DNA from: Acidimicrobiia bacterium | Lineage (GTDB): Bacteria; Actinomycetota; Acidimicrobiia; Acidimicrobiales; Poriferisodalaceae | DNA length: 45,216 nt | Assembly (NCBI GenBank): GCA_022827265.1 | Contig: JAJDTF010000073.1 | Location: 1-45,216 of the forward strand | Direction: 5' to 3' | Shown: in pieces, positions 1 to 45,216 of the stretch | How the letters are laid out: each line of letters begins with the position of its first letter | Position numbering within the stretch: position 1 is the stretch's first letter | Position numbers and translations under genes: made by a program | Notes under the pieces: model-generated | The model's input: only the letters and a program-made list of their open reading frames with translations | What the model was told of the DNA's origin: nothing | The model's database searches: none

Positions 1-80
1 TTCGAGGGCAGGTGCTCTGCCAGGAAGGCCTGGATCTTCTCCCGGTAGTCCTCGGCCTCGTCGGTGTAGGTGGGATCCAT
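1..80 (-). CDS. acyl-CoA dehydrogenase, N-terminal fragment
   Basis: Only the first 26 codons lie in the window; the rest is beyond position 1. The ATG is at 80-78 and the protein begins MDPTYTDEAEDYREKIQAFL. This resembles the N-terminal helix of acyl-CoA dehydrogenases, where a short acidic stretch leads into a YREK-type helix. The enzyme would oxidise an acyl-CoA thioester using FAD. It is divergent from nothing and lies downstream of the carboxyltransferase on the same strand, with 111 bp between them, so they may share a transcript. The call rests on a short segment and cannot be confirmed here. Confidence 0.55.
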   Translation of the reverse strand, partial: MDPTYTDEAEDYREKIQAFLAEHLPS

Positions 81-191
81 GACGTGCGCTCCCCTGCTTG
101 AGATTCAGCTCAGCTCGCCGCTGAGTCTGCCACGCGACAGATTGGTTGGCTCAGGGCCGGTAGCCCCTGTGCTGGTCGCTTCGGCCCCGGC

Positions 192-1742
192 CTATGGCCG
201 GTAGCCGAAGGTAGACGGCCCGGGCCGGAGGGTGCGGCGGGCGAGGTCCACCCACTCACACAGCACCGGACGGGTGTCACGCGGGTCGATGATCTCCTCG
301 ATCTCGAAGAACTCCGCAGAGCGGTGCGGCGAGCGAACGCTGTTGAGCCGCTCACGGATTTCCTCGAGCAATTCGTCGGGGGTGTCGCTGTCGGCCAAGT
401 CCTGCTTGTAGGCCACCTCGAGGCCGCCCTCGATGGGCAGCGAGCCCCAGTCACCCGAGGGCCATGCCACCCGGAAGCTGCGGGCGCCCGGCTGGTTGTT
501 GGCCGCACCTGCGACTCCGAATGCCTTGCGGATGACCACACATGCGAACGGCGCGGTGAGCTGGCCCAGTGCGGCCAGTGCCGCCGATCCGAAGCGGATC
601 GTGCCGCTCTCCTCAGACTCCTTGCCGATCAGGAAGCCCGGGCAGTCCGCTAGGTGCACCACCGGCAGGTGGAACGTAGAAGCGGTGTCGAGCAGGCGGA
701 TGAGCTTGCGACAGCTGTCGGCTGTCCAGCCGCCGCCGTACACGTAGGGATCCTCGCCGAAGATCGCCACCGGCCATCCGTCGAGGCGAGCCAGCCCGGT
801 GATGATCGAACGCCCCCAGCGACTGCCGATCTCGAAGAAGCTGCCCTGGTCGCAGACCGATTCGATGATCGAGCGCATCTTGTAGACACGCCGCGGCTCG
901 CGGGGCACGATCGAGATCAGCTCGTCGTCTCGCCGCTGCGGGCTGTCGCCGCTCAGCACCCGCTCGGGCAGCTCGTCCACGTTGGCGGGCAAGTACGACA
1001 GGAATCGGCGGGCGCGCTCGAACGCCTCCTCCTCGCTGTCCACCACATCGTCGATGGCGCCGTTGGCCGTGTGGATGTCGGCGTGGCCGAGTTCTTCCTT
1101 GCCGTGATCGCCCAGCGACGCCTGCTCGACCAGTGCCGGCCCGGCAATCATCATCTGCGCGGTGTTGCGCACGATGACCGAGTAGTGCGCGGTGGCCACC
1201 CGGGCGGCACCGATGCCCGCCACCGAGCCCAGCGCCAGCGACACCGACGGTGCCACCGAGAGGTGGTTCACGATGACGTCCCAGCCCCGCAGTTCGGGGA
1301 TGTACGTGCGGCCCGCCATCTCGATCGACTTGACCGAGCCGCCGCCGCCCATGCCGTCCACCAGGCGGATGTGCGGCAGCCGCATCTCATAAGCCATCGA
1401 CTCGGCTGTGTTGCGCTTCTCGGGAATGGTGGCGTCCGAGGAGCCGCCGCGCACCGTGAAGTCGTCGCCCGACAGGACCACCGGCCGATCGTCGATGCGG
1501 GCGAGGCCGAAGATGAAGTTCGACGGCGTCAGGTGCACGAGATTGCCGTGATCGTCGTACTCGGCGACGCCGGCGGTCTTGCCGATCTCGTGGAACGAGC
1601 CCTTGTCCGCCATGGCGTCGATGCGCTCGCGCACGGTCATCTTGCCGAAGAAGTGCTGCCGCTCGACCTTGTCGGGACCGCCCAGCGCCTCAGCGAACGC
1701 TTCGCGCCGGCGCAGCTCAGCGATCTCAGGCTCCCAGCTCAT
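192..1742 (-). CDS. acyl-CoA carboxylase carboxyltransferase subunit (PccB/AccD-like)
   Basis: A 516-residue carboxyltransferase of the propionyl/acetyl-CoA carboxylase beta family, at the family's usual length. It would transfer carboxyl from carboxybiotin to an acyl-CoA in the cytoplasm. Both crotonase-like halves are present. The N-terminal half carries the family opening TVRERIDAM near residue 36 and a glycine-rich VDGMGGGGS near residue 130. The C-terminal half carries DCPGFLIGKESEESG near residue 365. The ATG at 1742 follows a G-rich stretch that could serve as a ribosome binding site. No biotin carboxylase or biotin carrier subunit is in the window, so the substrate cannot be named. 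The adjacent acyl-CoA dehydrogenase suggests branched-chain or odd-chain acyl-CoA breakdown, which is inference. Confidence 0.9.
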   Translation of the reverse strand: MSWEPEIAELRRREAFAEALGGPDKVERQHFFGKMTVRERIDAMADKGSFHEIGKTAGVAEYDDHGNLVHLTPSNFIFGLARIDDRPVVLSGDDFTVRGGSSDATIPEKRNTAESMAYEMRLPHIRLVDGMGGGGSVKSIEMAGRTYIPELRGWDVIVNHLSVAPSVSLALGSVAGIGAARVATAHYSVIVRNTAQMMIAGPALVEQASLGDHGKEELGHADIHTANGAIDDVVDSEEEAFERARRFLSYLPANVDELPERVLSGDSPQRRDDELISIVPREPRRVYKMRSIIESVCDQGSFFEIGSRWGRSIITGLARLDGWPVAIFGEDPYVYGGGWTADSCRKLIRLLDTASTFHLPVVHLADCPGFLIGKESEESGTIRFGSAALAALGQLTAPFACVVIRKAFGVAGAANNQPGARSFRVAWPSGDWGSLPIEGGLEVAYKQDLADSDTPDELLEEIRERLNSVRSPHRSAEFFEIEEIIDPRDTRPVLCEWVDLARRTLRPGPSTFGYRP

Positions 1743-1860
1743 GCGGCCCCCGTTCTGACTGCTCGTACTGGCTCAGGTAGTGGCTCAGCAGATCCGCACA
1801 GAGCGTACGGCCGTGCTCGGTGTGCCTGCCGGTGAGGCCCCCCAGAACATCCCGGTCCGT

Positions 1861-2892
1861 TCAGCCGGCAGTGGGATCGACCAGCAGCTTGATCGCCGTG
1901 TTCCGCCGGGTCGCGAGATCGTCGATCGTCTGGGGCAGCTCATCGAGTGTGATCGTGCCCTGCACCAGCGGGGCGACGCTGATGCGGCCATCGGCGATGA
2001 AGCCGGCCGCGGCACGCATCTCGTCGAGCGTGAAAGCCAGCGAGGTGTCCACTGAGACTTCCTTGAACAGCCAGCGGTTCGGGCGAATCACCGCATCGCT
2101 GCCGGTCACGCCCACAATGCACACCGAGCCGCCGTAGCGCACCATGTCCACCGACTGCTGGATCGTCTGGGGGATGCCGGCGCAGTCGAATGCGATGTCG
2201 GCCCGCAGGCCGCCTGTGGCCTCGTTCACCGCTTCTCGCATCTCTGCGCCGGGTGCAACGGCCGCATCGGCCCCGACCTCGAGCGCAAGGCGGCGCCGGT
2301 CGGCGTCGGGTTCGACCGCGATCACCGTCCCCGCCCCTGCGAGGCGAGCGCACTGGGCAACCAGCAGGCCGATCGGTCCGCAGCCGACAACGCACGTCAC
2401 GTCGCCCGCTCGCAATCGGCTGCGACGTACCGCGTGCAACGCAACCGAAGCGGGCTCGATCACCGCAGCGTCGTCGTCGGTGAGCTCGTCGGGCACGCGC
2501 ACCAGTCGGTCCGCGCTCGCCGCCATGAACGGCGCGAAACCCCCCGAGGCCGGGGCCTTGGCGCCTATGTAGTACGAGCGCGCCGTGGAGCAGTAGGCCG
2601 GGTGATCGGCGCGGCATTCCGGGCACTGGCCGCAGCCCGGTGCCAGACCGCCCGTGACGCGGTCGCCCATGCCCACGACCTGAACATCAGCATCCACGGC
2701 AACGATGCTGCCGACCCATTCGTGGCCGCAGATGCCCGGCGCGTAGGGCCAGCCTTCGGCATAGGCGTGCACGTCGCTGCCGCAGATCCCGCAGAGCGAG
2801 ATCTCCACCAGCGCCTCACCCGGCCCGGGCGTCGGCTCATCGACCTCCCGCAGCTCGAATTGTTCCTTGCCGGTCACCAATCCCGTGCGCAT
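1861..2892 (-). CDS. zinc-dependent alcohol dehydrogenase (MDR superfamily)
   Basis: A 343-residue medium-chain dehydrogenase that would oxidise an alcohol or polyol with NAD(P). The catalytic zinc region reads CGICGSDVHAY with GHEWVG following at about residue 60. A structural zinc loop with four cysteines (CGQCPECRADHPAYC) sits near residues 88-102. The Rossmann fingerprint is VVGCGPIGLL near residue 170. The start is the ATG at 2892 because the protein then begins MRTGLVTG, as expected for the family; the frame stays open farther upstream but loses all similarity. The substrate is unknown. It is transcribed away from the SDR at 3062, and the 169-bp gap carries a tandem repeat. Confidence 0.9.
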   Translation of the reverse strand: MRTGLVTGKEQFELREVDEPTPGPGEALVEISLCGICGSDVHAYAEGWPYAPGICGHEWVGSIVAVDADVQVVGMGDRVTGGLAPGCGQCPECRADHPAYCSTARSYYIGAKAPASGGFAPFMAASADRLVRVPDELTDDDAAVIEPASVALHAVRRSRLRAGDVTCVVGCGPIGLLVAQCARLAGAGTVIAVEPDADRRRLALEVGADAAVAPGAEMREAVNEATGGLRADIAFDCAGIPQTIQQSVDMVRYGGSVCIVGVTGSDAVIRPNRWLFKEVSVDTSLAFTLDEMRAAAGFIADGRISVAPLVQGTITLDELPQTIDDLATRRNTAIKLLVDPTAG

Positions 2893-2974
2893 GCCACATC
2901 GTCGCGCACGACCAGCGCCAGCGCACCGAGCGTCGGCGCCGACGGCGGCGCCCAGCTTCAATGCGTGCCCCGCC

Positions 2975-3043
2975 CAGAATGAGCGAGGCACAGCCCACAG
3001 AACGAGCGGGGCGCAGCGCGCAGAATGAGCGCGAGACAGCGCC
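2975..3043. repeat. three tandem copies of a degenerate 23-bp unit
   Basis: Three consecutive 23-bp units occupy 2975-2997, 2998-3020 and 3021-3043. Each begins CAGAAYGAGCG and then diverges somewhat. They fill the gap between the divergent alcohol dehydrogenase and SDR genes and end a few bases before the proposed -10 element of the SDR gene. They could be a binding array for a regulator or a neutral slippage repeat; nothing in the sequence decides. Confidence 0.7.
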
Positions 3044-3049
3044 CACAAA

Positions 3050-3055
3050 TATGGT
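3050..3055 (+). promoter_or_regulatory. -10 element TATGGT for a leaderless SDR transcript
   Basis: TATGGT lies 6 nt before the ATG at 3062, and no Shine-Dalgarno sequence is present. The same TANNNT-to-start spacing recurs at many genes in the window, which suggests that the transcript begins at or next to the start codon. Confidence 0.45.
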
Positions 3056-3061
3056 GCGCGT

Positions 3062-3847
3062 ATGGAATTGAGACTTGACGGCCGCACAGCACTCATCACC
3101 GGCGGAAGCCGGGGTCTGGGCCGCGCCATGGCTGAGACATTTGCGGCCGCAGGTGCGTCGGTGGCGGTCGTCGCCCGCGACCAGACCGTGCTCGACGAAA
3201 CGCTCGCAGCGCTCCGAGATGCGAACCCCGACACGGCTCACGCAGCTATCTCCGCCGACGTGCGCCTGGCCGACGAGGTTGCACGGGCTCACACCGAGGC
3301 GGTGGAGGCCTGCGGCCCGATCGACATTCTCGTGAACAACTCCGGGACCTCGAACGCCAAGCCGTTTCTGGACATCACCGATGACGACTGGCAGGACGAT
3401 TTCGACCTCAAGCTCTTCTCGGCGATCCGACTGTGCCGGCTCTGCATCCCGCACATGCGCAGCCAGGGCTGGGGGCGCATCATCAACTCGCTGAACGTCG
3501 GTGCGAAGGCTGCAAGTGCTCAGACGTGCCCCACCTCGGCAACCCGAGCGGCCGGCCTGGCGATGACCAAGGCGCTCGCATCGGAGTTCGCTGCAGATGG
3601 GGTGCTCGTGAATGCGCTCATCACCGGATTGCTCGTCACCCATCAGTGGCAGGCCCGCTGGGAGCGGGAAGGTTCCGGCACGACGTTCGAGGAATACACC
3701 GCGGCGGTGGGGAATCGCATCCCTGCAGGGCGCATGGGCGACGCGCAGGAGTTCGCCAACTTGGCCCTGTTCCTCGCCAGCGACGCCGCCAGCTACATCA
3801 CCGGCACAGCGATCAACATCGACGGCGGATTGTCGCCCGTCGTCTAG
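3062..3847 (+). CDS. SDR family protein with altered catalytic motif
   Basis: A 261-residue Rossmann protein of the short-chain dehydrogenase/reductase superfamily. The cofactor motif TGGSRGLG is at residues 14-21, NNSGTSNAKP takes the place of the usual NNAG near residue 92, and the C-terminus has the usual FLASDAASYITG. The catalytic Tyr-x3-Lys is not seen: the matching segment reads PTSATRAAGLAMTK, so Tyr and Lys appear replaced by Thr and Arg. SDR relatives with this TRAAG signature exist, as far as I recall, so the loss may mark a subfamily and not decay. The reaction is unknown. Its TAG stop overlaps the stop of the convergent thioesterase gene in the tetramer CTAG. Confidence 0.85.
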   Translation: MELRLDGRTALITGGSRGLGRAMAETFAAAGASVAVVARDQTVLDETLAALRDANPDTAHAAISADVRLADEVARAHTEAVEACGPIDILVNNSGTSNAKPFLDITDDDWQDDFDLKLFSAIRLCRLCIPHMRSQGWGRIINSLNVGAKAASAQTCPTSATRAAGLAMTKALASEFAADGVLVNALITGLLVTHQWQARWEREGSGTTFEEYTAAVGNRIPAGRMGDAQEFANLALFLASDAASYITGTAINIDGGLSPVV

Positions 3848-4254
3848 CCGGGGGCGAGCGCGCCGAACTTGTCCATCAGGCCCGGGGGCGGGCGGCGGGG
3901 CTTGCCGTCGTTGTCGCAGATGGCCGCAGTCAGGCTGCCCTCGACCAGCACGGCGTCGTCAGATTCGCGGATGATGCGCTGCTGCCAGCGGGTGCTCGCA
4001 CGGCGACGCTCGACCAACTCGGTCTCGACGCGCAGCGTGTCCCGGGCGGTCGCAGGCGCCCGGAAACGCACTTCGAGGTTGGTCACCACGATCTGCACGT
4101 TCTGATCTGACAGGTCCGGCAGCGCGAGGTCGGCAGATTCCAGCGCCAGGCAACGCGCCGCCTCGAAGTACGACACGTAGACCGCGTGGTTGACGTGGTT
4201 GTACGGGTCCAGCTCGCCGAATCGCGGAACGACCTGGGTCGCGTGCGTCGCCAT
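3844..4254 (-). CDS. acyl-CoA thioesterase, 4HBT hotdog family
   Basis: A 136-residue single-hotdog protein that probably hydrolyses an acyl-CoA thioester in the cytoplasm. The signature is FGELDPYNHVNHAVYVSYFE near residues 11-30, with the family Asp followed by HVNHA. I chose the ATG at 4254, giving MATHATQVV, because hotdog similarity starts just after it and because TAGCGT sits 7 nt upstream as a leaderless -10. The frame remains open to 4359, but that extension is encoded by a 30-bp tandem repeat and is unlikely to be protein. The gene is convergent with the SDR gene and its stop overlaps that gene's stop. Confidence 0.85.
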   Translation of the reverse strand: MATHATQVVPRFGELDPYNHVNHAVYVSYFEAARCLALESADLALPDLSDQNVQIVVTNLEVRFRAPATARDTLRVETELVERRRASTRWQQRIIRESDDAVLVEGSLTAAICDNDGKPRRPPPGLMDKFGALAPG

Positions 4255-4261
4255 CGGAGGA

Positions 4262-4267
4262 ACGCTA
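4262..4267 (-). promoter_or_regulatory. -10 element TAGCGT for the thioesterase gene
   Basis: Read on the minus strand, TAGCGT is followed by 7 nt and then the ATG at 4254. The intervening bases contain no Shine-Dalgarno sequence. This matches the leaderless pattern seen at other starts in the window. Confidence 0.45.
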
Positions 4268-4291
4268 GTGGGCAGCCGCCCCCTGCCATCC

Positions 4292-4360
4292 GCTGGCATC
4301 CGTGACGATCCGCCATGATCTGCTGGCATCCATGACGATCCGCCGCAATCTGCTGCCATC
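4292..4360. repeat. 30-bp tandem repeat, 2.3 copies
   Basis: Two full 30-bp units (4292-4321 and 4322-4351) differ at only a few bases and are followed by a 9-bp partial copy. They lie between the divergent thioesterase and Ppx/GppA genes. The repeat is a multiple of three and stays open on the minus strand, so it could be read as a ten-residue peptide repeat, but the leaderless start at 4254 excludes it from the protein. Confidence 0.75.
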
Positions 4361-4384
4361 TTCGGTGACGGCGCGCTCGCCCTC

Positions 4385-4390
4385 TAGCGT
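4385..4390 (+). promoter_or_regulatory. -10 element TAGCGT for ppx/gppA
   Basis: TAGCGT ends 8 nt before the GTG at 4399. Because it overlaps the upstream TTG candidate, it supports the downstream start. Confidence 0.45.
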
Positions 4391-4398
4391 TGCGGCAC

Positions 4399-6069
4399 GT
4401 GAGCGTCATCGCCGCGATCGACGCGGGCACGAATTCGTTCCATCTCGTCGTCGCCGATGTCGACGACAAGGGCCACTTCGATGTGCTCACACGCGAGCGC
4501 GAGCCGGTGCGGCTCGGCTCGGGCGGCGAGGACATGAAACGCCTCGAACCCGATGCCATGGATCGCGGCATCTCGACGCTGGATCGGATGCGACGCATCG
4601 CCGACCACGCCGGCGCCACTTCAGTCACCGCAGTGGCCACCAGCGCGGTGCGCGAAGCCGACAACCGGGGCGAGTTTGTGGCACGGGCACTGTCCGAGGC
4701 CGGCGTCGACATCGAGGTGGTTTCCGGAGTCGAGGAGGCCCGGCTGATCCACCTCGGCGTGCTGGCGGCCGTGCCGCTGCTCGACAAGCGGCACCTGATC
4801 ATCGACATCGGCGGCGGCTCCACGGAGTTCATCGTCGGCGACGGCGCCGAGCCGCTGCTGCTGCGCAGTCTCAAGCTCGGATCGATCCGGCTCACCGACC
4901 GCTTCTTCCCAGAAGGCCGCACGCGAGAGCGCTCCGTGCACGAGTGCCGCAACTACATCAGATCGTTCCTGGGCCACCTGCCGACAGAAGTCGCGGAACT
5001 CGGCTTCGAAACCGCCGTCGGCTCGTCGGGAACGATCATCGCCTTGGCACGCATGTGCGCCATCCGGCGCGGAGATCGCGACAACCGCACCGGGAGGCTG
5101 TCATTCACACGCAAAGAGCTCCGATCGCTCACGACCGACCTCACCGACGCCGCGACACCTGCTCGCCGGCTGTCTGTCGAGGGGTTGGAGGAACGCCGGG
5201 CAGACATCATCGTGGGCGGCGCGCTGCTGCTGGCGGAGACGTTCAAGCTGCTGGGCATCAAGCGCATGGAAGTTTCCGACTACGCGCTGCGTGAGGGCAT
5301 TCTCTTCGAGCAGATGCGGCGGGCAGCAGCGCCCGAGCTCGACCCGTTCCACCGTTTGGAGGATCTGCGGCGCTCCGGCGTGATGTATGTGGCAAACAGC
5401 TACCACGAAGATCTGCGGCACGCCGAGCACATCACCGACCTGGCGCTGGAGTTGTTCGACGGCCTCTGCGGACTGCACGGACTCGACGAAGAGGACCGGG
5501 AGCTGTTCGAGGCGGCTTCGCTGCTGCACAACGTGGGCATCTTCATCTCCCACAGTGCCCACCACCGCCACAGCTACTACATCATCCGCAACAGCGAGCA
5601 CCTCACCGGCTTCACCGAACGCGAGATCGAGATCATCGCCCAAGTCGCTCGCTACCACCGCAAGAGCGCGCCGAAGCTGAAGCATGCCGATTTCGCCTCG
5701 CTCAGCCGGATCGATCAAGAAAAGGTGCGCTGGATGGCGGCCATGCTGCGCGTGGCCATCGGTTTGGATCGCTCCAATCGCCAGGTGGTGACCCGGATAC
5801 GAGCAGCGGGCGCGACGGCCGACGCTTCGCTGTCGCACGATTGCGAGCTCCGCTTGATTGCCCGTGTCTCGCCTGGCGTCGACACCTCAGTGGAACTGTT
5901 CACTGCACAGATCCGCAGCAAGCTCCTCGAATCAGTCACGGGGCGCACGGTGGTGATCGAATCTGAAATCACCGCGACCGGCAAGCCGACGCACCCCACG
6001 AACGGGATGCACAGCTCCGCACCGATGACGTCGGACCCGCCCGGTGACGCGACGCCTGCTCCTGCCTGA
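4399..6069 (+). CDS. Ppx/GppA phosphatase with C-terminal HD domain
   Basis: A 556-residue exopolyphosphatase or guanosine pentaphosphate phosphatase. It would release phosphate from polyphosphate or convert pppGpp to ppGpp. The N-terminal actin-like ATPase fold has IDAGTNSFHLVVADV at the start and IIDIGGGSTEFIVG near residue 135, the two phosphate loops of the family. From about residue 315 an HD-type domain follows, with HAEHITDL, the pair LLHNVGIFISHS, and YHRKSAP. I prefer the GTG at 4399, because TAGCGT at 4385-4390 lies 8 nt before it and overlaps the alternative TTG at 4390. The C-terminal 20 residues are low complexity. Stringent-response or phosphate-storage control is inferred from family knowledge. 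Confidence 0.88.
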   Translation: MSVIAAIDAGTNSFHLVVADVDDKGHFDVLTREREPVRLGSGGEDMKRLEPDAMDRGISTLDRMRRIADHAGATSVTAVATSAVREADNRGEFVARALSEAGVDIEVVSGVEEARLIHLGVLAAVPLLDKRHLIIDIGGGSTEFIVGDGAEPLLLRSLKLGSIRLTDRFFPEGRTRERSVHECRNYIRSFLGHLPTEVAELGFETAVGSSGTIIALARMCAIRRGDRDNRTGRLSFTRKELRSLTTDLTDAATPARRLSVEGLEERRADIIVGGALLLAETFKLLGIKRMEVSDYALREGILFEQMRRAAAPELDPFHRLEDLRRSGVMYVANSYHEDLRHAEHITDLALELFDGLCGLHGLDEEDRELFEAASLLHNVGIFISHSAHHRHSYYIIRNSEHLTGFTEREIEIIAQVARYHRKSAPKLKHADFASLSRIDQEKVRWMAAMLRVAIGLDRSNRQVVTRIRAAGATADASLSHDCELRLIARVSPGVDTSVELFTAQIRSKLLESVTGRTVVIESEITATGKPTHPTNGMHSSAPMTSDPPGDATPAPA

Positions 6070-6087
6070 GTCAGCCCGCGGCAGCGC

Positions 6088-6258
6088 TCAACAGCCGCAG
6101 ATGCAGCTGAACCCCACCACCGGGTGGCGGTACCGCAGTGTCCATCCGATGTGAATCAGGTCGGGATCGGTGAGCGTGCCGCCGTACGGCTGCGGCATGC
6201 CTCGGTTGGCTTCGAAGATCTGCGTCCATGCATCGGCATCGCCGAGGAACGACAACAT
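6088..6258 (-). pseudogene. LysM-like domain remnant
   Basis: A 56-codon open frame beginning MLSFLGDADAW reads like the core of a LysM repeat: GDADAWTQIFEANRG near the front, then LTDPDLIHIGWTLRYRHP. LysM modules bind peptidoglycan and usually form part of a larger protein. Here nothing recognisable precedes or follows, the upstream frame closes at once, and the tail is VVGFSCICGC. It is most simply the decayed end of a lost gene, although a small expressed protein cannot be excluded. It is the only content I can support in the roughly 400-bp gap between the Ppx/GppA and MMPL genes. Confidence 0.5.
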
Positions 6259-6470
6259 GTGACGGCGGTGCCACGGCGGGACCGCTCATGGAAATGCGCC
6301 GTGGGTTCATCGCCGCCTCGGTGATCGCCAACGAAGGCGGGTTCCCCGCGGCCCGCCTCGCGCCCTGCGGCGGTAGCTTGCCCCGCTGATCCCCGGGTCC
6401 GATCTGTCTCTGGCCCAGAAATGTGGCCGCCCTGCCGCATCGCGCGCTGACACGGAAGGACACCGACACC

Positions 6471-8831
6471 ATGTATGCATCACTCGGCCGATGGTGCTTT
6501 CGCCACCCATGGCGAGTTCTGGCCGTCTGGCTGGCGGTCGCCGTCGCCGTCGGCACCGTCGCAGGCGGTCTGGGGCCCACGTTCGGCGCCGAGTTGTCCA
6601 CCCCGGACTCCCAGAGCGGCCGAGCGGCCGACATTCTCGGCGAGCACTTCGGCAGCGTGGGTTCGCGTGTCAGCGGCACGATTGTCGTCGACGCCACCGA
6701 GACAGCCGACGGCGTCGACGACCCGGCCTTGCGTGCAGCCGTGACGGAGCTGCTCAACGAGGTCGACGCGATCCCCGATGTCTCCGCAGCGTCTCCCTTT
6801 GCGCCCGGCGGGGCTCACCGCGTCGCTGCGACCGGCCCGGCAGCGGGGAAGATCGCCTACGCCGACATCGAGGTGGCCCCTGGATTCAACGTCGACGAGG
6901 CTGCCGGGCTCGGCGAAGACATCGACCATCTCATCGACGCCAGCGGGCTGCGTGGTCTCCCCGGTGTGCAGGTGCATGTCGGCGGGGCATGGCTCTCCGG
7001 GCAAGAGCCGCCCGAGACCGAGGCCATCGGGCTTGCGTTTGCGATCTTCGTGCTCATCGCGGCTGTCGGCTCGGTGGCAGCGATGGGCGTGACTGTCGGC
7101 ACCGCGCTGGCCGGCGTCGGCATCGGCGCTGCGGGCATCGTGATCATCAGCAACGTCGCCACGGTCCCCGATTTCGCATCGACGCTGGGCGTCATGATCG
7201 GCATCGGCGTCGGCATCGACTATGCGCTGTTCATCATCAATCGTGTCCGCGAGTGGACACGCCACGGCCTCGGCCTGGGCGATGCTGTGGCGGCGGCGCT
7301 CGACTCTGCGGGGCGATCGGTGGTGTTCGCCGGCGCCACGGTGGTGCTGTCGCTGCTGGGCCTGCTGCTGGTCGGCCTGCCGTTCGTCTCGGGCCTGGGC
7401 ATCTCGGCGGCAGTCACGGTCGCCATCGTCATGGCGGGCTCGATCACGCTGCTGCCTGCTGTGCTGGGGCTCGTCGGCGGGCGGCTCGGCACCGTCAGGG
7501 TGCGCGGCATCGCCGCATCGGCGCTCGTGGCCCTCGCGCTGGCCGGGTTCGGCCTGGGCGTCACGCTGCTGCTGGCGGGCATCCCTGCTGCGGTGGCAGT
7601 GATCATCGCCGGCTCGTTCGCCGGCGACCGCAATCCGCTGCGCCGCGTCATTCGGCAACGACCGCCCAAGGCGCTGCGCGAGACCGCCTGGTACCGCCTG
7701 AGCCGCGTGGTGCAAGCACGGCCGTGGGCCGGTGCGCTGGGAGGCATCGCGCTGCTGGTCCTGCTGGCGGCGCCGGTGCTGAGCCTGCGGCTGGGCTTCT
7801 CCGACGAGGGCAACTTCCCTCCCGACAGCGCCACACGGCAGGCCTACGACCTGCTCGCCGAGGGATTCGGCCCCGGCGCCAACGGGCCGCTGCTGGTGGT
7901 CGCCGAGACACCGAACCCGGGCGACATGGCGTCGCTGGGGTCGCTGGCCGAGGCCATGCGCAGCACCGACGGCATTGTCTCTGTGTCGCCGCCGGTGCCG
8001 AGCCCAGACGGCGGTGCAGCATTCATCCGGGTACAGCCGACCACTGGGCCGCAGGATGTCGCCACCGAGGAACTGGTGCAGCGCCTGCGCGACGAGGTGG
8101 TTCCCGCGGCACTCGCCGGCACGTCGGTCTCCGCGCAGGTCGGCGGCAGCGTGGCGTTCGGGATCGACTTCAGCGACTACTTGGCACAGCGGATGCTGAT
8201 CTTCTTCGCCGCAGTGCTGGGCGCCTCGTTCCTGCTGCTCATGGCGGTGTTCCGGTCGCTGGTGGTGCCGCTCAAGGCGGTGGTGATGAACATGCTGTCG
8301 ATCGGCGCTGCCTACGGCGTCGTGGTGGCCATCTTCCAATGGGGATGGCTGGGCAGCCTGTTCGGCATCGACGGGGCGCCCATCGAGCCGTTCATCCCGA
8401 TGATGCTGTTCGCGATCCTGTTCGGGCTGTCGATGGACTACGAGGTCTTCCTGCTGTCACGGATGAAGGAGGAGTACGAACGCACCGGCGACCCCGTGAA
8501 CTCCGTTGCCGACGGGCTTGCTGCAACCGCGCGAGTCATCAGCGCTGCTGCTGCGATCATGGTGGTGGTGTTCGGCAGCTTCGTGCTCGAGGACAACCGG
8601 GTCGTCAAGCTGTTCGGCTTCGGGCTCGCAGCCGCCATCGCGTTCGACGCAACTGTGGTGCGGATGCTGATCGTGCCGTCCACCATGGAACTGCTCGGCG
8701 CCCGCAACTGGTGGCTCCCGGCCTGGCTCGACCGCATCATCCCCAACCTGCGGGTCGAAGGCGAGCTGCCGGACCGCGTGCCGGCCGACGATGCAGACGG
8801 GCCCGGCTCAGCCGTCGTCGGCAGCTCCTGA
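6471..8831 (+). CDS. MMPL/RND family membrane transporter
   Basis: A 786-residue membrane protein of the MMPL branch of the RND superfamily. In actinobacteria such proteins export lipids or small hydrophobic compounds using proton motive force. It has the duplicated layout: one helix near residues 13-32, a large periplasmic loop to about residue 180, five helices including GIGIDYALFIINRVREW, a second loop, then a second bundle with FGLSMDYEVFLLSRMKEEYE. The buried GxDY and SMDYE aspartates are the proton-relay positions of the family. The ATG at 6471 is chosen because GGAAGGA lies about 12 nt upstream and the first helix follows directly. The substrate is unknown. The last 24 bp overlap the convergent gene that follows. 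Confidence 0.92.
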   Translation: MYASLGRWCFRHPWRVLAVWLAVAVAVGTVAGGLGPTFGAELSTPDSQSGRAADILGEHFGSVGSRVSGTIVVDATETADGVDDPALRAAVTELLNEVDAIPDVSAASPFAPGGAHRVAATGPAAGKIAYADIEVAPGFNVDEAAGLGEDIDHLIDASGLRGLPGVQVHVGGAWLSGQEPPETEAIGLAFAIFVLIAAVGSVAAMGVTVGTALAGVGIGAAGIVIISNVATVPDFASTLGVMIGIGVGIDYALFIINRVREWTRHGLGLGDAVAAALDSAGRSVVFAGATVVLSLLGLLLVGLPFVSGLGISAAVTVAIVMAGSITLLPAVLGLVGGRLGTVRVRGIAASALVALALAGFGLGVTLLLAGIPAAVAVIIAGSFAGDRNPLRRVIRQRPPKALRETAWYRLSRVVQARPWAGALGGIALLVLLAAPVLSLRLGFSDEGNFPPDSATRQAYDLLAEGFGPGANGPLLVVAETPNPGDMASLGSLAEAMRSTDGIVSVSPPVPSPDGGAAFIRVQPTTGPQDVATEELVQRLRDEVVPAALAGTSVSAQVGGSVAFGIDFSDYLAQRMLIFFAAVLGASFLLLMAVFRSLVVPLKAVVMNMLSIGAAYGVVVAIFQWGWLGSLFGIDGAPIEPFIPMMLFAILFGLSMDYEVFLLSRMKEEYERTGDPVNSVADGLAATARVISAAAAIMVVVFGSFVLEDNRVVKLFGFGLAAAIAFDATVVRMLIVPSTMELLGARNWWLPAWLDRIIPNLRVEGELPDRVPADDADGPGSAVVGSS

Positions 8832-9911
8832 GTCAGCATCGCTGTCCTCACTGTCGGCGTCGGCGCTCGCATCCTCCGTCGCATGATCGCCGTCAGCGGA
8901 CGGGCCGTCCGTCGGCACGTCGGGCCACGGGCACAGCACTCCCAGCAGCAGTTCATTGACGCCGATCTGCGGAGGCTCATCGCCCAGCCCGTCGCCGTCC
9001 CAGCCGCCAAAGAGCGTGTGGAACTGCTCGCACGAGGCGCGCAGGTCCGACAGTTCTTGGGGATCGATACCGGGAAGCAGACCCAGCGCGCCCGACGGGT
9101 CCGTGAAGGGATCCGCGGCGCCGAACAGCCCGAACGGAGCAGCATCGCCGCTGAACTCAAGAGCCGGTCCTCCATTCCCGAACGGCACAGACCAGCGCCG
9201 CGGCCCCGGCTCGAACCACTCGGAGAACCCGGGTCCGCCCGACCACCACCGAGGCGGAGGTTCGAAGCCGAAGCGGCCGCTGAATGAGCCGTGCAGGTCA
9301 TCGAGACTGCCCCAGTCGCTGCCACCGCCGCAGCGTCCCTGTGCTCCGGGGTACCGCTTTGCGGCGGCATCGCGCTTGCCGTCGGTGAACGCCCACCCTC
9401 GGGAGCCACATTGTCGCTGCGGACCCCGATGCTTCAGCCCGCGTTGCCGACCGCAGGCGTCGCCGAAGCCGTGATCGTCACAGTGACGGTCGAAGCCCGC
9501 GTCGAACCTGTCATACACGTAATCGGGACTGCCGGGGCCGTTGTGATGCACGCCCTCGATGATGAGATCTCGGCCGTTGGGACCTGTGCTGGTCGAGTAG
9601 GCGAACCAGCCGTCGTCGTAGCCGTCATCGAATACGGCCTGCGCCGTTGCGATGACGGCGAGAACGAGCAGCGCTGTCAGCGCTGCCGCAGATATGGCTG
9701 CCAGCAGCTTGAAGAAGGTCGGCAAGCGACGTGCCGACCGCGACCACCTGCGAATCCGCCCGCTCCGCTTCTGCTCGGGAGTCGCAACAGCACCGGGCGG
9801 CGGATCGGTGTCGTCATTGGCGCCGGCGGGTTCCTGCTCGCTCACGTCAGCGCCTTGGCCGGGTGCCTCAGCGCTGTCGGCACTGCCGCGCTCGTCCGGT
9901 GTGGCTGCCAT
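8808..9911 (-). CDS. single-pass membrane protein with Asp-rich C-terminus, unknown function
   Basis: I do not recognise a family for this 367-residue protein. It begins MAATPDERGS with a Ser/Glu/Pro-rich cytoplasmic segment of about 80 residues. One transmembrane helix follows (LLAAISAAALTALLVLAVIA), then a long extracytoplasmic part rich in Gly, Trp, Asp and Pro. Four cysteines cluster around CDDHGFGDACGRQRG and more follow, so disulfides are likely. The tail is almost only Ala, Asp, Ser and Glu. TATCTT 7 nt before the ATG at 9911 indicates a leaderless start. It is convergent with the MMPL gene and overlaps its 3' end by 24 bp. An envelope role is inferred from topology only. Confidence 0.7.
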   Translation of the reverse strand: MAATPDERGSADSAEAPGQGADVSEQEPAGANDDTDPPPGAVATPEQKRSGRIRRWSRSARRLPTFFKLLAAISAAALTALLVLAVIATAQAVFDDGYDDGWFAYSTSTGPNGRDLIIEGVHHNGPGSPDYVYDRFDAGFDRHCDDHGFGDACGRQRGLKHRGPQRQCGSRGWAFTDGKRDAAAKRYPGAQGRCGGGSDWGSLDDLHGSFSGRFGFEPPPRWWSGGPGFSEWFEPGPRRWSVPFGNGGPALEFSGDAAPFGLFGAADPFTDPSGALGLLPGIDPQELSDLRASCEQFHTLFGGWDGDGLGDEPPQIGVNELLLGVLCPWPDVPTDGPSADGDHATEDASADADSEDSDADSGAADDG

Positions 9912-9918
9912 GACGCCG

Positions 9919-9924
9919 AAGATA
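9919..9924 (-). promoter_or_regulatory. -10 element TATCTT for the Asp-rich membrane protein
   Basis: TATCTT on the minus strand is exactly 7 nt upstream of the ATG at 9911, with no Shine-Dalgarno sequence between them. Confidence 0.45.
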
Positions 9925-10163
9925 CTGCTGTCCCCGCGTGCGAATGCGCGCGAGTGGTCTGTCGCGGGTTCGGCTGCGCGGCGCCGCTGTCTCCTGACCT
10001 CGGCAAGTGCGCCGCTGCACCCTGCAAGCAAGCTGCGGAAGCATCACGGGACTCCGCGGACGCGATTTGTCAGCAGGTTCCCCGAACCGAGCGCTGATGC
10101 GAATCACCCGGCAGCAGATGCGAGCGCTTCAGGGGCACCCTCGGGGAAGTGAGGTCCATCCAG

Positions 10164-10649
10164 TCAGTCGGCCGCAAAATCGGCTGCCTCGGCACCGCTC
10201 GCTCGCACCAGTTCATCTGGCGTCAATTCGAAGACCGTGTCGGGTGTGCCCGCGGCGGCCCACACTGTGTCGTAGGCCAGCAGCGCGCGGTCCACGACCG
10301 TTCGCAGCGGTCGAGCGTGGCCGAACGGTGGCGTCCCGCCGATCGCGTAGCCAGTGGCCTCCCGCACGCCATCGGCGTCAGCACGGCTGATCGCGCCTCC
10401 GAGCAGGTCGCCCAGCCGGGTGGTATCGACCCGGTTCGCACCGGAGGTCAATGCCAGCACCGGCTCACCGCCGCACAGGAACACCAGCGATTTCACGATC
10501 TGGCCGAGCTCGCAGCCCACAGCGGCAGCCGCCTGTTCGGCAGTACGCGTGCCCTCAGGAAAGCGCAGGATCTCCGGCGTCAAGCCCAGCGCCTCGGCCC
10601 TCGCAAGGAACCGCTGCCGAGCACCCGCTCTGCGCCTGCCTTCACTCAT
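10164..10649 (-). CDS. YbaK/EbsC-type aminoacyl-tRNA deacylase
   Basis: A 161-residue protein of the YbaK/ProX editing family, which hydrolyses mischarged tRNA such as Cys-tRNA(Pro) or Ala-tRNA(Pro). The family core is visible: EILRFPEGTRTAEQAAAAVG, then QIVKSLVFLCGG with the invariant lysine, then the GANRVDTTRLG helix, and IGGTPPFGH near residue 110. The ATG at 10649 is chosen over upstream in-frame starts, because TAGCTT lies 7 nt before it. Cytoplasmic. The exact tRNA substrate cannot be told from the sequence. Confidence 0.88.
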   Translation of the reverse strand: MSEGRRRAGARQRFLARAEALGLTPEILRFPEGTRTAEQAAAAVGCELGQIVKSLVFLCGGEPVLALTSGANRVDTTRLGDLLGGAISRADADGVREATGYAIGGTPPFGHARPLRTVVDRALLAYDTVWAAAGTPDTVFELTPDELVRASGAEAADFAAD

Positions 10650-10656
10650 CCGCGGC

Positions 10657-10662
10657 AAGCTA
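10657..10662 (-). promoter_or_regulatory. -10 element TAGCTT for the YbaK-like gene
   Basis: TAGCTT on the minus strand is followed by 7 nt and the ATG at 10649. It supports the shorter start of the YbaK-like protein. Confidence 0.45.
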
Positions 10663-10887
10663 TCGAGCGGGGGCAAAGCTGCCTGCGTCAGCGCCGCAGG
10701 GTGCTGACGGGAATCGCCCACAGGCGGTCTCCCAGACCGCGTTCTGCGTCAGGTGACATCACGACGCCGGCGGCCCGGCTGTGGCGCACCTGCCGTTCCT
10801 CTCGGCTCGGGGCGCACGCGACGCCCCGCGGCGGAGGTGCTGGACTGTGTGGGGACCGGGCGCGCAGTATTGGTTGGCGTGCGGTGC

Positions 10888-11328
10888 TCAGCCGATGACG
10901 CCGCCGGCGCCGATCACGCCGGCGACGCTGAGCCAGATTGGCACCATGATGGACACGCCGATGCCCACGAGCCAGTAGTGGCGCACCCGCTGCGCCTTGC
11001 TGTCCTCGTCGCGCTGTGCGGCGAGCCCATCGACCTTCGTGTCGAGCTTGGCCACGGCAGTTTCGAGGCCGGTCACCCTGGCATCCAGGCCGTCGACCTT
11101 GCTGTCGATCTTGCTGTCGAGCCGGTCGACTTTGGCTTCGAGTTTGGCGAGGTCGTCCTTGGTGGCGAACCGTGACAGCTCGCGCGACAGCTCGCCGGTG
11201 AGGAAGTCCTTGGTGACCAGGTCCGACAGCGGGGCGGGGGCGAGGCACGACATCAGGTACTCGGCGCGCTGCTCGTCGGTCTGCTCACGCAGCCAAGCGT
11301 AGATGCCCGAGCGGATCTCTTCAGACAC
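10888..11328 (-). CDS. coiled-coil protein with C-terminal membrane anchor
   Basis: A 146-residue protein starting at GTG 11328, with a strong GGGAGGG site 6 nt upstream. The first 60 residues are probably helical and soluble. Residues 60-115 are a heptad-like coiled coil built from repeats of the type KVDRLDSKIDSKVDGLD. The last 25 residues form one hydrophobic helix (WLVGIGVSIMVPIWLSVAGV), so the protein is tail-anchored. It resembles small coiled-coil membrane proteins such as the DUF1640 type, but I cannot assign a function. It has no evident operon partner. Confidence 0.7.
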   Translation of the reverse strand: MSEEIRSGIYAWLREQTDEQRAEYLMSCLAPAPLSDLVTKDFLTGELSRELSRFATKDDLAKLEAKVDRLDSKIDSKVDGLDARVTGLETAVAKLDTKVDGLAAQRDEDSKAQRVRHYWLVGIGVSIMVPIWLSVAGVIGAGGVIG

Positions 11329-11574
11329 GGCAGCCCTCCCATGGCGCTGGCAGCGACAGGACCGAACCGTAGATACAGAAACTCGATGCTTCCAAATGAT
11401 TTTCGGAGGCTTCCGCAGGCACATGTACCGAACAGCGAAGGCTCACGGCGTGCAGCCGGGGCTGCACCGAAGGAACCCGGTGCGACCCCGACAAGCAGAT
11501 CCCTAGACGCACCACGCAACGGGGCACTGCCCGGGCAGGGTGTTGTTCGAAGCACGAAAGGTTCTGCAGCCGCG

Positions 11575-12861
11575 TCAGCGGGCTTGCACCGCCACCCGGC
11601 AGCTTCCCGCTGCACGGGCCACACCCCCGATCTGGTCGGGGCGCGGCCTGGGATCGTCGAACAGCGGCACCAGCTCGTACGCGTCGAACAGTTGCTCAAG
11701 CACGCGCGACATCGCCGTCAGGGAAAAGGGCCGCGCCGGACAGGCGTGGGGGCCCACACCGAAGGTGACGACCGACTCGGGTGCCAGCCCCGATGGCGCC
11801 ACCAGGCGGGACCCCTGCCACCGGTCGGGGTCGTAGCGATCCAGCCCGGGACCGGCGGACGTGTTCGTCAGCGGCAGGAATGTCGCCAGCGAGGCGCCGG
11901 GAGCAACCTCGTAGATCCGGGAGCCGTCATCGATGGTCACGGGTTCGAGCACCATGCGCAGCATGATGGATCGCTGGCCGATGCGAGTCGACTCCAGCGC
12001 ACAACGCGACGCCAAGTCGTGATCGTCTCCTCGGCGAACCCGTATGCGGGCGATCACGTCGGGATGCTGCACCAGGTGGACAAGCGACCAACCGAGCGCT
12101 GCGAACAGGTTGGACATCGATGCGATGTGGATCAGTATCACGTCGCGGGCCACGCCGACTCGTCTCTCCGCATCGGGGGCGTCAGCCCATCGTTCGAGGA
12201 TCATGTCCAGCACATCGCCGACAGGCCGGCGGCGAGCGGCCACTGTGTCGGCCAGGATCTGCTCGGCCTTGGCCATGGCGGCGTACTCGGCGGCTTTGCC
12301 CGACTGTGCGACATCTCGCATGCGAGCAGGCGCCACGAACGCCTCGGACCCGTCGAGCGCATCCAGCGCTGCGGTCAGTTCCTCGAATCTGTCTGAGCGC
12401 AGCATCTCGCGGCCGCCCCAGCTGGCCAGACCCATGCGGTGGCCGAGCCGTCGGGCGAAATCGAACAGATCGATCTCGGCGCCGTGACTCAGTTCTGCCA
12501 GTTGGGCCGAGATGGCCGCTTCCAGCGACGCTCGCAGGCCCGACGCCTGGGCTCGGGTGAACAGCTCGTGGGGCAGGGTCCGCCGACCGTCGAAGAGCTC
12601 GTCGGGAAGCTTGCGGCTGAGCATCTGCCAGTCGGCGAGGGCCTTGCTGGCCTGCTGTTCGGGAACGGCGTAGAAATGCCTGAGGCCGACTGGTGAGAAC
12701 AGGAACAGGTAGCGATCGTCGCCGCTGTCGACCACGAAGGTGTCGCCGCACACCGACCGGGCAGCACCGATAGCCGCCACAGTGTCGCTCACCGGGCCGT
12801 CCCACGGGAGCACGCAATCGGCGATGGCGGGCATCGGGGTGATCAGCGGCGGCTCGGCCAT
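11575..12861 (-). CDS. cytochrome P450 with atypical I helix
   Basis: A 428-residue heme monooxygenase-like protein. The heme ligand loop is FGVGPHACPARPFS with Cys about residue 374, and the ExxR motif is ESTR near residue 294. The I-helix segment reads HIASMSNLFAALGWSL, without the usual acidic-Thr pair that protonates the iron-bound oxygen. An Asn at this place recalls CYP7/CYP8-type enzymes. It may therefore be a peroxygenase, isomerase or unusual hydroxylase; that is inference. The ATG at 12861 has TATAAC 7 nt upstream and no Shine-Dalgarno sequence. No ferredoxin or ferredoxin reductase is adjacent. Confidence 0.88.
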   Translation of the reverse strand: MAEPPLITPMPAIADCVLPWDGPVSDTVAAIGAARSVCGDTFVVDSGDDRYLFLFSPVGLRHFYAVPEQQASKALADWQMLSRKLPDELFDGRRTLPHELFTRAQASGLRASLEAAISAQLAELSHGAEIDLFDFARRLGHRMGLASWGGREMLRSDRFEELTAALDALDGSEAFVAPARMRDVAQSGKAAEYAAMAKAEQILADTVAARRRPVGDVLDMILERWADAPDAERRVGVARDVILIHIASMSNLFAALGWSLVHLVQHPDVIARIRVRRGDDHDLASRCALESTRIGQRSIMLRMVLEPVTIDDGSRIYEVAPGASLATFLPLTNTSAGPGLDRYDPDRWQGSRLVAPSGLAPESVVTFGVGPHACPARPFSLTAMSRVLEQLFDAYELVPLFDDPRPRPDQIGGVARAAGSCRVAVQAR

Positions 12862-12868
12862 CGGTTGC

Positions 12869-12874
12869 GTTATA
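12869..12874 (-). promoter_or_regulatory. -10 element TATAAC for the P450 gene
   Basis: TATAAC, a variant of the TANNNT element, is 7 nt before the ATG at 12861 on the minus strand. The spacing is the same as at other proposed leaderless genes. Confidence 0.4.
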
Positions 12875-12956
12875 GCTGATGGGTTGACGAACTACGCCAC
12901 AGCGCCAGAGGGACCAGCGCCCATCGGCGCCAGATGGGCGGGCAATGGGTCGCCCG

Positions 12957-14000
12957 TTACTCGGCCCAGGCCTTGATCTGGGAGATGACCTCGAGGGGGT
13001 TCTCGGTTTCCTGCGGGATGGTGATGTCGAGGTACGACACGCCCACCGAGCGGTACACCTCGATGCGCTCGCGCACCCGCTCCGGGTCGCCGGTGAGGCT
13101 GGCCCGGTCGACGTAGTCGTCGGGCACCGCCGCGAACGCCTCGTCCCGCTTGCCGGTCAGGAACAGGTCCTGGATCTTCTCTGCCTCGTCCACGTACCCG
13201 TAGCGCTTGAACAGGTCGTTGTAGAAGTTCTTGTCGCGAGCGCCCATGCCGCCCACATAGAAGCCGACGTTGTCGCGCACGCCCTTGCGGACGCCGTCGA
13301 CCATCGGGCCCGAGCCCATCGCCACCGTGCCGCCCGCCACGATCTGCAGGTCGCCCAGGTCGTCGGAGCGCTTCGCACCGCCGGCGTCCAGCGCATCGCC
13401 CCACACGTCGTTGAACTTCTCGGGAAGGAAGTGGATGGGCTGCCACACCTCGGCGAGCTCGGCGGTCATCTCCACGTTGCGCGGGCCGATGGACGCCACC
13501 GCGATCGGGATGTCGCGGCGGTGCGGCTTGGCCATGAGCTTGAGCGGCTTGCCCAAGCCCGTGCCGCCGTCATAGGGCAGGCTGACGGCGCTGCCGTCGT
13601 GGACCACCTTGTCGCCCGACCACACCTTGCGGCAGATCTCGATCACGTCGCGAGTCCGTCCCATCGGCTTGGAGAACGGCACTCCATGCCAGCCCTCGAT
13701 CACCTGCGGCCCCGAAGTGCCGAGGCCCAGGATGAACCGGCCTTCGGACAGCGTGTCAATGGTCATGGCGGTCTGGGCGATGATGGCGGGGCTGCGCGAG
13801 TAGATCGGCAGGATGCCGGTCATGAGCTGGATGCGCTCGGTCTTGGCAGCCACGTACGCCAGCGTCGACACCAGGTCGAAGCCGTAGATCTCGCCGCCCC
13901 AGATCATGTCGACACCGGCGGCCTCGAGATCGGCCACGTGCTGCGTGAGGCGCTTGGGGTCCAAGCTCGCGCCCGCGCCGATCGCCATGGATATCTTCAT
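12957..14000 (-). CDS. LLM-class F420-dependent oxidoreductase
   Basis: A 347-residue TIM-barrel enzyme of the luciferase-like monooxygenase superfamily, of the type that in actinobacteria uses reduced cofactor F420. It begins MKISMAIGAGASLD and contains GRFILGLGTSGPQVIEGWHG near residue 87, the substrate and cofactor loop of the family. PIAVASIGPRNVEMTAELA follows near residue 165. The ATG at 14000 has a GGAG site 9-10 nt upstream. The substrate is unknown. It is divergently oriented to the acyl-CoA dehydrogenase at 14111, and the two may be controlled together from the 110-bp gap. Confidence 0.88.
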   Translation of the reverse strand: MKISMAIGAGASLDPKRLTQHVADLEAAGVDMIWGGEIYGFDLVSTLAYVAAKTERIQLMTGILPIYSRSPAIIAQTAMTIDTLSEGRFILGLGTSGPQVIEGWHGVPFSKPMGRTRDVIEICRKVWSGDKVVHDGSAVSLPYDGGTGLGKPLKLMAKPHRRDIPIAVASIGPRNVEMTAELAEVWQPIHFLPEKFNDVWGDALDAGGAKRSDDLGDLQIVAGGTVAMGSGPMVDGVRKGVRDNVGFYVGGMGARDKNFYNDLFKRYGYVDEAEKIQDLFLTGKRDEAFAAVPDDYVDRASLTGDPERVRERIEVYRSVGVSYLDITIPQETENPLEVISQIKAWAE

Positions 14001-14110
14001 CGTCGTACTCCGTCGTGCTCGCTGCTGCGTTCGGTCGGCGCGAATGCTAGGAGCAACGTCGCGTCGATGACGGGGCACGCATCGGCGGCACCCGCTCGGG
14101 AGGAGCAGTC

Positions 14111-15370
14111 ATGGAGGCTCACGGAGGCACTGGAGCGTCGGCGGCGGCCGCAGACGACATCGCGGACGACGTCGCGGACGAGATCATCGAGACGCTGCGG
14201 CGCTGGGTGGACGAGGTGGTGGTGCCCGAGTCGTCTGCGCTCGAGCTGGCCGACGAGTACCCCACCGCGATGGCCTCCCAGATGGAGGACTTCGGCCTGT
14301 TCGGGGCGACCATTCCTGAATCGCACGGCGGTCTCGACCTCGACCATGTGACCTACGCCCGGGTGATCGAGGAGCTGTCGCGGGGGTGGATGTCGCTGGC
14401 GGGGATCGTCAACAGCCACCTCATCTGCGCCAAGCTGATCGACCGATTCGGCACCGACGACCAGCGCAACCGGTCGCTGCCCGGAATGGCCACCGGCAAG
14501 CTGCGCGGCTGCTTCTCGCTGTCTGAGCCCGACAGCGGCTCAGACGCCGGCGCGCTGCGCTGCCGTGCGGTGCGCGACGGCGACGAATTCGTCATCAACG
14601 GCACCAAGATGTGGGTCACCAACGGCGAGCGTGCGGGCGTCGTGGCGCTGCTGGCTCGGGTGCCAGAGGGCGACCCCTCGGGCAGCTCAGGCATCACCTG
14701 CTTCCTCGTGGACAAGACGCCGGGCAAGCATTCGGGCGGCATCACGGTGAGCCGCAAGATCGACAAGATCGGCTACCGCGGGCTGGAGACCGTCGAGATG
14801 TCCTACGTGGACCACCGGGTGCCGGCCGACCGTGTGCTGGGCGGTGACGGCCTCACGGATGCCGCCAGCCGCGGCGGGGGCGACGGTGCGGGTCACGGCG
14901 GCGGGATCGGCAACGGGCTGCGGTGGGCGCTCGCTGCGCTGGAACTGGGGCGCATCAACGTGGCGGCCCGGGGCGTCGGCGTGGCCCAGGCCGCGTATGA
15001 CGCCGCGGTCGCGTACGCGAAGGAGCGTGAGGCGTTCGGCAAGCCCATCGCCAAGCACCAGGCCATCGCTTTCAAGATCGCCGAGATGGCCACCAAGCTG
15101 CACGCCGCCCGGCTGATGACCTACGACGCCGCCCGCAAGGCCGACGCCGGCGAGCGGGTCGACCTGGCTGCGGGCATGGCCAAGCTTTTCGCATCGGAGA
15201 CGGCTGCGGAGCTGTCGCTGGACGCCATGCGCATTCACGGCGGGAACGGGTTCTCCACCGAGTACCCGGTGGAGCGCTACTACCGCGATGCACCGCTGAT
15301 GATCATCGGCGAGGGCACGAGCGAGATCCAGAAGCTGGTCATCAGCCGCGCCCTGCTCGCTGACGACTGA
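14111..15370 (+). CDS. acyl-CoA dehydrogenase
   Basis: A 419-residue flavoprotein that introduces a trans double bond between the alpha and beta carbons of an acyl-CoA and passes electrons to ETF. The family signature GCFSLSEPDSGSDAGALRCR sits near residue 135, followed by INGTKMWVTNGERA. The C-terminal domain carries EREAFGKPIAKHQAI and IGEGTSEIQKLVISRAL, where the Glu of GEGT is the expected catalytic base. A Gly-rich insertion (SRGGGDGAGHGGGIGNG) near residue 255 is slightly unusual. A GGGAGGAG site lies about 6 nt before the ATG. It is followed after 47 bp by the flavin oxidase on the same strand, so an operon is likely. Confidence 0.92.
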   Translation: MEAHGGTGASAAAADDIADDVADEIIETLRRWVDEVVVPESSALELADEYPTAMASQMEDFGLFGATIPESHGGLDLDHVTYARVIEELSRGWMSLAGIVNSHLICAKLIDRFGTDDQRNRSLPGMATGKLRGCFSLSEPDSGSDAGALRCRAVRDGDEFVINGTKMWVTNGERAGVVALLARVPEGDPSGSSGITCFLVDKTPGKHSGGITVSRKIDKIGYRGLETVEMSYVDHRVPADRVLGGDGLTDAASRGGGDGAGHGGGIGNGLRWALAALELGRINVAARGVGVAQAAYDAAVAYAKEREAFGKPIAKHQAIAFKIAEMATKLHAARLMTYDAARKADAGERVDLAAGMAKLFASETAAELSLDAMRIHGGNGFSTEYPVERYYRDAPLMIIGEGTSEIQKLVISRALLADD

Positions 15371-15417
15371 GACCAGGCGCGCCTAGGTTGACGGTCGCGT
15401 AGCTGGAGGTATGAGCA

Positions 15418-17019
15418 ATGGCAGACCGCAAGTCGTTCTGGGCGTGGTGCCTGGAGTCCGAGGAGCCGACCGACGCCGAGCGAGCCGAGCTGGCCAAGAA
15501 GCTCTCGGCCCAGTACGGCACCGAGATCACCGCCAAACCGGTGCCGTCGGTGGACGACGCCGACCTGCGTGCGCCGCGCATAGCGATTCCCGATTCGGTG
15601 GCCGGCTGGTGCTCGACCAGCACCTACGACCGGGCTCGCTACGCCTACGGCGCCCACTTCACCGAGCGGGTCCGGGCCTTCAACCTCGACTTCCCGAACC
15701 CGCCCGACGTGGTGGCCCACCCGCGCAACGACACCGAGGTCGAGGCCACGCTCGACTGGTGCGACGCCAACGGCTACATCGCGGTGCCCTACGGCGGCGG
15801 CTCGTCGGTGGTCTGGGGCCTGACGCCGCCCGAGGACCGCGGGCCAACCGTGGTGATCTCGCTGGACCAGCTCGACCAAGTGCTCGAGATCGACGACGTG
15901 TCACGGGCGGCTCGCATCCAGGCGGGCGTGTTCGGCCCCCATCTCGAGGACCAGCTTCGCCCCAGCGGGCACACGCTGCGCCACTTCCCCCAGTCGTTCC
16001 GGTTCTCGACCCTCGGCGGATGGATCGCCACGCGCTCGGGCGGCCACTACGCCACCAACCACACCCATATCGACGAGTTCGTGGAGTCGACCCGGATGAT
16101 CACGCCGTCGGGCTGGTGGGAGTCGCGCCGGCTGCCCGGTTCGGGTGCGGGCCCCAGCCCCGACCGCATGGTGATCGGCTCCGAAGGCATCTACGGGATC
16201 ATCACCGAGGCGTGGATGCGCATCCAGAAGCGGCCCACGTTCCGTGCCACGGCCGGTATCACGTTCCCCACATGGGAAGCCGGCTACGACGCAGTGCGAC
16301 ACCTGGTTCAAGCGAAGCTGTGGCCGGCCAACCTGCGGATCCTTGACCCGGCAGAGGCCGGACGCGCGGCGGGCATGGACGGCGAGCACGCGCTGGCCAT
16401 CGTGTCGTTCGAATCGGCCGATCTGACCCAGCGTCACAACATCGCCCAAGCAGTCGAGATCGCACGTGAGTGCAACGGGCACGTGCCCGACGACGAGATC
16501 CAGATCGACGACGGCACCGGCACACCCACCGGCCGCGGCGGCGCAGTCGGCGCATGGCGCAACGCGTTCATCGGCGTGGGCAACGGCGTCGAAACGTCGC
16601 TGGGCCTCATCAACGACACGTTCGAAACCGCCATCACCTGGGACCGGTGGCCCGAATTCGACGCCGTGGTGCGCGAAAAGGTCGGCGCCGTGCTGGCTGA
16701 GGTCTTCGGCGAGCACCACTCGCTGTCATGCCGGTTCACCCACGTGTACACCGACGGCCCGGCGCCCTACTACACCTGGTCGGGCATGGGCACCCAGGGC
16801 GGCGAGATCGAGCAGTGGCAAACGGTGAAGGACGCCGCCAACGAGGCGCTCGAAGCCGCCGGCGGCACGTGCACGCACCACCACGCCGTGGGCCGCATGC
16901 ACCGCCCGAATGCCTATGACTGCCAGCGCCCCGAACTCTTCGCCGAAGCAGTCCGGGCAGCCAAGAAGCGGCTCGACCCCAACGGCATCCTCAACCCCGG
17001 CGTCCTCATCGACCCCTAG
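15418..17019 (+). CDS. FAD-binding oxidase, alkyl-DHAP synthase-like
   Basis: A 533-residue flavoprotein of the PCMH/vanillyl-alcohol-oxidase fold, closest in pattern to alkyldihydroxyacetonephosphate synthase. The FAD loop is PYGGGSSVVWGLTP near residue 122, and GGWIATRSGGHYATN follows near residue 200. The tail motif HHHAVGRMHRPN near residue 487 matches the His-rich active-site loop of AGPS-type enzymes. It would exchange the acyl group of acyl-DHAP for a fatty alcohol or act as a related oxidase; ether-lipid synthesis is therefore possible but unproven. The ATG at 15418 has GGAGG 8 nt upstream; an overlapping ATG at 15411 in another frame is a shadow. It probably shares a transcript with the preceding acyl-CoA dehydrogenase. 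Confidence 0.87.
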   Translation: MADRKSFWAWCLESEEPTDAERAELAKKLSAQYGTEITAKPVPSVDDADLRAPRIAIPDSVAGWCSTSTYDRARYAYGAHFTERVRAFNLDFPNPPDVVAHPRNDTEVEATLDWCDANGYIAVPYGGGSSVVWGLTPPEDRGPTVVISLDQLDQVLEIDDVSRAARIQAGVFGPHLEDQLRPSGHTLRHFPQSFRFSTLGGWIATRSGGHYATNHTHIDEFVESTRMITPSGWWESRRLPGSGAGPSPDRMVIGSEGIYGIITEAWMRIQKRPTFRATAGITFPTWEAGYDAVRHLVQAKLWPANLRILDPAEAGRAAGMDGEHALAIVSFESADLTQRHNIAQAVEIARECNGHVPDDEIQIDDGTGTPTGRGGAVGAWRNAFIGVGNGVETSLGLINDTFETAITWDRWPEFDAVVREKVGAVLAEVFGEHHSLSCRFTHVYTDGPAPYYTWSGMGTQGGEIEQWQTVKDAANEALEAAGGTCTHHHAVGRMHRPNAYDCQRPELFAEAVRAAKKRLDPNGILNPGVLIDP

Positions 17020-17082
17020 CCCCAACGCCCCGCTCGATGCGAGCGAGGCCAACGAGGCGGGGTGGGTGGCGCCGAACGGGGC

Positions 17083-17115
17083 CCCCGCAGCCCGCAGCTT
17101 GCGAGGACTGCGGGG
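17083..17115. terminator. possible hairpin between convergent genes
   Basis: CCCCGCAG at 17083-17090 and CTGCGGGG at 17108-17115 form a perfect 8-bp stem with a 17-nt loop, between the convergent flavin oxidase and binding-protein genes. No T run follows on either strand, so a role in termination is uncertain. The rest of this 258-bp gap shows no gene. Confidence 0.3.
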
Positions 17116-17277
17116 TGTTCGGCGACAGGACCCGCCCCGCCGGGCGACAACGCAGCCCAGACGCGACGAGCGGCCGCCGCTGCCGAGATTGCTCCCGGCG
17201 GCGACGACCGCCCGTTCTGTTCAGTCAGGTTCTCGACGCTGACCTAGCGCCAGCCTCGAGTCCGACCATGCGCCTGC

Positions 17278-18975
17278 CTAGCGGCAGCCGCCGTTGTCCT
17301 TGTCCCACACGCAGTTGCCCGAAGCGCCGTTCACGTCAATGACGTTCGAGACGATCCAGGAGTGCGTGGACGAGTCGTACTGGCTGATATCGGTGCCCTC
17401 GACCGGGAAGGCATCGGCGTTGCCGTTCATGGCGAACGTGATGCCGTCCAGGAAGATCGGGTGGTGGATGTCGATCGCCCGCACGGCCAGGATGAAGTTG
17501 GCCCGGTTCAGGCCCGCCGGGTTGTTCGCACTCGCAGGCAGCTCCGCGGCGATGCGCAGCGCCTCCACGTACGGGTAGCCCAGCATGTAGCCGTTGCCGA
17601 ACATCGCGATGCCCGGATCGAGGTCATTGGCCTCGAGGCTCTCGATGATGAAGTCGATGAACGGGTCGCTGCCGATCAGCGCCGGGTCGGTGGTGTCCTT
17701 GACGCCGCCGCCCACGATGTACCAGCCGTCACCGTCGTCGCCAGCCGGTTGAATCCAGCTCGCCGGTGCCTTGCACACTGACGGCGTGAACGCTGCCGAG
17801 ATGTCTTCCTTCAGACCTGACGCTGCGACCTCCTGGATGGCGAGCAGGCATGCATTGCCCGCGGTCATCGAGATGTAGACGTCCGGATTGCTCGCGGCGA
17901 TGGTCGTGATCTCGTTGGTGATGGTCGGCGATGCAGGGTCATGGCGCACCGGCACGAACTCCGACACCACATCGGGGTTGTTGTGGGCGTACTCCTCGAA
18001 GCCCAGCTCGTAGGCCAAGCCGAAGTCGTTGTCCATCACCAGGCCTGCCACCACAACCGGCAACTCGCCCGAGAGGTTGTCCTTGATCCAGTTGCCCCAC
18101 AGCACCGCCTCCGTGGAGTAGGACAGGATGATGCCCGTCGTCCATGGGTGAACCTCGGGATCGCCCCACGCCGGGTGGCCCGTCCACACGAACGGCTGCG
18201 GGATGCACTCGGCATTCAGCGTGTCGTACACGGCCAGCGTGTTCGGCGAGCCCAGCGTGTGGATCGCAAAGACGTTGTCGTTCTCGATCAGCTCATCGAC
18301 GAACTCGATGGTCTGTGCAGCCACGTACGCGTCGTCGTAGGACTTCATCACCACATCCCGGCCCGCGATGCCGCCTTCGGCATTCACGTGCTGGAGGTAG
18401 TTCTGCCAACCCAGGCGGGCATTGCCGTACAGCGCCAAGGTGCCCGACTGCGGGCCGGTCTGGCCGAGGCGGATCTCGTCGTCGGTGATGCCCTCGGTGT
18501 TGGACCAGTCGTCGGGACACTCGTTGAGGTCGATCGCGAACCCTTCAGGGCCGCGGAGGATGTTGTCATCGCCGACGCCCCACTCGCCCGACTCGATGTG
18601 GGCGGCAATCCGCTCCACAACCTTGCCCCGCCGGAATTCGGCCTCTTCGAAGATGCCCTCGATGGTGGAGCGGTCGAACTCCATCATCTCGTCGTCCATC
18701 ATCTCGTCGTCGGCCATGTCCTCTTCGGCGGCCCGCTCGATGGCGTCCTGGCTGAGACCGCCGGCCTCTTCCTCGGGCTCGCCGTCGGCCATCTCGTCCT
18801 CGTCGTGGCCGTCGTCCTCGTCGTGGTCGTCCGCTTCCTCCTCGGCCATGGCCTCGGTGGTCTGGGTCTCGCCGGCGTCATCGTCGCCGTCGTCGCCACC
18901 GCAGGCGGCCGCGACAAGCGAGAACGCGAAGAGCAGCGCTAGCAAGCGCAAAAGGCGGTTCTTGGATAGTTGCAT
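17278..18975 (-). CDS. ABC transporter substrate-binding lipoprotein, branched-chain amino-acid type
   Basis: A 565-residue periplasmic-binding lipoprotein (type 1 fold, Peripla_BP_6-like). It begins MQLSKNRLLRLLALLF with a lipobox LVAAACGG, so Cys23 or close to it would be lipidated. About 80 residues of very acidic low-complexity linker follow, rich in Glu, Asp and Met. From about residue 150, GITDDEIRLGQTGPQSG starts the binding domain, and SYDDAYVAAQTIEFVDELI continues it. The ATG at 18975 has a strong GAGGAGGG site 5-6 nt upstream. No permease or ATPase gene is adjacent, so it is an orphan that must work with components encoded elsewhere. The ligand is unknown; the family binds branched-chain amino acids, amides or urea. 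Confidence 0.88.
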   Translation of the reverse strand: MQLSKNRLLRLLALLFAFSLVAAACGGDDGDDDAGETQTTEAMAEEEADDHDEDDGHDEDEMADGEPEEEAGGLSQDAIERAAEEDMADDEMMDDEMMEFDRSTIEGIFEEAEFRRGKVVERIAAHIESGEWGVGDDNILRGPEGFAIDLNECPDDWSNTEGITDDEIRLGQTGPQSGTLALYGNARLGWQNYLQHVNAEGGIAGRDVVMKSYDDAYVAAQTIEFVDELIENDNVFAIHTLGSPNTLAVYDTLNAECIPQPFVWTGHPAWGDPEVHPWTTGIILSYSTEAVLWGNWIKDNLSGELPVVVAGLVMDNDFGLAYELGFEEYAHNNPDVVSEFVPVRHDPASPTITNEITTIAASNPDVYISMTAGNACLLAIQEVAASGLKEDISAAFTPSVCKAPASWIQPAGDDGDGWYIVGGGVKDTTDPALIGSDPFIDFIIESLEANDLDPGIAMFGNGYMLGYPYVEALRIAAELPASANNPAGLNRANFILAVRAIDIHHPIFLDGITFAMNGNADAFPVEGTDISQYDSSTHSWIVSNVIDVNGASGNCVWDKDNGGCR

Positions 18976-19199
18976 TGGTCCCTCCTCGGTGGAACAGCAG
19001 CCACCGCAGAGTCGCAAGCCGACACTCGGCGGGCATGGCCCGCGACTGTCCCCCATGACCGCTGCGGCGGTGCGCGCGAGAGTAATCGCGCCGCGCCGAT
19101 CCGATCTCAGCTCGGGTGCGACGATCGCGTGACAATCGCCCGCAGAAGGTCCTGGTGCCCCTGCAGCGGACGCACCCGGCAGGCGGGGTGCGGGCGGCA

Positions 19200-19205
19200 T
19201 AGCGT
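19200..19205 (+). promoter_or_regulatory. -10 element TAGCGT for the LLM gene at 19214
   Basis: TAGCGT ends 8 nt before the ATG at 19214 and no Shine-Dalgarno sequence intervenes. Confidence 0.45.
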
Positions 19206-19213
19206 GTCGGCCC

Positions 19214-20131
19214 ATGGAATGGGGAGTCACTCTGCCGCACTTGGGCCACATCGGATCTCGCGATGGGCTCATCACGTTCGCATCGGAAGTCGACCAGCTC
19301 GGATTCGCTTCGGGCTGGGCGTCCGATCATGTCTGCTGGCCTGCCGAGCTGGTGTCGAAGTACCCGTACTCCGACGACGGCTCGTTCCCGGCGCCGCCGA
19401 AAACGGGATGGCTCGACCCCATCGGCACACTGCTGTTCGTGGCCGCCGTCACCGAGAACCTGCGGCTGGGCTTCAGCGTGCTGATCCTGCCCTACCGGCC
19501 GCCGGTGGAAACGGCGAAGCGCCTCGCAACCATCGACGTGCTGTCGAACGGCCGGCTGATCCTGGGCGTGGGCGTGGGCTGGATGCGCGAGGAAGCCGAA
19601 GTGCTGGGCATGCCGTGGGATCGCCGTGGCAAGCGCTCCGATGAGCAGCTCGAGGTGTTCCGGGCGCTGTTCACCGAGGACGAGCCGAGCTTCGACGGCG
19701 AGTTCTACTCGTTCCCCGCCGTCGGCTTCGAGCCCAAGCCCGTGCAGGACCCGGTGCCGGTATGGGTCGGCGGCAACACGGCCGCCGCCCACCGACGGGT
19801 GGCGCAGTATGGGCACGGCTTCCATGCGGCATTCGAGACCGTCGACGAGGTTGCCTCGGGTTGGAGCGGGGTGGGCGAGGCGTGCGACGCCGTAGGCCGG
19901 GACCGCGGCGAGATCACGCTGTCGCTGCGGTACTACCTCGACCCGGCATCGGCAATGAAGCCGGAGGTGTCGATCGCCGGCAGCACCGAGCAGATGATCG
20001 ACAGCGTCGGGCGAGTTGCCGAGGCAGGCGTGACGCATTTCGTGCTCGATCCGGTGGCACGTGGCGGCATCGAGGGTCGCCTCGACGCGCTGCGTGCTTT
20101 CATGGCCGACGTGGCGCCCCACTTCACCTGA
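19214..20131 (+). CDS. LLM-class F420-dependent oxidoreductase
   Basis: A 305-residue luciferase-like TIM barrel of the F420-dependent kind. It begins MEWGVTLPHLGHIG. The core includes LRLGFSVLILPYRPPVETAK near residue 78, LSNGRLILGVGVGWMREE near residue 111, and PVPVWVGGNTAAAHRRVA near residue 180, all typical of the family. The reaction would be hydride transfer from F420H2 to, or from, an unknown substrate. It is divergent from the binding lipoprotein gene, with 238 bp between them; apart from the -10 element I see nothing in that gap. Confidence 0.88.
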   Translation: MEWGVTLPHLGHIGSRDGLITFASEVDQLGFASGWASDHVCWPAELVSKYPYSDDGSFPAPPKTGWLDPIGTLLFVAAVTENLRLGFSVLILPYRPPVETAKRLATIDVLSNGRLILGVGVGWMREEAEVLGMPWDRRGKRSDEQLEVFRALFTEDEPSFDGEFYSFPAVGFEPKPVQDPVPVWVGGNTAAAHRRVAQYGHGFHAAFETVDEVASGWSGVGEACDAVGRDRGEITLSLRYYLDPASAMKPEVSIAGSTEQMIDSVGRVAEAGVTHFVLDPVARGGIEGRLDALRAFMADVAPHFT

Positions 20132-20243
20132 CGGCTCAGCCTGCTGGATGTCGCTGGCAGACGAGCGCGCCCTGTCGCGATCCCTGCACAGGCGCAACTG
20201 CCACAGCGGGTGATGCGCCGCGGTTCGGCGGCAGACTCGGTCT

Positions 20244-22286
20244 GTGCTGTGGGCATCCTCGCTTGCCAAGTCGTACCCGCCGCGGCGGCTGTTTGCTGAC
20301 GTCAGCGTGCAGCTCGCGCCCGGTCGGCGAGTGGCGCTGGTGGGCGGCAACGGGATCGGCAAGACGACCTTGCTGGAGATCCTGGCTGGCATCAACGAGC
20401 CCGACGAGGGCGAGGTCCACCGCCAGAGCGGGCTGACGATCGGCTACCTGCCCCAGGAGCTCGACGAGATCGCCGACGGCACGGTGCTCGAAGCGACGCT
20501 GGCCGGGGCGGGCGACATCACCGCCATGACGGCCGAGCTTCGATCGCTGGAGGCGAGGCTGGCCGATGTCGACGCTGCCGATCACGACAGCGTGCTCGCT
20601 CGCTACGGCGAGCTGGAGGCTCACTTTCGCCAGATCGGCGGCTACGGCTTTGAAGCGGAAGCTCACCGGGTGCTCGCCGGCCTGGGTTTTGCGGCCGATG
20701 ATGCGCAACGCCCGGTAGTACAGCTGTCGGGCGGCTGGCGGATGCGGGTCGCGCTCGCCCAACTGCTGCTGGCGAAGCCCGATGTGCTGCTGGCTGACGA
20801 GCCCACCAACCACCTCGATGTCGACTCCGTGGCCTGGCTGGAGGATCAGCTCGCTGCCTGGGAGGGCGGGCTGCTGTTCGTCAGCCACGACCGCGACTTC
20901 ATCGACGCCGTCGCCAACCGCGTCATCGAGATGGACGGCACGACCACGCACGAGCACGTCGGCGGCTTCGCCGAGTTCGTTGTGGCCCGCGAGGAGCGGA
21001 TAGCGGCGGCCGAGGCAGCTGCGGCACAGCAGGCTCGCAGGCGTGCTCACGCCGAGCGCTTCATCGAGCGGTTCCGGTACAAGGCCACCAAGGCTCGGCA
21101 GGTGCAGAGCCGGATCAAGGCACTGGAGAAGCTGGCGCCAGTCGAGGTGCCGAGCCGCAAGGAGCTGGCGGCCCGCTTCGGCTTCGGCACGCCGCGGCGC
21201 TCGTCGCGGGTCGTCGTGGAGCTGATCGGCGCTTCGGTGGGATACGACGACGGTGACGCTCCGGTGCTCGAAGGCGTGGACCTCGTCATCGAACGCGGCA
21301 CCAAGGTGGGCGTTGTCGGCCCGAACGGCGCTGGCAAGACGACGCTGCTGCGGGTGCTGCAGGGCGAGTTGGGCATCCTCGGCGGTGAGCTGCACCGGGG
21401 CCGCAACGTGGACATGGCCACGTTCGCTCAGCATCTCGCCGAGGTCATGGACCCGCGACGGACAGTGGTGGAGGAGTTCACGGCCTCGGTGGGCGATCAG
21501 CCCGGGCGGAATGTGCGCACGATGCTGGGCGGGTTCGGCTTTGCCGGCGACGCTGCGGACCGCAAGGTGGCGGATCTCTCCGGCGGCGAGCGCACCCGGC
21601 TGGCGCTGGGCATCACGATGGCGAACCCGGTGAACCTGCTGGTGCTCGACGAGCCCACCAACCACCTCGACCTGCCGAGCTGCGATCTGCTCGAGGATGC
21701 GCTGTCGGTGTACCCGGGCACGGTGCTGCTGGTGACCCACGACCGTCACCTCATCCGCAGCGTGGCCGACTCGCTGATCGTGGTGCGTGACGGCACCGCC
21801 ACCCTGCATCCGGGCGTCGACGAGGATCTGCTGCGTCCGCCAGGGCTGAGCACGAGGCGGACCGCCGGCGGCAGCACTGCGGGCAGCACCGGCAGTGGCA
21901 GTGCCAGTGATCGGGGCACCGGCAGTCAAGACCCCGGCCGCTCGACCACGACCGGCCAGCGCGCGGGCGGTCGCGGCGCCGACGCGACGTCGCGGGCCAG
22001 CGCGGCGCAGCGACGCCGAGACTCCGCCCGCCAGCGTCAAGCGGCTCACGATGCAACAGCGGACCTGCGCAGGGAACTTGCCGCGGCAGAGCGAGCATGG
22101 GAGGCCGCCGAGCACCGCGTCGCGGAAATGCAGGCACTGCTCGGCGAGCCCGAGACCTACGACGATCCCGAACGTGCGCGCCAGGTCGCTGAGGACTACG
22201 GCGCCGCCAAGTCCGAAGCGATGCGCCACATGTCCGAATGCGAGGCACTGCAGCGACGCATCGACCGCACAGCCGCCGGAATCTGA
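20244..22286 (+). CDS. ABC-F family ATPase
   Basis: A 680-residue cytoplasmic protein with two ABC domains and no membrane segments, as in ABC-F translation factors that act on stalled or antibiotic-bound ribosomes. The first domain has Walker [10 protein letters not shown] near residue 34, signature LSGGW near 160 and ADEPTNHLD after it. The linker near residues 255-300 is Arg/Ala-rich and helical. The second domain has GPNGAGKTT near 358, [12 protein letters not shown] near 443 and LDEPTNHLD. The C-terminal 150 residues are a Ser/Thr/Gly-rich segment followed by a charged coiled coil. The start is a GTG without a good ribosome binding site. It could confer ribosome-directed antibiotic tolerance, but housekeeping paralogues look the same. 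Confidence 0.9.
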
Positions 22287-22297
22287 GCAGCCGCCGG

Positions 22298-23134
22298 CTA
22301 GGCGCAGCCGTCGGAGGGCGCGGCCACTGGCACATGTGACACCTCGACGGAGCGGTCGGCGATGTCGGCGCCCGGCAAGAACGTGACGAGGGAGGCTGTG
22401 CCATTCGATGGGATGCCCATGGGTGCGCCGGGATACCACGCGGTCACTGCGCCCACCGAGACATCGGTGGTGACGTGCCAGTGGCCCAGCGCCACATAGT
22501 CGGCCCGGGTGGCCTCGATCTCCGATGCCGTGATCGGCGAGGAGCGATGCTCGTCGTCGGCTGTTCGCAGGAAGTGCCCATGGCCCGCAGCGATGAACCA
22601 CCCTTCGTCGGGCCGCTCTGGGACCCCGGCGAGGGGCCGGTAGTCGACATCGTGCGAGGGCATGGCCCGACCCCACAGCGTCAGGTCGTGCTCGCCGAAG
22701 TGCAGCGTTGCGCCCTCGGGATCGTCAAGGAAGATCACGCCGGCGCCAGTGACTTCGAGCCGGTGCTCGTGGTCGGCGTGAGTGCCCCAGAGTGATCGCT
22801 CGTCGTGCACGTCGTGGTTGCCGGGAATGATGACGACCGACGCGTCGACGTCGCCGAGCAGCTCCATGGTGTGCGCGACATCGGTCCGCTTCAGCCGGGC
22901 GTGGTCGAACAGATCTCCCGCGATCAGCAGCACATCGGCCTGGTGGGCCACCGCCGTGTGCGCGAGGGCGTGAATGGGGCATTGGCACACGTCGCGGTGG
23001 GTGCCGTGCGGGCCGCGCACATGGCCGATGTGCACATCGGACGTGTGCAGCACGCGCAGCGCGTGCCCCGCGCCTGGCCCCGCTACCGCCAACCCAGCTT
23101 CGGCCGATCCCTCCACAGCGAGACAGCTTGCCAC
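22298..23134 (-). CDS. metallophosphoesterase, SbcD/Mre11-like fold
   Basis: A 278-residue calcineurin-type phosphoesterase. The five metal-binding motifs are in order: TSDVHIGH (DxH) near residue 31, GDLFDHA near 73, GNHDVHDE near 104, GHGHF near 185 and GHWHVTTD near 217. They would bind two divalent metals and cleave a phosphodiester or phosphomonoester. The SDVHIG and GDLFDHA pattern recalls SbcD, but the C-terminal capping part is short and no SbcC partner is present. The upstream start is uncertain, since conserved sequence begins near ALRVLHTSD. It is convergent with the ABC-F gene, with 11 bp between their stops. Confidence 0.85.
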   Translation of the reverse strand: MASCLAVEGSAEAGLAVAGPGAGHALRVLHTSDVHIGHVRGPHGTHRDVCQCPIHALAHTAVAHQADVLLIAGDLFDHARLKRTDVAHTMELLGDVDASVVIIPGNHDVHDERSLWGTHADHEHRLEVTGAGVIFLDDPEGATLHFGEHDLTLWGRAMPSHDVDYRPLAGVPERPDEGWFIAAGHGHFLRTADDEHRSSPITASEIEATRADYVALGHWHVTTDVSVGAVTAWYPGAPMGIPSNGTASLVTFLPGADIADRSVEVSHVPVAAPSDGCA

Positions 23135-23263
23135 GACAGGCTGCCCGAGACTCCGGGCGAGACCGGGGGCCGCTCAGCGAGCGTGAGGCCCGTGTCGGCT
23201 GGGTGTCGGCGCTGCGCTGCCGCTTGTTCGCGTGGGGTACGTCCACGCTTCGCCTGCGGGCGG

Positions 23264-23269
23264 TACCTT
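23264..23269 (+). promoter_or_regulatory. -10 element TACCTT for surE
   Basis: TACCTT is 7 nt before the GTG at 23277. It fixes the start there and argues against the longer frame that begins at 23232. Confidence 0.45.
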
Positions 23270-23276
23270 CGGCACG

Positions 23277-24092
23277 GTGCGCATCCTGGTGACCAACGAT
23301 GACGGAATCGAGTCCGAAGGACTGCACGTACTTGCGAGCGCCATGACCGCTCACGGCGATGTCGTGGTGGTGGCGCCAGATTCCGAATACTCGGGCGCGG
23401 GCGCCGCGATCGGTCCGCTGCATCTGATGGATCCCGAGGTGCACAAGGTGCACTTTGACGGCGTCACCGATGCCTGGTCAGTCTCCGGGGCACCAGCGTT
23501 GTGCGTGATGTTCGCCCGGCTGGGCGCCTTCGGCCCGGTGGATCTGGTGGTGTCAGGGATCAACCCGGGCGCGAATGTCGGCCGTTCCGTGTACCACTCC
23601 GGCACCGTCGGCGCAGTGCTGACGGGTCGCAACGGCGACATCCCGGGCTTGGCAGTCAGTCAGACCGTCGAGGGATTCGGGGTGGAGGGCCAAGGCTGGG
23701 AAGATGCCATCGCAGACCAGAAGTGGCATGCAGCAGCCGAGGTTGCCAGCGTCGTGCTCAGCGGTCTGCTTGCGGACGAACACGAATCGGCGTGGGCAGT
23801 CAACCTCAACGTGCCGAATCGTGAAGTCGCCGACATGAAGGGCTGGCGGTTCACCGAAGTGGGCACGCTGCCGCCGCGTTCGATCACCTCGGTGAGCCTT
23901 GAGCCGCATCCCGACAACGCTGATGCATTCCGGGTCGCCATGGAGTGGGGCGACGCCGTCGACATGCCTGCCACGGTCGACACTGGCGCGGTCATGGACG
24001 ACTTCGTCTCGGTGTCGTTCCTGTCGCGTCTCACCGCGCAGACGCCGACGGCCGACGCCAAGCTGACTGCCTGCCTCGACGGCTTGTTCTGA
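23277..24092 (+). CDS. surE: SurE-like 5'/3'-nucleotidase
   Basis: A 271-residue nucleotidase of the SurE family, which dephosphorylates nucleoside monophosphates and short polyphosphates in stationary-phase survival. The metal site begins RILVTNDDGIESEG at residue 2, followed by VVVVAPDSEYSGAGAAI and VSGINPGANVGRSVYHSGTV near residue 97. These are the three conserved blocks of the family. The GTG start is chosen because RILVTNDDGI should be at the very N-terminus and because a leaderless -10 lies 7 nt upstream. Cytoplasmic. The C-terminal 80 residues are more divergent. Confidence 0.92.
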   Translation: MRILVTNDDGIESEGLHVLASAMTAHGDVVVVAPDSEYSGAGAAIGPLHLMDPEVHKVHFDGVTDAWSVSGAPALCVMFARLGAFGPVDLVVSGINPGANVGRSVYHSGTVGAVLTGRNGDIPGLAVSQTVEGFGVEGQGWEDAIADQKWHAAAEVASVVLSGLLADEHESAWAVNLNVPNREVADMKGWRFTEVGTLPPRSITSVSLEPHPDNADAFRVAMEWGDAVDMPATVDTGAVMDDFVSVSFLSRLTAQTPTADAKLTACLDGLF

Positions 24093-24117
24093 CAGACGAT
24101 CCTGGCTGAGCCGCTGA

Positions 24118-25416
24118 TCAAGCCGTGAAGCGCCGCGTGACCCGGAAATTGCGCACCAGCATCACGACGGCGGCGATGCCGAGCGCTACGGCTACCCACG
24201 CTCCCCAGCTCGCAAGATCGGCATAGGAGCGGTGCTCCACCGCCAAGCCTGAACTCACGCCGGCGGCAGCACCGAGGGCGGTCATCAGCACGTCGGCGGT
24301 GGCCTGCACGCTGACTCTGCGCTCGAGCGGGAATGAGGCGGTCAGCAGCGAGCTGGCGGACACGACGCAGCAGCTCCAGCCGATGCCGATGAGAAACAGC
24401 CCCGACAGCAGACCGGTGGCATGTTCGGCGTCGGTATTGGCCGCCATGACAGCGCCGACGGTGAGCACGAGCGCACCGGTGACGATGATGATCTGACCGC
24501 CGACGCGGTCCACCAGCCAGCCCACATACGGCGAGAACGCAAACATGCCGGCGATGTGCAGCGACAGCATGATGCCGATGATCAGCGGGTTCTGGCCGCC
24601 TTGGGACATGTGAATGGGCGACACCGTCATGACGCCCACCATCACGGCCTGCGACAGCATCATCCCGATGAGCGCAATAGACGCCACGGGATGGGCCAAG
24701 ATGCGTCCGGCCTCGGCCAAGCTCGGCAGCTTGACGCTCGTCGAACCCGCATCGGCGGCCACGACATGCAGCGGATCAGGGCGCAGACGGCGCCAGATGT
24801 TGACGGCTCCCAGGCCGAACAGGCCGAGCGCCAATGCGTACGGCAGCGCGAAGCCGCTCAACCCCGCGGTGTCGGCAAAGATGCTCTTGAGACCGAGTGC
24901 GACTGTGGGTCCCAAGACCGAGCCGACCGTGCTCGCCCAGAGCACCAAGCTGATCGAGCGGGCCCGATTCTCATCGGTGGCCAGGTCGGCCCCGGCGTAG
25001 CGCGCCGCCAGGTTGGCGGCTTGGCCTGTGCCGATCAGCACCATGCCGAGCACCAGCACCGAGTAGCGGCCCATGAACGCCGACAGCAACGCCAGCGTGG
25101 CGCCGATCGCCCCGACGAAGTAGCCGGTGGCGAGTCCGGCGCGGCGGCCGTGGCGGGCCATCAGCGCCGCCAGCGGGATGCCCGCGAGCGTGCCGCCGAT
25201 GCTGAGGCACACGGCAGCCAGGGAGGCCTTTGTCTCGCTGCCCGTCATCTGGTCGGCCAGCAAGGTGGACGCCGAGAACGATGCAGTCATGGCCAGCCCG
25301 CCGGGGATCACCCCGAGCTGCAGGACCCGGATGGTGCGGCGTGCCAGCTCGTCGCGTTCGGGCGAACCCGGGAGGTATGCAGATCCCTCGCTGCCCTCCG
25401 ACAAACTCTGCACCAT
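24118..25416 (-). CDS. major facilitator superfamily transporter
   Basis: A 432-residue membrane protein with about twelve hydrophobic helices. The loop between helices 2 and 3 reads ALMARHGRRAGLATGYF, the MFS signature G-x3-(D/E)-R-x-G-R-R in a slightly altered form; a second copy, YVGWLVDRVGGQIII, sits at the equivalent point of the second half near residue 295. The substrate is unknown; an efflux role is common for such 12-helix carriers. The ATG at 25416 has GGAGG 8 nt upstream. It is convergent with surE, with 25 bp between the stops. Confidence 0.88.
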   Translation of the reverse strand: MVQSLSEGSEGSAYLPGSPERDELARRTIRVLQLGVIPGGLAMTASFSASTLLADQMTGSETKASLAAVCLSIGGTLAGIPLAALMARHGRRAGLATGYFVGAIGATLALLSAFMGRYSVLVLGMVLIGTGQAANLAARYAGADLATDENRARSISLVLWASTVGSVLGPTVALGLKSIFADTAGLSGFALPYALALGLFGLGAVNIWRRLRPDPLHVVAADAGSTSVKLPSLAEAGRILAHPVASIALIGMMLSQAVMVGVMTVSPIHMSQGGQNPLIIGIMLSLHIAGMFAFSPYVGWLVDRVGGQIIIVTGALVLTVGAVMAANTDAEHATGLLSGLFLIGIGWSCCVVSASSLLTASFPLERRVSVQATADVLMTALGAAAGVSSGLAVEHRSYADLASWGAWVAVALGIAAVVMLVRNFRVTRRFTA

Positions 25417-25572
25417 CGACCTAGCCTCCGGACCGGCCCGCCGGTGCCGCGGCAGGGCCGATTGCGAACGCTACTGCGGGTCACCAAATCGCGCCGGGAT
25501 GACCTGCGTCGTGGCGGGCGCGACGGTTGCTGGATGCGCTCGGGACGACCATCACCTGCAGGAGACGTGAAC

Positions 25573-26331
25573 ATGCGAGACATCACGGGATGCGTTGCCA
25601 TGATCAGTGGCGCGAATCGAGGCATCGGGGAGGCCATCGCCGCGGCGCTGCACGCCGACGGCTGGGCGCTGTCGCTGGGTGCTCGTGACGTGGCCTCGCT
25701 GGAAGCCTCGGCGGCCGGCTACCGAACCGACGTTGCCGGCGACGGCGACGCGACGGGCCGAGCTGACAGGGGGCCAGCCGTGACGCTGCACCGCTACGAC
25801 GCCACCGATCCCGAGGCCGCCGAGCGGTGGACTGCAGAGACGATTGCGGCGCACGGCCGGATCGACTGCCTCGTCAACAACGCCGGCGTCGCCCATCCCG
25901 ACGACTTCGAGGAGCTGACCGAGAGCACGCTCGACGAGATGTGGGAGGTCAACGCGAAGGGGCCGTTCCGCATGCTCCGCGCCACGCTCGACCACCTGCG
26001 CGGCAGCGGCGAGGGCCGCATCGTGAACGTGATCTCGATGTCGGGCAAGCGAGTGCGCGGCACGTTCGCACCCGGCTATGCCATGAGCAAGCACGCCGCG
26101 ATGGCCCTGCACCACTCGGTCAGGCACCTCACGTTCCCCGACGGCATCCGGTGCACGGCCGTGTGTCCGGGCTATGTGCAGACCGACATGACCGCAGACT
26201 TCGGCGTGGACCCGTCGATCATGATCCAGGCTGACGACCTGGCCCAGGCCCTGGCCACGATCCTGCGGCTGCCGAACACCGCATCTGTCGCCGAGCTGCT
26301 CGTCACCACCGAGCCCGAGACCATCGCGTAG
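25573..26331 (+). CDS. SDR family oxidoreductase
   Basis: A 252-residue short-chain dehydrogenase. The cofactor motif is SGANRGIG near residue 11, the NNAG motif is VNNAGVAHP near residue 97, and the catalytic Tyr-x3-Lys is intact as GYAMSKHAAM near residue 175, with an upstream Ser in VISMSG. It would reduce or oxidise an unknown carbonyl or alcohol using NAD(P). The ATG at 25573 has a GGAG site 8-9 nt upstream; the same frame is open far upstream, but that part is the shadow of the MFS gene. A Gly/Asp/Ala-rich insertion near residue 55-70 is unusual. Confidence 0.88.
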   Translation: MRDITGCVAMISGANRGIGEAIAAALHADGWALSLGARDVASLEASAAGYRTDVAGDGDATGRADRGPAVTLHRYDATDPEAAERWTAETIAAHGRIDCLVNNAGVAHPDDFEELTESTLDEMWEVNAKGPFRMLRATLDHLRGSGEGRIVNVISMSGKRVRGTFAPGYAMSKHAAMALHHSVRHLTFPDGIRCTAVCPGYVQTDMTADFGVDPSIMIQADDLAQALATILRLPNTASVAELLVTTEPETIA

Positions 26332-26402
26332 CGAGACTTCGACGTAATGCGCTGGACGGCTCGGTGCCGCAGGGTGGTACCGTGGCAGTTCGGATCCGAC
26401 AA

Positions 26403-26457
26403 GTGAGGCAGGTCGCTGCGCTTCCCTGCTAAGTGTGGTGACAGCGACCCGCCTCAC
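26403..26457. repeat. long inverted repeat forming a 16-bp stem with a 23-nt loop
   Basis: GTGAGGCAGGTCGCTG at 26403-26418 pairs with CAGCGACCCGCCTCAC at 26442-26457. On the plus strand there is one A-C mismatch, while on the minus strand the same position becomes a G-U wobble, so the structure is complete if transcribed from the minus strand. It lies between the SDR gene and the decayed sterol desaturase. No T run follows on either side, so it is not a plain intrinsic terminator. It might be a small structured RNA or a processing hairpin. Confidence 0.6.
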
Positions 26458-26523
26458 GGATCGCCATACGAATTCACCCCACTGCACGAAGAATGAATTT
26501 CGTTGCATTTCGGTGGCGTGCGG

Positions 26524-27130
26524 TCAGCGGGCTGCCAACCGGCGGCGGCGTTCCTTGACCATCTCGGTGGCTGCGTCGCTGCCGTCGTGGAACGTGCCCA
26601 ACCACTTGTCGAGCGGGATCAGCGCGGTTCCGTAGTTGCATTCGAAGTAGCGGTGGTGGAGCGTGTGGAAGCGATCCCCGCCCGCCACCGTGCGACTGCC
26701 TGCGACGACGAATCGGTCGAAACCCGAGTGCGACGCCGCCGGCGACAGCAAGAAGTATGTGGTCGCCAGCGTCACCGGGTACGGGTTTGCGGGGATGACG
26801 AGGAACAGGAACGGCACCGAGAGGTACAGCACATGCTCGAGCGGGTGCATCGACACGCCCGACCACGGGCCGATGTTGACGTTGCGATGGTGCAGCGAGT
26901 GCGCCCAGCGGTACAGGTGCTTGGTGTGCAGCAGGCGGTGGGTGCCGTAGAAGTGGATCGACCCCAGCGGGAAGACGGCCAGCGTGATTGCTGCGGTGTA
27001 TGCATAGGCCGCCCTGCCACCAGAGGAACTGGGTGACGAGCCAGCACGCCATGGCCAGCGGACGAGGCGACCGGTCGTACAGCGGCGGGAGCGTCACCTC
27101 CCCAATCCCCACGATGCGAATTGTACGACT
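26524..27130 (-). pseudogene. sterol desaturase / fatty-acid hydroxylase, frameshifted and 5'-truncated
   Basis: The downstream frame has the family's histidine clusters: HFYGTHRLLH, HSLHHRN and HTLHHRYFECNYG, which in intact enzymes bind a di-iron centre for O2-dependent hydroxylation or desaturation at the membrane. That frame runs upstream only to about 27020. There the reading continues in another frame with MACWLVTQFLWWQ, so a single-base shift in the run ccgccctg near 27010-27020 splits the gene. The expected N-terminal helices are also missing before about 27110. Either this is a decayed gene or the base at the junction is a sequencing error combined with an unusual start. The end residues are KERRRRLAAR. 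Confidence 0.75.
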
Positions 27131-27228
27131 GCTTGGGACGCCGCTCGGCAAGCTTCGCCGGCTAGCCGGCAGCGAATTGTGCCTCTTCGCATATGAAACG
27201 GCGGTGACATCGAGGGGCGCGAGGCACC

Positions 27229-27234
27229 TAGCTT
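27229..27234 (+). promoter_or_regulatory. -10 element TAGCTT for the 5-FTHF cyclo-ligase gene
   Basis: TAGCTT ends 7 nt before the ATG at 27242, with no Shine-Dalgarno sequence in between. Confidence 0.45.
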
Positions 27235-27241
27235 CGCTCTT

Positions 27242-27859
27242 ATGAGCGGCGAGCCCGGACTGAGGTCTTCCAAGGACGCCTGGCGCCGGTGGATTCGAGA
27301 TCGGCGGCAGCCGGTCACAGCAGCGTCGACCGCCGCCGTAGTCGCAGGCATTCAGGCGTTCATCGAGGCGCTCGACGCGAAGTCAGCCGCCATCGCCGGA
27401 AGGCGGGTGCCTCCGGGCGCCAACCTGATCCTCTTCTACCGGGCCATGGCGAATGAGCTGTCGCTGGATCGGCTCGCAGACGCCGTCGGCTGGCAGCGGT
27501 TCGCCGTGACACGCACTCCCCCCCACGGCCCGCTCACACTGCACCCGGCGATCGGGGCGATGGAACAGCACCGGTACGGCTTCCCGCAGCCCACTGCCGA
27601 CGCGTTCGAGTTGCAGCCCCGGCACATCTCGCTGGCGTTGGTGCCCGGTGTGGCGTTCGACCGTCACGGCACCCGGCTGGGCCACGGCGTGGGCTATTTC
27701 GACGAGCTGCTGGCCAGGCTGCCCAAAGACTGCCCGCGGGTCGGGGTCACGTGCCGCCATCTCGTCTTCGACCAGCTTCCGTCCGAACCCCATGACGTAC
27801 CGATGACCCATCTCGCCACCGAGGACGACGTCATCGCCATCGGCCCTGATGGGGCCTAG
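27242..27859 (+). CDS. 5-formyltetrahydrofolate cyclo-ligase
   Basis: A 205-residue enzyme that converts 5-formyl-THF to 5,10-methenyl-THF with ATP, a folate salvage step. The C-terminal signature VPGVAFDRHGTRLGHGVGYFDELL near residues 138-161 is shown here in two parts, VPGVAFDRHGTRLG and HGVGYFDELL, and is the family's ATP-binding region. The N-terminal basic stretch KDAWRRWIRDRR corresponds to the usual K-x-x-x-R phosphate-binding segment. The final GVTCRHLVFDQLP is also typical. The ATG at 27242 follows a leaderless -10. Cytoplasmic. It is followed after 63 bp by the NIPSNAP-like gene on the same strand. Confidence 0.88.
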   Translation: MSGEPGLRSSKDAWRRWIRDRRQPVTAASTAAVVAGIQAFIEALDAKSAAIAGRRVPPGANLILFYRAMANELSLDRLADAVGWQRFAVTRTPPHGPLTLHPAIGAMEQHRYGFPQPTADAFELQPRHISLALVPGVAFDRHGTRLGHGVGYFDELLARLPKDCPRVGVTCRHLVFDQLPSEPHDVPMTHLATEDDVIAIGPDGA

Positions 27860-27922
27860 CGGTGCGCATCTGCGAACTGCGCTAGCAATAGCCGCGACAC
27901 AGCGCCAGTGAGAGGAGCCGGC

Positions 27923-28222
27923 ATGGCGACACAACTGCGTCGTTACGACGTGATCGAGGGCCAGATGGACTCGCTGATCGAGTGGTTTCCGAGCGTCATC
28001 GCCGTGCGGGAGAAGTTCGGCTTCAAGGTCGAGTTCATGTATGCCGACCGCGAGAACAACCAGCTCGTGTGGGCCGTGAGCCACCAAGGCGACTATGACG
28101 CCGCGCACGAGGCGTACGCAGCATCGCAGGAGCGAGCCGCCGTGTTTGCCGGCCAACCCGACCGGGTGAGCAGTATGCACGCATCAATGGTGGACACCGT
28201 CATCGCCCCCGGCGCCGACTGA
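27923..28222 (+). CDS. NIPSNAP-like small protein
   Basis: A 99-residue protein beginning MATQLRRYDVIEGQMDSLIE. The opening beta strand followed by the EGQMDSLIEWF helix resembles the ferredoxin-like NIPSNAP domain found in many small actinobacterial proteins of unknown function. A second strand block, NQLVWAVSHQGDYDAAHEAY, fits the same fold. A GAGGAG site lies 6 nt before the ATG at 27923. It is downstream of the folate gene and could be its operon partner. No function is assigned. Confidence 0.7.
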   Translation: MATQLRRYDVIEGQMDSLIEWFPSVIAVREKFGFKVEFMYADRENNQLVWAVSHQGDYDAAHEAYAASQERAAVFAGQPDRVSSMHASMVDTVIAPGAD

Positions 28223-28265
28223 CAGCCGGCACGCCAAACAGACCGGCACCTCGTTCGAGTTACGG

Positions 28266-30281
28266 CTAAGTAGCCGCCGGGAGTACGCCCATCCAGCACA
28301 CCACGCCGATGTCGTCGGCGCCGTACACGCAGTGCTTGAGCAGCAGCCTGCGCAAGAGGGCCGCGTCGGTGACCTCAACGCCCGCTCGCGCTTGCGACCG
28401 CAGGCCGTTGATCGATTCTCGGATCTTCGGCAGCGGCGTTTCGGCAAGGAATGCAACTGTGCTCTCGGCGAGCAGATCAGTGACCTCGACCAAGAAATGG
28501 GCGCTGCCGCAGGCGGGGTCGAGCACGGCGAAGTCGAGCAATTGGCCTGCTGCAGTGACCGGGTCGTCCTTCGCGATCTGCCGAACCTCGTCAAGGTGCC
28601 GTTCGAATGCGGGCAGGACCGCCTGGCGCACCAAGTGCTTCACCAGCGGCACCGGCGTGTAGTAGACGCCACCCGCCTTGCGGCCGCCCTCGTGGGTCTG
28701 CCACAACAACGACCCTGAAGTGATTTCGGGTTCGCCTTCGGCGGTCAGATAGCGGTCTTGCCCGAGGTCGTACCGCAGCGGGCGATCGGCCACTGTGAGC
28801 TGCAGGCTCAGCAGCGTCTCGTAGATATGACCGATGTGAGCGATCTCCAACGAGGAGTAGTCGACGCCGCGGCCGGTCTCCGCATCAATGCCGACGGCGG
28901 TCAATACCCCAGCAAAGCACCGGTCGTCGAGTTCGATCTCCTCCAAGAGCCCTGCGCCCTCGAAATCGCCGCTCGAGAAGAGAGCGCCGTTGTAGGCGGG
29001 CACTCCCCACGCCGGGTTCCCAGTCCGGAGCGCTCGCACCAGCGTGCCGAAGCTGGACCACAGACCGGTCGAAGCGTCACTGACCTCGTCTTGTGTCTGT
29101 TGTGCCTCGGCCACGAGTTCGGCCAGCGAATGCCGGCGGTAGGTCGCATCATCGGTCGGGAGGTAGCGCGAGCTCTCGGCGTAGAGCACGAACAGCAGCC
29201 TGAACAGCAGGGTGAGCGCGGCGCGCTGAAGCTCTTGCCTGAACTCGTCGTCATCAAGATCCGCACCGTGCTGTACCGCCCAACGCTCAAGCCCGGCCGC
29301 GAGCGCGGGCAGCGCATCGTGACGGATGGTGCGGTCGAGTCGGCGCCGCAGCGCCGAACCGAACGCTTGAGCCTCGTCTTGCAGTTCGGTGAAGCCACCT
29401 TCGGCCAGATAGCGAGGGGCGAGCAATGCGAGGTATGAGCGGCGTTCGTCGCCGAGCAGTTGAGCGTCGAGGTCCAGCCATTCCGCTGTCGAGGCTGACG
29501 CATCACAGTCGAAGAGTCGGTAACGGTTTCTGCAGGCGAGCAGCCCGTATCGGGCACCTCGTGACCGGCAGTCTGCTGCCAACACTCCTTCAGGCGGGCG
29601 ACCAGCATCGTCGAGCCGCATGAAGTCGCTCGGGTCCGCCTTGGGATGCACCACCGCCACGGGGCTGCCGTCGAATCGAAGCAGGTATCCGCGCGGCTCG
29701 AGAGTCTCGATGTCGTAGCCGAGCCCGGCGGGCAACGAGCGCCAGTCTCCGTCCCAGTGCACGTGTTGAAGCGCTTCGACGGCGAACAGGCCGAATGTTG
29801 GGTCATCCAGAATGCGATGCTCGAGCATGTGCCGGGTCAGCAATCCCGACACCAGCAGGCCCCGGCCCGCGAGGCGCACAACCTCGATGGCGATGTGACG
29901 GGATGCGTCCAGCGATGGCATCGCTGCTGCCCGTTCGATCGCGAACGCGAGCCCTTCGCAGTCCATGGAACGAAGTGGCTCAGTCGGCGCTCGCGGACCG
30001 AGCACCACGACGCTTCCATCGTTCTTCGAGTCGTCGGATACGAGCAGGTACCCCAGCTCCGAATTCCCAACCCGTTCGCGCCACCGAGCGCGCATGAACG
30101 TCTCGCCAGCCTTGGATGCCCTCGCGACCTCGAGATGACCGAAGCGGACTGTTCGCGATGCACCGGGACCAGGCGGCACCTCCTGTGCCACGTTGCGCGC
30201 CACCAGCCGGCTCAGCAGCTCATCGGCGTTCACGGGTCGCAAGAATACGTGCCGTCTGACGGCGAGTACCTGACCGTCCAT
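28266..30281 (-). pseudogene. Eco57I-type DNA adenine methylase, C-terminally truncated
   Basis: A 671-residue product resembling the N-terminal two-thirds of large type IIG or class 1 N6-adenine methylases of restriction systems. The helical specificity-like region contains YLALLAPRYLAEGGFTELQ and FRLLFVLYAESSRYLP. Near residue 550 GGVYYTPVPLVKHLV precedes motif I, DPACGSAHFLVE. The frame then ends after CVYGADDIGVVC, just where relatives read VYGVDLNP. The catalytic NPPY motif and the whole recognition domain are therefore absent. The ATG at 30281 has GGAG 4 nt upstream. Loss of NPPY means it cannot methylate as it stands. The break is immediately next to the NIPSNAP-like gene, which suggests a deletion at the edge of an island. 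Confidence 0.75.
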
Positions 30282-30416
30282 GACTCTCCAAGCGCGTGAA
30301 GTCAGAGTCGCAGACCGCAGGGAACGTGCCGAGCAGGAACCTATGCGCAGTGGATCGAGCCGCAAAACGATTTTCGGCGGTGGTCGGAGCGAACCGACTC
30401 ACCGCACTTCGTGGAC

Positions 30417-31046
30417 CTATGTCGGCCGGATCATCTCTGCACGTGCGGCCTCGATGGCTGGGCGGCGGTGGCAGCCTTCGAGGTGGTCGTTGACGATGCC
30501 TGACGCCTGCATGAGGGCGTAACAGGTTGTGGGGCCGACAAACCGCCAACCCTGCTTGCGCAGTGCCTTGCTGAGCGCTGTCGATTCGGGCGTCGACGGC
30601 ATCGAGGCGAGCGTGCGGTAGTCGATGACCGCCGGCCGATCGCCCGGCTGCGGTTCGAACGACCAGAAGAAGGCCGCCAGGCTGCCATGCGCCTCGATGG
30701 TGTCGAGCGCAGCCCGGGCGTTGTTGATGGTGGCCTCGATCTTGCCGCGGTGACGCACGATGCCTGCGTCGCCGAGGAGCCGTTCGACATCGACCTCGCC
30801 GAAGCGGGCCACCACCTCGAAGTCAAACCCGCAGAACGCGGCCCGGAAGTTCTCCCGCTTGCGCAGGATCGTCAGCCACGACAGCCCCGATTGGAAGCCC
30901 TCGAGGCACATCTTCTCGTACAGGCGCACGTCGTCGGTGACCGGCATGCCCCATTCGGTGTCGTGGTACGCCTCGTAGTCGTCGTGGCCCTCGCCCCACC
31001 AGCACGCCAGCGTCCCGTCAGCTCGCCGCCTCAGCCCCTCGGGCAC
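30417..31046 (-). CDS. tagI: DNA-3-methyladenine glycosylase I
   Basis: A 209-residue base-excision glycosylase that removes 3-methyladenine from alkylated DNA. The family blocks are clear: CWWGEGHDDYEAYHDTEWG near residue 13, MCLEGFQSGLSWLTILRKRE near residue 45, RHRGKIEATINNARA near residue 85 and GWRFVGPTTCYALMQASG near residue 160. The zinc ligands are the N-terminal Cys and His and, near the end, NDHLEGC. The start is placed at GTG 31046, since similarity begins at VPEGLRRR; farther in-frame starts overlap the small gene upstream. It follows that gene by 22 bp on the same strand, which suggests co-transcription. Confidence 0.9.
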   Translation of the reverse strand: MPEGLRRRADGTLACWWGEGHDDYEAYHDTEWGMPVTDDVRLYEKMCLEGFQSGLSWLTILRKRENFRAAFCGFDFEVVARFGEVDVERLLGDAGIVRHRGKIEATINNARAALDTIEAHGSLAAFFWSFEPQPGDRPAVIDYRTLASMPSTPESTALSKALRKQGWRFVGPTTCYALMQASGIVNDHLEGCHRRPAIEAARAEMIRPT

Positions 31047-31068
31047 CTCGGCGGGATCAGAACGGCGA

Positions 31069-31224
31069 TCAGCGCTCGCGGCGAATGCCCTTGAACGAGC
31101 CGCCGCTCGCCTTCTCTTCGACAAAGCGACCGCTCGACAAGTCGCGCTCGATCCAAAGATCCGTTCTTGACCCACGTTCGCTCTGTTCAACGTCACTCAG
31201 ATGGTGCCGGTCTTTCTTGGTCAT
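31069..31224 (-). CDS. 51-aa hydrophilic protein upstream of tagI
   Basis: A short gene with a strong GGAGGAG site 5 nt before its ATG at 31224. The product MTKKDRHHLSDVEQSERGSR and beyond is highly charged and ends in SGGSFKGIRRER. The final KGxRRE-type tail is seen in short conserved actinobacterial proteins I cannot name. It is probably co-transcribed with tagI, 22 bp downstream. I cannot assign a function. Confidence 0.6.
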   Translation of the reverse strand: MTKKDRHHLSDVEQSERGSRTDLWIERDLSSGRFVEEKASGGSFKGIRRER

Positions 31225-31357
31225 GCCTGCTCCTCCGGAATGTCCACGAGCAACCGGTCGAAACATGCCAGCCGGGCCTCGTCTCGCGGCACCGGTGGGC
31301 GTCGTTCGCCTCGTCGCAAAGGATGTCTACTTGATTACCAGTTGGAAGAATCACAGA

Positions 31358-32875
31358 TTAGGCACCTGGTGTGACACCGCCCTGCCTTGGCGTGCTTGTT
31401 GGCGTCGTGGTGGACGGTGCCGATTGGCGTTCTGATCCCACAGCTCGCTCGGCTGGCCCAATCGCCGCCGCGAGGGCTGCCAGAGCGACGACGACAAGGA
31501 GAAGCACACGGAGTCGGTGCTGTAATCGCTGTGCGGCACCAGTGGCCGGGCGCGCGAGCAAGATGGCACCCGCCAGAGGCAGCACCAGCAGCGCAGCGCT
31601 GTCGCGAATTGAGTCAGAACTGCCCGCGACCGTCAGCAAAGGAAGCGAGACAGTGGTCGCAATGATCAACAACCACAAGAACGCGTGCGTTGGCCGGTGC
31701 AGGCCGAGTCGCAACCGAAGGTCTACATAGGTTGGCGAATCCCTGCCCGACGCATAGATCGATAGCTTGTCGGGCGTCCAACGAAGCGCGCTCAGAGGCG
31801 GTACGCCGATCACCCGACCTTCAGGGTCCGAAACGCGCGCGGGTTCCTTCACCCTGACCTCGTGATCGGCTAGATGAACCTCTGCATGCCCAGACTGTGC
31901 ATCGCCAATCATGACCCGCTGCGTGATCAGCCCTGCGCGAAGCGAAGGCCATCGTCTTGGGCTGGCTCCGTCGTGCCAAGGCCGTGTGGTTCGCATCTGG
32001 ATCTTCGTCGGCATGTCGACAGGGACAACTGTGTCGACGATCACATCCCAGCGCTGCCCATATCCAGCGATACGAGTGCGCGTTGCGTCGTCGCAATCGT
32101 TGGCGAATCGCACGAACCGCTCAAGCCAGTCCGTCACAGCCTCGATGTCCTGCGGTCGGTTCTCGCAGAACGGCAAGCAGCGCAGCAAGTCTTCTGAGGC
32201 AGATCGCGGGTCTGCGGTTTCCACGAGCGACTGCTTCAGCAGTTGCTGCGTCGCGCCGATCAACTCGGACCACTCGCGCACCTGGTCCTCGTTGACTTGG
32301 AGTGCAAGACCGCTCGACAGGTATCCGGCGAGCAGGCGCTGTCTGCGACCGCGCCTGTGAACCAGTCGATGATTCCCAGTTGCCGGGCGAAACGCGCCAA
32401 CCGCATCGCCGAGCAGTTCCGCACGACTGAGGTCCTCGGCCAGAAAGTGATCCCAAATGGCGGGGCTGTAGGCGCTGATCGCGTACAGCAGTTCATCGGC
32501 GTCCGGGAGTTCGACAAGCGCATCGCTGCGCGGCCGAGCAGCCCATGTCATGTAGTTCGTTTGAAGACGCGCGAGCTGGTGCTTGAGCAACAACGCGCAA
32601 TGGTGGCTTGGGCTCGCCGCCATGTCGACATCAAGCAACACAGCCTTGTGCCGGGTCGTCAGTGGCAGCAGCAAGCGAACAAGCTCCCCGGACTCGATGC
32701 CCGGATGCCACCGACGAATCAACCGCAGTGGCAAGCGGACCTGATACGACGACGAGACGGAGACGCAGTCAGCGTCTTCGACGACGAACCGCTCAACGAC
32801 TCGCTCTCGCCACGAAGTCGGGTTGGAGAGCAACTCGTACGTGAGGGCGAGCTGATTGTGCAGGTGGTGGACCAT
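31358..32875 (-). CDS. unknown protein with C-terminal membrane helices
   Basis: A 505-residue protein that I do not recognise. The first 380 residues are soluble and contain a conserved-looking N-terminal part starting MVHHLHNQLALTYELL, several Arg/Trp-rich segments and a beta-rich stretch near residues 290-370. From about residue 390 three or four hydrophobic helices follow, such as FLWLLIIATTVSLPLLTV and LLLVVVALAALAAAIG. The tail is Ser/Thr/Pro-rich. The layout, a cytoplasmic domain fused to terminal helices, is common in effector-like proteins of defence islands, but no nuclease, NTPase or toxin motif is visible. The base composition is somewhat less GC-rich than the flanking core genes. 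It ends 134 bp from the small gene above. Confidence 0.65.
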   Translation of the reverse strand: MVHHLHNQLALTYELLSNPTSWRERVVERFVVEDADCVSVSSSYQVRLPLRLIRRWHPGIESGELVRLLLPLTTRHKAVLLDVDMAASPSHHCALLLKHQLARLQTNYMTWAARPRSDALVELPDADELLYAISAYSPAIWDHFLAEDLSRAELLGDAVGAFRPATGNHRLVHRRGRRQRLLAGYLSSGLALQVNEDQVREWSELIGATQQLLKQSLVETADPRSASEDLLRCLPFCENRPQDIEAVTDWLERFVRFANDCDDATRTRIAGYGQRWDVIVDTVVPVDMPTKIQMRTTRPWHDGASPRRWPSLRAGLITQRVMIGDAQSGHAEVHLADHEVRVKEPARVSDPEGRVIGVPPLSALRWTPDKLSIYASGRDSPTYVDLRLRLGLHRPTHAFLWLLIIATTVSLPLLTVAGSSDSIRDSAALLVLPLAGAILLARPATGAAQRLQHRLRVLLLVVVALAALAAAIGPAERAVGSERQSAPSTTTPTSTPRQGGVTPGA

Positions 32876-32885
32876 TCCAAAACCG

Positions 32886-33920
32886 CTAGCTCAAGGCGGC
32901 GGCGACGGCCTCGGCGATCGCGTCGTTGGTGGGTGGCGGGCCGTAGAACATCATGGTGGTTCGGTCGGCGAAGGTATTGCGCTCGGCGATCTGGGCGCCC
33001 ACGGCCGACGGCGTGCCGGACACGACGATGAGATCGAGCAGATCGTCGTCGATGAGGTCGCTCATCTCGCGCCAGCTGCCCTGCTTGGACAGCGTGTTCA
33101 GGCGGGGCTGCAGTTCGCCGTAACCGTGGTGGTCGAGTGCGCCCGCGTAGGCCGGCGTCGATCCGTAGAACGCGAGCTGGCCCGCGGCGGAGCGGCGCGC
33201 CTTGTCGACCTGCTCGTCGTTCTCCCCCATGGCAACGATGGTCAAGCAGGCAACGGTGACCTCGCCGACGTCGCGTCCTGCCGATTCGGCGCCGGCCGCC
33301 ATGGCCGGGAGGGTCACATCGTTCATGAACTGCGGCGTGTGGAACGGATGGACGAAGAAGCCGTCGGCAGCCGCGCCGATCACCTCGACCATGCGGGCAC
33401 CGACGCCGGCCACGTAGATCGCCGGCGGCGCCCCGCCGATCGGGCCCGGGTTGAAGAATGGGGTCATGAGGGTGTGGGTGTAGAACTCGCCCCGGTGGTT
33501 GAGCCGCTCGCCGGTTTCGAAGGTGTGCCAGATGGCCCGCACCGCCTCGATGTACTCGCGCATCCGCTCGGCAGGGCGTGACCACTGCTCGCTGTAGCGC
33601 TTGGTGATGTGGGGCTTGATCTGTGTGCCGAGACCGAGGATGAAACGGCCGCCGCTGTGGCGCTGCAGGTCCCACGCAGTGACGGCGCAGGTCATCGGGT
33701 TGCGCGCGAAGGCCACCGCAATCGCCGTGCCCAGCTCGATGCTGTCGGTGCGCTCGGCTGCCAGCGCCAACGGCAGGAACGGATCGTGGGATGCCTCGAA
33801 CGACCACGCGGCCGACAGTCCCATCTGCTCAAACTGCGCTGCTTCGTCTGCGCACCCTCCCGGTGTCGACGCAGTCGTCGCCCCGTCAATCCGATGCGGT
33901 GCTGTTGCGGTTGTACTCAT
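32886..33920 (-). CDS. LLM-class F420-dependent oxidoreductase
   Basis: A 344-residue luciferase-like enzyme. Its SFEASHDPFLPLALAAERT near residue 41, LGTAIAVAFARNPM near 62 and SGGRFILGLGTQIKPHI near 89 match the F420-dependent subfamily seen in mycobacteria (MSMEG_2256 type, from memory). The ATG at 33920 has a perfect AGGAGG 8 nt upstream. The first 24 residues lack the usual first beta strand and look altered, so the N-terminus may be divergent. The 213 bp upstream of it shows no gene. Its presence splits the defence-like stretch and may be unrelated to it. Confidence 0.87.
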   Translation of the reverse strand: MSTTATAPHRIDGATTASTPGGCADEAAQFEQMGLSAAWSFEASHDPFLPLALAAERTDSIELGTAIAVAFARNPMTCAVTAWDLQRHSGGRFILGLGTQIKPHITKRYSEQWSRPAERMREYIEAVRAIWHTFETGERLNHRGEFYTHTLMTPFFNPGPIGGAPPAIYVAGVGARMVEVIGAAADGFFVHPFHTPQFMNDVTLPAMAAGAESAGRDVGEVTVACLTIVAMGENDEQVDKARRSAAGQLAFYGSTPAYAGALDHHGYGELQPRLNTLSKQGSWREMSDLIDDDLLDLIVVSGTPSAVGAQIAERNTFADRTTMMFYGPPPTNDAIAEAVAAALS

Positions 33921-34134
33921 TGGACAGGCCTCCTGAACGCTCGCTGCGCCAGCCCACCGCCAAAGCCGTTGGCGGGCCAGGTGAATCTTGCCCTATGGAG
34001 CGCTTGCAGGCTGCGGCGTTGTGCGGCATCGGCCTGATCGCGGCATATCGGCGTGTTGACGTTGTGAGTAGCCCTTCGGATGCACTCCGTGGTGCCGCCG
34101 CGTCTTCGTAACGGTTACCGCTTCGTTATCAAGA

Positions 34135-35922
34135 TCAGCGCTGGGCCGAGGGCATTTCGGGCAGCTTGCTGATGACGTCCATGATGCCCTGACCGGAATA
34201 GGTGACGGTCAGGGTCTCGCTGGCACGAGTCATGGCGACGTACAGCAATCGGCGGCGCAGACGGTCCTGCTCCGCGGGTTCGTCAGATTCAACCCAAATG
34301 TGATTCGCCCCGCCAATGACAACGTGCCGGTATTCAAGGCCCTTGAGCATCTGCAAGGTGGCGACCGTCACGATTCCGACGGCATCGGCAACCTTGTCAC
34401 GTTGCTTGCCCTTGACTTCGACGGTATCCGGGACGCGCCGCAGCACTTCCTTGCGAAGGTCCTGCCAGCCCGACAGCACTGCGATGTGCTCCGGCGCCGC
34501 ACCGCCATCTCGCAGCCGCGCCACCTGCTCGGCTACGGCGTCGGCTTCGGCCAGCATCGACCCGCACGCAAGCCTCACTGGCAGCGGTCCGCGTCGAGCC
34601 GCTTGCCTCGGCATCACGAAGACGTCGAGGTCGTCGCCGGGATCTCGCGCGTCGCCTCGTTGCACAGCGTCGCCGAGCGCCAGCAGTGCCTCTTCCAGCA
34701 CCTCATCGGTGTTGCGGTAGTTGACGTCGAAGACCTTGGTGCGCCCCTGCGCCGTCGTTCCCGGCGGATTCCAGCGCCGATTGCCCCGGTAGATCCGCTG
34801 GGCGCCGTCGAGCGCGACCACGAAGTGATCACGGCCTGGCTTGAGCAGCGCCCACGCCAGGTCCAATCCGTCTGCTCCCAGATCTTGAGCCTCGTCGACC
34901 AGAACCATGTCGTATCCCCAGGCACGACGCTCAGCCTCGGTGAGGTCACGCACATAGTCGGCAGCATCACGGCGACGCTGCTCGAAGTCTGGCTTGGCCT
35001 TGGCTTCCCCAACGAGTGCGGCCTGTTGAAGCACGCGGCGTGCCTGCTGGTCGATGGTTCTGACAGTGACGTTCCTGCACTCCGCCACCTGCGCCCGCAG
35101 TGCTGACGCCAGCGGCCTGTTGAAACACATCAACAGAATCCGCCACTCAGAAAAATGCCGGGCGACATGGCGGGCTCGGTGCGTCAGCACGAGCGTTTTG
35201 CCGCTGCCGGCCACGCCTCGTATCACCCGATACCCGGGACCCAAGTGTCGGGCCGTGCGTTCTTGCTCGCGGTCAAGCGTGCGAATGACCGCCTCGCTGG
35301 CCGAATCGGGTTCTCGGAACATCGCAGCCGTCTTGCCGGTGATGACGATCTCGGGCTTGACCTCAGCTCGGGTGCGCGCTTGCTCGGGTGCGCCCAGCGG
35401 CAGAATCTGACCGCCGATGGCCCGCTGAAGCGCAGGCCGCAATGCGCCCGGCTCGAAGTCGTCGCCGGTCAGCAGCGGCAACCGGCTGTCGATCCCGGCT
35501 GCGTGCTTGTGACGGGTCTGCGGTAACGCGAGGACATGCTGCACCGGCAAAGATCCGACCGGTATGTCCGCGACACGGCCGCCGATCTGCCTCACACGAT
35601 CTGCTACCAGGCGATGGGTCTCCCCCTCGTCGAGCTGTGCGCGTCGTCGGCGCGAAGCCTTGATCTGTCGGCGCGAGGGTGCTTGCAGGACGGCGATCCC
35701 GGCCTGAGGGTCGAGCACCACCAAGTAACAGTCACTGTCGTCGTCGGTCGCTGCCGCGCCGTCGAACTCGCGCCGCAGCGCCGCCGCTTCGCCCTCCCCT
35801 GTGCGCTCGAGCCAGACGGTCACTTCCTCTGGCAAGTCGTCCCGAAGATGGCGAGCCACCTCATGCAGTCGCTCGGGCACGTCGCTGCGGCTCGCAAGAT
35901 TCTCAGGCTGCAGGAAGGCCAT
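34135..35922 (-). CDS. UvrD/Rep-like superfamily 1 DNA helicase
   Basis: A 595-residue ATP-dependent helicase. Motif I is GVAGSGKTLVLTHRA near residue 235, motif II VLVDEAQDLGADGL near 340, motif III is near VALDGAQRIYRGNRR, motif IV near DVNYRNTDEVLEEALLAL, and motifs V-VI LKGLEYRHVVI and LYVAMTRASETLTVTYSG near the end. The first 100 residues, with CYLVVLDPQAGIAVLQAPS, resemble a NERD nuclease domain in outline but lack its E-x-K, so any nuclease is probably inactive. The ATG at 35922 has GGAG 6-7 nt upstream. It follows the giant helicase fusion after 81 bp on the same strand, so it is probably its operon partner. Confidence 0.88.
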   Translation of the reverse strand: MAFLQPENLASRSDVPERLHEVARHLRDDLPEEVTVWLERTGEGEAAALRREFDGAAATDDDSDCYLVVLDPQAGIAVLQAPSRRQIKASRRRRAQLDEGETHRLVADRVRQIGGRVADIPVGSLPVQHVLALPQTRHKHAAGIDSRLPLLTGDDFEPGALRPALQRAIGGQILPLGAPEQARTRAEVKPEIVITGKTAAMFREPDSASEAVIRTLDREQERTARHLGPGYRVIRGVAGSGKTLVLTHRARHVARHFSEWRILLMCFNRPLASALRAQVAECRNVTVRTIDQQARRVLQQAALVGEAKAKPDFEQRRRDAADYVRDLTEAERRAWGYDMVLVDEAQDLGADGLDLAWALLKPGRDHFVVALDGAQRIYRGNRRWNPPGTTAQGRTKVFDVNYRNTDEVLEEALLALGDAVQRGDARDPGDDLDVFVMPRQAARRGPLPVRLACGSMLAEADAVAEQVARLRDGGAAPEHIAVLSGWQDLRKEVLRRVPDTVEVKGKQRDKVADAVGIVTVATLQMLKGLEYRHVVIGGANHIWVESDEPAEQDRLRRRLLYVAMTRASETLTVTYSGQGIMDVISKLPEMPSAQR

Positions 35923-36003
35923 ATGTGCTCCGCTGATAGCGCGGCTTGACTGTAGTGAAGGCACCTCGCCGTTTACGGTTCTGGGCCGACCACCATGAGG
36001 CGC

Positions 36004-39000
36004 CTATATGGCACCAACGAGCTCGGAACCGTCGTCGGTGAGTTCGAGCCGAACGTAAGAAGTGCCACCGAACTCGTCGGCGACGGCAGCAACGAGGCCC
36101 TTGTCGATCAACGCGTCGACTGCTGCGCTCACGTCCTTCTCGCCAAGGAACGCCAGTCGGCCCGCTGACGGGTGCTTCATCAGCCCCGGGCGCGCACCAT
36201 TCGCCCCGACGGCATCCGCACCCCACAGGTTGCCTGCGAGAGTACGTTCGATGTTCTTGCGTGAGTACCGTGAATACCCCCATCGGGCGACATCGGCTAG
36301 CAAGCCGAGGATGATCTGAGCAACCGGCAACGCCTCTCGCAGACCGGCCTCGGTGAGATAGCTGTCGGCCCAAGGCCGCGGCAGGTCAGCACACACATCG
36401 CAACGGCCGCAGCCGCCGTCGGCCGCTAGTGGCCGATCAGCCGCAGCGTCCAGATACTCGAGCAGGGCCGCGACCCGACACGAGCGGCGGTCGCGTGCGA
36501 ACGCCTTGGCGCGGTCCGACTTGTCGGCCACCTCGCTGCGGCGATCTTCGCACTGTCGTTCGACCTCTGCCCAGTCCGGTTGGCCTTGGGAACACTCAAG
36601 CACCCATCCGTACTTCCAGACGGTGAACCCGATGACGTCTCGGTGGTGGAGCTCAAGCAGGTCCTGCGCGACCTCCACCTCGGATCGCCCGAGGTCCTTC
36701 GACCACTGCAGTGCGTCATAGCGGCCGTCATGTTGCTCCGCCAGTTCAATGAGCCGCTGGGCGCGTGCGATGAACTCCGGTCCGACCGTCGCGTTTCTCT
36801 GCAGGCCCGCGACCCCGTCGGTGTCCGGCGCGTTGGAATCGCCCGACACGTCGATCAGGTGCAGCTCGCTGAGTCGCTTGCGGGAGTCGTCGATGATCGT
36901 GACGCGACCCTCCCACGGCGTGTCAGGGTGGCGCTTCAGAACGTCTGCGAGCGCCAAGTAGTGGACGGCGAGCGAGGTCGCGACCGATTCCGCGTCACTC
37001 TCGCGGGTCGCGTCATCGGGGCGATCGACGAGATCCTCCGGGTCGTATGAGCCCAGGCCCGGCAGCAGCTTCGCCCAGATGCTGCGCACCTGCTCGATAG
37101 ACGGTGCGGCGCTGCGGACGAAGATCCGATGGATGGAGCAGTCCTTCGGCATCCTCAACAGCACTGCCGTGCCGCCTGCAGGCATGCCGGGTTGACCGGC
37201 GCCGCGGGCGGCCCTGCCAGTTTCTTGGACGTATTCCTCGATGGTGGCGGGCATCTCGGAATGCACGATCAGGGCGATGTCCGGCTTGTCGATGCCCATC
37301 CCGAACGCCTTGGTGGCAACGACCACATCGACCTCGCCATGGCGAAATGCGTCTTCGACGTGCGACCTTGCGACTGTCTCCATGCCGCCGTGGTAGGCGC
37401 GCACCGTATGGCCGGCAACGCGCAGCAACCCGCTGATGCGCTCAGCGTCGCGCCGGGTCGGCACATAGACCACAGCTGCCTGGCGGCGAAACGACTCCAC
37501 CACCTGAGCGATGCGGACATCGCGGTCGCTGCGGTTCGCACAGACTTCGGTGAGATAGCTGATCTCAGGCCGATCCGGCGACAGCACTGTCGGCTCACGA
37601 GTCCGCAGTCTCAGCGACGCCAAAATGTCAGCACGCACGCGGTCATTGGCGGTGGCCGTCACTGCCAACAACGCCGGACCGTCACTCGCCACCGAGACTT
37701 TGCCGCGAGCGCTACCACGGCGACGCTGCGTCGGCGGCCCTCCGAGCAGTTCGATTGCCTCGGGAATCCTGGCGTACTCGGGCCGGAATGTATGTCCCCA
37801 CTGCGAGATGCAGTGCGCTTCGTCGATGGCGATCCGAGCGACGTCGACCTTGGAGAGCAGGCTGATGAACTCCTGCGACCACAGTCGTTCGGGGCTGATG
37901 TACAGCAGCTTGTAGCGGCCCAAGGTTGCGCCTCGCAAGATGTCGCGCCATTCGCTCTGCCCCACGCCGCTGTGGATGGCTGCCACCTCGGTGATGCCGC
38001 GGCGGCGCAAGTTCTCGACTTGATCGTTCATCAACGAGATCAAAGGCGACAGCACGAGCGTCACGCCAGGCATCAGCAGCGCCGGAATCTGGTAGGTGAT
38101 CGACTTGCCCGACCCTGTCGGCAGCACCGAGAGCGCATCTTCGCCTGCCATGAAGCGCCGCATGGTCTCGAGCTGGCCGGGTCGCCATCGTTCGAAGCCG
38201 AAGATCACACGCACACGGTCCAGTCGCTGCTCGACGATGCTGGCGTCTCGGGCCTGACGCTCGTCGAGCGCTAGCGCTCGGAGCTTCACCAGGGTGTCAT
38301 CAACCGGAACTGCATCCATGGCGCTCCGCAGCTCATCGGTCAGCTCGATGCCGTCGAGATGCCCGCAGATGCGGTCATACGCGTCGCTGGGATCACGTAC
38401 GCGGTGCTGCGCGGGCGGGCCTGGCAGCGTGCCGAGGATCTGATCGGAGTATGAGGTGGCTCGGCACAGGCGGTTGTCGAGTATCACGGTCACCCCGCGA
38501 TCGTCTGCCGTACGGATGAGCCGTCCTGCTCCCTGAGCCATCCTCAGTGCGGCGCGTGGCACGGCGTAGTCAGCGAACCCATCCTTGCCCTGCTGCTCCA
38601 AAGCTTCCATCCGGGCGCCCGAGATCGGGTCAGCAGGAGAGTCGAACGGGATCTTCTCCAAGAGGAGCAAGCTCAGCGCTTCGCCGGGGATGTCGACGCC
38701 CTCCCAGAACGAGCGCAGGGCGAGCAGACTGGTGGCCATCTCGGTTCTCATCCGGGCGACGAGCGCAGGTGCCGGTGCGTCGCCTTGTGCGAGCAGCGGT
38801 ATTCCGTGCTGATCGAGGTGGTCACGGAGCTTGCTGCGAGCAGCTTCCATGCGGGAACGAGCGGTGAACAACGCCATGGCCCGGCCTCGGGACAGCAGCA
38901 TCAGCCGCCCGGTCTCGCGGCCTGCCGCCTCGGTGAACTCGTCCATCAGACGTGCTCTGGGGGCTGGCAGCCAGTCAGCCAAGATCAGCAGATGCTGTTC

Positions 39001-41343
39001 GCTGAGCGCTTCGAATGGCGTGGGCAGCGCCTTCGTCTGGGCATCGCGGAGACCCAGTGAATTCAGGATGTGGCTGAAGTTGCCGCCCACTTGCAGGGTC
39101 GCCGATGTTGCGACTGTGGCGTCGAGCTCATTCCACAGCTGCCGCAACTGCGGCGCTACCGACAGGGGCACATGCCGCAGCAGCCATGCCCAGCGTCCTT
39201 CCGTGTACCGGACCTGACTGACTGCGATGCGCTGTTGCTCTTCAAGATTGGCAATCAGACTTGCGCTGTGTATCGCATCGCCGCCGTCTCCCGCAGCCTG
39301 CGGGCCTGCCGAGCCCGCGTCGGCGTGGATGACGCGGCGGACCGTCTTGGCGGCGTTTCGGGCAAAGCGCCCGAGGTGTCGCATCTCGGCTTCGAGGCGG
39401 TCGCGCCGGTACCGGCCGCGGAGTTGCTCGGGCAGGTTGATTGCGTTCAGCTCGCCGACGATGCCGTCCAAGGCTTCGGCCAGCGACCGCCCTTCGCGCA
39501 GCACCGCGTAGTAGTCGGGGTGCGCCGTGTCGATGCCGCGCCGGATTCGATACGACGAGGGGTAACGGTCGTCGGCACTCGCAGCCGTTCGCACGCGCAC
39601 GTAGGCCGACAGTTCCGAGCCGAAGCGCGGCAACTGATCCCGCACGGCGGAGACACAGCGGCGCAGGTCGGTCAATGGCGCATCTCGCACTGACCAGCGT
39701 GCGGCGCGGGCGAGCCGGCTGACGGTTCCGCCCCCTCCGCCGCTCGGCGCGATCGCGTCGCAGAGCTGCTCGATCTCACGCTCGCCGATCTCCGCCGCCA
39801 GCGCATCGGTCGCCGAGTCTTCGAGGTTGTGTGCCTCGTCGAGCACCAGGTGTTTGGCGTGATCGAGCCACTCGTGGTCGGTCACGACCAGTGCATGGTT
39901 CAGCACGGCCACGTCCGCATGGCGCAGCCCGTCACGAGCACGGCGATAGAAGCACCGCCTGTCCAAATCTGTCGTTGCCGGACCCGGCCGCTCGCTCACC
40001 GAGAGCACGAATCGAAGACCTGACATGACGTTTCGAACGTCGCTGCTCAGCGCCCACGTATTGAGATCGTCCCAATCGCCCGTCGGCGTCTGGGAGACCC
40101 AGCCGCTCAGGACCGCGAGCGCGAGACCGCGCACTGCCCGGGGCGAGCCAGCCGTGCGATCAGGATCATGCCCCGGTGGCGAGGTGTCGACCGCGGCCTC
40201 ATCCCGTTCGTCGCGGGATTGATCGCCTCTGACAACCAACTCGTGAAGCTCGCTTTCCAAAGCGGCCACGTCGATGTAGTTGCCCTTGCCCTTGAGCAGC
40301 ACCCAACTAAACGGGGCCAAGAGCGACGTCAGATCCTCAAGGGAGTGCGCGATCTGGTCCTGAAGCACCTTGGAATGCGGAGCGATTGCAACCGTCGCGC
40401 CGCTGGCGCGGGCATATTCGATCGCTGGCGCGAGATAGGCGAAGGTCTTGCCCGTTCCCGTCGGGGCCTCAATCAGCCAACGTTCGCCATTGGCGAGCAC
40501 CGACGCCACCAAGCGAGCCATCTCGACCTGCTGCGCGCGTGGTGAGCGCCCGTGCGACATCAGCACGCCGCCGTCGTCAAGCATGCCCGCGGCCGCTTCT
40601 GGGTTGAATTTGAGTGTCGGTTCGCGCTGTTGCCGTTGCTTGGGCGCCGGGATAGTCGAGGCCAGCGACGGCGGGTCGGATTCGGCGTCAAGGAATGCGG
40701 ACCACGGGTGGGCGGTCGCGTGCAGCACCCAGCGTTGAAGGCGACGAGGCGGGGACTTTTCGTTCATCGACGCGAGCAGCGGGCTCAGCACATCAGCCAG
40801 CAGTCGGGCATCACCGAGCGCCCGGTGCTCGGAACGGGCGGTACGCCCCAAGAGCCGTTCCGCCAGATCGTCGAGGCTCCGCCCAGGTGGGGGCTTGCTG
40901 TCATCACTGCCGATCGTCATTTCCCGGCCGGCCCTCGGAAGCGCGAGGTGCGCCAACTCCAACGTGTCGAGACGTTGGCCACCGAGCGCTGGCAGCCCCG
41001 ACTGCGCCGCGGCCACATCCATCAGCGGGAAGTCGTAGCCGAAGCCGTTGTGAGCGATGAGCGGGCAATCGCCGACGAATGCAGCGAAGCTCTGCAAGGC
41101 CTCGGCCAAGGTCGGCGCTTGCGCCAAATCCTCGTCAGTCAAGCCCGTCAGTTCACGGGTCTGGGGTCGCAACGGCCGTGTAGGCCGCACCAACGTTGCG
41201 AAGTCGCCAGCTTCGACGCCGTCGATGACGAGCACGGCCCCGATCTCGATGATCTCATGGGCCGGCGGGTCGGAGCGATCCGCATTGGCTTCTAGGTCGA
41301 GCACCACGTATTCGCGCACAACCCACACCCCGAAGCCCGACAA
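36004..41343 (-). CDS. DEDDh exonuclease - DinG helicase - RecQ helicase fusion
   Basis: A 1779-residue protein with three enzymatic parts. Residues 1-190 form a DnaQ-like 3'-5' exonuclease: VVLDLEA with DxE near residue 13, AHNGFGYD near 95 and HRALGDARLLAD near 172. Residues 270-980 are DinG/XPD-like: APTGTGKT near 291, LDEAHNLE near 498 and SFWEGVDIPG. Residues 1040-1660 are RecQ: PTGSGKS near 1073, DEAHCISQWG near 1174, KAFGMGIDKPDI, and a CGRCDVC zinc loop near 1643. A winged-helix or HRDC-like C-terminus follows. In the DinG part the usual four-cysteine iron-sulfur cluster is absent: only one Cys is seen between the two helicase motifs. The start is taken as TTG 41343, with TAGCTT 9 nt upstream. 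It follows vapC by 50 bp. Confidence 0.88.
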   Translation of the reverse strand: MSGFGVWVVREYVVLDLEANADRSDPPAHEIIEIGAVLVIDGVEAGDFATLVRPTRPLRPQTRELTGLTDEDLAQAPTLAEALQSFAAFVGDCPLIAHNGFGYDFPLMDVAAAQSGLPALGGQRLDTLELAHLALPRAGREMTIGSDDSKPPPGRSLDDLAERLLGRTARSEHRALGDARLLADVLSPLLASMNEKSPPRRLQRWVLHATAHPWSAFLDAESDPPSLASTIPAPKQRQQREPTLKFNPEAAAGMLDDGGVLMSHGRSPRAQQVEMARLVASVLANGERWLIEAPTGTGKTFAYLAPAIEYARASGATVAIAPHSKVLQDQIAHSLEDLTSLLAPFSWVLLKGKGNYIDVAALESELHELVVRGDQSRDERDEAAVDTSPPGHDPDRTAGSPRAVRGLALAVLSGWVSQTPTGDWDDLNTWALSSDVRNVMSGLRFVLSVSERPGPATTDLDRRCFYRRARDGLRHADVAVLNHALVVTDHEWLDHAKHLVLDEAHNLEDSATDALAAEIGEREIEQLCDAIAPSGGGGGTVSRLARAARWSVRDAPLTDLRRCVSAVRDQLPRFGSELSAYVRVRTAASADDRYPSSYRIRRGIDTAHPDYYAVLREGRSLAEALDGIVGELNAINLPEQLRGRYRRDRLEAEMRHLGRFARNAAKTVRRVIHADAGSAGPQAAGDGGDAIHSASLIANLEEQQRIAVSQVRYTEGRWAWLLRHVPLSVAPQLRQLWNELDATVATSATLQVGGNFSHILNSLGLRDAQTKALPTPFEALSEQHLLILADWLPAPRARLMDEFTEAAGRETGRLMLLSRGRAMALFTARSRMEAARSKLRDHLDQHGIPLLAQGDAPAPALVARMRTEMATSLLALRSFWEGVDIPGEALSLLLLEKIPFDSPADPISGARMEALEQQGKDGFADYAVPRAALRMAQGAGRLIRTADDRGVTVILDNRLCRATSYSDQILGTLPGPPAQHRVRDPSDAYDRICGHLDGIELTDELRSAMDAVPVDDTLVKLRALALDERQARDASIVEQRLDRVRVIFGFERWRPGQLETMRRFMAGEDALSVLPTGSGKSITYQIPALLMPGVTLVLSPLISLMNDQVENLRRRGITEVAAIHSGVGQSEWRDILRGATLGRYKLLYISPERLWSQEFISLLSKVDVARIAIDEAHCISQWGHTFRPEYARIPEAIELLGGPPTQRRRGSARGKVSVASDGPALLAVTATANDRVRADILASLRLRTREPTVLSPDRPEISYLTEVCANRSDRDVRIAQVVESFRRQAAVVYVPTRRDAERISGLLRVAGHTVRAYHGGMETVARSHVEDAFRHGEVDVVVATKAFGMGIDKPDIALIVHSEMPATIEEYVQETGRAARGAGQPGMPAGGTAVLLRMPKDCSIHRIFVRSAAPSIEQVRSIWAKLLPGLGSYDPEDLVDRPDDATRESDAESVATSLAVHYLALADVLKRHPDTPWEGRVTIIDDSRKRLSELHLIDVSGDSNAPDTDGVAGLQRNATVGPEFIARAQRLIELAEQHDGRYDALQWSKDLGRSEVEVAQDLLELHHRDVIGFTVWKYGWVLECSQGQPDWAEVERQCEDRRSEVADKSDRAKAFARDRRSCRVAALLEYLDAAADRPLAADGGCGRCDVCADLPRPWADSYLTEAGLREALPVAQIILGLLADVARWGYSRYSRKNIERTLAGNLWGADAVGANGARPGLMKHPSAGRLAFLGEKDVSAAVDALIDKGLVAAVADEFGGTSYVRLELTDDGSELVGAI

Positions 41344-41352
41344 CCGGATTGC

Positions 41353-41358
41353 AAGCTA
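41353..41358 (-). promoter_or_regulatory. possible -10 element TAGCTT for the helicase fusion
   Basis: TAGCTT on the minus strand is 9 nt before TTG 41343. The spacing is slightly longer than at other leaderless starts in the window, so this is a weaker call. If it is real, the fusion gene has its own promoter in addition to any read-through from vapBC. Confidence 0.3.
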
Positions 41359-41392
41359 GACGAGACGGCCAAGTCGGGCCGCGATATCGTTG

Positions 41393-41812
41393 TCAGCGAC
41401 CAGCGTCGGCGGGGAGGATGCGGAATGGCTTGCCGCGCAGTGACTGAACGACGCGGAAGCGCCGCTCGTCGAGCGTCGCAATCGCAACCTCGTCGTACTT
41501 GTCGGCCAGGACGACCAGCGATGCATCGGCCAAGCCGAGCGGCAGGTCGCGATAGCGCTCGACGAGGGCGCTCGCCCGGACGAGATCGACGCAATCGAAT
41601 GCCGCTAGCTCGTACGCACCCGACGAGGTCTCCTCGAGCACTGCCAGCTCGGCGTCGACACCTGCGATGCGCGCCGTGAGGTAGTCGAGCTCCGCAAGCA
41701 CAAAGGGGGAGATCACCAGCGGACGGGCCTCGGCCAGTGTTTGGGCGCACGGCTCGTGCATCCGCTGGTCCGGCACAAATGCGGCCAGCAGGACGCTGGT
41801 GTCGACGATCAC
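41393..41812 (-). CDS. vapC: VapC-like PIN-domain toxin
   Basis: A 139-residue PIN-domain ribonuclease, at the typical VapC length. The acidic active site appears as IVDTSVLLAAF (Asp4), FVLAELDYLTARI with a Glu near residue 41, LGLADASLVVLADKYD near residue 92-107 and IATLDERRFRVV. VapC toxins cleave tRNA or rRNA when not held by their antitoxin. The ATG at 41812 overlaps the stop of the antitoxin in ATGA, which implies translational coupling. The gene ends 50 bp before the helicase fusion. Confidence 0.88.
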   Translation of the reverse strand: MIVDTSVLLAAFVPDQRMHEPCAQTLAEARPLVISPFVLAELDYLTARIAGVDAELAVLEETSSGAYELAAFDCVDLVRASALVERYRDLPLGLADASLVVLADKYDEVAIATLDERRFRVVQSLRGKPFRILPADAGR

Positions 41813-42036
41813 GTGCCAAAGCCGGTCTTGGCCAGGTATTCGTCGACGTTCTCGGCAATGTCAGGATCGCCCCACCCCTCGGCGAACAACGGGGTTGTAG
41901 GGCGCGCTTCACGCCGAGCGAGTGCCTCGACCAGCGCCTCGCGAACCAGCGCAGCCTCAGAGCAACGGGCTTCCTCCGCTGCGCGTTCGAGCCGTTCCTT
42001 GAGTTCGTCGGGCAGGTAGATCGTCGTCTGCTTCAT
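41809..42036 (-). CDS. vapB: VapB-like ribbon-helix-helix antitoxin
   Basis: A 75-residue antitoxin. The N-terminal MKQTTIYLPDELKERLERAA is a ribbon-helix-helix DNA-binding strand and helix of the CopG/MetJ type, which would dimerise on an operator. The C-terminal half, including DIAENVDEYLAKTGFGT, is the likely toxin-binding tail. It is the first gene of the vapBC pair and overlaps vapC by 4 bp. The palindromes upstream of its start are probable operators, so autoregulation is expected from family knowledge. Confidence 0.85.
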   Translation of the reverse strand: MKQTTIYLPDELKERLERAAEEARCSEAALVREALVEALARREARPTTPLFAEGWGDPDIAENVDEYLAKTGFGT

Positions 42037-42049
42037 GCCGTGAAGCTTG

Positions 42050-42089
42050 CCATGTATTGCAACATATATTGCATTCCAATCCTGATTGG
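42050..42089 (-). promoter_or_regulatory. vapBC promoter and operator palindromes
   Basis: An AT-rich segment upstream of vapB holds two palindromes: TGCAACATATATTGCA at 42058-42073 and CCAATCCTGATTGG at 42076-42089. On the minus strand TTGGAA is followed by 17 nt and TACATG, a plausible -35/-10 pair that overlaps the first palindrome. VapBC complexes commonly bind such sites through the antitoxin's ribbon-helix-helix domain. Confidence 0.55.
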
Positions 42090-42148
42090 CTCTTGAGCGA
42101 CCAAGTCGGGATCATCGCATTCGGCACGGGGGAACCGGAAGTGGTTTC

Positions 42149-42154
42149 TAGGCT
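42149..42154 (+). promoter_or_regulatory. -10 element TAGGCT for the MFS gene at 42163
   Basis: TAGGCT ends 8 nt before GTG 42163, and no Shine-Dalgarno sequence is present. It supports that start. Confidence 0.4.
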
Positions 42155-42162
42155 GCGGCTTC

Positions 42163-43539
42163 GTGCGGCAGCGGCCTGATCGGCTCTTTCTGCTGACGGG
42201 GGGCGTGCAGGGCTTGGCCTTCTCGTGGGGCCTGCCGGCGATGGTGTGGTGGGTGGTCGATCTGCGGCTGTCCCCGTTCCGGCTTGCGGTGCTGGGCACC
42301 GCGCTGGTGCTGTCGATTCTTGTGACCGAGACGCCGACCGGCGTGGTCGCCGATCTCTACAGCCGCAAGTACTCAGTCGTGGCCGCCTACGTCGTCATGG
42401 GCACGGCGATGGCGTTGGGCCCGGTCACCGAGCTGTTCGGCGTTCTCGTCATCTGGCAGGTGCTGTGGGGCGTCGGCTGGACGCTGCAGAGCGGCGCTGC
42501 CACGGCGTGGATGACCGACGAGATCGCCCACCACGCCTCGCACTCGCATCGCAGTGCCGCTGTGATGCCCGTCGAGCCTTCGACCCCCGGCGACGACGCT
42601 GGGGCTGACGATGGCGGTGCGGGTGGCGACGCGGCCGGCAGCGATCCCAGCCGCCAGGTGGACGGGCTCATCGTGCGCCATGCCGTCTTCCGGTCCGTGG
42701 GTGTCATGGTCGGCCTCGTCGCCGCCACCGCACTGGGCGCTTGGTCGGTTCGGGGGTCGATGGCGGTGATGGGCCTGCTGTCGATCGCGGCGGCCGGCTA
42801 CTTGGCAGTCACGATGCCCGAGGCCGGTTTCGAGTCACCCCGCCGTCGGGCCGGCGGCGCACCCCGACTGGCACGCACGAGCGCATGGCGAGACGCGATC
42901 ACACTCTGGAAACGGGGCGCACGGCTTGTGCGTCGCAGCCCGTCGCTGCTGGCAGTGACCCTCTCGGCCGCCGTCGCCGCCGGAGCGTGGGAAGCCAATG
43001 ACCGGCTCTCGGCCCTGCGGCTGTTCGAACTCGGCCTCACCGGACTCGACGGTCGCGAGGCAGTGCTGTTCTTCGGCGCAACGTGGTTCGTGATGTCCGC
43101 GCTGGCGATCCCGATGATGACGTGGCTGCGCCGTCACCTCGAGCGGTCGCAGGCCGACCAGCGGAGTGCCCGCCGTGACGCCTTCCTGCTGGCGCGATTC
43201 CTGGTGATCGCCGCCGCAGGCGCCATGGCATTGGCGCTGAGCCCGTGGTTCACGGTGGCGCTCATCGGCTGGGCGATCCTCGACGTGGCCGGCGAGACGG
43301 CATATTCACTGACCGAGGCGATGGCAAATCGGCATGCCGACTCGTCGGTGCGCGCCACCGTGGTCTCGTTCGTCGGGCAGTCCCAGGCAGTGGGAGAAGT
43401 GTCGATCGGCCTGGCGCTGGGAACGGCGGCGCAGCTTGTCTCGCTGCCGTTCGCGCTGGCGATCGCTGCGCTGCTCTTCGCCGTCTCCGCAACGCCCGCA
43501 GCAGTTGTCGGGTGGCGTACCGCCGCGTCTGAGGACTGA
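42163..43539 (+). CDS. major facilitator superfamily transporter
   Basis: A 458-residue membrane protein with about twelve hydrophobic helices. The first loop reads TETPTGVVADLYSRKYSVVA, the MFS signature D-x-x-S-R-K following helix 2. A long Asp/Gly/Ala-rich hydrophilic loop near residues 140-170 joins the first helices to the rest and is unusual. Substrate unknown. The GTG start has a leaderless -10. It is divergent from vapB, with 126 bp between them. Confidence 0.85.
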   Translation: MRQRPDRLFLLTGGVQGLAFSWGLPAMVWWVVDLRLSPFRLAVLGTALVLSILVTETPTGVVADLYSRKYSVVAAYVVMGTAMALGPVTELFGVLVIWQVLWGVGWTLQSGAATAWMTDEIAHHASHSHRSAAVMPVEPSTPGDDAGADDGGAGGDAAGSDPSRQVDGLIVRHAVFRSVGVMVGLVAATALGAWSVRGSMAVMGLLSIAAAGYLAVTMPEAGFESPRRRAGGAPRLARTSAWRDAITLWKRGARLVRRSPSLLAVTLSAAVAAGAWEANDRLSALRLFELGLTGLDGREAVLFFGATWFVMSALAIPMMTWLRRHLERSQADQRSARRDAFLLARFLVIAAAGAMALALSPWFTVALIGWAILDVAGETAYSLTEAMANRHADSSVRATVVSFVGQSQAVGEVSIGLALGTAAQLVSLPFALAIAALLFAVSATPAAVVGWRTAASED

Positions 43540-43650
43540 GTCATGCAACGGCACACATCGGGCATCGGCGCCAACACCGCGACAGCAGCGTCGTGTCGCA
43601 GCGGTTCCAGAATCCGGCGTGAGTTCCCGAGTGGGCTTGGTCGGCTCCTG

Positions 43651-44118
43651 TCAGCCGTCGCCCATCTCGGCCATGGCGGCCTCGGAGCGGCGGGCCATCT
43701 CCTCGGGGTCGATGTCCTCGATGTGGGTGGTGAGGTTCCATCGATGGCCCCACGGATCCTCGATCATGCCCGAGCGGTCGCCGTAGAACTGATCCACGAC
43801 GGGCCGCACCTCGGTGGCACCGGCCGCGAGCGCCGCAGCGAACGTGGCGTCGACGTCCTCCACGTACACGCTCATCTGCACGGGCGATCCGCCGTAGTGC
43901 TTGGGTGACTGGAACTCCATCTCCGGAAACTCGTCGGCCACCATGATGAGCGAGTCGCCGAGCGTCAGTTCAGAGTGGCCGATCCTGTCTCCCATGTCGA
44001 TGCGCATCCGCTCGGTCATACCGAGCACCTCGGTATAGAACGCGATGGCATCTGCAGCGCCGTCGATGCTCATCGACACCGAGATGCGCGGGTAGTCGTC
44101 GGGAATGGGGTTCACCAT
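43651..44118 (-). CDS. VOC-fold glyoxalase/bleomycin-resistance-like protein
   Basis: A 155-residue protein of the PhnB-like branch of the vicinal-oxygen-chelate fold. The paired beta-alpha-beta units are seen: SIDGAADAIAFYTEVLGM near residue 17 and SVYVEDVDATFAAALAAGAT near residue 83. The closing DPWGHRWNLTTHIED near residue 122 is typical of PhnB-like proteins. Metal-binding residues are less certain. An AGGAG site lies 9 nt before the ATG at 44118. It is downstream of the selenoprotein gene on the same strand, with an 87-bp gap, so they may be co-transcribed. Confidence 0.85.
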   Translation of the reverse strand: MVNPIPDDYPRISVSMSIDGAADAIAFYTEVLGMTERMRIDMGDRIGHSELTLGDSLIMVADEFPEMEFQSPKHYGGSPVQMSVYVEDVDATFAAALAAGATEVRPVVDQFYGDRSGMIEDPWGHRWNLTTHIEDIDPEEMARRSEAAMAEMGDG

Positions 44119-44205
44119 CGCGATGTGCTCCTGAATTCGGGAAGCCGGCGCATCGGCCGGAGCGATTGTCGGTGCGATCCGTCGGTCTGCGGGCGCAGCC
44201 CGAAG

Positions 44206-44754
44206 CTAGTGCGCCACCAGCACCCTGACGGCCTGCTCCACCGCCGTTTCGGCGCGGGCTTCGAGCCCTGCTTGGTCAGCACTGGCGATGGGGTGCTCGA
44301 TCACGGTGAACGGATGATCCGGCACGCCCTGCACCCGGGCCATCAGCTCGGCGGCATCAATGAATGCACTGGTCATCACGCTGATCGCGGGCACGCCGAC
44401 CCGTTCGGCGGCGACGGCGTCGTGCAGACTGCACGACGAGCAGCTGCCTCAATCGCCGACACCGGCGAGCACTGCGTCCCAGCCCATCGCCTCGGCCAGC
44501 AGCTCGTGCTGCGCGGGCGCGCTGTAGTTGGTCTTGATCCGCCGGATCACCTTGGCCACTCCATGACGGTCGCGCAGCAGGCGCTCGATATGGTCGAAGA
44601 ACGGCTTGGTGTTCTCCTTGCCGTTGGAGATGACGCCGATGGTGGTGCTCTTGAGCGTCGTCAGCCGCGCCGGCGGGGCGAAACCTGCGGGATCCTGCTC
44701 ATGTGTCGGGTCCAGCAGTTCCACACTGTCCTCCGTGGCGGTTCTCAGCGGCAT
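44206..44754 (-). CDS. UGSC-family selenoprotein (in-frame TGA read as selenocysteine)
   Basis: A single 182-codon frame interrupted by one TGA at 44451-44449. Before it, 101 codons encode a Rossmann-like start (TTIGVISNGKENTKPFFDHI) and end AVLAGVGD; after it, 80 codons continue GSCSSCSLHDAVAAER through VMTSAFIDAAELMARV and HPIASADQAGLEAR to a TAG. The junction spells U-G-S-C-S-S-C, the motif that names the UGSC family, which as I recall includes both selenocysteine and cysteine members. The UGA is followed by a SECIS-like hairpin. The Sec would be residue 102 with ATG 44754, or 104 with the nearby ATG at 44760. A redox role of the U/C pair is inferred. No SelA, SelB, SelD or tRNA-Sec gene is in the window. 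Confidence 0.88.
44418..44438 (-). promoter_or_regulatory. candidate bacterial SECIS element
   Basis: On the mRNA, arms CGUCGUGCA and UGCACGACG form nine perfect pairs around a three-nucleotide loop GUC. The stem begins 10 nt after the UGA, and the loop starts 20 nt after it. The bacterial SECIS consensus, as I recall it, asks for a small loop with G in the first or second position and about 16-37 nt between UGA and loop; both conditions are met. It would bind SelB to recode the UGA. The stem lies within coding sequence (CSLHD), so its pairing must satisfy both codons and structure. Confidence 0.8.
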
Positions 44755-44843
44755 GACCATCGGCACGCTGGCGTGGGCGGGCAGAGGGTCAGCTACATGC
44801 TGCCACGAACGCTGCGCCGAGCCTCGGGCGTGCCATTGGTCGC

Positions 44844-45215
44844 TCAGCCGTTGACACTGTCGAAGCCTGCGTACAGGAACTCGAACACGGCGCTCGCGGG
44901 GTCTGCCGCAGCGATGATCTCCGCATAGGGCAGCGACGCCCCGCCGAAGGCATCGTCGTTCCAGTACGGATCGCTGCGATCCGCCCCGCCCCACAGCCCC
45001 ACGTAGGCATACGGGAACGGGTGCGCAGCGTCGCCGGGTGACAGGCCGTAGGTGGCTCGGGTACCGGCCTCGGCAACGCCGATGGCCGTTGCGATGTCGA
45101 AATGGCCGGGCCACAGCTGGATCTCGTCGGGCTCCGCTGCACCGGGCAGCTCGTGCAACTGTCCGAGCGCACGCTTGCCGAGCCGGAACCATGCCGCCAG
45201 GTGCGCACCGATCTC
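44844..45215 (-). CDS. unknown protein, C-terminal 123 residues
   Basis: A gene that enters from beyond the window's right edge; its last 123 codons are visible. The frame is open to the edge and reads EIGAHLAAWFRLGKRALG, then EIQLWPGHFDIATAIGVAEA, SPGDAAHPFPYAYVGLW and FGGASLPYAEIIAA. The WPGHFD and PFPYAYVG blocks look like a conserved family of actinobacteria, but I cannot name it. It is on the same strand as the selenoprotein and ends 83 bp before that gene's start, so the two may be in one transcript. Confidence 0.7.
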   Translation of the reverse strand, partial: EIGAHLAAWFRLGKRALGQLHELPGAAEPDEIQLWPGHFDIATAIGVAEAGTRATYGLSPGDAAHPFPYAYVGLWGGADRSDPYWNDDAFGGASLPYAEIIAAADPASAVFEFLYAGFDSVNG

Positions 45216-45216
45216 G

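Follow-up and report, generated by a model that had tools for sequence, protein, structure and literature searches.

UGSC has been described in print as a selenoprotein family recognised by computational means (PMC2398784, PMC13188914), in support of the statement, in the original prediction for the locus studied here, that UGSC proteins include selenoproteins. With 255 sequences it was the fifth most numerous selenoprotein family in a 2008 ocean survey, which also described a fusion of UGSC with a domain termed 'Unknown_1' (PMC2398784). The passages devoted to the family call it thioredoxin (Trx)-like and functionally uncharacterised (PMC2398784, PMC13188914), and a 2026 review places it among the selenoproteins of largely uncharacterised function (PMC13188914).

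The closest described systems are those of selenoprotein B. The UxxCxxC motif, in which U is selenocysteine (Sec), is reported for GrdB in PMC13188914. In the account of glycine reduction given in PMC3091704, electrons pass from NADPH first to thioredoxin reductase, then to thioredoxin and on to GrdA and GrdB; the same account reports that the Sec of PrdB has been proposed to attack the alpha carbon of PrdA-bound proline, and that PrdB of C. sticklandii carries Sec at residue 152 of 242. For FarB/FarE of Cloacibacillus, homologues of GrdB/GrdE, a role as a fluoroacetate reductase that breaks the C-F bond has been proposed (PMC10838667), which makes them a proposed precedent for a selenoprotein B pair adapted to a new C-X bond.

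Here, we describe a UGSC gene on a contig of an Acidimicrobiia genome. The protein itself shows no difference from the known family (PF24696, NF041046); what is added is a partner, a kinship and evidence for a SECIS element. With the GrdB-type proteins (GrdB/GrdF/GrdH; TIGR01917, NF040794, NF040795, PF07355), UGSC has in common the UxxCxxC Sec motif, the order of elements after it (Sec, helix, E..G.P, strand, A..G, HP) and an organisation in two-gene units with many paralogues per genome, whereas roughly 250 residues that precede the Sec domain in those proteins are missing from UGSC, and it has, instead of a recognisable GrdE, the product of an adjacent gene that we call U1. PrdB and PrdB-like proteins (TIGR04483) are similar in their small size and in the position of Sec (residue 102 of 182 in the UGSC protein studied here), but only 4 of 26 UGSC members match the PrdB model and no PrdA-like partner was found. 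Unlike FarB/FarE, UGSC is remote from GrdB and U1 shows no kinship to GrdE.

Results

A UGSC-family gene interrupted by one in-frame TGA

The window, i.e. the whole stretch of 45,216 nucleotides that was analysed, is an entire contig (C113) of a 3.8-Mb genome assembled in 163 contigs and 93.07% complete. On the minus strand, the frame 44754-44206 ends with TAG and contains exactly one in-frame TGA, codon 102 (44449..44451), so that the original claim of a single TGA in an otherwise open frame, at the U of U-G-S-C, was borne out. The ORF listing yields two separate frames (44449-45192 and 44206-44394), and a standard caller would therefore split the gene in two, as had been anticipated. When the TGA was translated as U, as the original prediction had proposed, the read-through protein passed both curated cut-offs, matching PF24696 'UGSC' over residues 12-180 (E-value 1.7e-50, 172 bits, cut-off 25) and NF041046 'UGSC family (seleno)protein' (132 bits, cut-off 125); the two halves do form one continuous protein of the family. 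The family motif U/C-G-S-C is present as UGSCSSC, a UxxCxxC motif with the TGA codon at its first residue, and Cys copies of UGSC have TGC or TGT where the window copy has TGA. By two curated models, the predicted product is a UGSC-family protein and a further member of a known selenoprotein family.

The gene ends where it had been placed, whereas the ATG at 44754 is probably not its start. More likely, translation begins at the GTG at 44724, which gives a CDS of 172 aa (44206..44724, minus strand) and is preceded at a distance of 5 nt by a putative Shine-Dalgarno sequence, GGAGG (44730..44734, minus strand). For five of the ten relatives, the tblastn alignment sets in no earlier than residue 8, and one relative (L023) has ATG at the codon of GTG 44724. 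The original prediction had noticed neither this likely start nor the partner gene, and had not related the protein to selenoprotein B.

Conservation of the TGA and spread of the family

For a search for relatives, GTDB genome contigs were scanned with six peptide patterns, which found ten, all metagenome-assembled genomes titled Acidimicrobiia, Acidimicrobiales, Acidimicrobiaceae or Microthrixaceae. All ten have TGA at the same site, which makes a sequencing error very unlikely. Variation among these sequences is mostly synonymous on both sides of the TGA, and synonymous sites are frozen right after it: when 11 sequences were aligned, all but one of the 11 codons 102-112 proved identical throughout, compared with about 21% of codons elsewhere.

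Among 198 genomes of the same class, PF24696 matched in 68 (67 over the cut-off). Of the 137 UGSC places in these genomes, 108 have one internal TGA, 28 have none and one has TAG; the placement of the TGA at the U position was confirmed for the fetched loci, a subset of the 137. The selA gene was found over the cut-off in 55 of 56 class genomes with a TGA copy, the exception (G188) being 79% complete, and in 3 of 11 with only non-TGA copies. It was also found in 76 of 130 class genomes without the family and is hence common in the class anyway. Pairs of UGSC and U1 occur in the class of the window, several proteobacterial classes, Actinomycetes and haloarchaea, with up to eight pairs per sampled genome; some of these lineages are not known to be strict anaerobes. 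A search of viral contigs with one UGSC member found no relatives.

A SECIS-like hairpin follows the UGA

Starting 11 nt past the UGA, a SECIS-like hairpin is predicted (44419..44437, minus strand) with a 7-bp stem, GUCGUGC/GCACGAC, and the loop AGUCU (44426-44430), supported by folding, frozen synonymous sites, a recoding control and covariation. A SECIS hairpin directly 3' of the UGA marks bacterial selenoprotein genes, and the predicted hairpin lies in this place. Stretches of 42 to 64 nt after the UGA fold as GUCGUGC-AGUCU-GCACGAC or a slight variant of it, although the folding energy is weak (z -0.6 to -2.0, with 8 to 58 of 200 shuffles folding equally well) and a 91-nt stretch prefers a different fold.

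The hairpin was counted in the fetched loci rather than in all 137 UGSC places: 3 of 125 places, which carry a U-G-A-C motif, were omitted, and the remainder was merged to 106 rows and then to 100 unique 45-mers (77 TGA, 23 Cys). The TGA copies have on average 6.25 of 7 stem pairs versus 4.42 after synonymous recoding, a value reached by none of 1000 recodings, and the loop starts with AGU in 60 of 77 versus 3.3 expected. The Cys copies, in contrast, do not exceed recoding (4.00 pairs versus 3.75, reached by 160 of 1000); at least six pairs are formed in 4 of 23, and the AGU loop occurs once. In the fixed register, the stem is fully paired in 49 of 77 TGA copies but has fewer than six of the seven pairs in 19, so the register is not universal. 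Covariation was assessed in 15 hand-picked diverse TGA sequences (the window copy, 12 loci of the hairpin count and two plasmid copies), in which the stem is 85.7% paired with 12 double-change cells and a score of 0.350, each reached by none of 500 shuffles, while the best slid register gave 47.6% paired and a score of 0.208. Two further measures did not rise above shuffles, the number of double-change pairs (3, reached by 252 of 500) and that of further pair types (6, reached by 154 of 500). Plasmid copies also have this hairpin after the TGA, namely in Acidovorax sp. T1 and in Paracoccus ferrooxidans, where one of the pairs is G-U. In E. coli fdhF the UGA is followed by GGUUGC-AGGUCU-GCACC, and the likeness of its loop to that of the window hairpin is our own observation. 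An Rfam search of the region gave no SECIS match at the hairpin and one weak match of another family.

The genome encodes the selenocysteine machinery

The original prediction implied a Sec pathway in this organism, and the 93%-complete genome contains all of tRNA-Sec, selA, selB and selD. A tRNA-Sec on C131 scores 67 bits (cut-off 47) and is given the anticodon TCA by ARAGORN; a second place, on C58, is just over the cut-off (48.2 bits) and is called tRNA-Ser by ARAGORN. On C65, selB scores 273 bits (cut-off 242), with selA close by (380 bits, cut-off 268), and selD lies on C39 (355 bits, cut-off 125). Both selB and tRNA-Sec, whose absence had been named beforehand as evidence against the prediction, are thus present. 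The SelD protein has an in-frame TGA of its own in HGAG-U-ACKLG (L033, G000:C39:37080-38033, minus strand) and is therefore probably a selenoprotein here as well. From these sequence comparisons, we regard it as very probable that SelB and tRNA-Sec, acting at the hairpin directly downstream, insert Sec at the UGA (44451-44449).

UGSC is accompanied by a near-constant partner

In the UGSC-bearing loci searched, U1 is a neighbour of about 350 residues with the motif GWTDGLPVVPPT...NAVMAGCxP; the Cys of NAVMAGC is, however, missing in 2 of 18 aligned sequences (L080, L082). These loci showed only two exceptions, the window copy (window, L029, L034) and, on contig C46, half a gene located at the contig edge (L068). 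At the window locus, the end of the contig cuts a gene for an uncharacterised protein of about 259 aa, of which the C-terminal part is retained (44844..45215, minus strand; no Pfam match, assigned by synteny). A gene of this kind, for which no family was found, lies between U1 and UGSC in 7 of 8 listed relatives, L022 being without it. The end of another contig of 5759 nt (C159) overlaps the end of the window contig exactly over 141 nt, and this contig carries the U1 of the window at 4028-5098 together with the first part of the ~259-aa gene that ends at 44844-45215. Directly downstream of UGSC, a glyoxalase/VOC protein is encoded (43651..44118, minus strand; PF00903, 1.1e-13), as in 8 of 8 listed relatives.

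A U1 profile matched in 69 of the 198 class genomes and in 65 of the 68 UGSC genomes; U1 occurred without UGSC in four, two of these being weak matches. Copy numbers of UGSC and U1 are equal in 61 of the 65 genomes with both. U1 lies within 300 nt at 128 of 137 UGSC places (within 100 nt at 106) and never farther off on the same contig. Most of the nine places without U1, among them the window copy, are contig edges or fragments, although one copy (G146:C191) lies mid-contig; a copy at G023:C23 also has no U1. Among plasmids, 24 records were matched by UGSC or U1; regions were fetched from 14 of them, and in every one the two genes are neighbours or form a fusion, with a weak UGSC match (22-23 bits) in two cases. 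These gene arrangements leave us in little doubt that UGSC partners with U1, which we suppose to be the 'Unknown_1' of the 2008 survey.

No Pfam or NCBIfam family was found for U1, one member tried gave no PDB match, and its structure model (pLDDT 34.5) was not used. Identity with GrdE or PrdA was rejected by sequence, as 18 U1 members searched against Pfam and NCBIfam at E-values up to 10 matched neither family.

The genes around the pairs vary: nitrile hydratase at the C74 copy, a homocysteine methyltransferase at the C56 copy, an amidohydrolase and AIM24 at window-type pairs, and phosphosulfolactate synthase in Natrinema and Arthrobacter. This variation fits several substrate-specific pairs, without proving them. 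A cluster of small NifU-like proteins, the representative of which is just under the PF01106 cut-off, occurs in 17 of 82 loci, and in Arthrobacter a NifU-like domain is fused to UGSC (27.2 bits, cut-off 27). One pair in the genome of the window (L065:5001-9008) lies directly beside genes for nitrile hydratase beta, alpha and accessory proteins and, judged by eye, a MaoC-type dehydratase-like gene. In Sporomusa and Vibrio (L174:5323-7047, L175:5323-7008), fused UGSC-U1 copies with Met in place of U/C lie beside aconitase X and DUF126; these Met-bearing copies may do something else.

Other features of the window include an ORF of 1779 aa (36004-41343, minus strand) that combines an exonuclease domain, a Helicase_C_2 helicase region and a DEAD/Helicase_C helicase with a sub-cut-off RecQ zinc region, which we take to be apparently a fusion of the DnaQ-DinG-RecQ type. 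A PIN-domain gene and an RHH/CopG gene (41393-42036, minus strand) overlap by four bases and form a VapBC-like toxin-antitoxin pair; in L019, L026 and L028, no such pair is called here.

UGSC resembles the catalytic domain of selenoprotein B

Matches of 26 UGSC members to NCBIfam and Pfam were counted at E-values up to 10. The GrdB model (TIGR01917) was matched by 15 of the 26 (best 8.5e-7), GrdF by 12 (9.5e-6), GrdH by 9 (2.1e-6), TIGR01918 by 7 (9.3e-7) and PrdB by 4, at best with 0.047. The window protein matches TIGR01917 in the expected stretch (residues 82-158 to model positions 329-397), although the match is weak (E-value 0.05, 12.5 bits) and far under the GrdB equivalog cut-off of 602.2 bits, which no UGSC member comes near among the matches shown. 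Other weak matches were to MCR_C (2 of 26, 0.002) and DUF116 (3 of 26, 0.037) in Pfam and to methan_mark_7 (2 of 26, 0.045) and PRK08931 (1 of 26, 0.0015) in NCBIfam.

When the UGSC alignment was compared by hhalign with eight read-through GrdB proteins from the class, Sec aligned on Sec with a probability of 67% and a score of 40.3, while 100 column shuffles of the full alignment gave at most 24.4, the reversed alignment 15.9 and the U1 alignment 18.0; with the last 150 columns of GrdB the probability was 86%. When GrdB ended at the Sec codon there was no signal, which is the outcome to be expected of a kinship located near Sec and in the part that follows it. Against 12 PrdB-like read-through proteins the probability was 88.5% and the score 45.9 (100 column shuffles at most 24.1), again with the Sec column on the Sec column, and GrdB against the PrdB-like proteins gave 99.6%. 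The last Cys of UxxCxxC, present in the window copy, is kept neither in all UGSC members nor in all GrdB copies read. On these comparisons, UGSC is quite probably related to the selenoprotein B (GrdB/GrdF/GrdH/PrdB) catalytic domain, of which it would be a short form; the passages on UGSC in PMC2398784, PMC13188914 and PMC9312934 do not state such a kinship.

With regard to PF07355 itself, the genome of the window has three weak matches to its C-terminal part (G000:C119:107363-107734, G000:C26:24114-24575 and G000:C127:4417-4614). The 12 fetched relatives of the same short type from other genomes (L093-L104) contain a TGA and, with this translated, give PrdB-like proteins. For the eight full-length GrdB copies, the last codon covered by the Pfam match is the one that precedes the TGA.

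No Trx family was among the Pfam and NCBIfam families listed for the 26 UGSC members at E-values up to 10. The structure model of UGSC, built from 11 close sequences, is of moderate quality (pLDDT 63, pTM 0.62) and has five strands alternating with helices, with Sec after strand three. Against the PDB, this model gave diffuse alpha/beta matches, of which one has an E-value of 0.001 or better and the best a TM-score of about 0.5; no thioredoxin is among the 50 structural matches shown. Searches of PDB sequences with U1, the window protein, the UGSC profile and the GrdB profile gave chance-level matches or none. As the fold model is only moderate, it is the sequence result that carries weight against a Trx fold.

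Some U1 proteins carry a thioredoxin-like stretch

Among 133 unique U1 proteins, 34 have an in-frame upstream (N-terminal) stretch in which CxxC occurs together with a [VT]P[TS] motif. When ten of these were combined in a profile, it matched solved thioredoxins (best 5.9e-6), although single stretches stay under the Pfam thioredoxin cut-offs. Near the pair, trxB is annotated in 3 of the 14 plasmid regions, those of Arthrobacter, where trxA is present as well, Variovorax sp. SRS16 and Roseovarius; one of the 14 (Embleya) carries no annotation.

Discussion

The comparisons support the Sec codon, the hairpin, the machinery, the near-constant partner and a remote kinship with selenoprotein B; the chemistry and the substrate we infer. 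Overall, we lean towards reading the locus as a UGSC selenoprotein that is related to selenoprotein B and forms, with U1, a thioredoxin-fed two-component reductase. By analogy with GrdB and PrdB, U1 would hold a small organic substrate and the Sec selenolate of UxxCxxC would attack a carbon and break a C-X bond; a Cys of the motif would then form a selenenyl-sulfide and so free the product. Thioredoxin, which one subfamily has as a fusion with U1 and which could otherwise come from trxA/trxB nearby, would reset UGSC. Different pairs in one genome may serve different substrates. We consider the chances evenly balanced that UGSC-U1 carries out such a thioredoxin-fed reductive cleavage of a small organic substrate.

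An alternative is that UGSC-U1 is a selenol-dependent enzyme other than a reductase, e.g. a lyase, an isomerase or a sulfur/selenium transferase, with Sec as nucleophile or ligand. The mixed contexts of the pairs (nitrile hydratase, homocysteine S-methyltransferase, phosphosulfolactate synthase, NifU-like domain) and the aconitase X beside copies with Met for U would suit it, but the association with thioredoxin and the kinship with reductases argue against it, and we hold it to be unlikely. A thioredoxin-fold thiol/selenol oxidoreductase with a general redox or antioxidant role, for which U1 would be a protein substrate or redox partner, appears improbable: the listing of UGSC with Trx-like proteins (in the relevant part of PMC13188914) and the resemblance of U-x-x-C to the Trx active site speak for it, whereas GrdB-type families are matched repeatedly and in the same register, some U1 proteins already bring a Trx-like stretch of their own, and the moderate model shows a strand/helix alternation with five strands. 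A Trx fold for UGSC was rejected, since Pfam, NCBIfam, the PDB profile search and the structural matches shown gave no Trx match. That the TGA is a true stop, with a pseudogene, an assembly error or, as the ORF listing would have it, two small genes, is hardly conceivable and was rejected given the TGA in 10 of 10 relatives, the mostly synonymous variation on both sides of it with frozen sites just after, the conserved and covarying SECIS-like hairpin and the full Sec machinery.

For the thioredoxin-fed two-component reductase, the wider consequence would be that UGSC-U1, together with its Cys variants, forms a large unrecognised class of selenoenzymes doing selenoprotein B chemistry, each acting on a specific small molecule by cleaving a C-N, C-S, C-O or C-halogen bond, a generalisation that we put forward tentatively and hold to be somewhat less probable than its opposite. 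Annotation loses or splits UGSC selenoprotein genes, as on plasmid pFER4 of Paracoccus ferrooxidans (L173, 5456-7113 and 10428-12203), where the Sec form of UGSC is annotated as two hypothetical ORFs. There, U1 comes next, selB is no more than about 5 kb away, and genes for TusA, DsrE and cysteine desulfurase are close by. For the family, the placement with selenoprotein B, the near-constant partner and the link to thioredoxin turn an entry in a list into a testable enzyme hypothesis.
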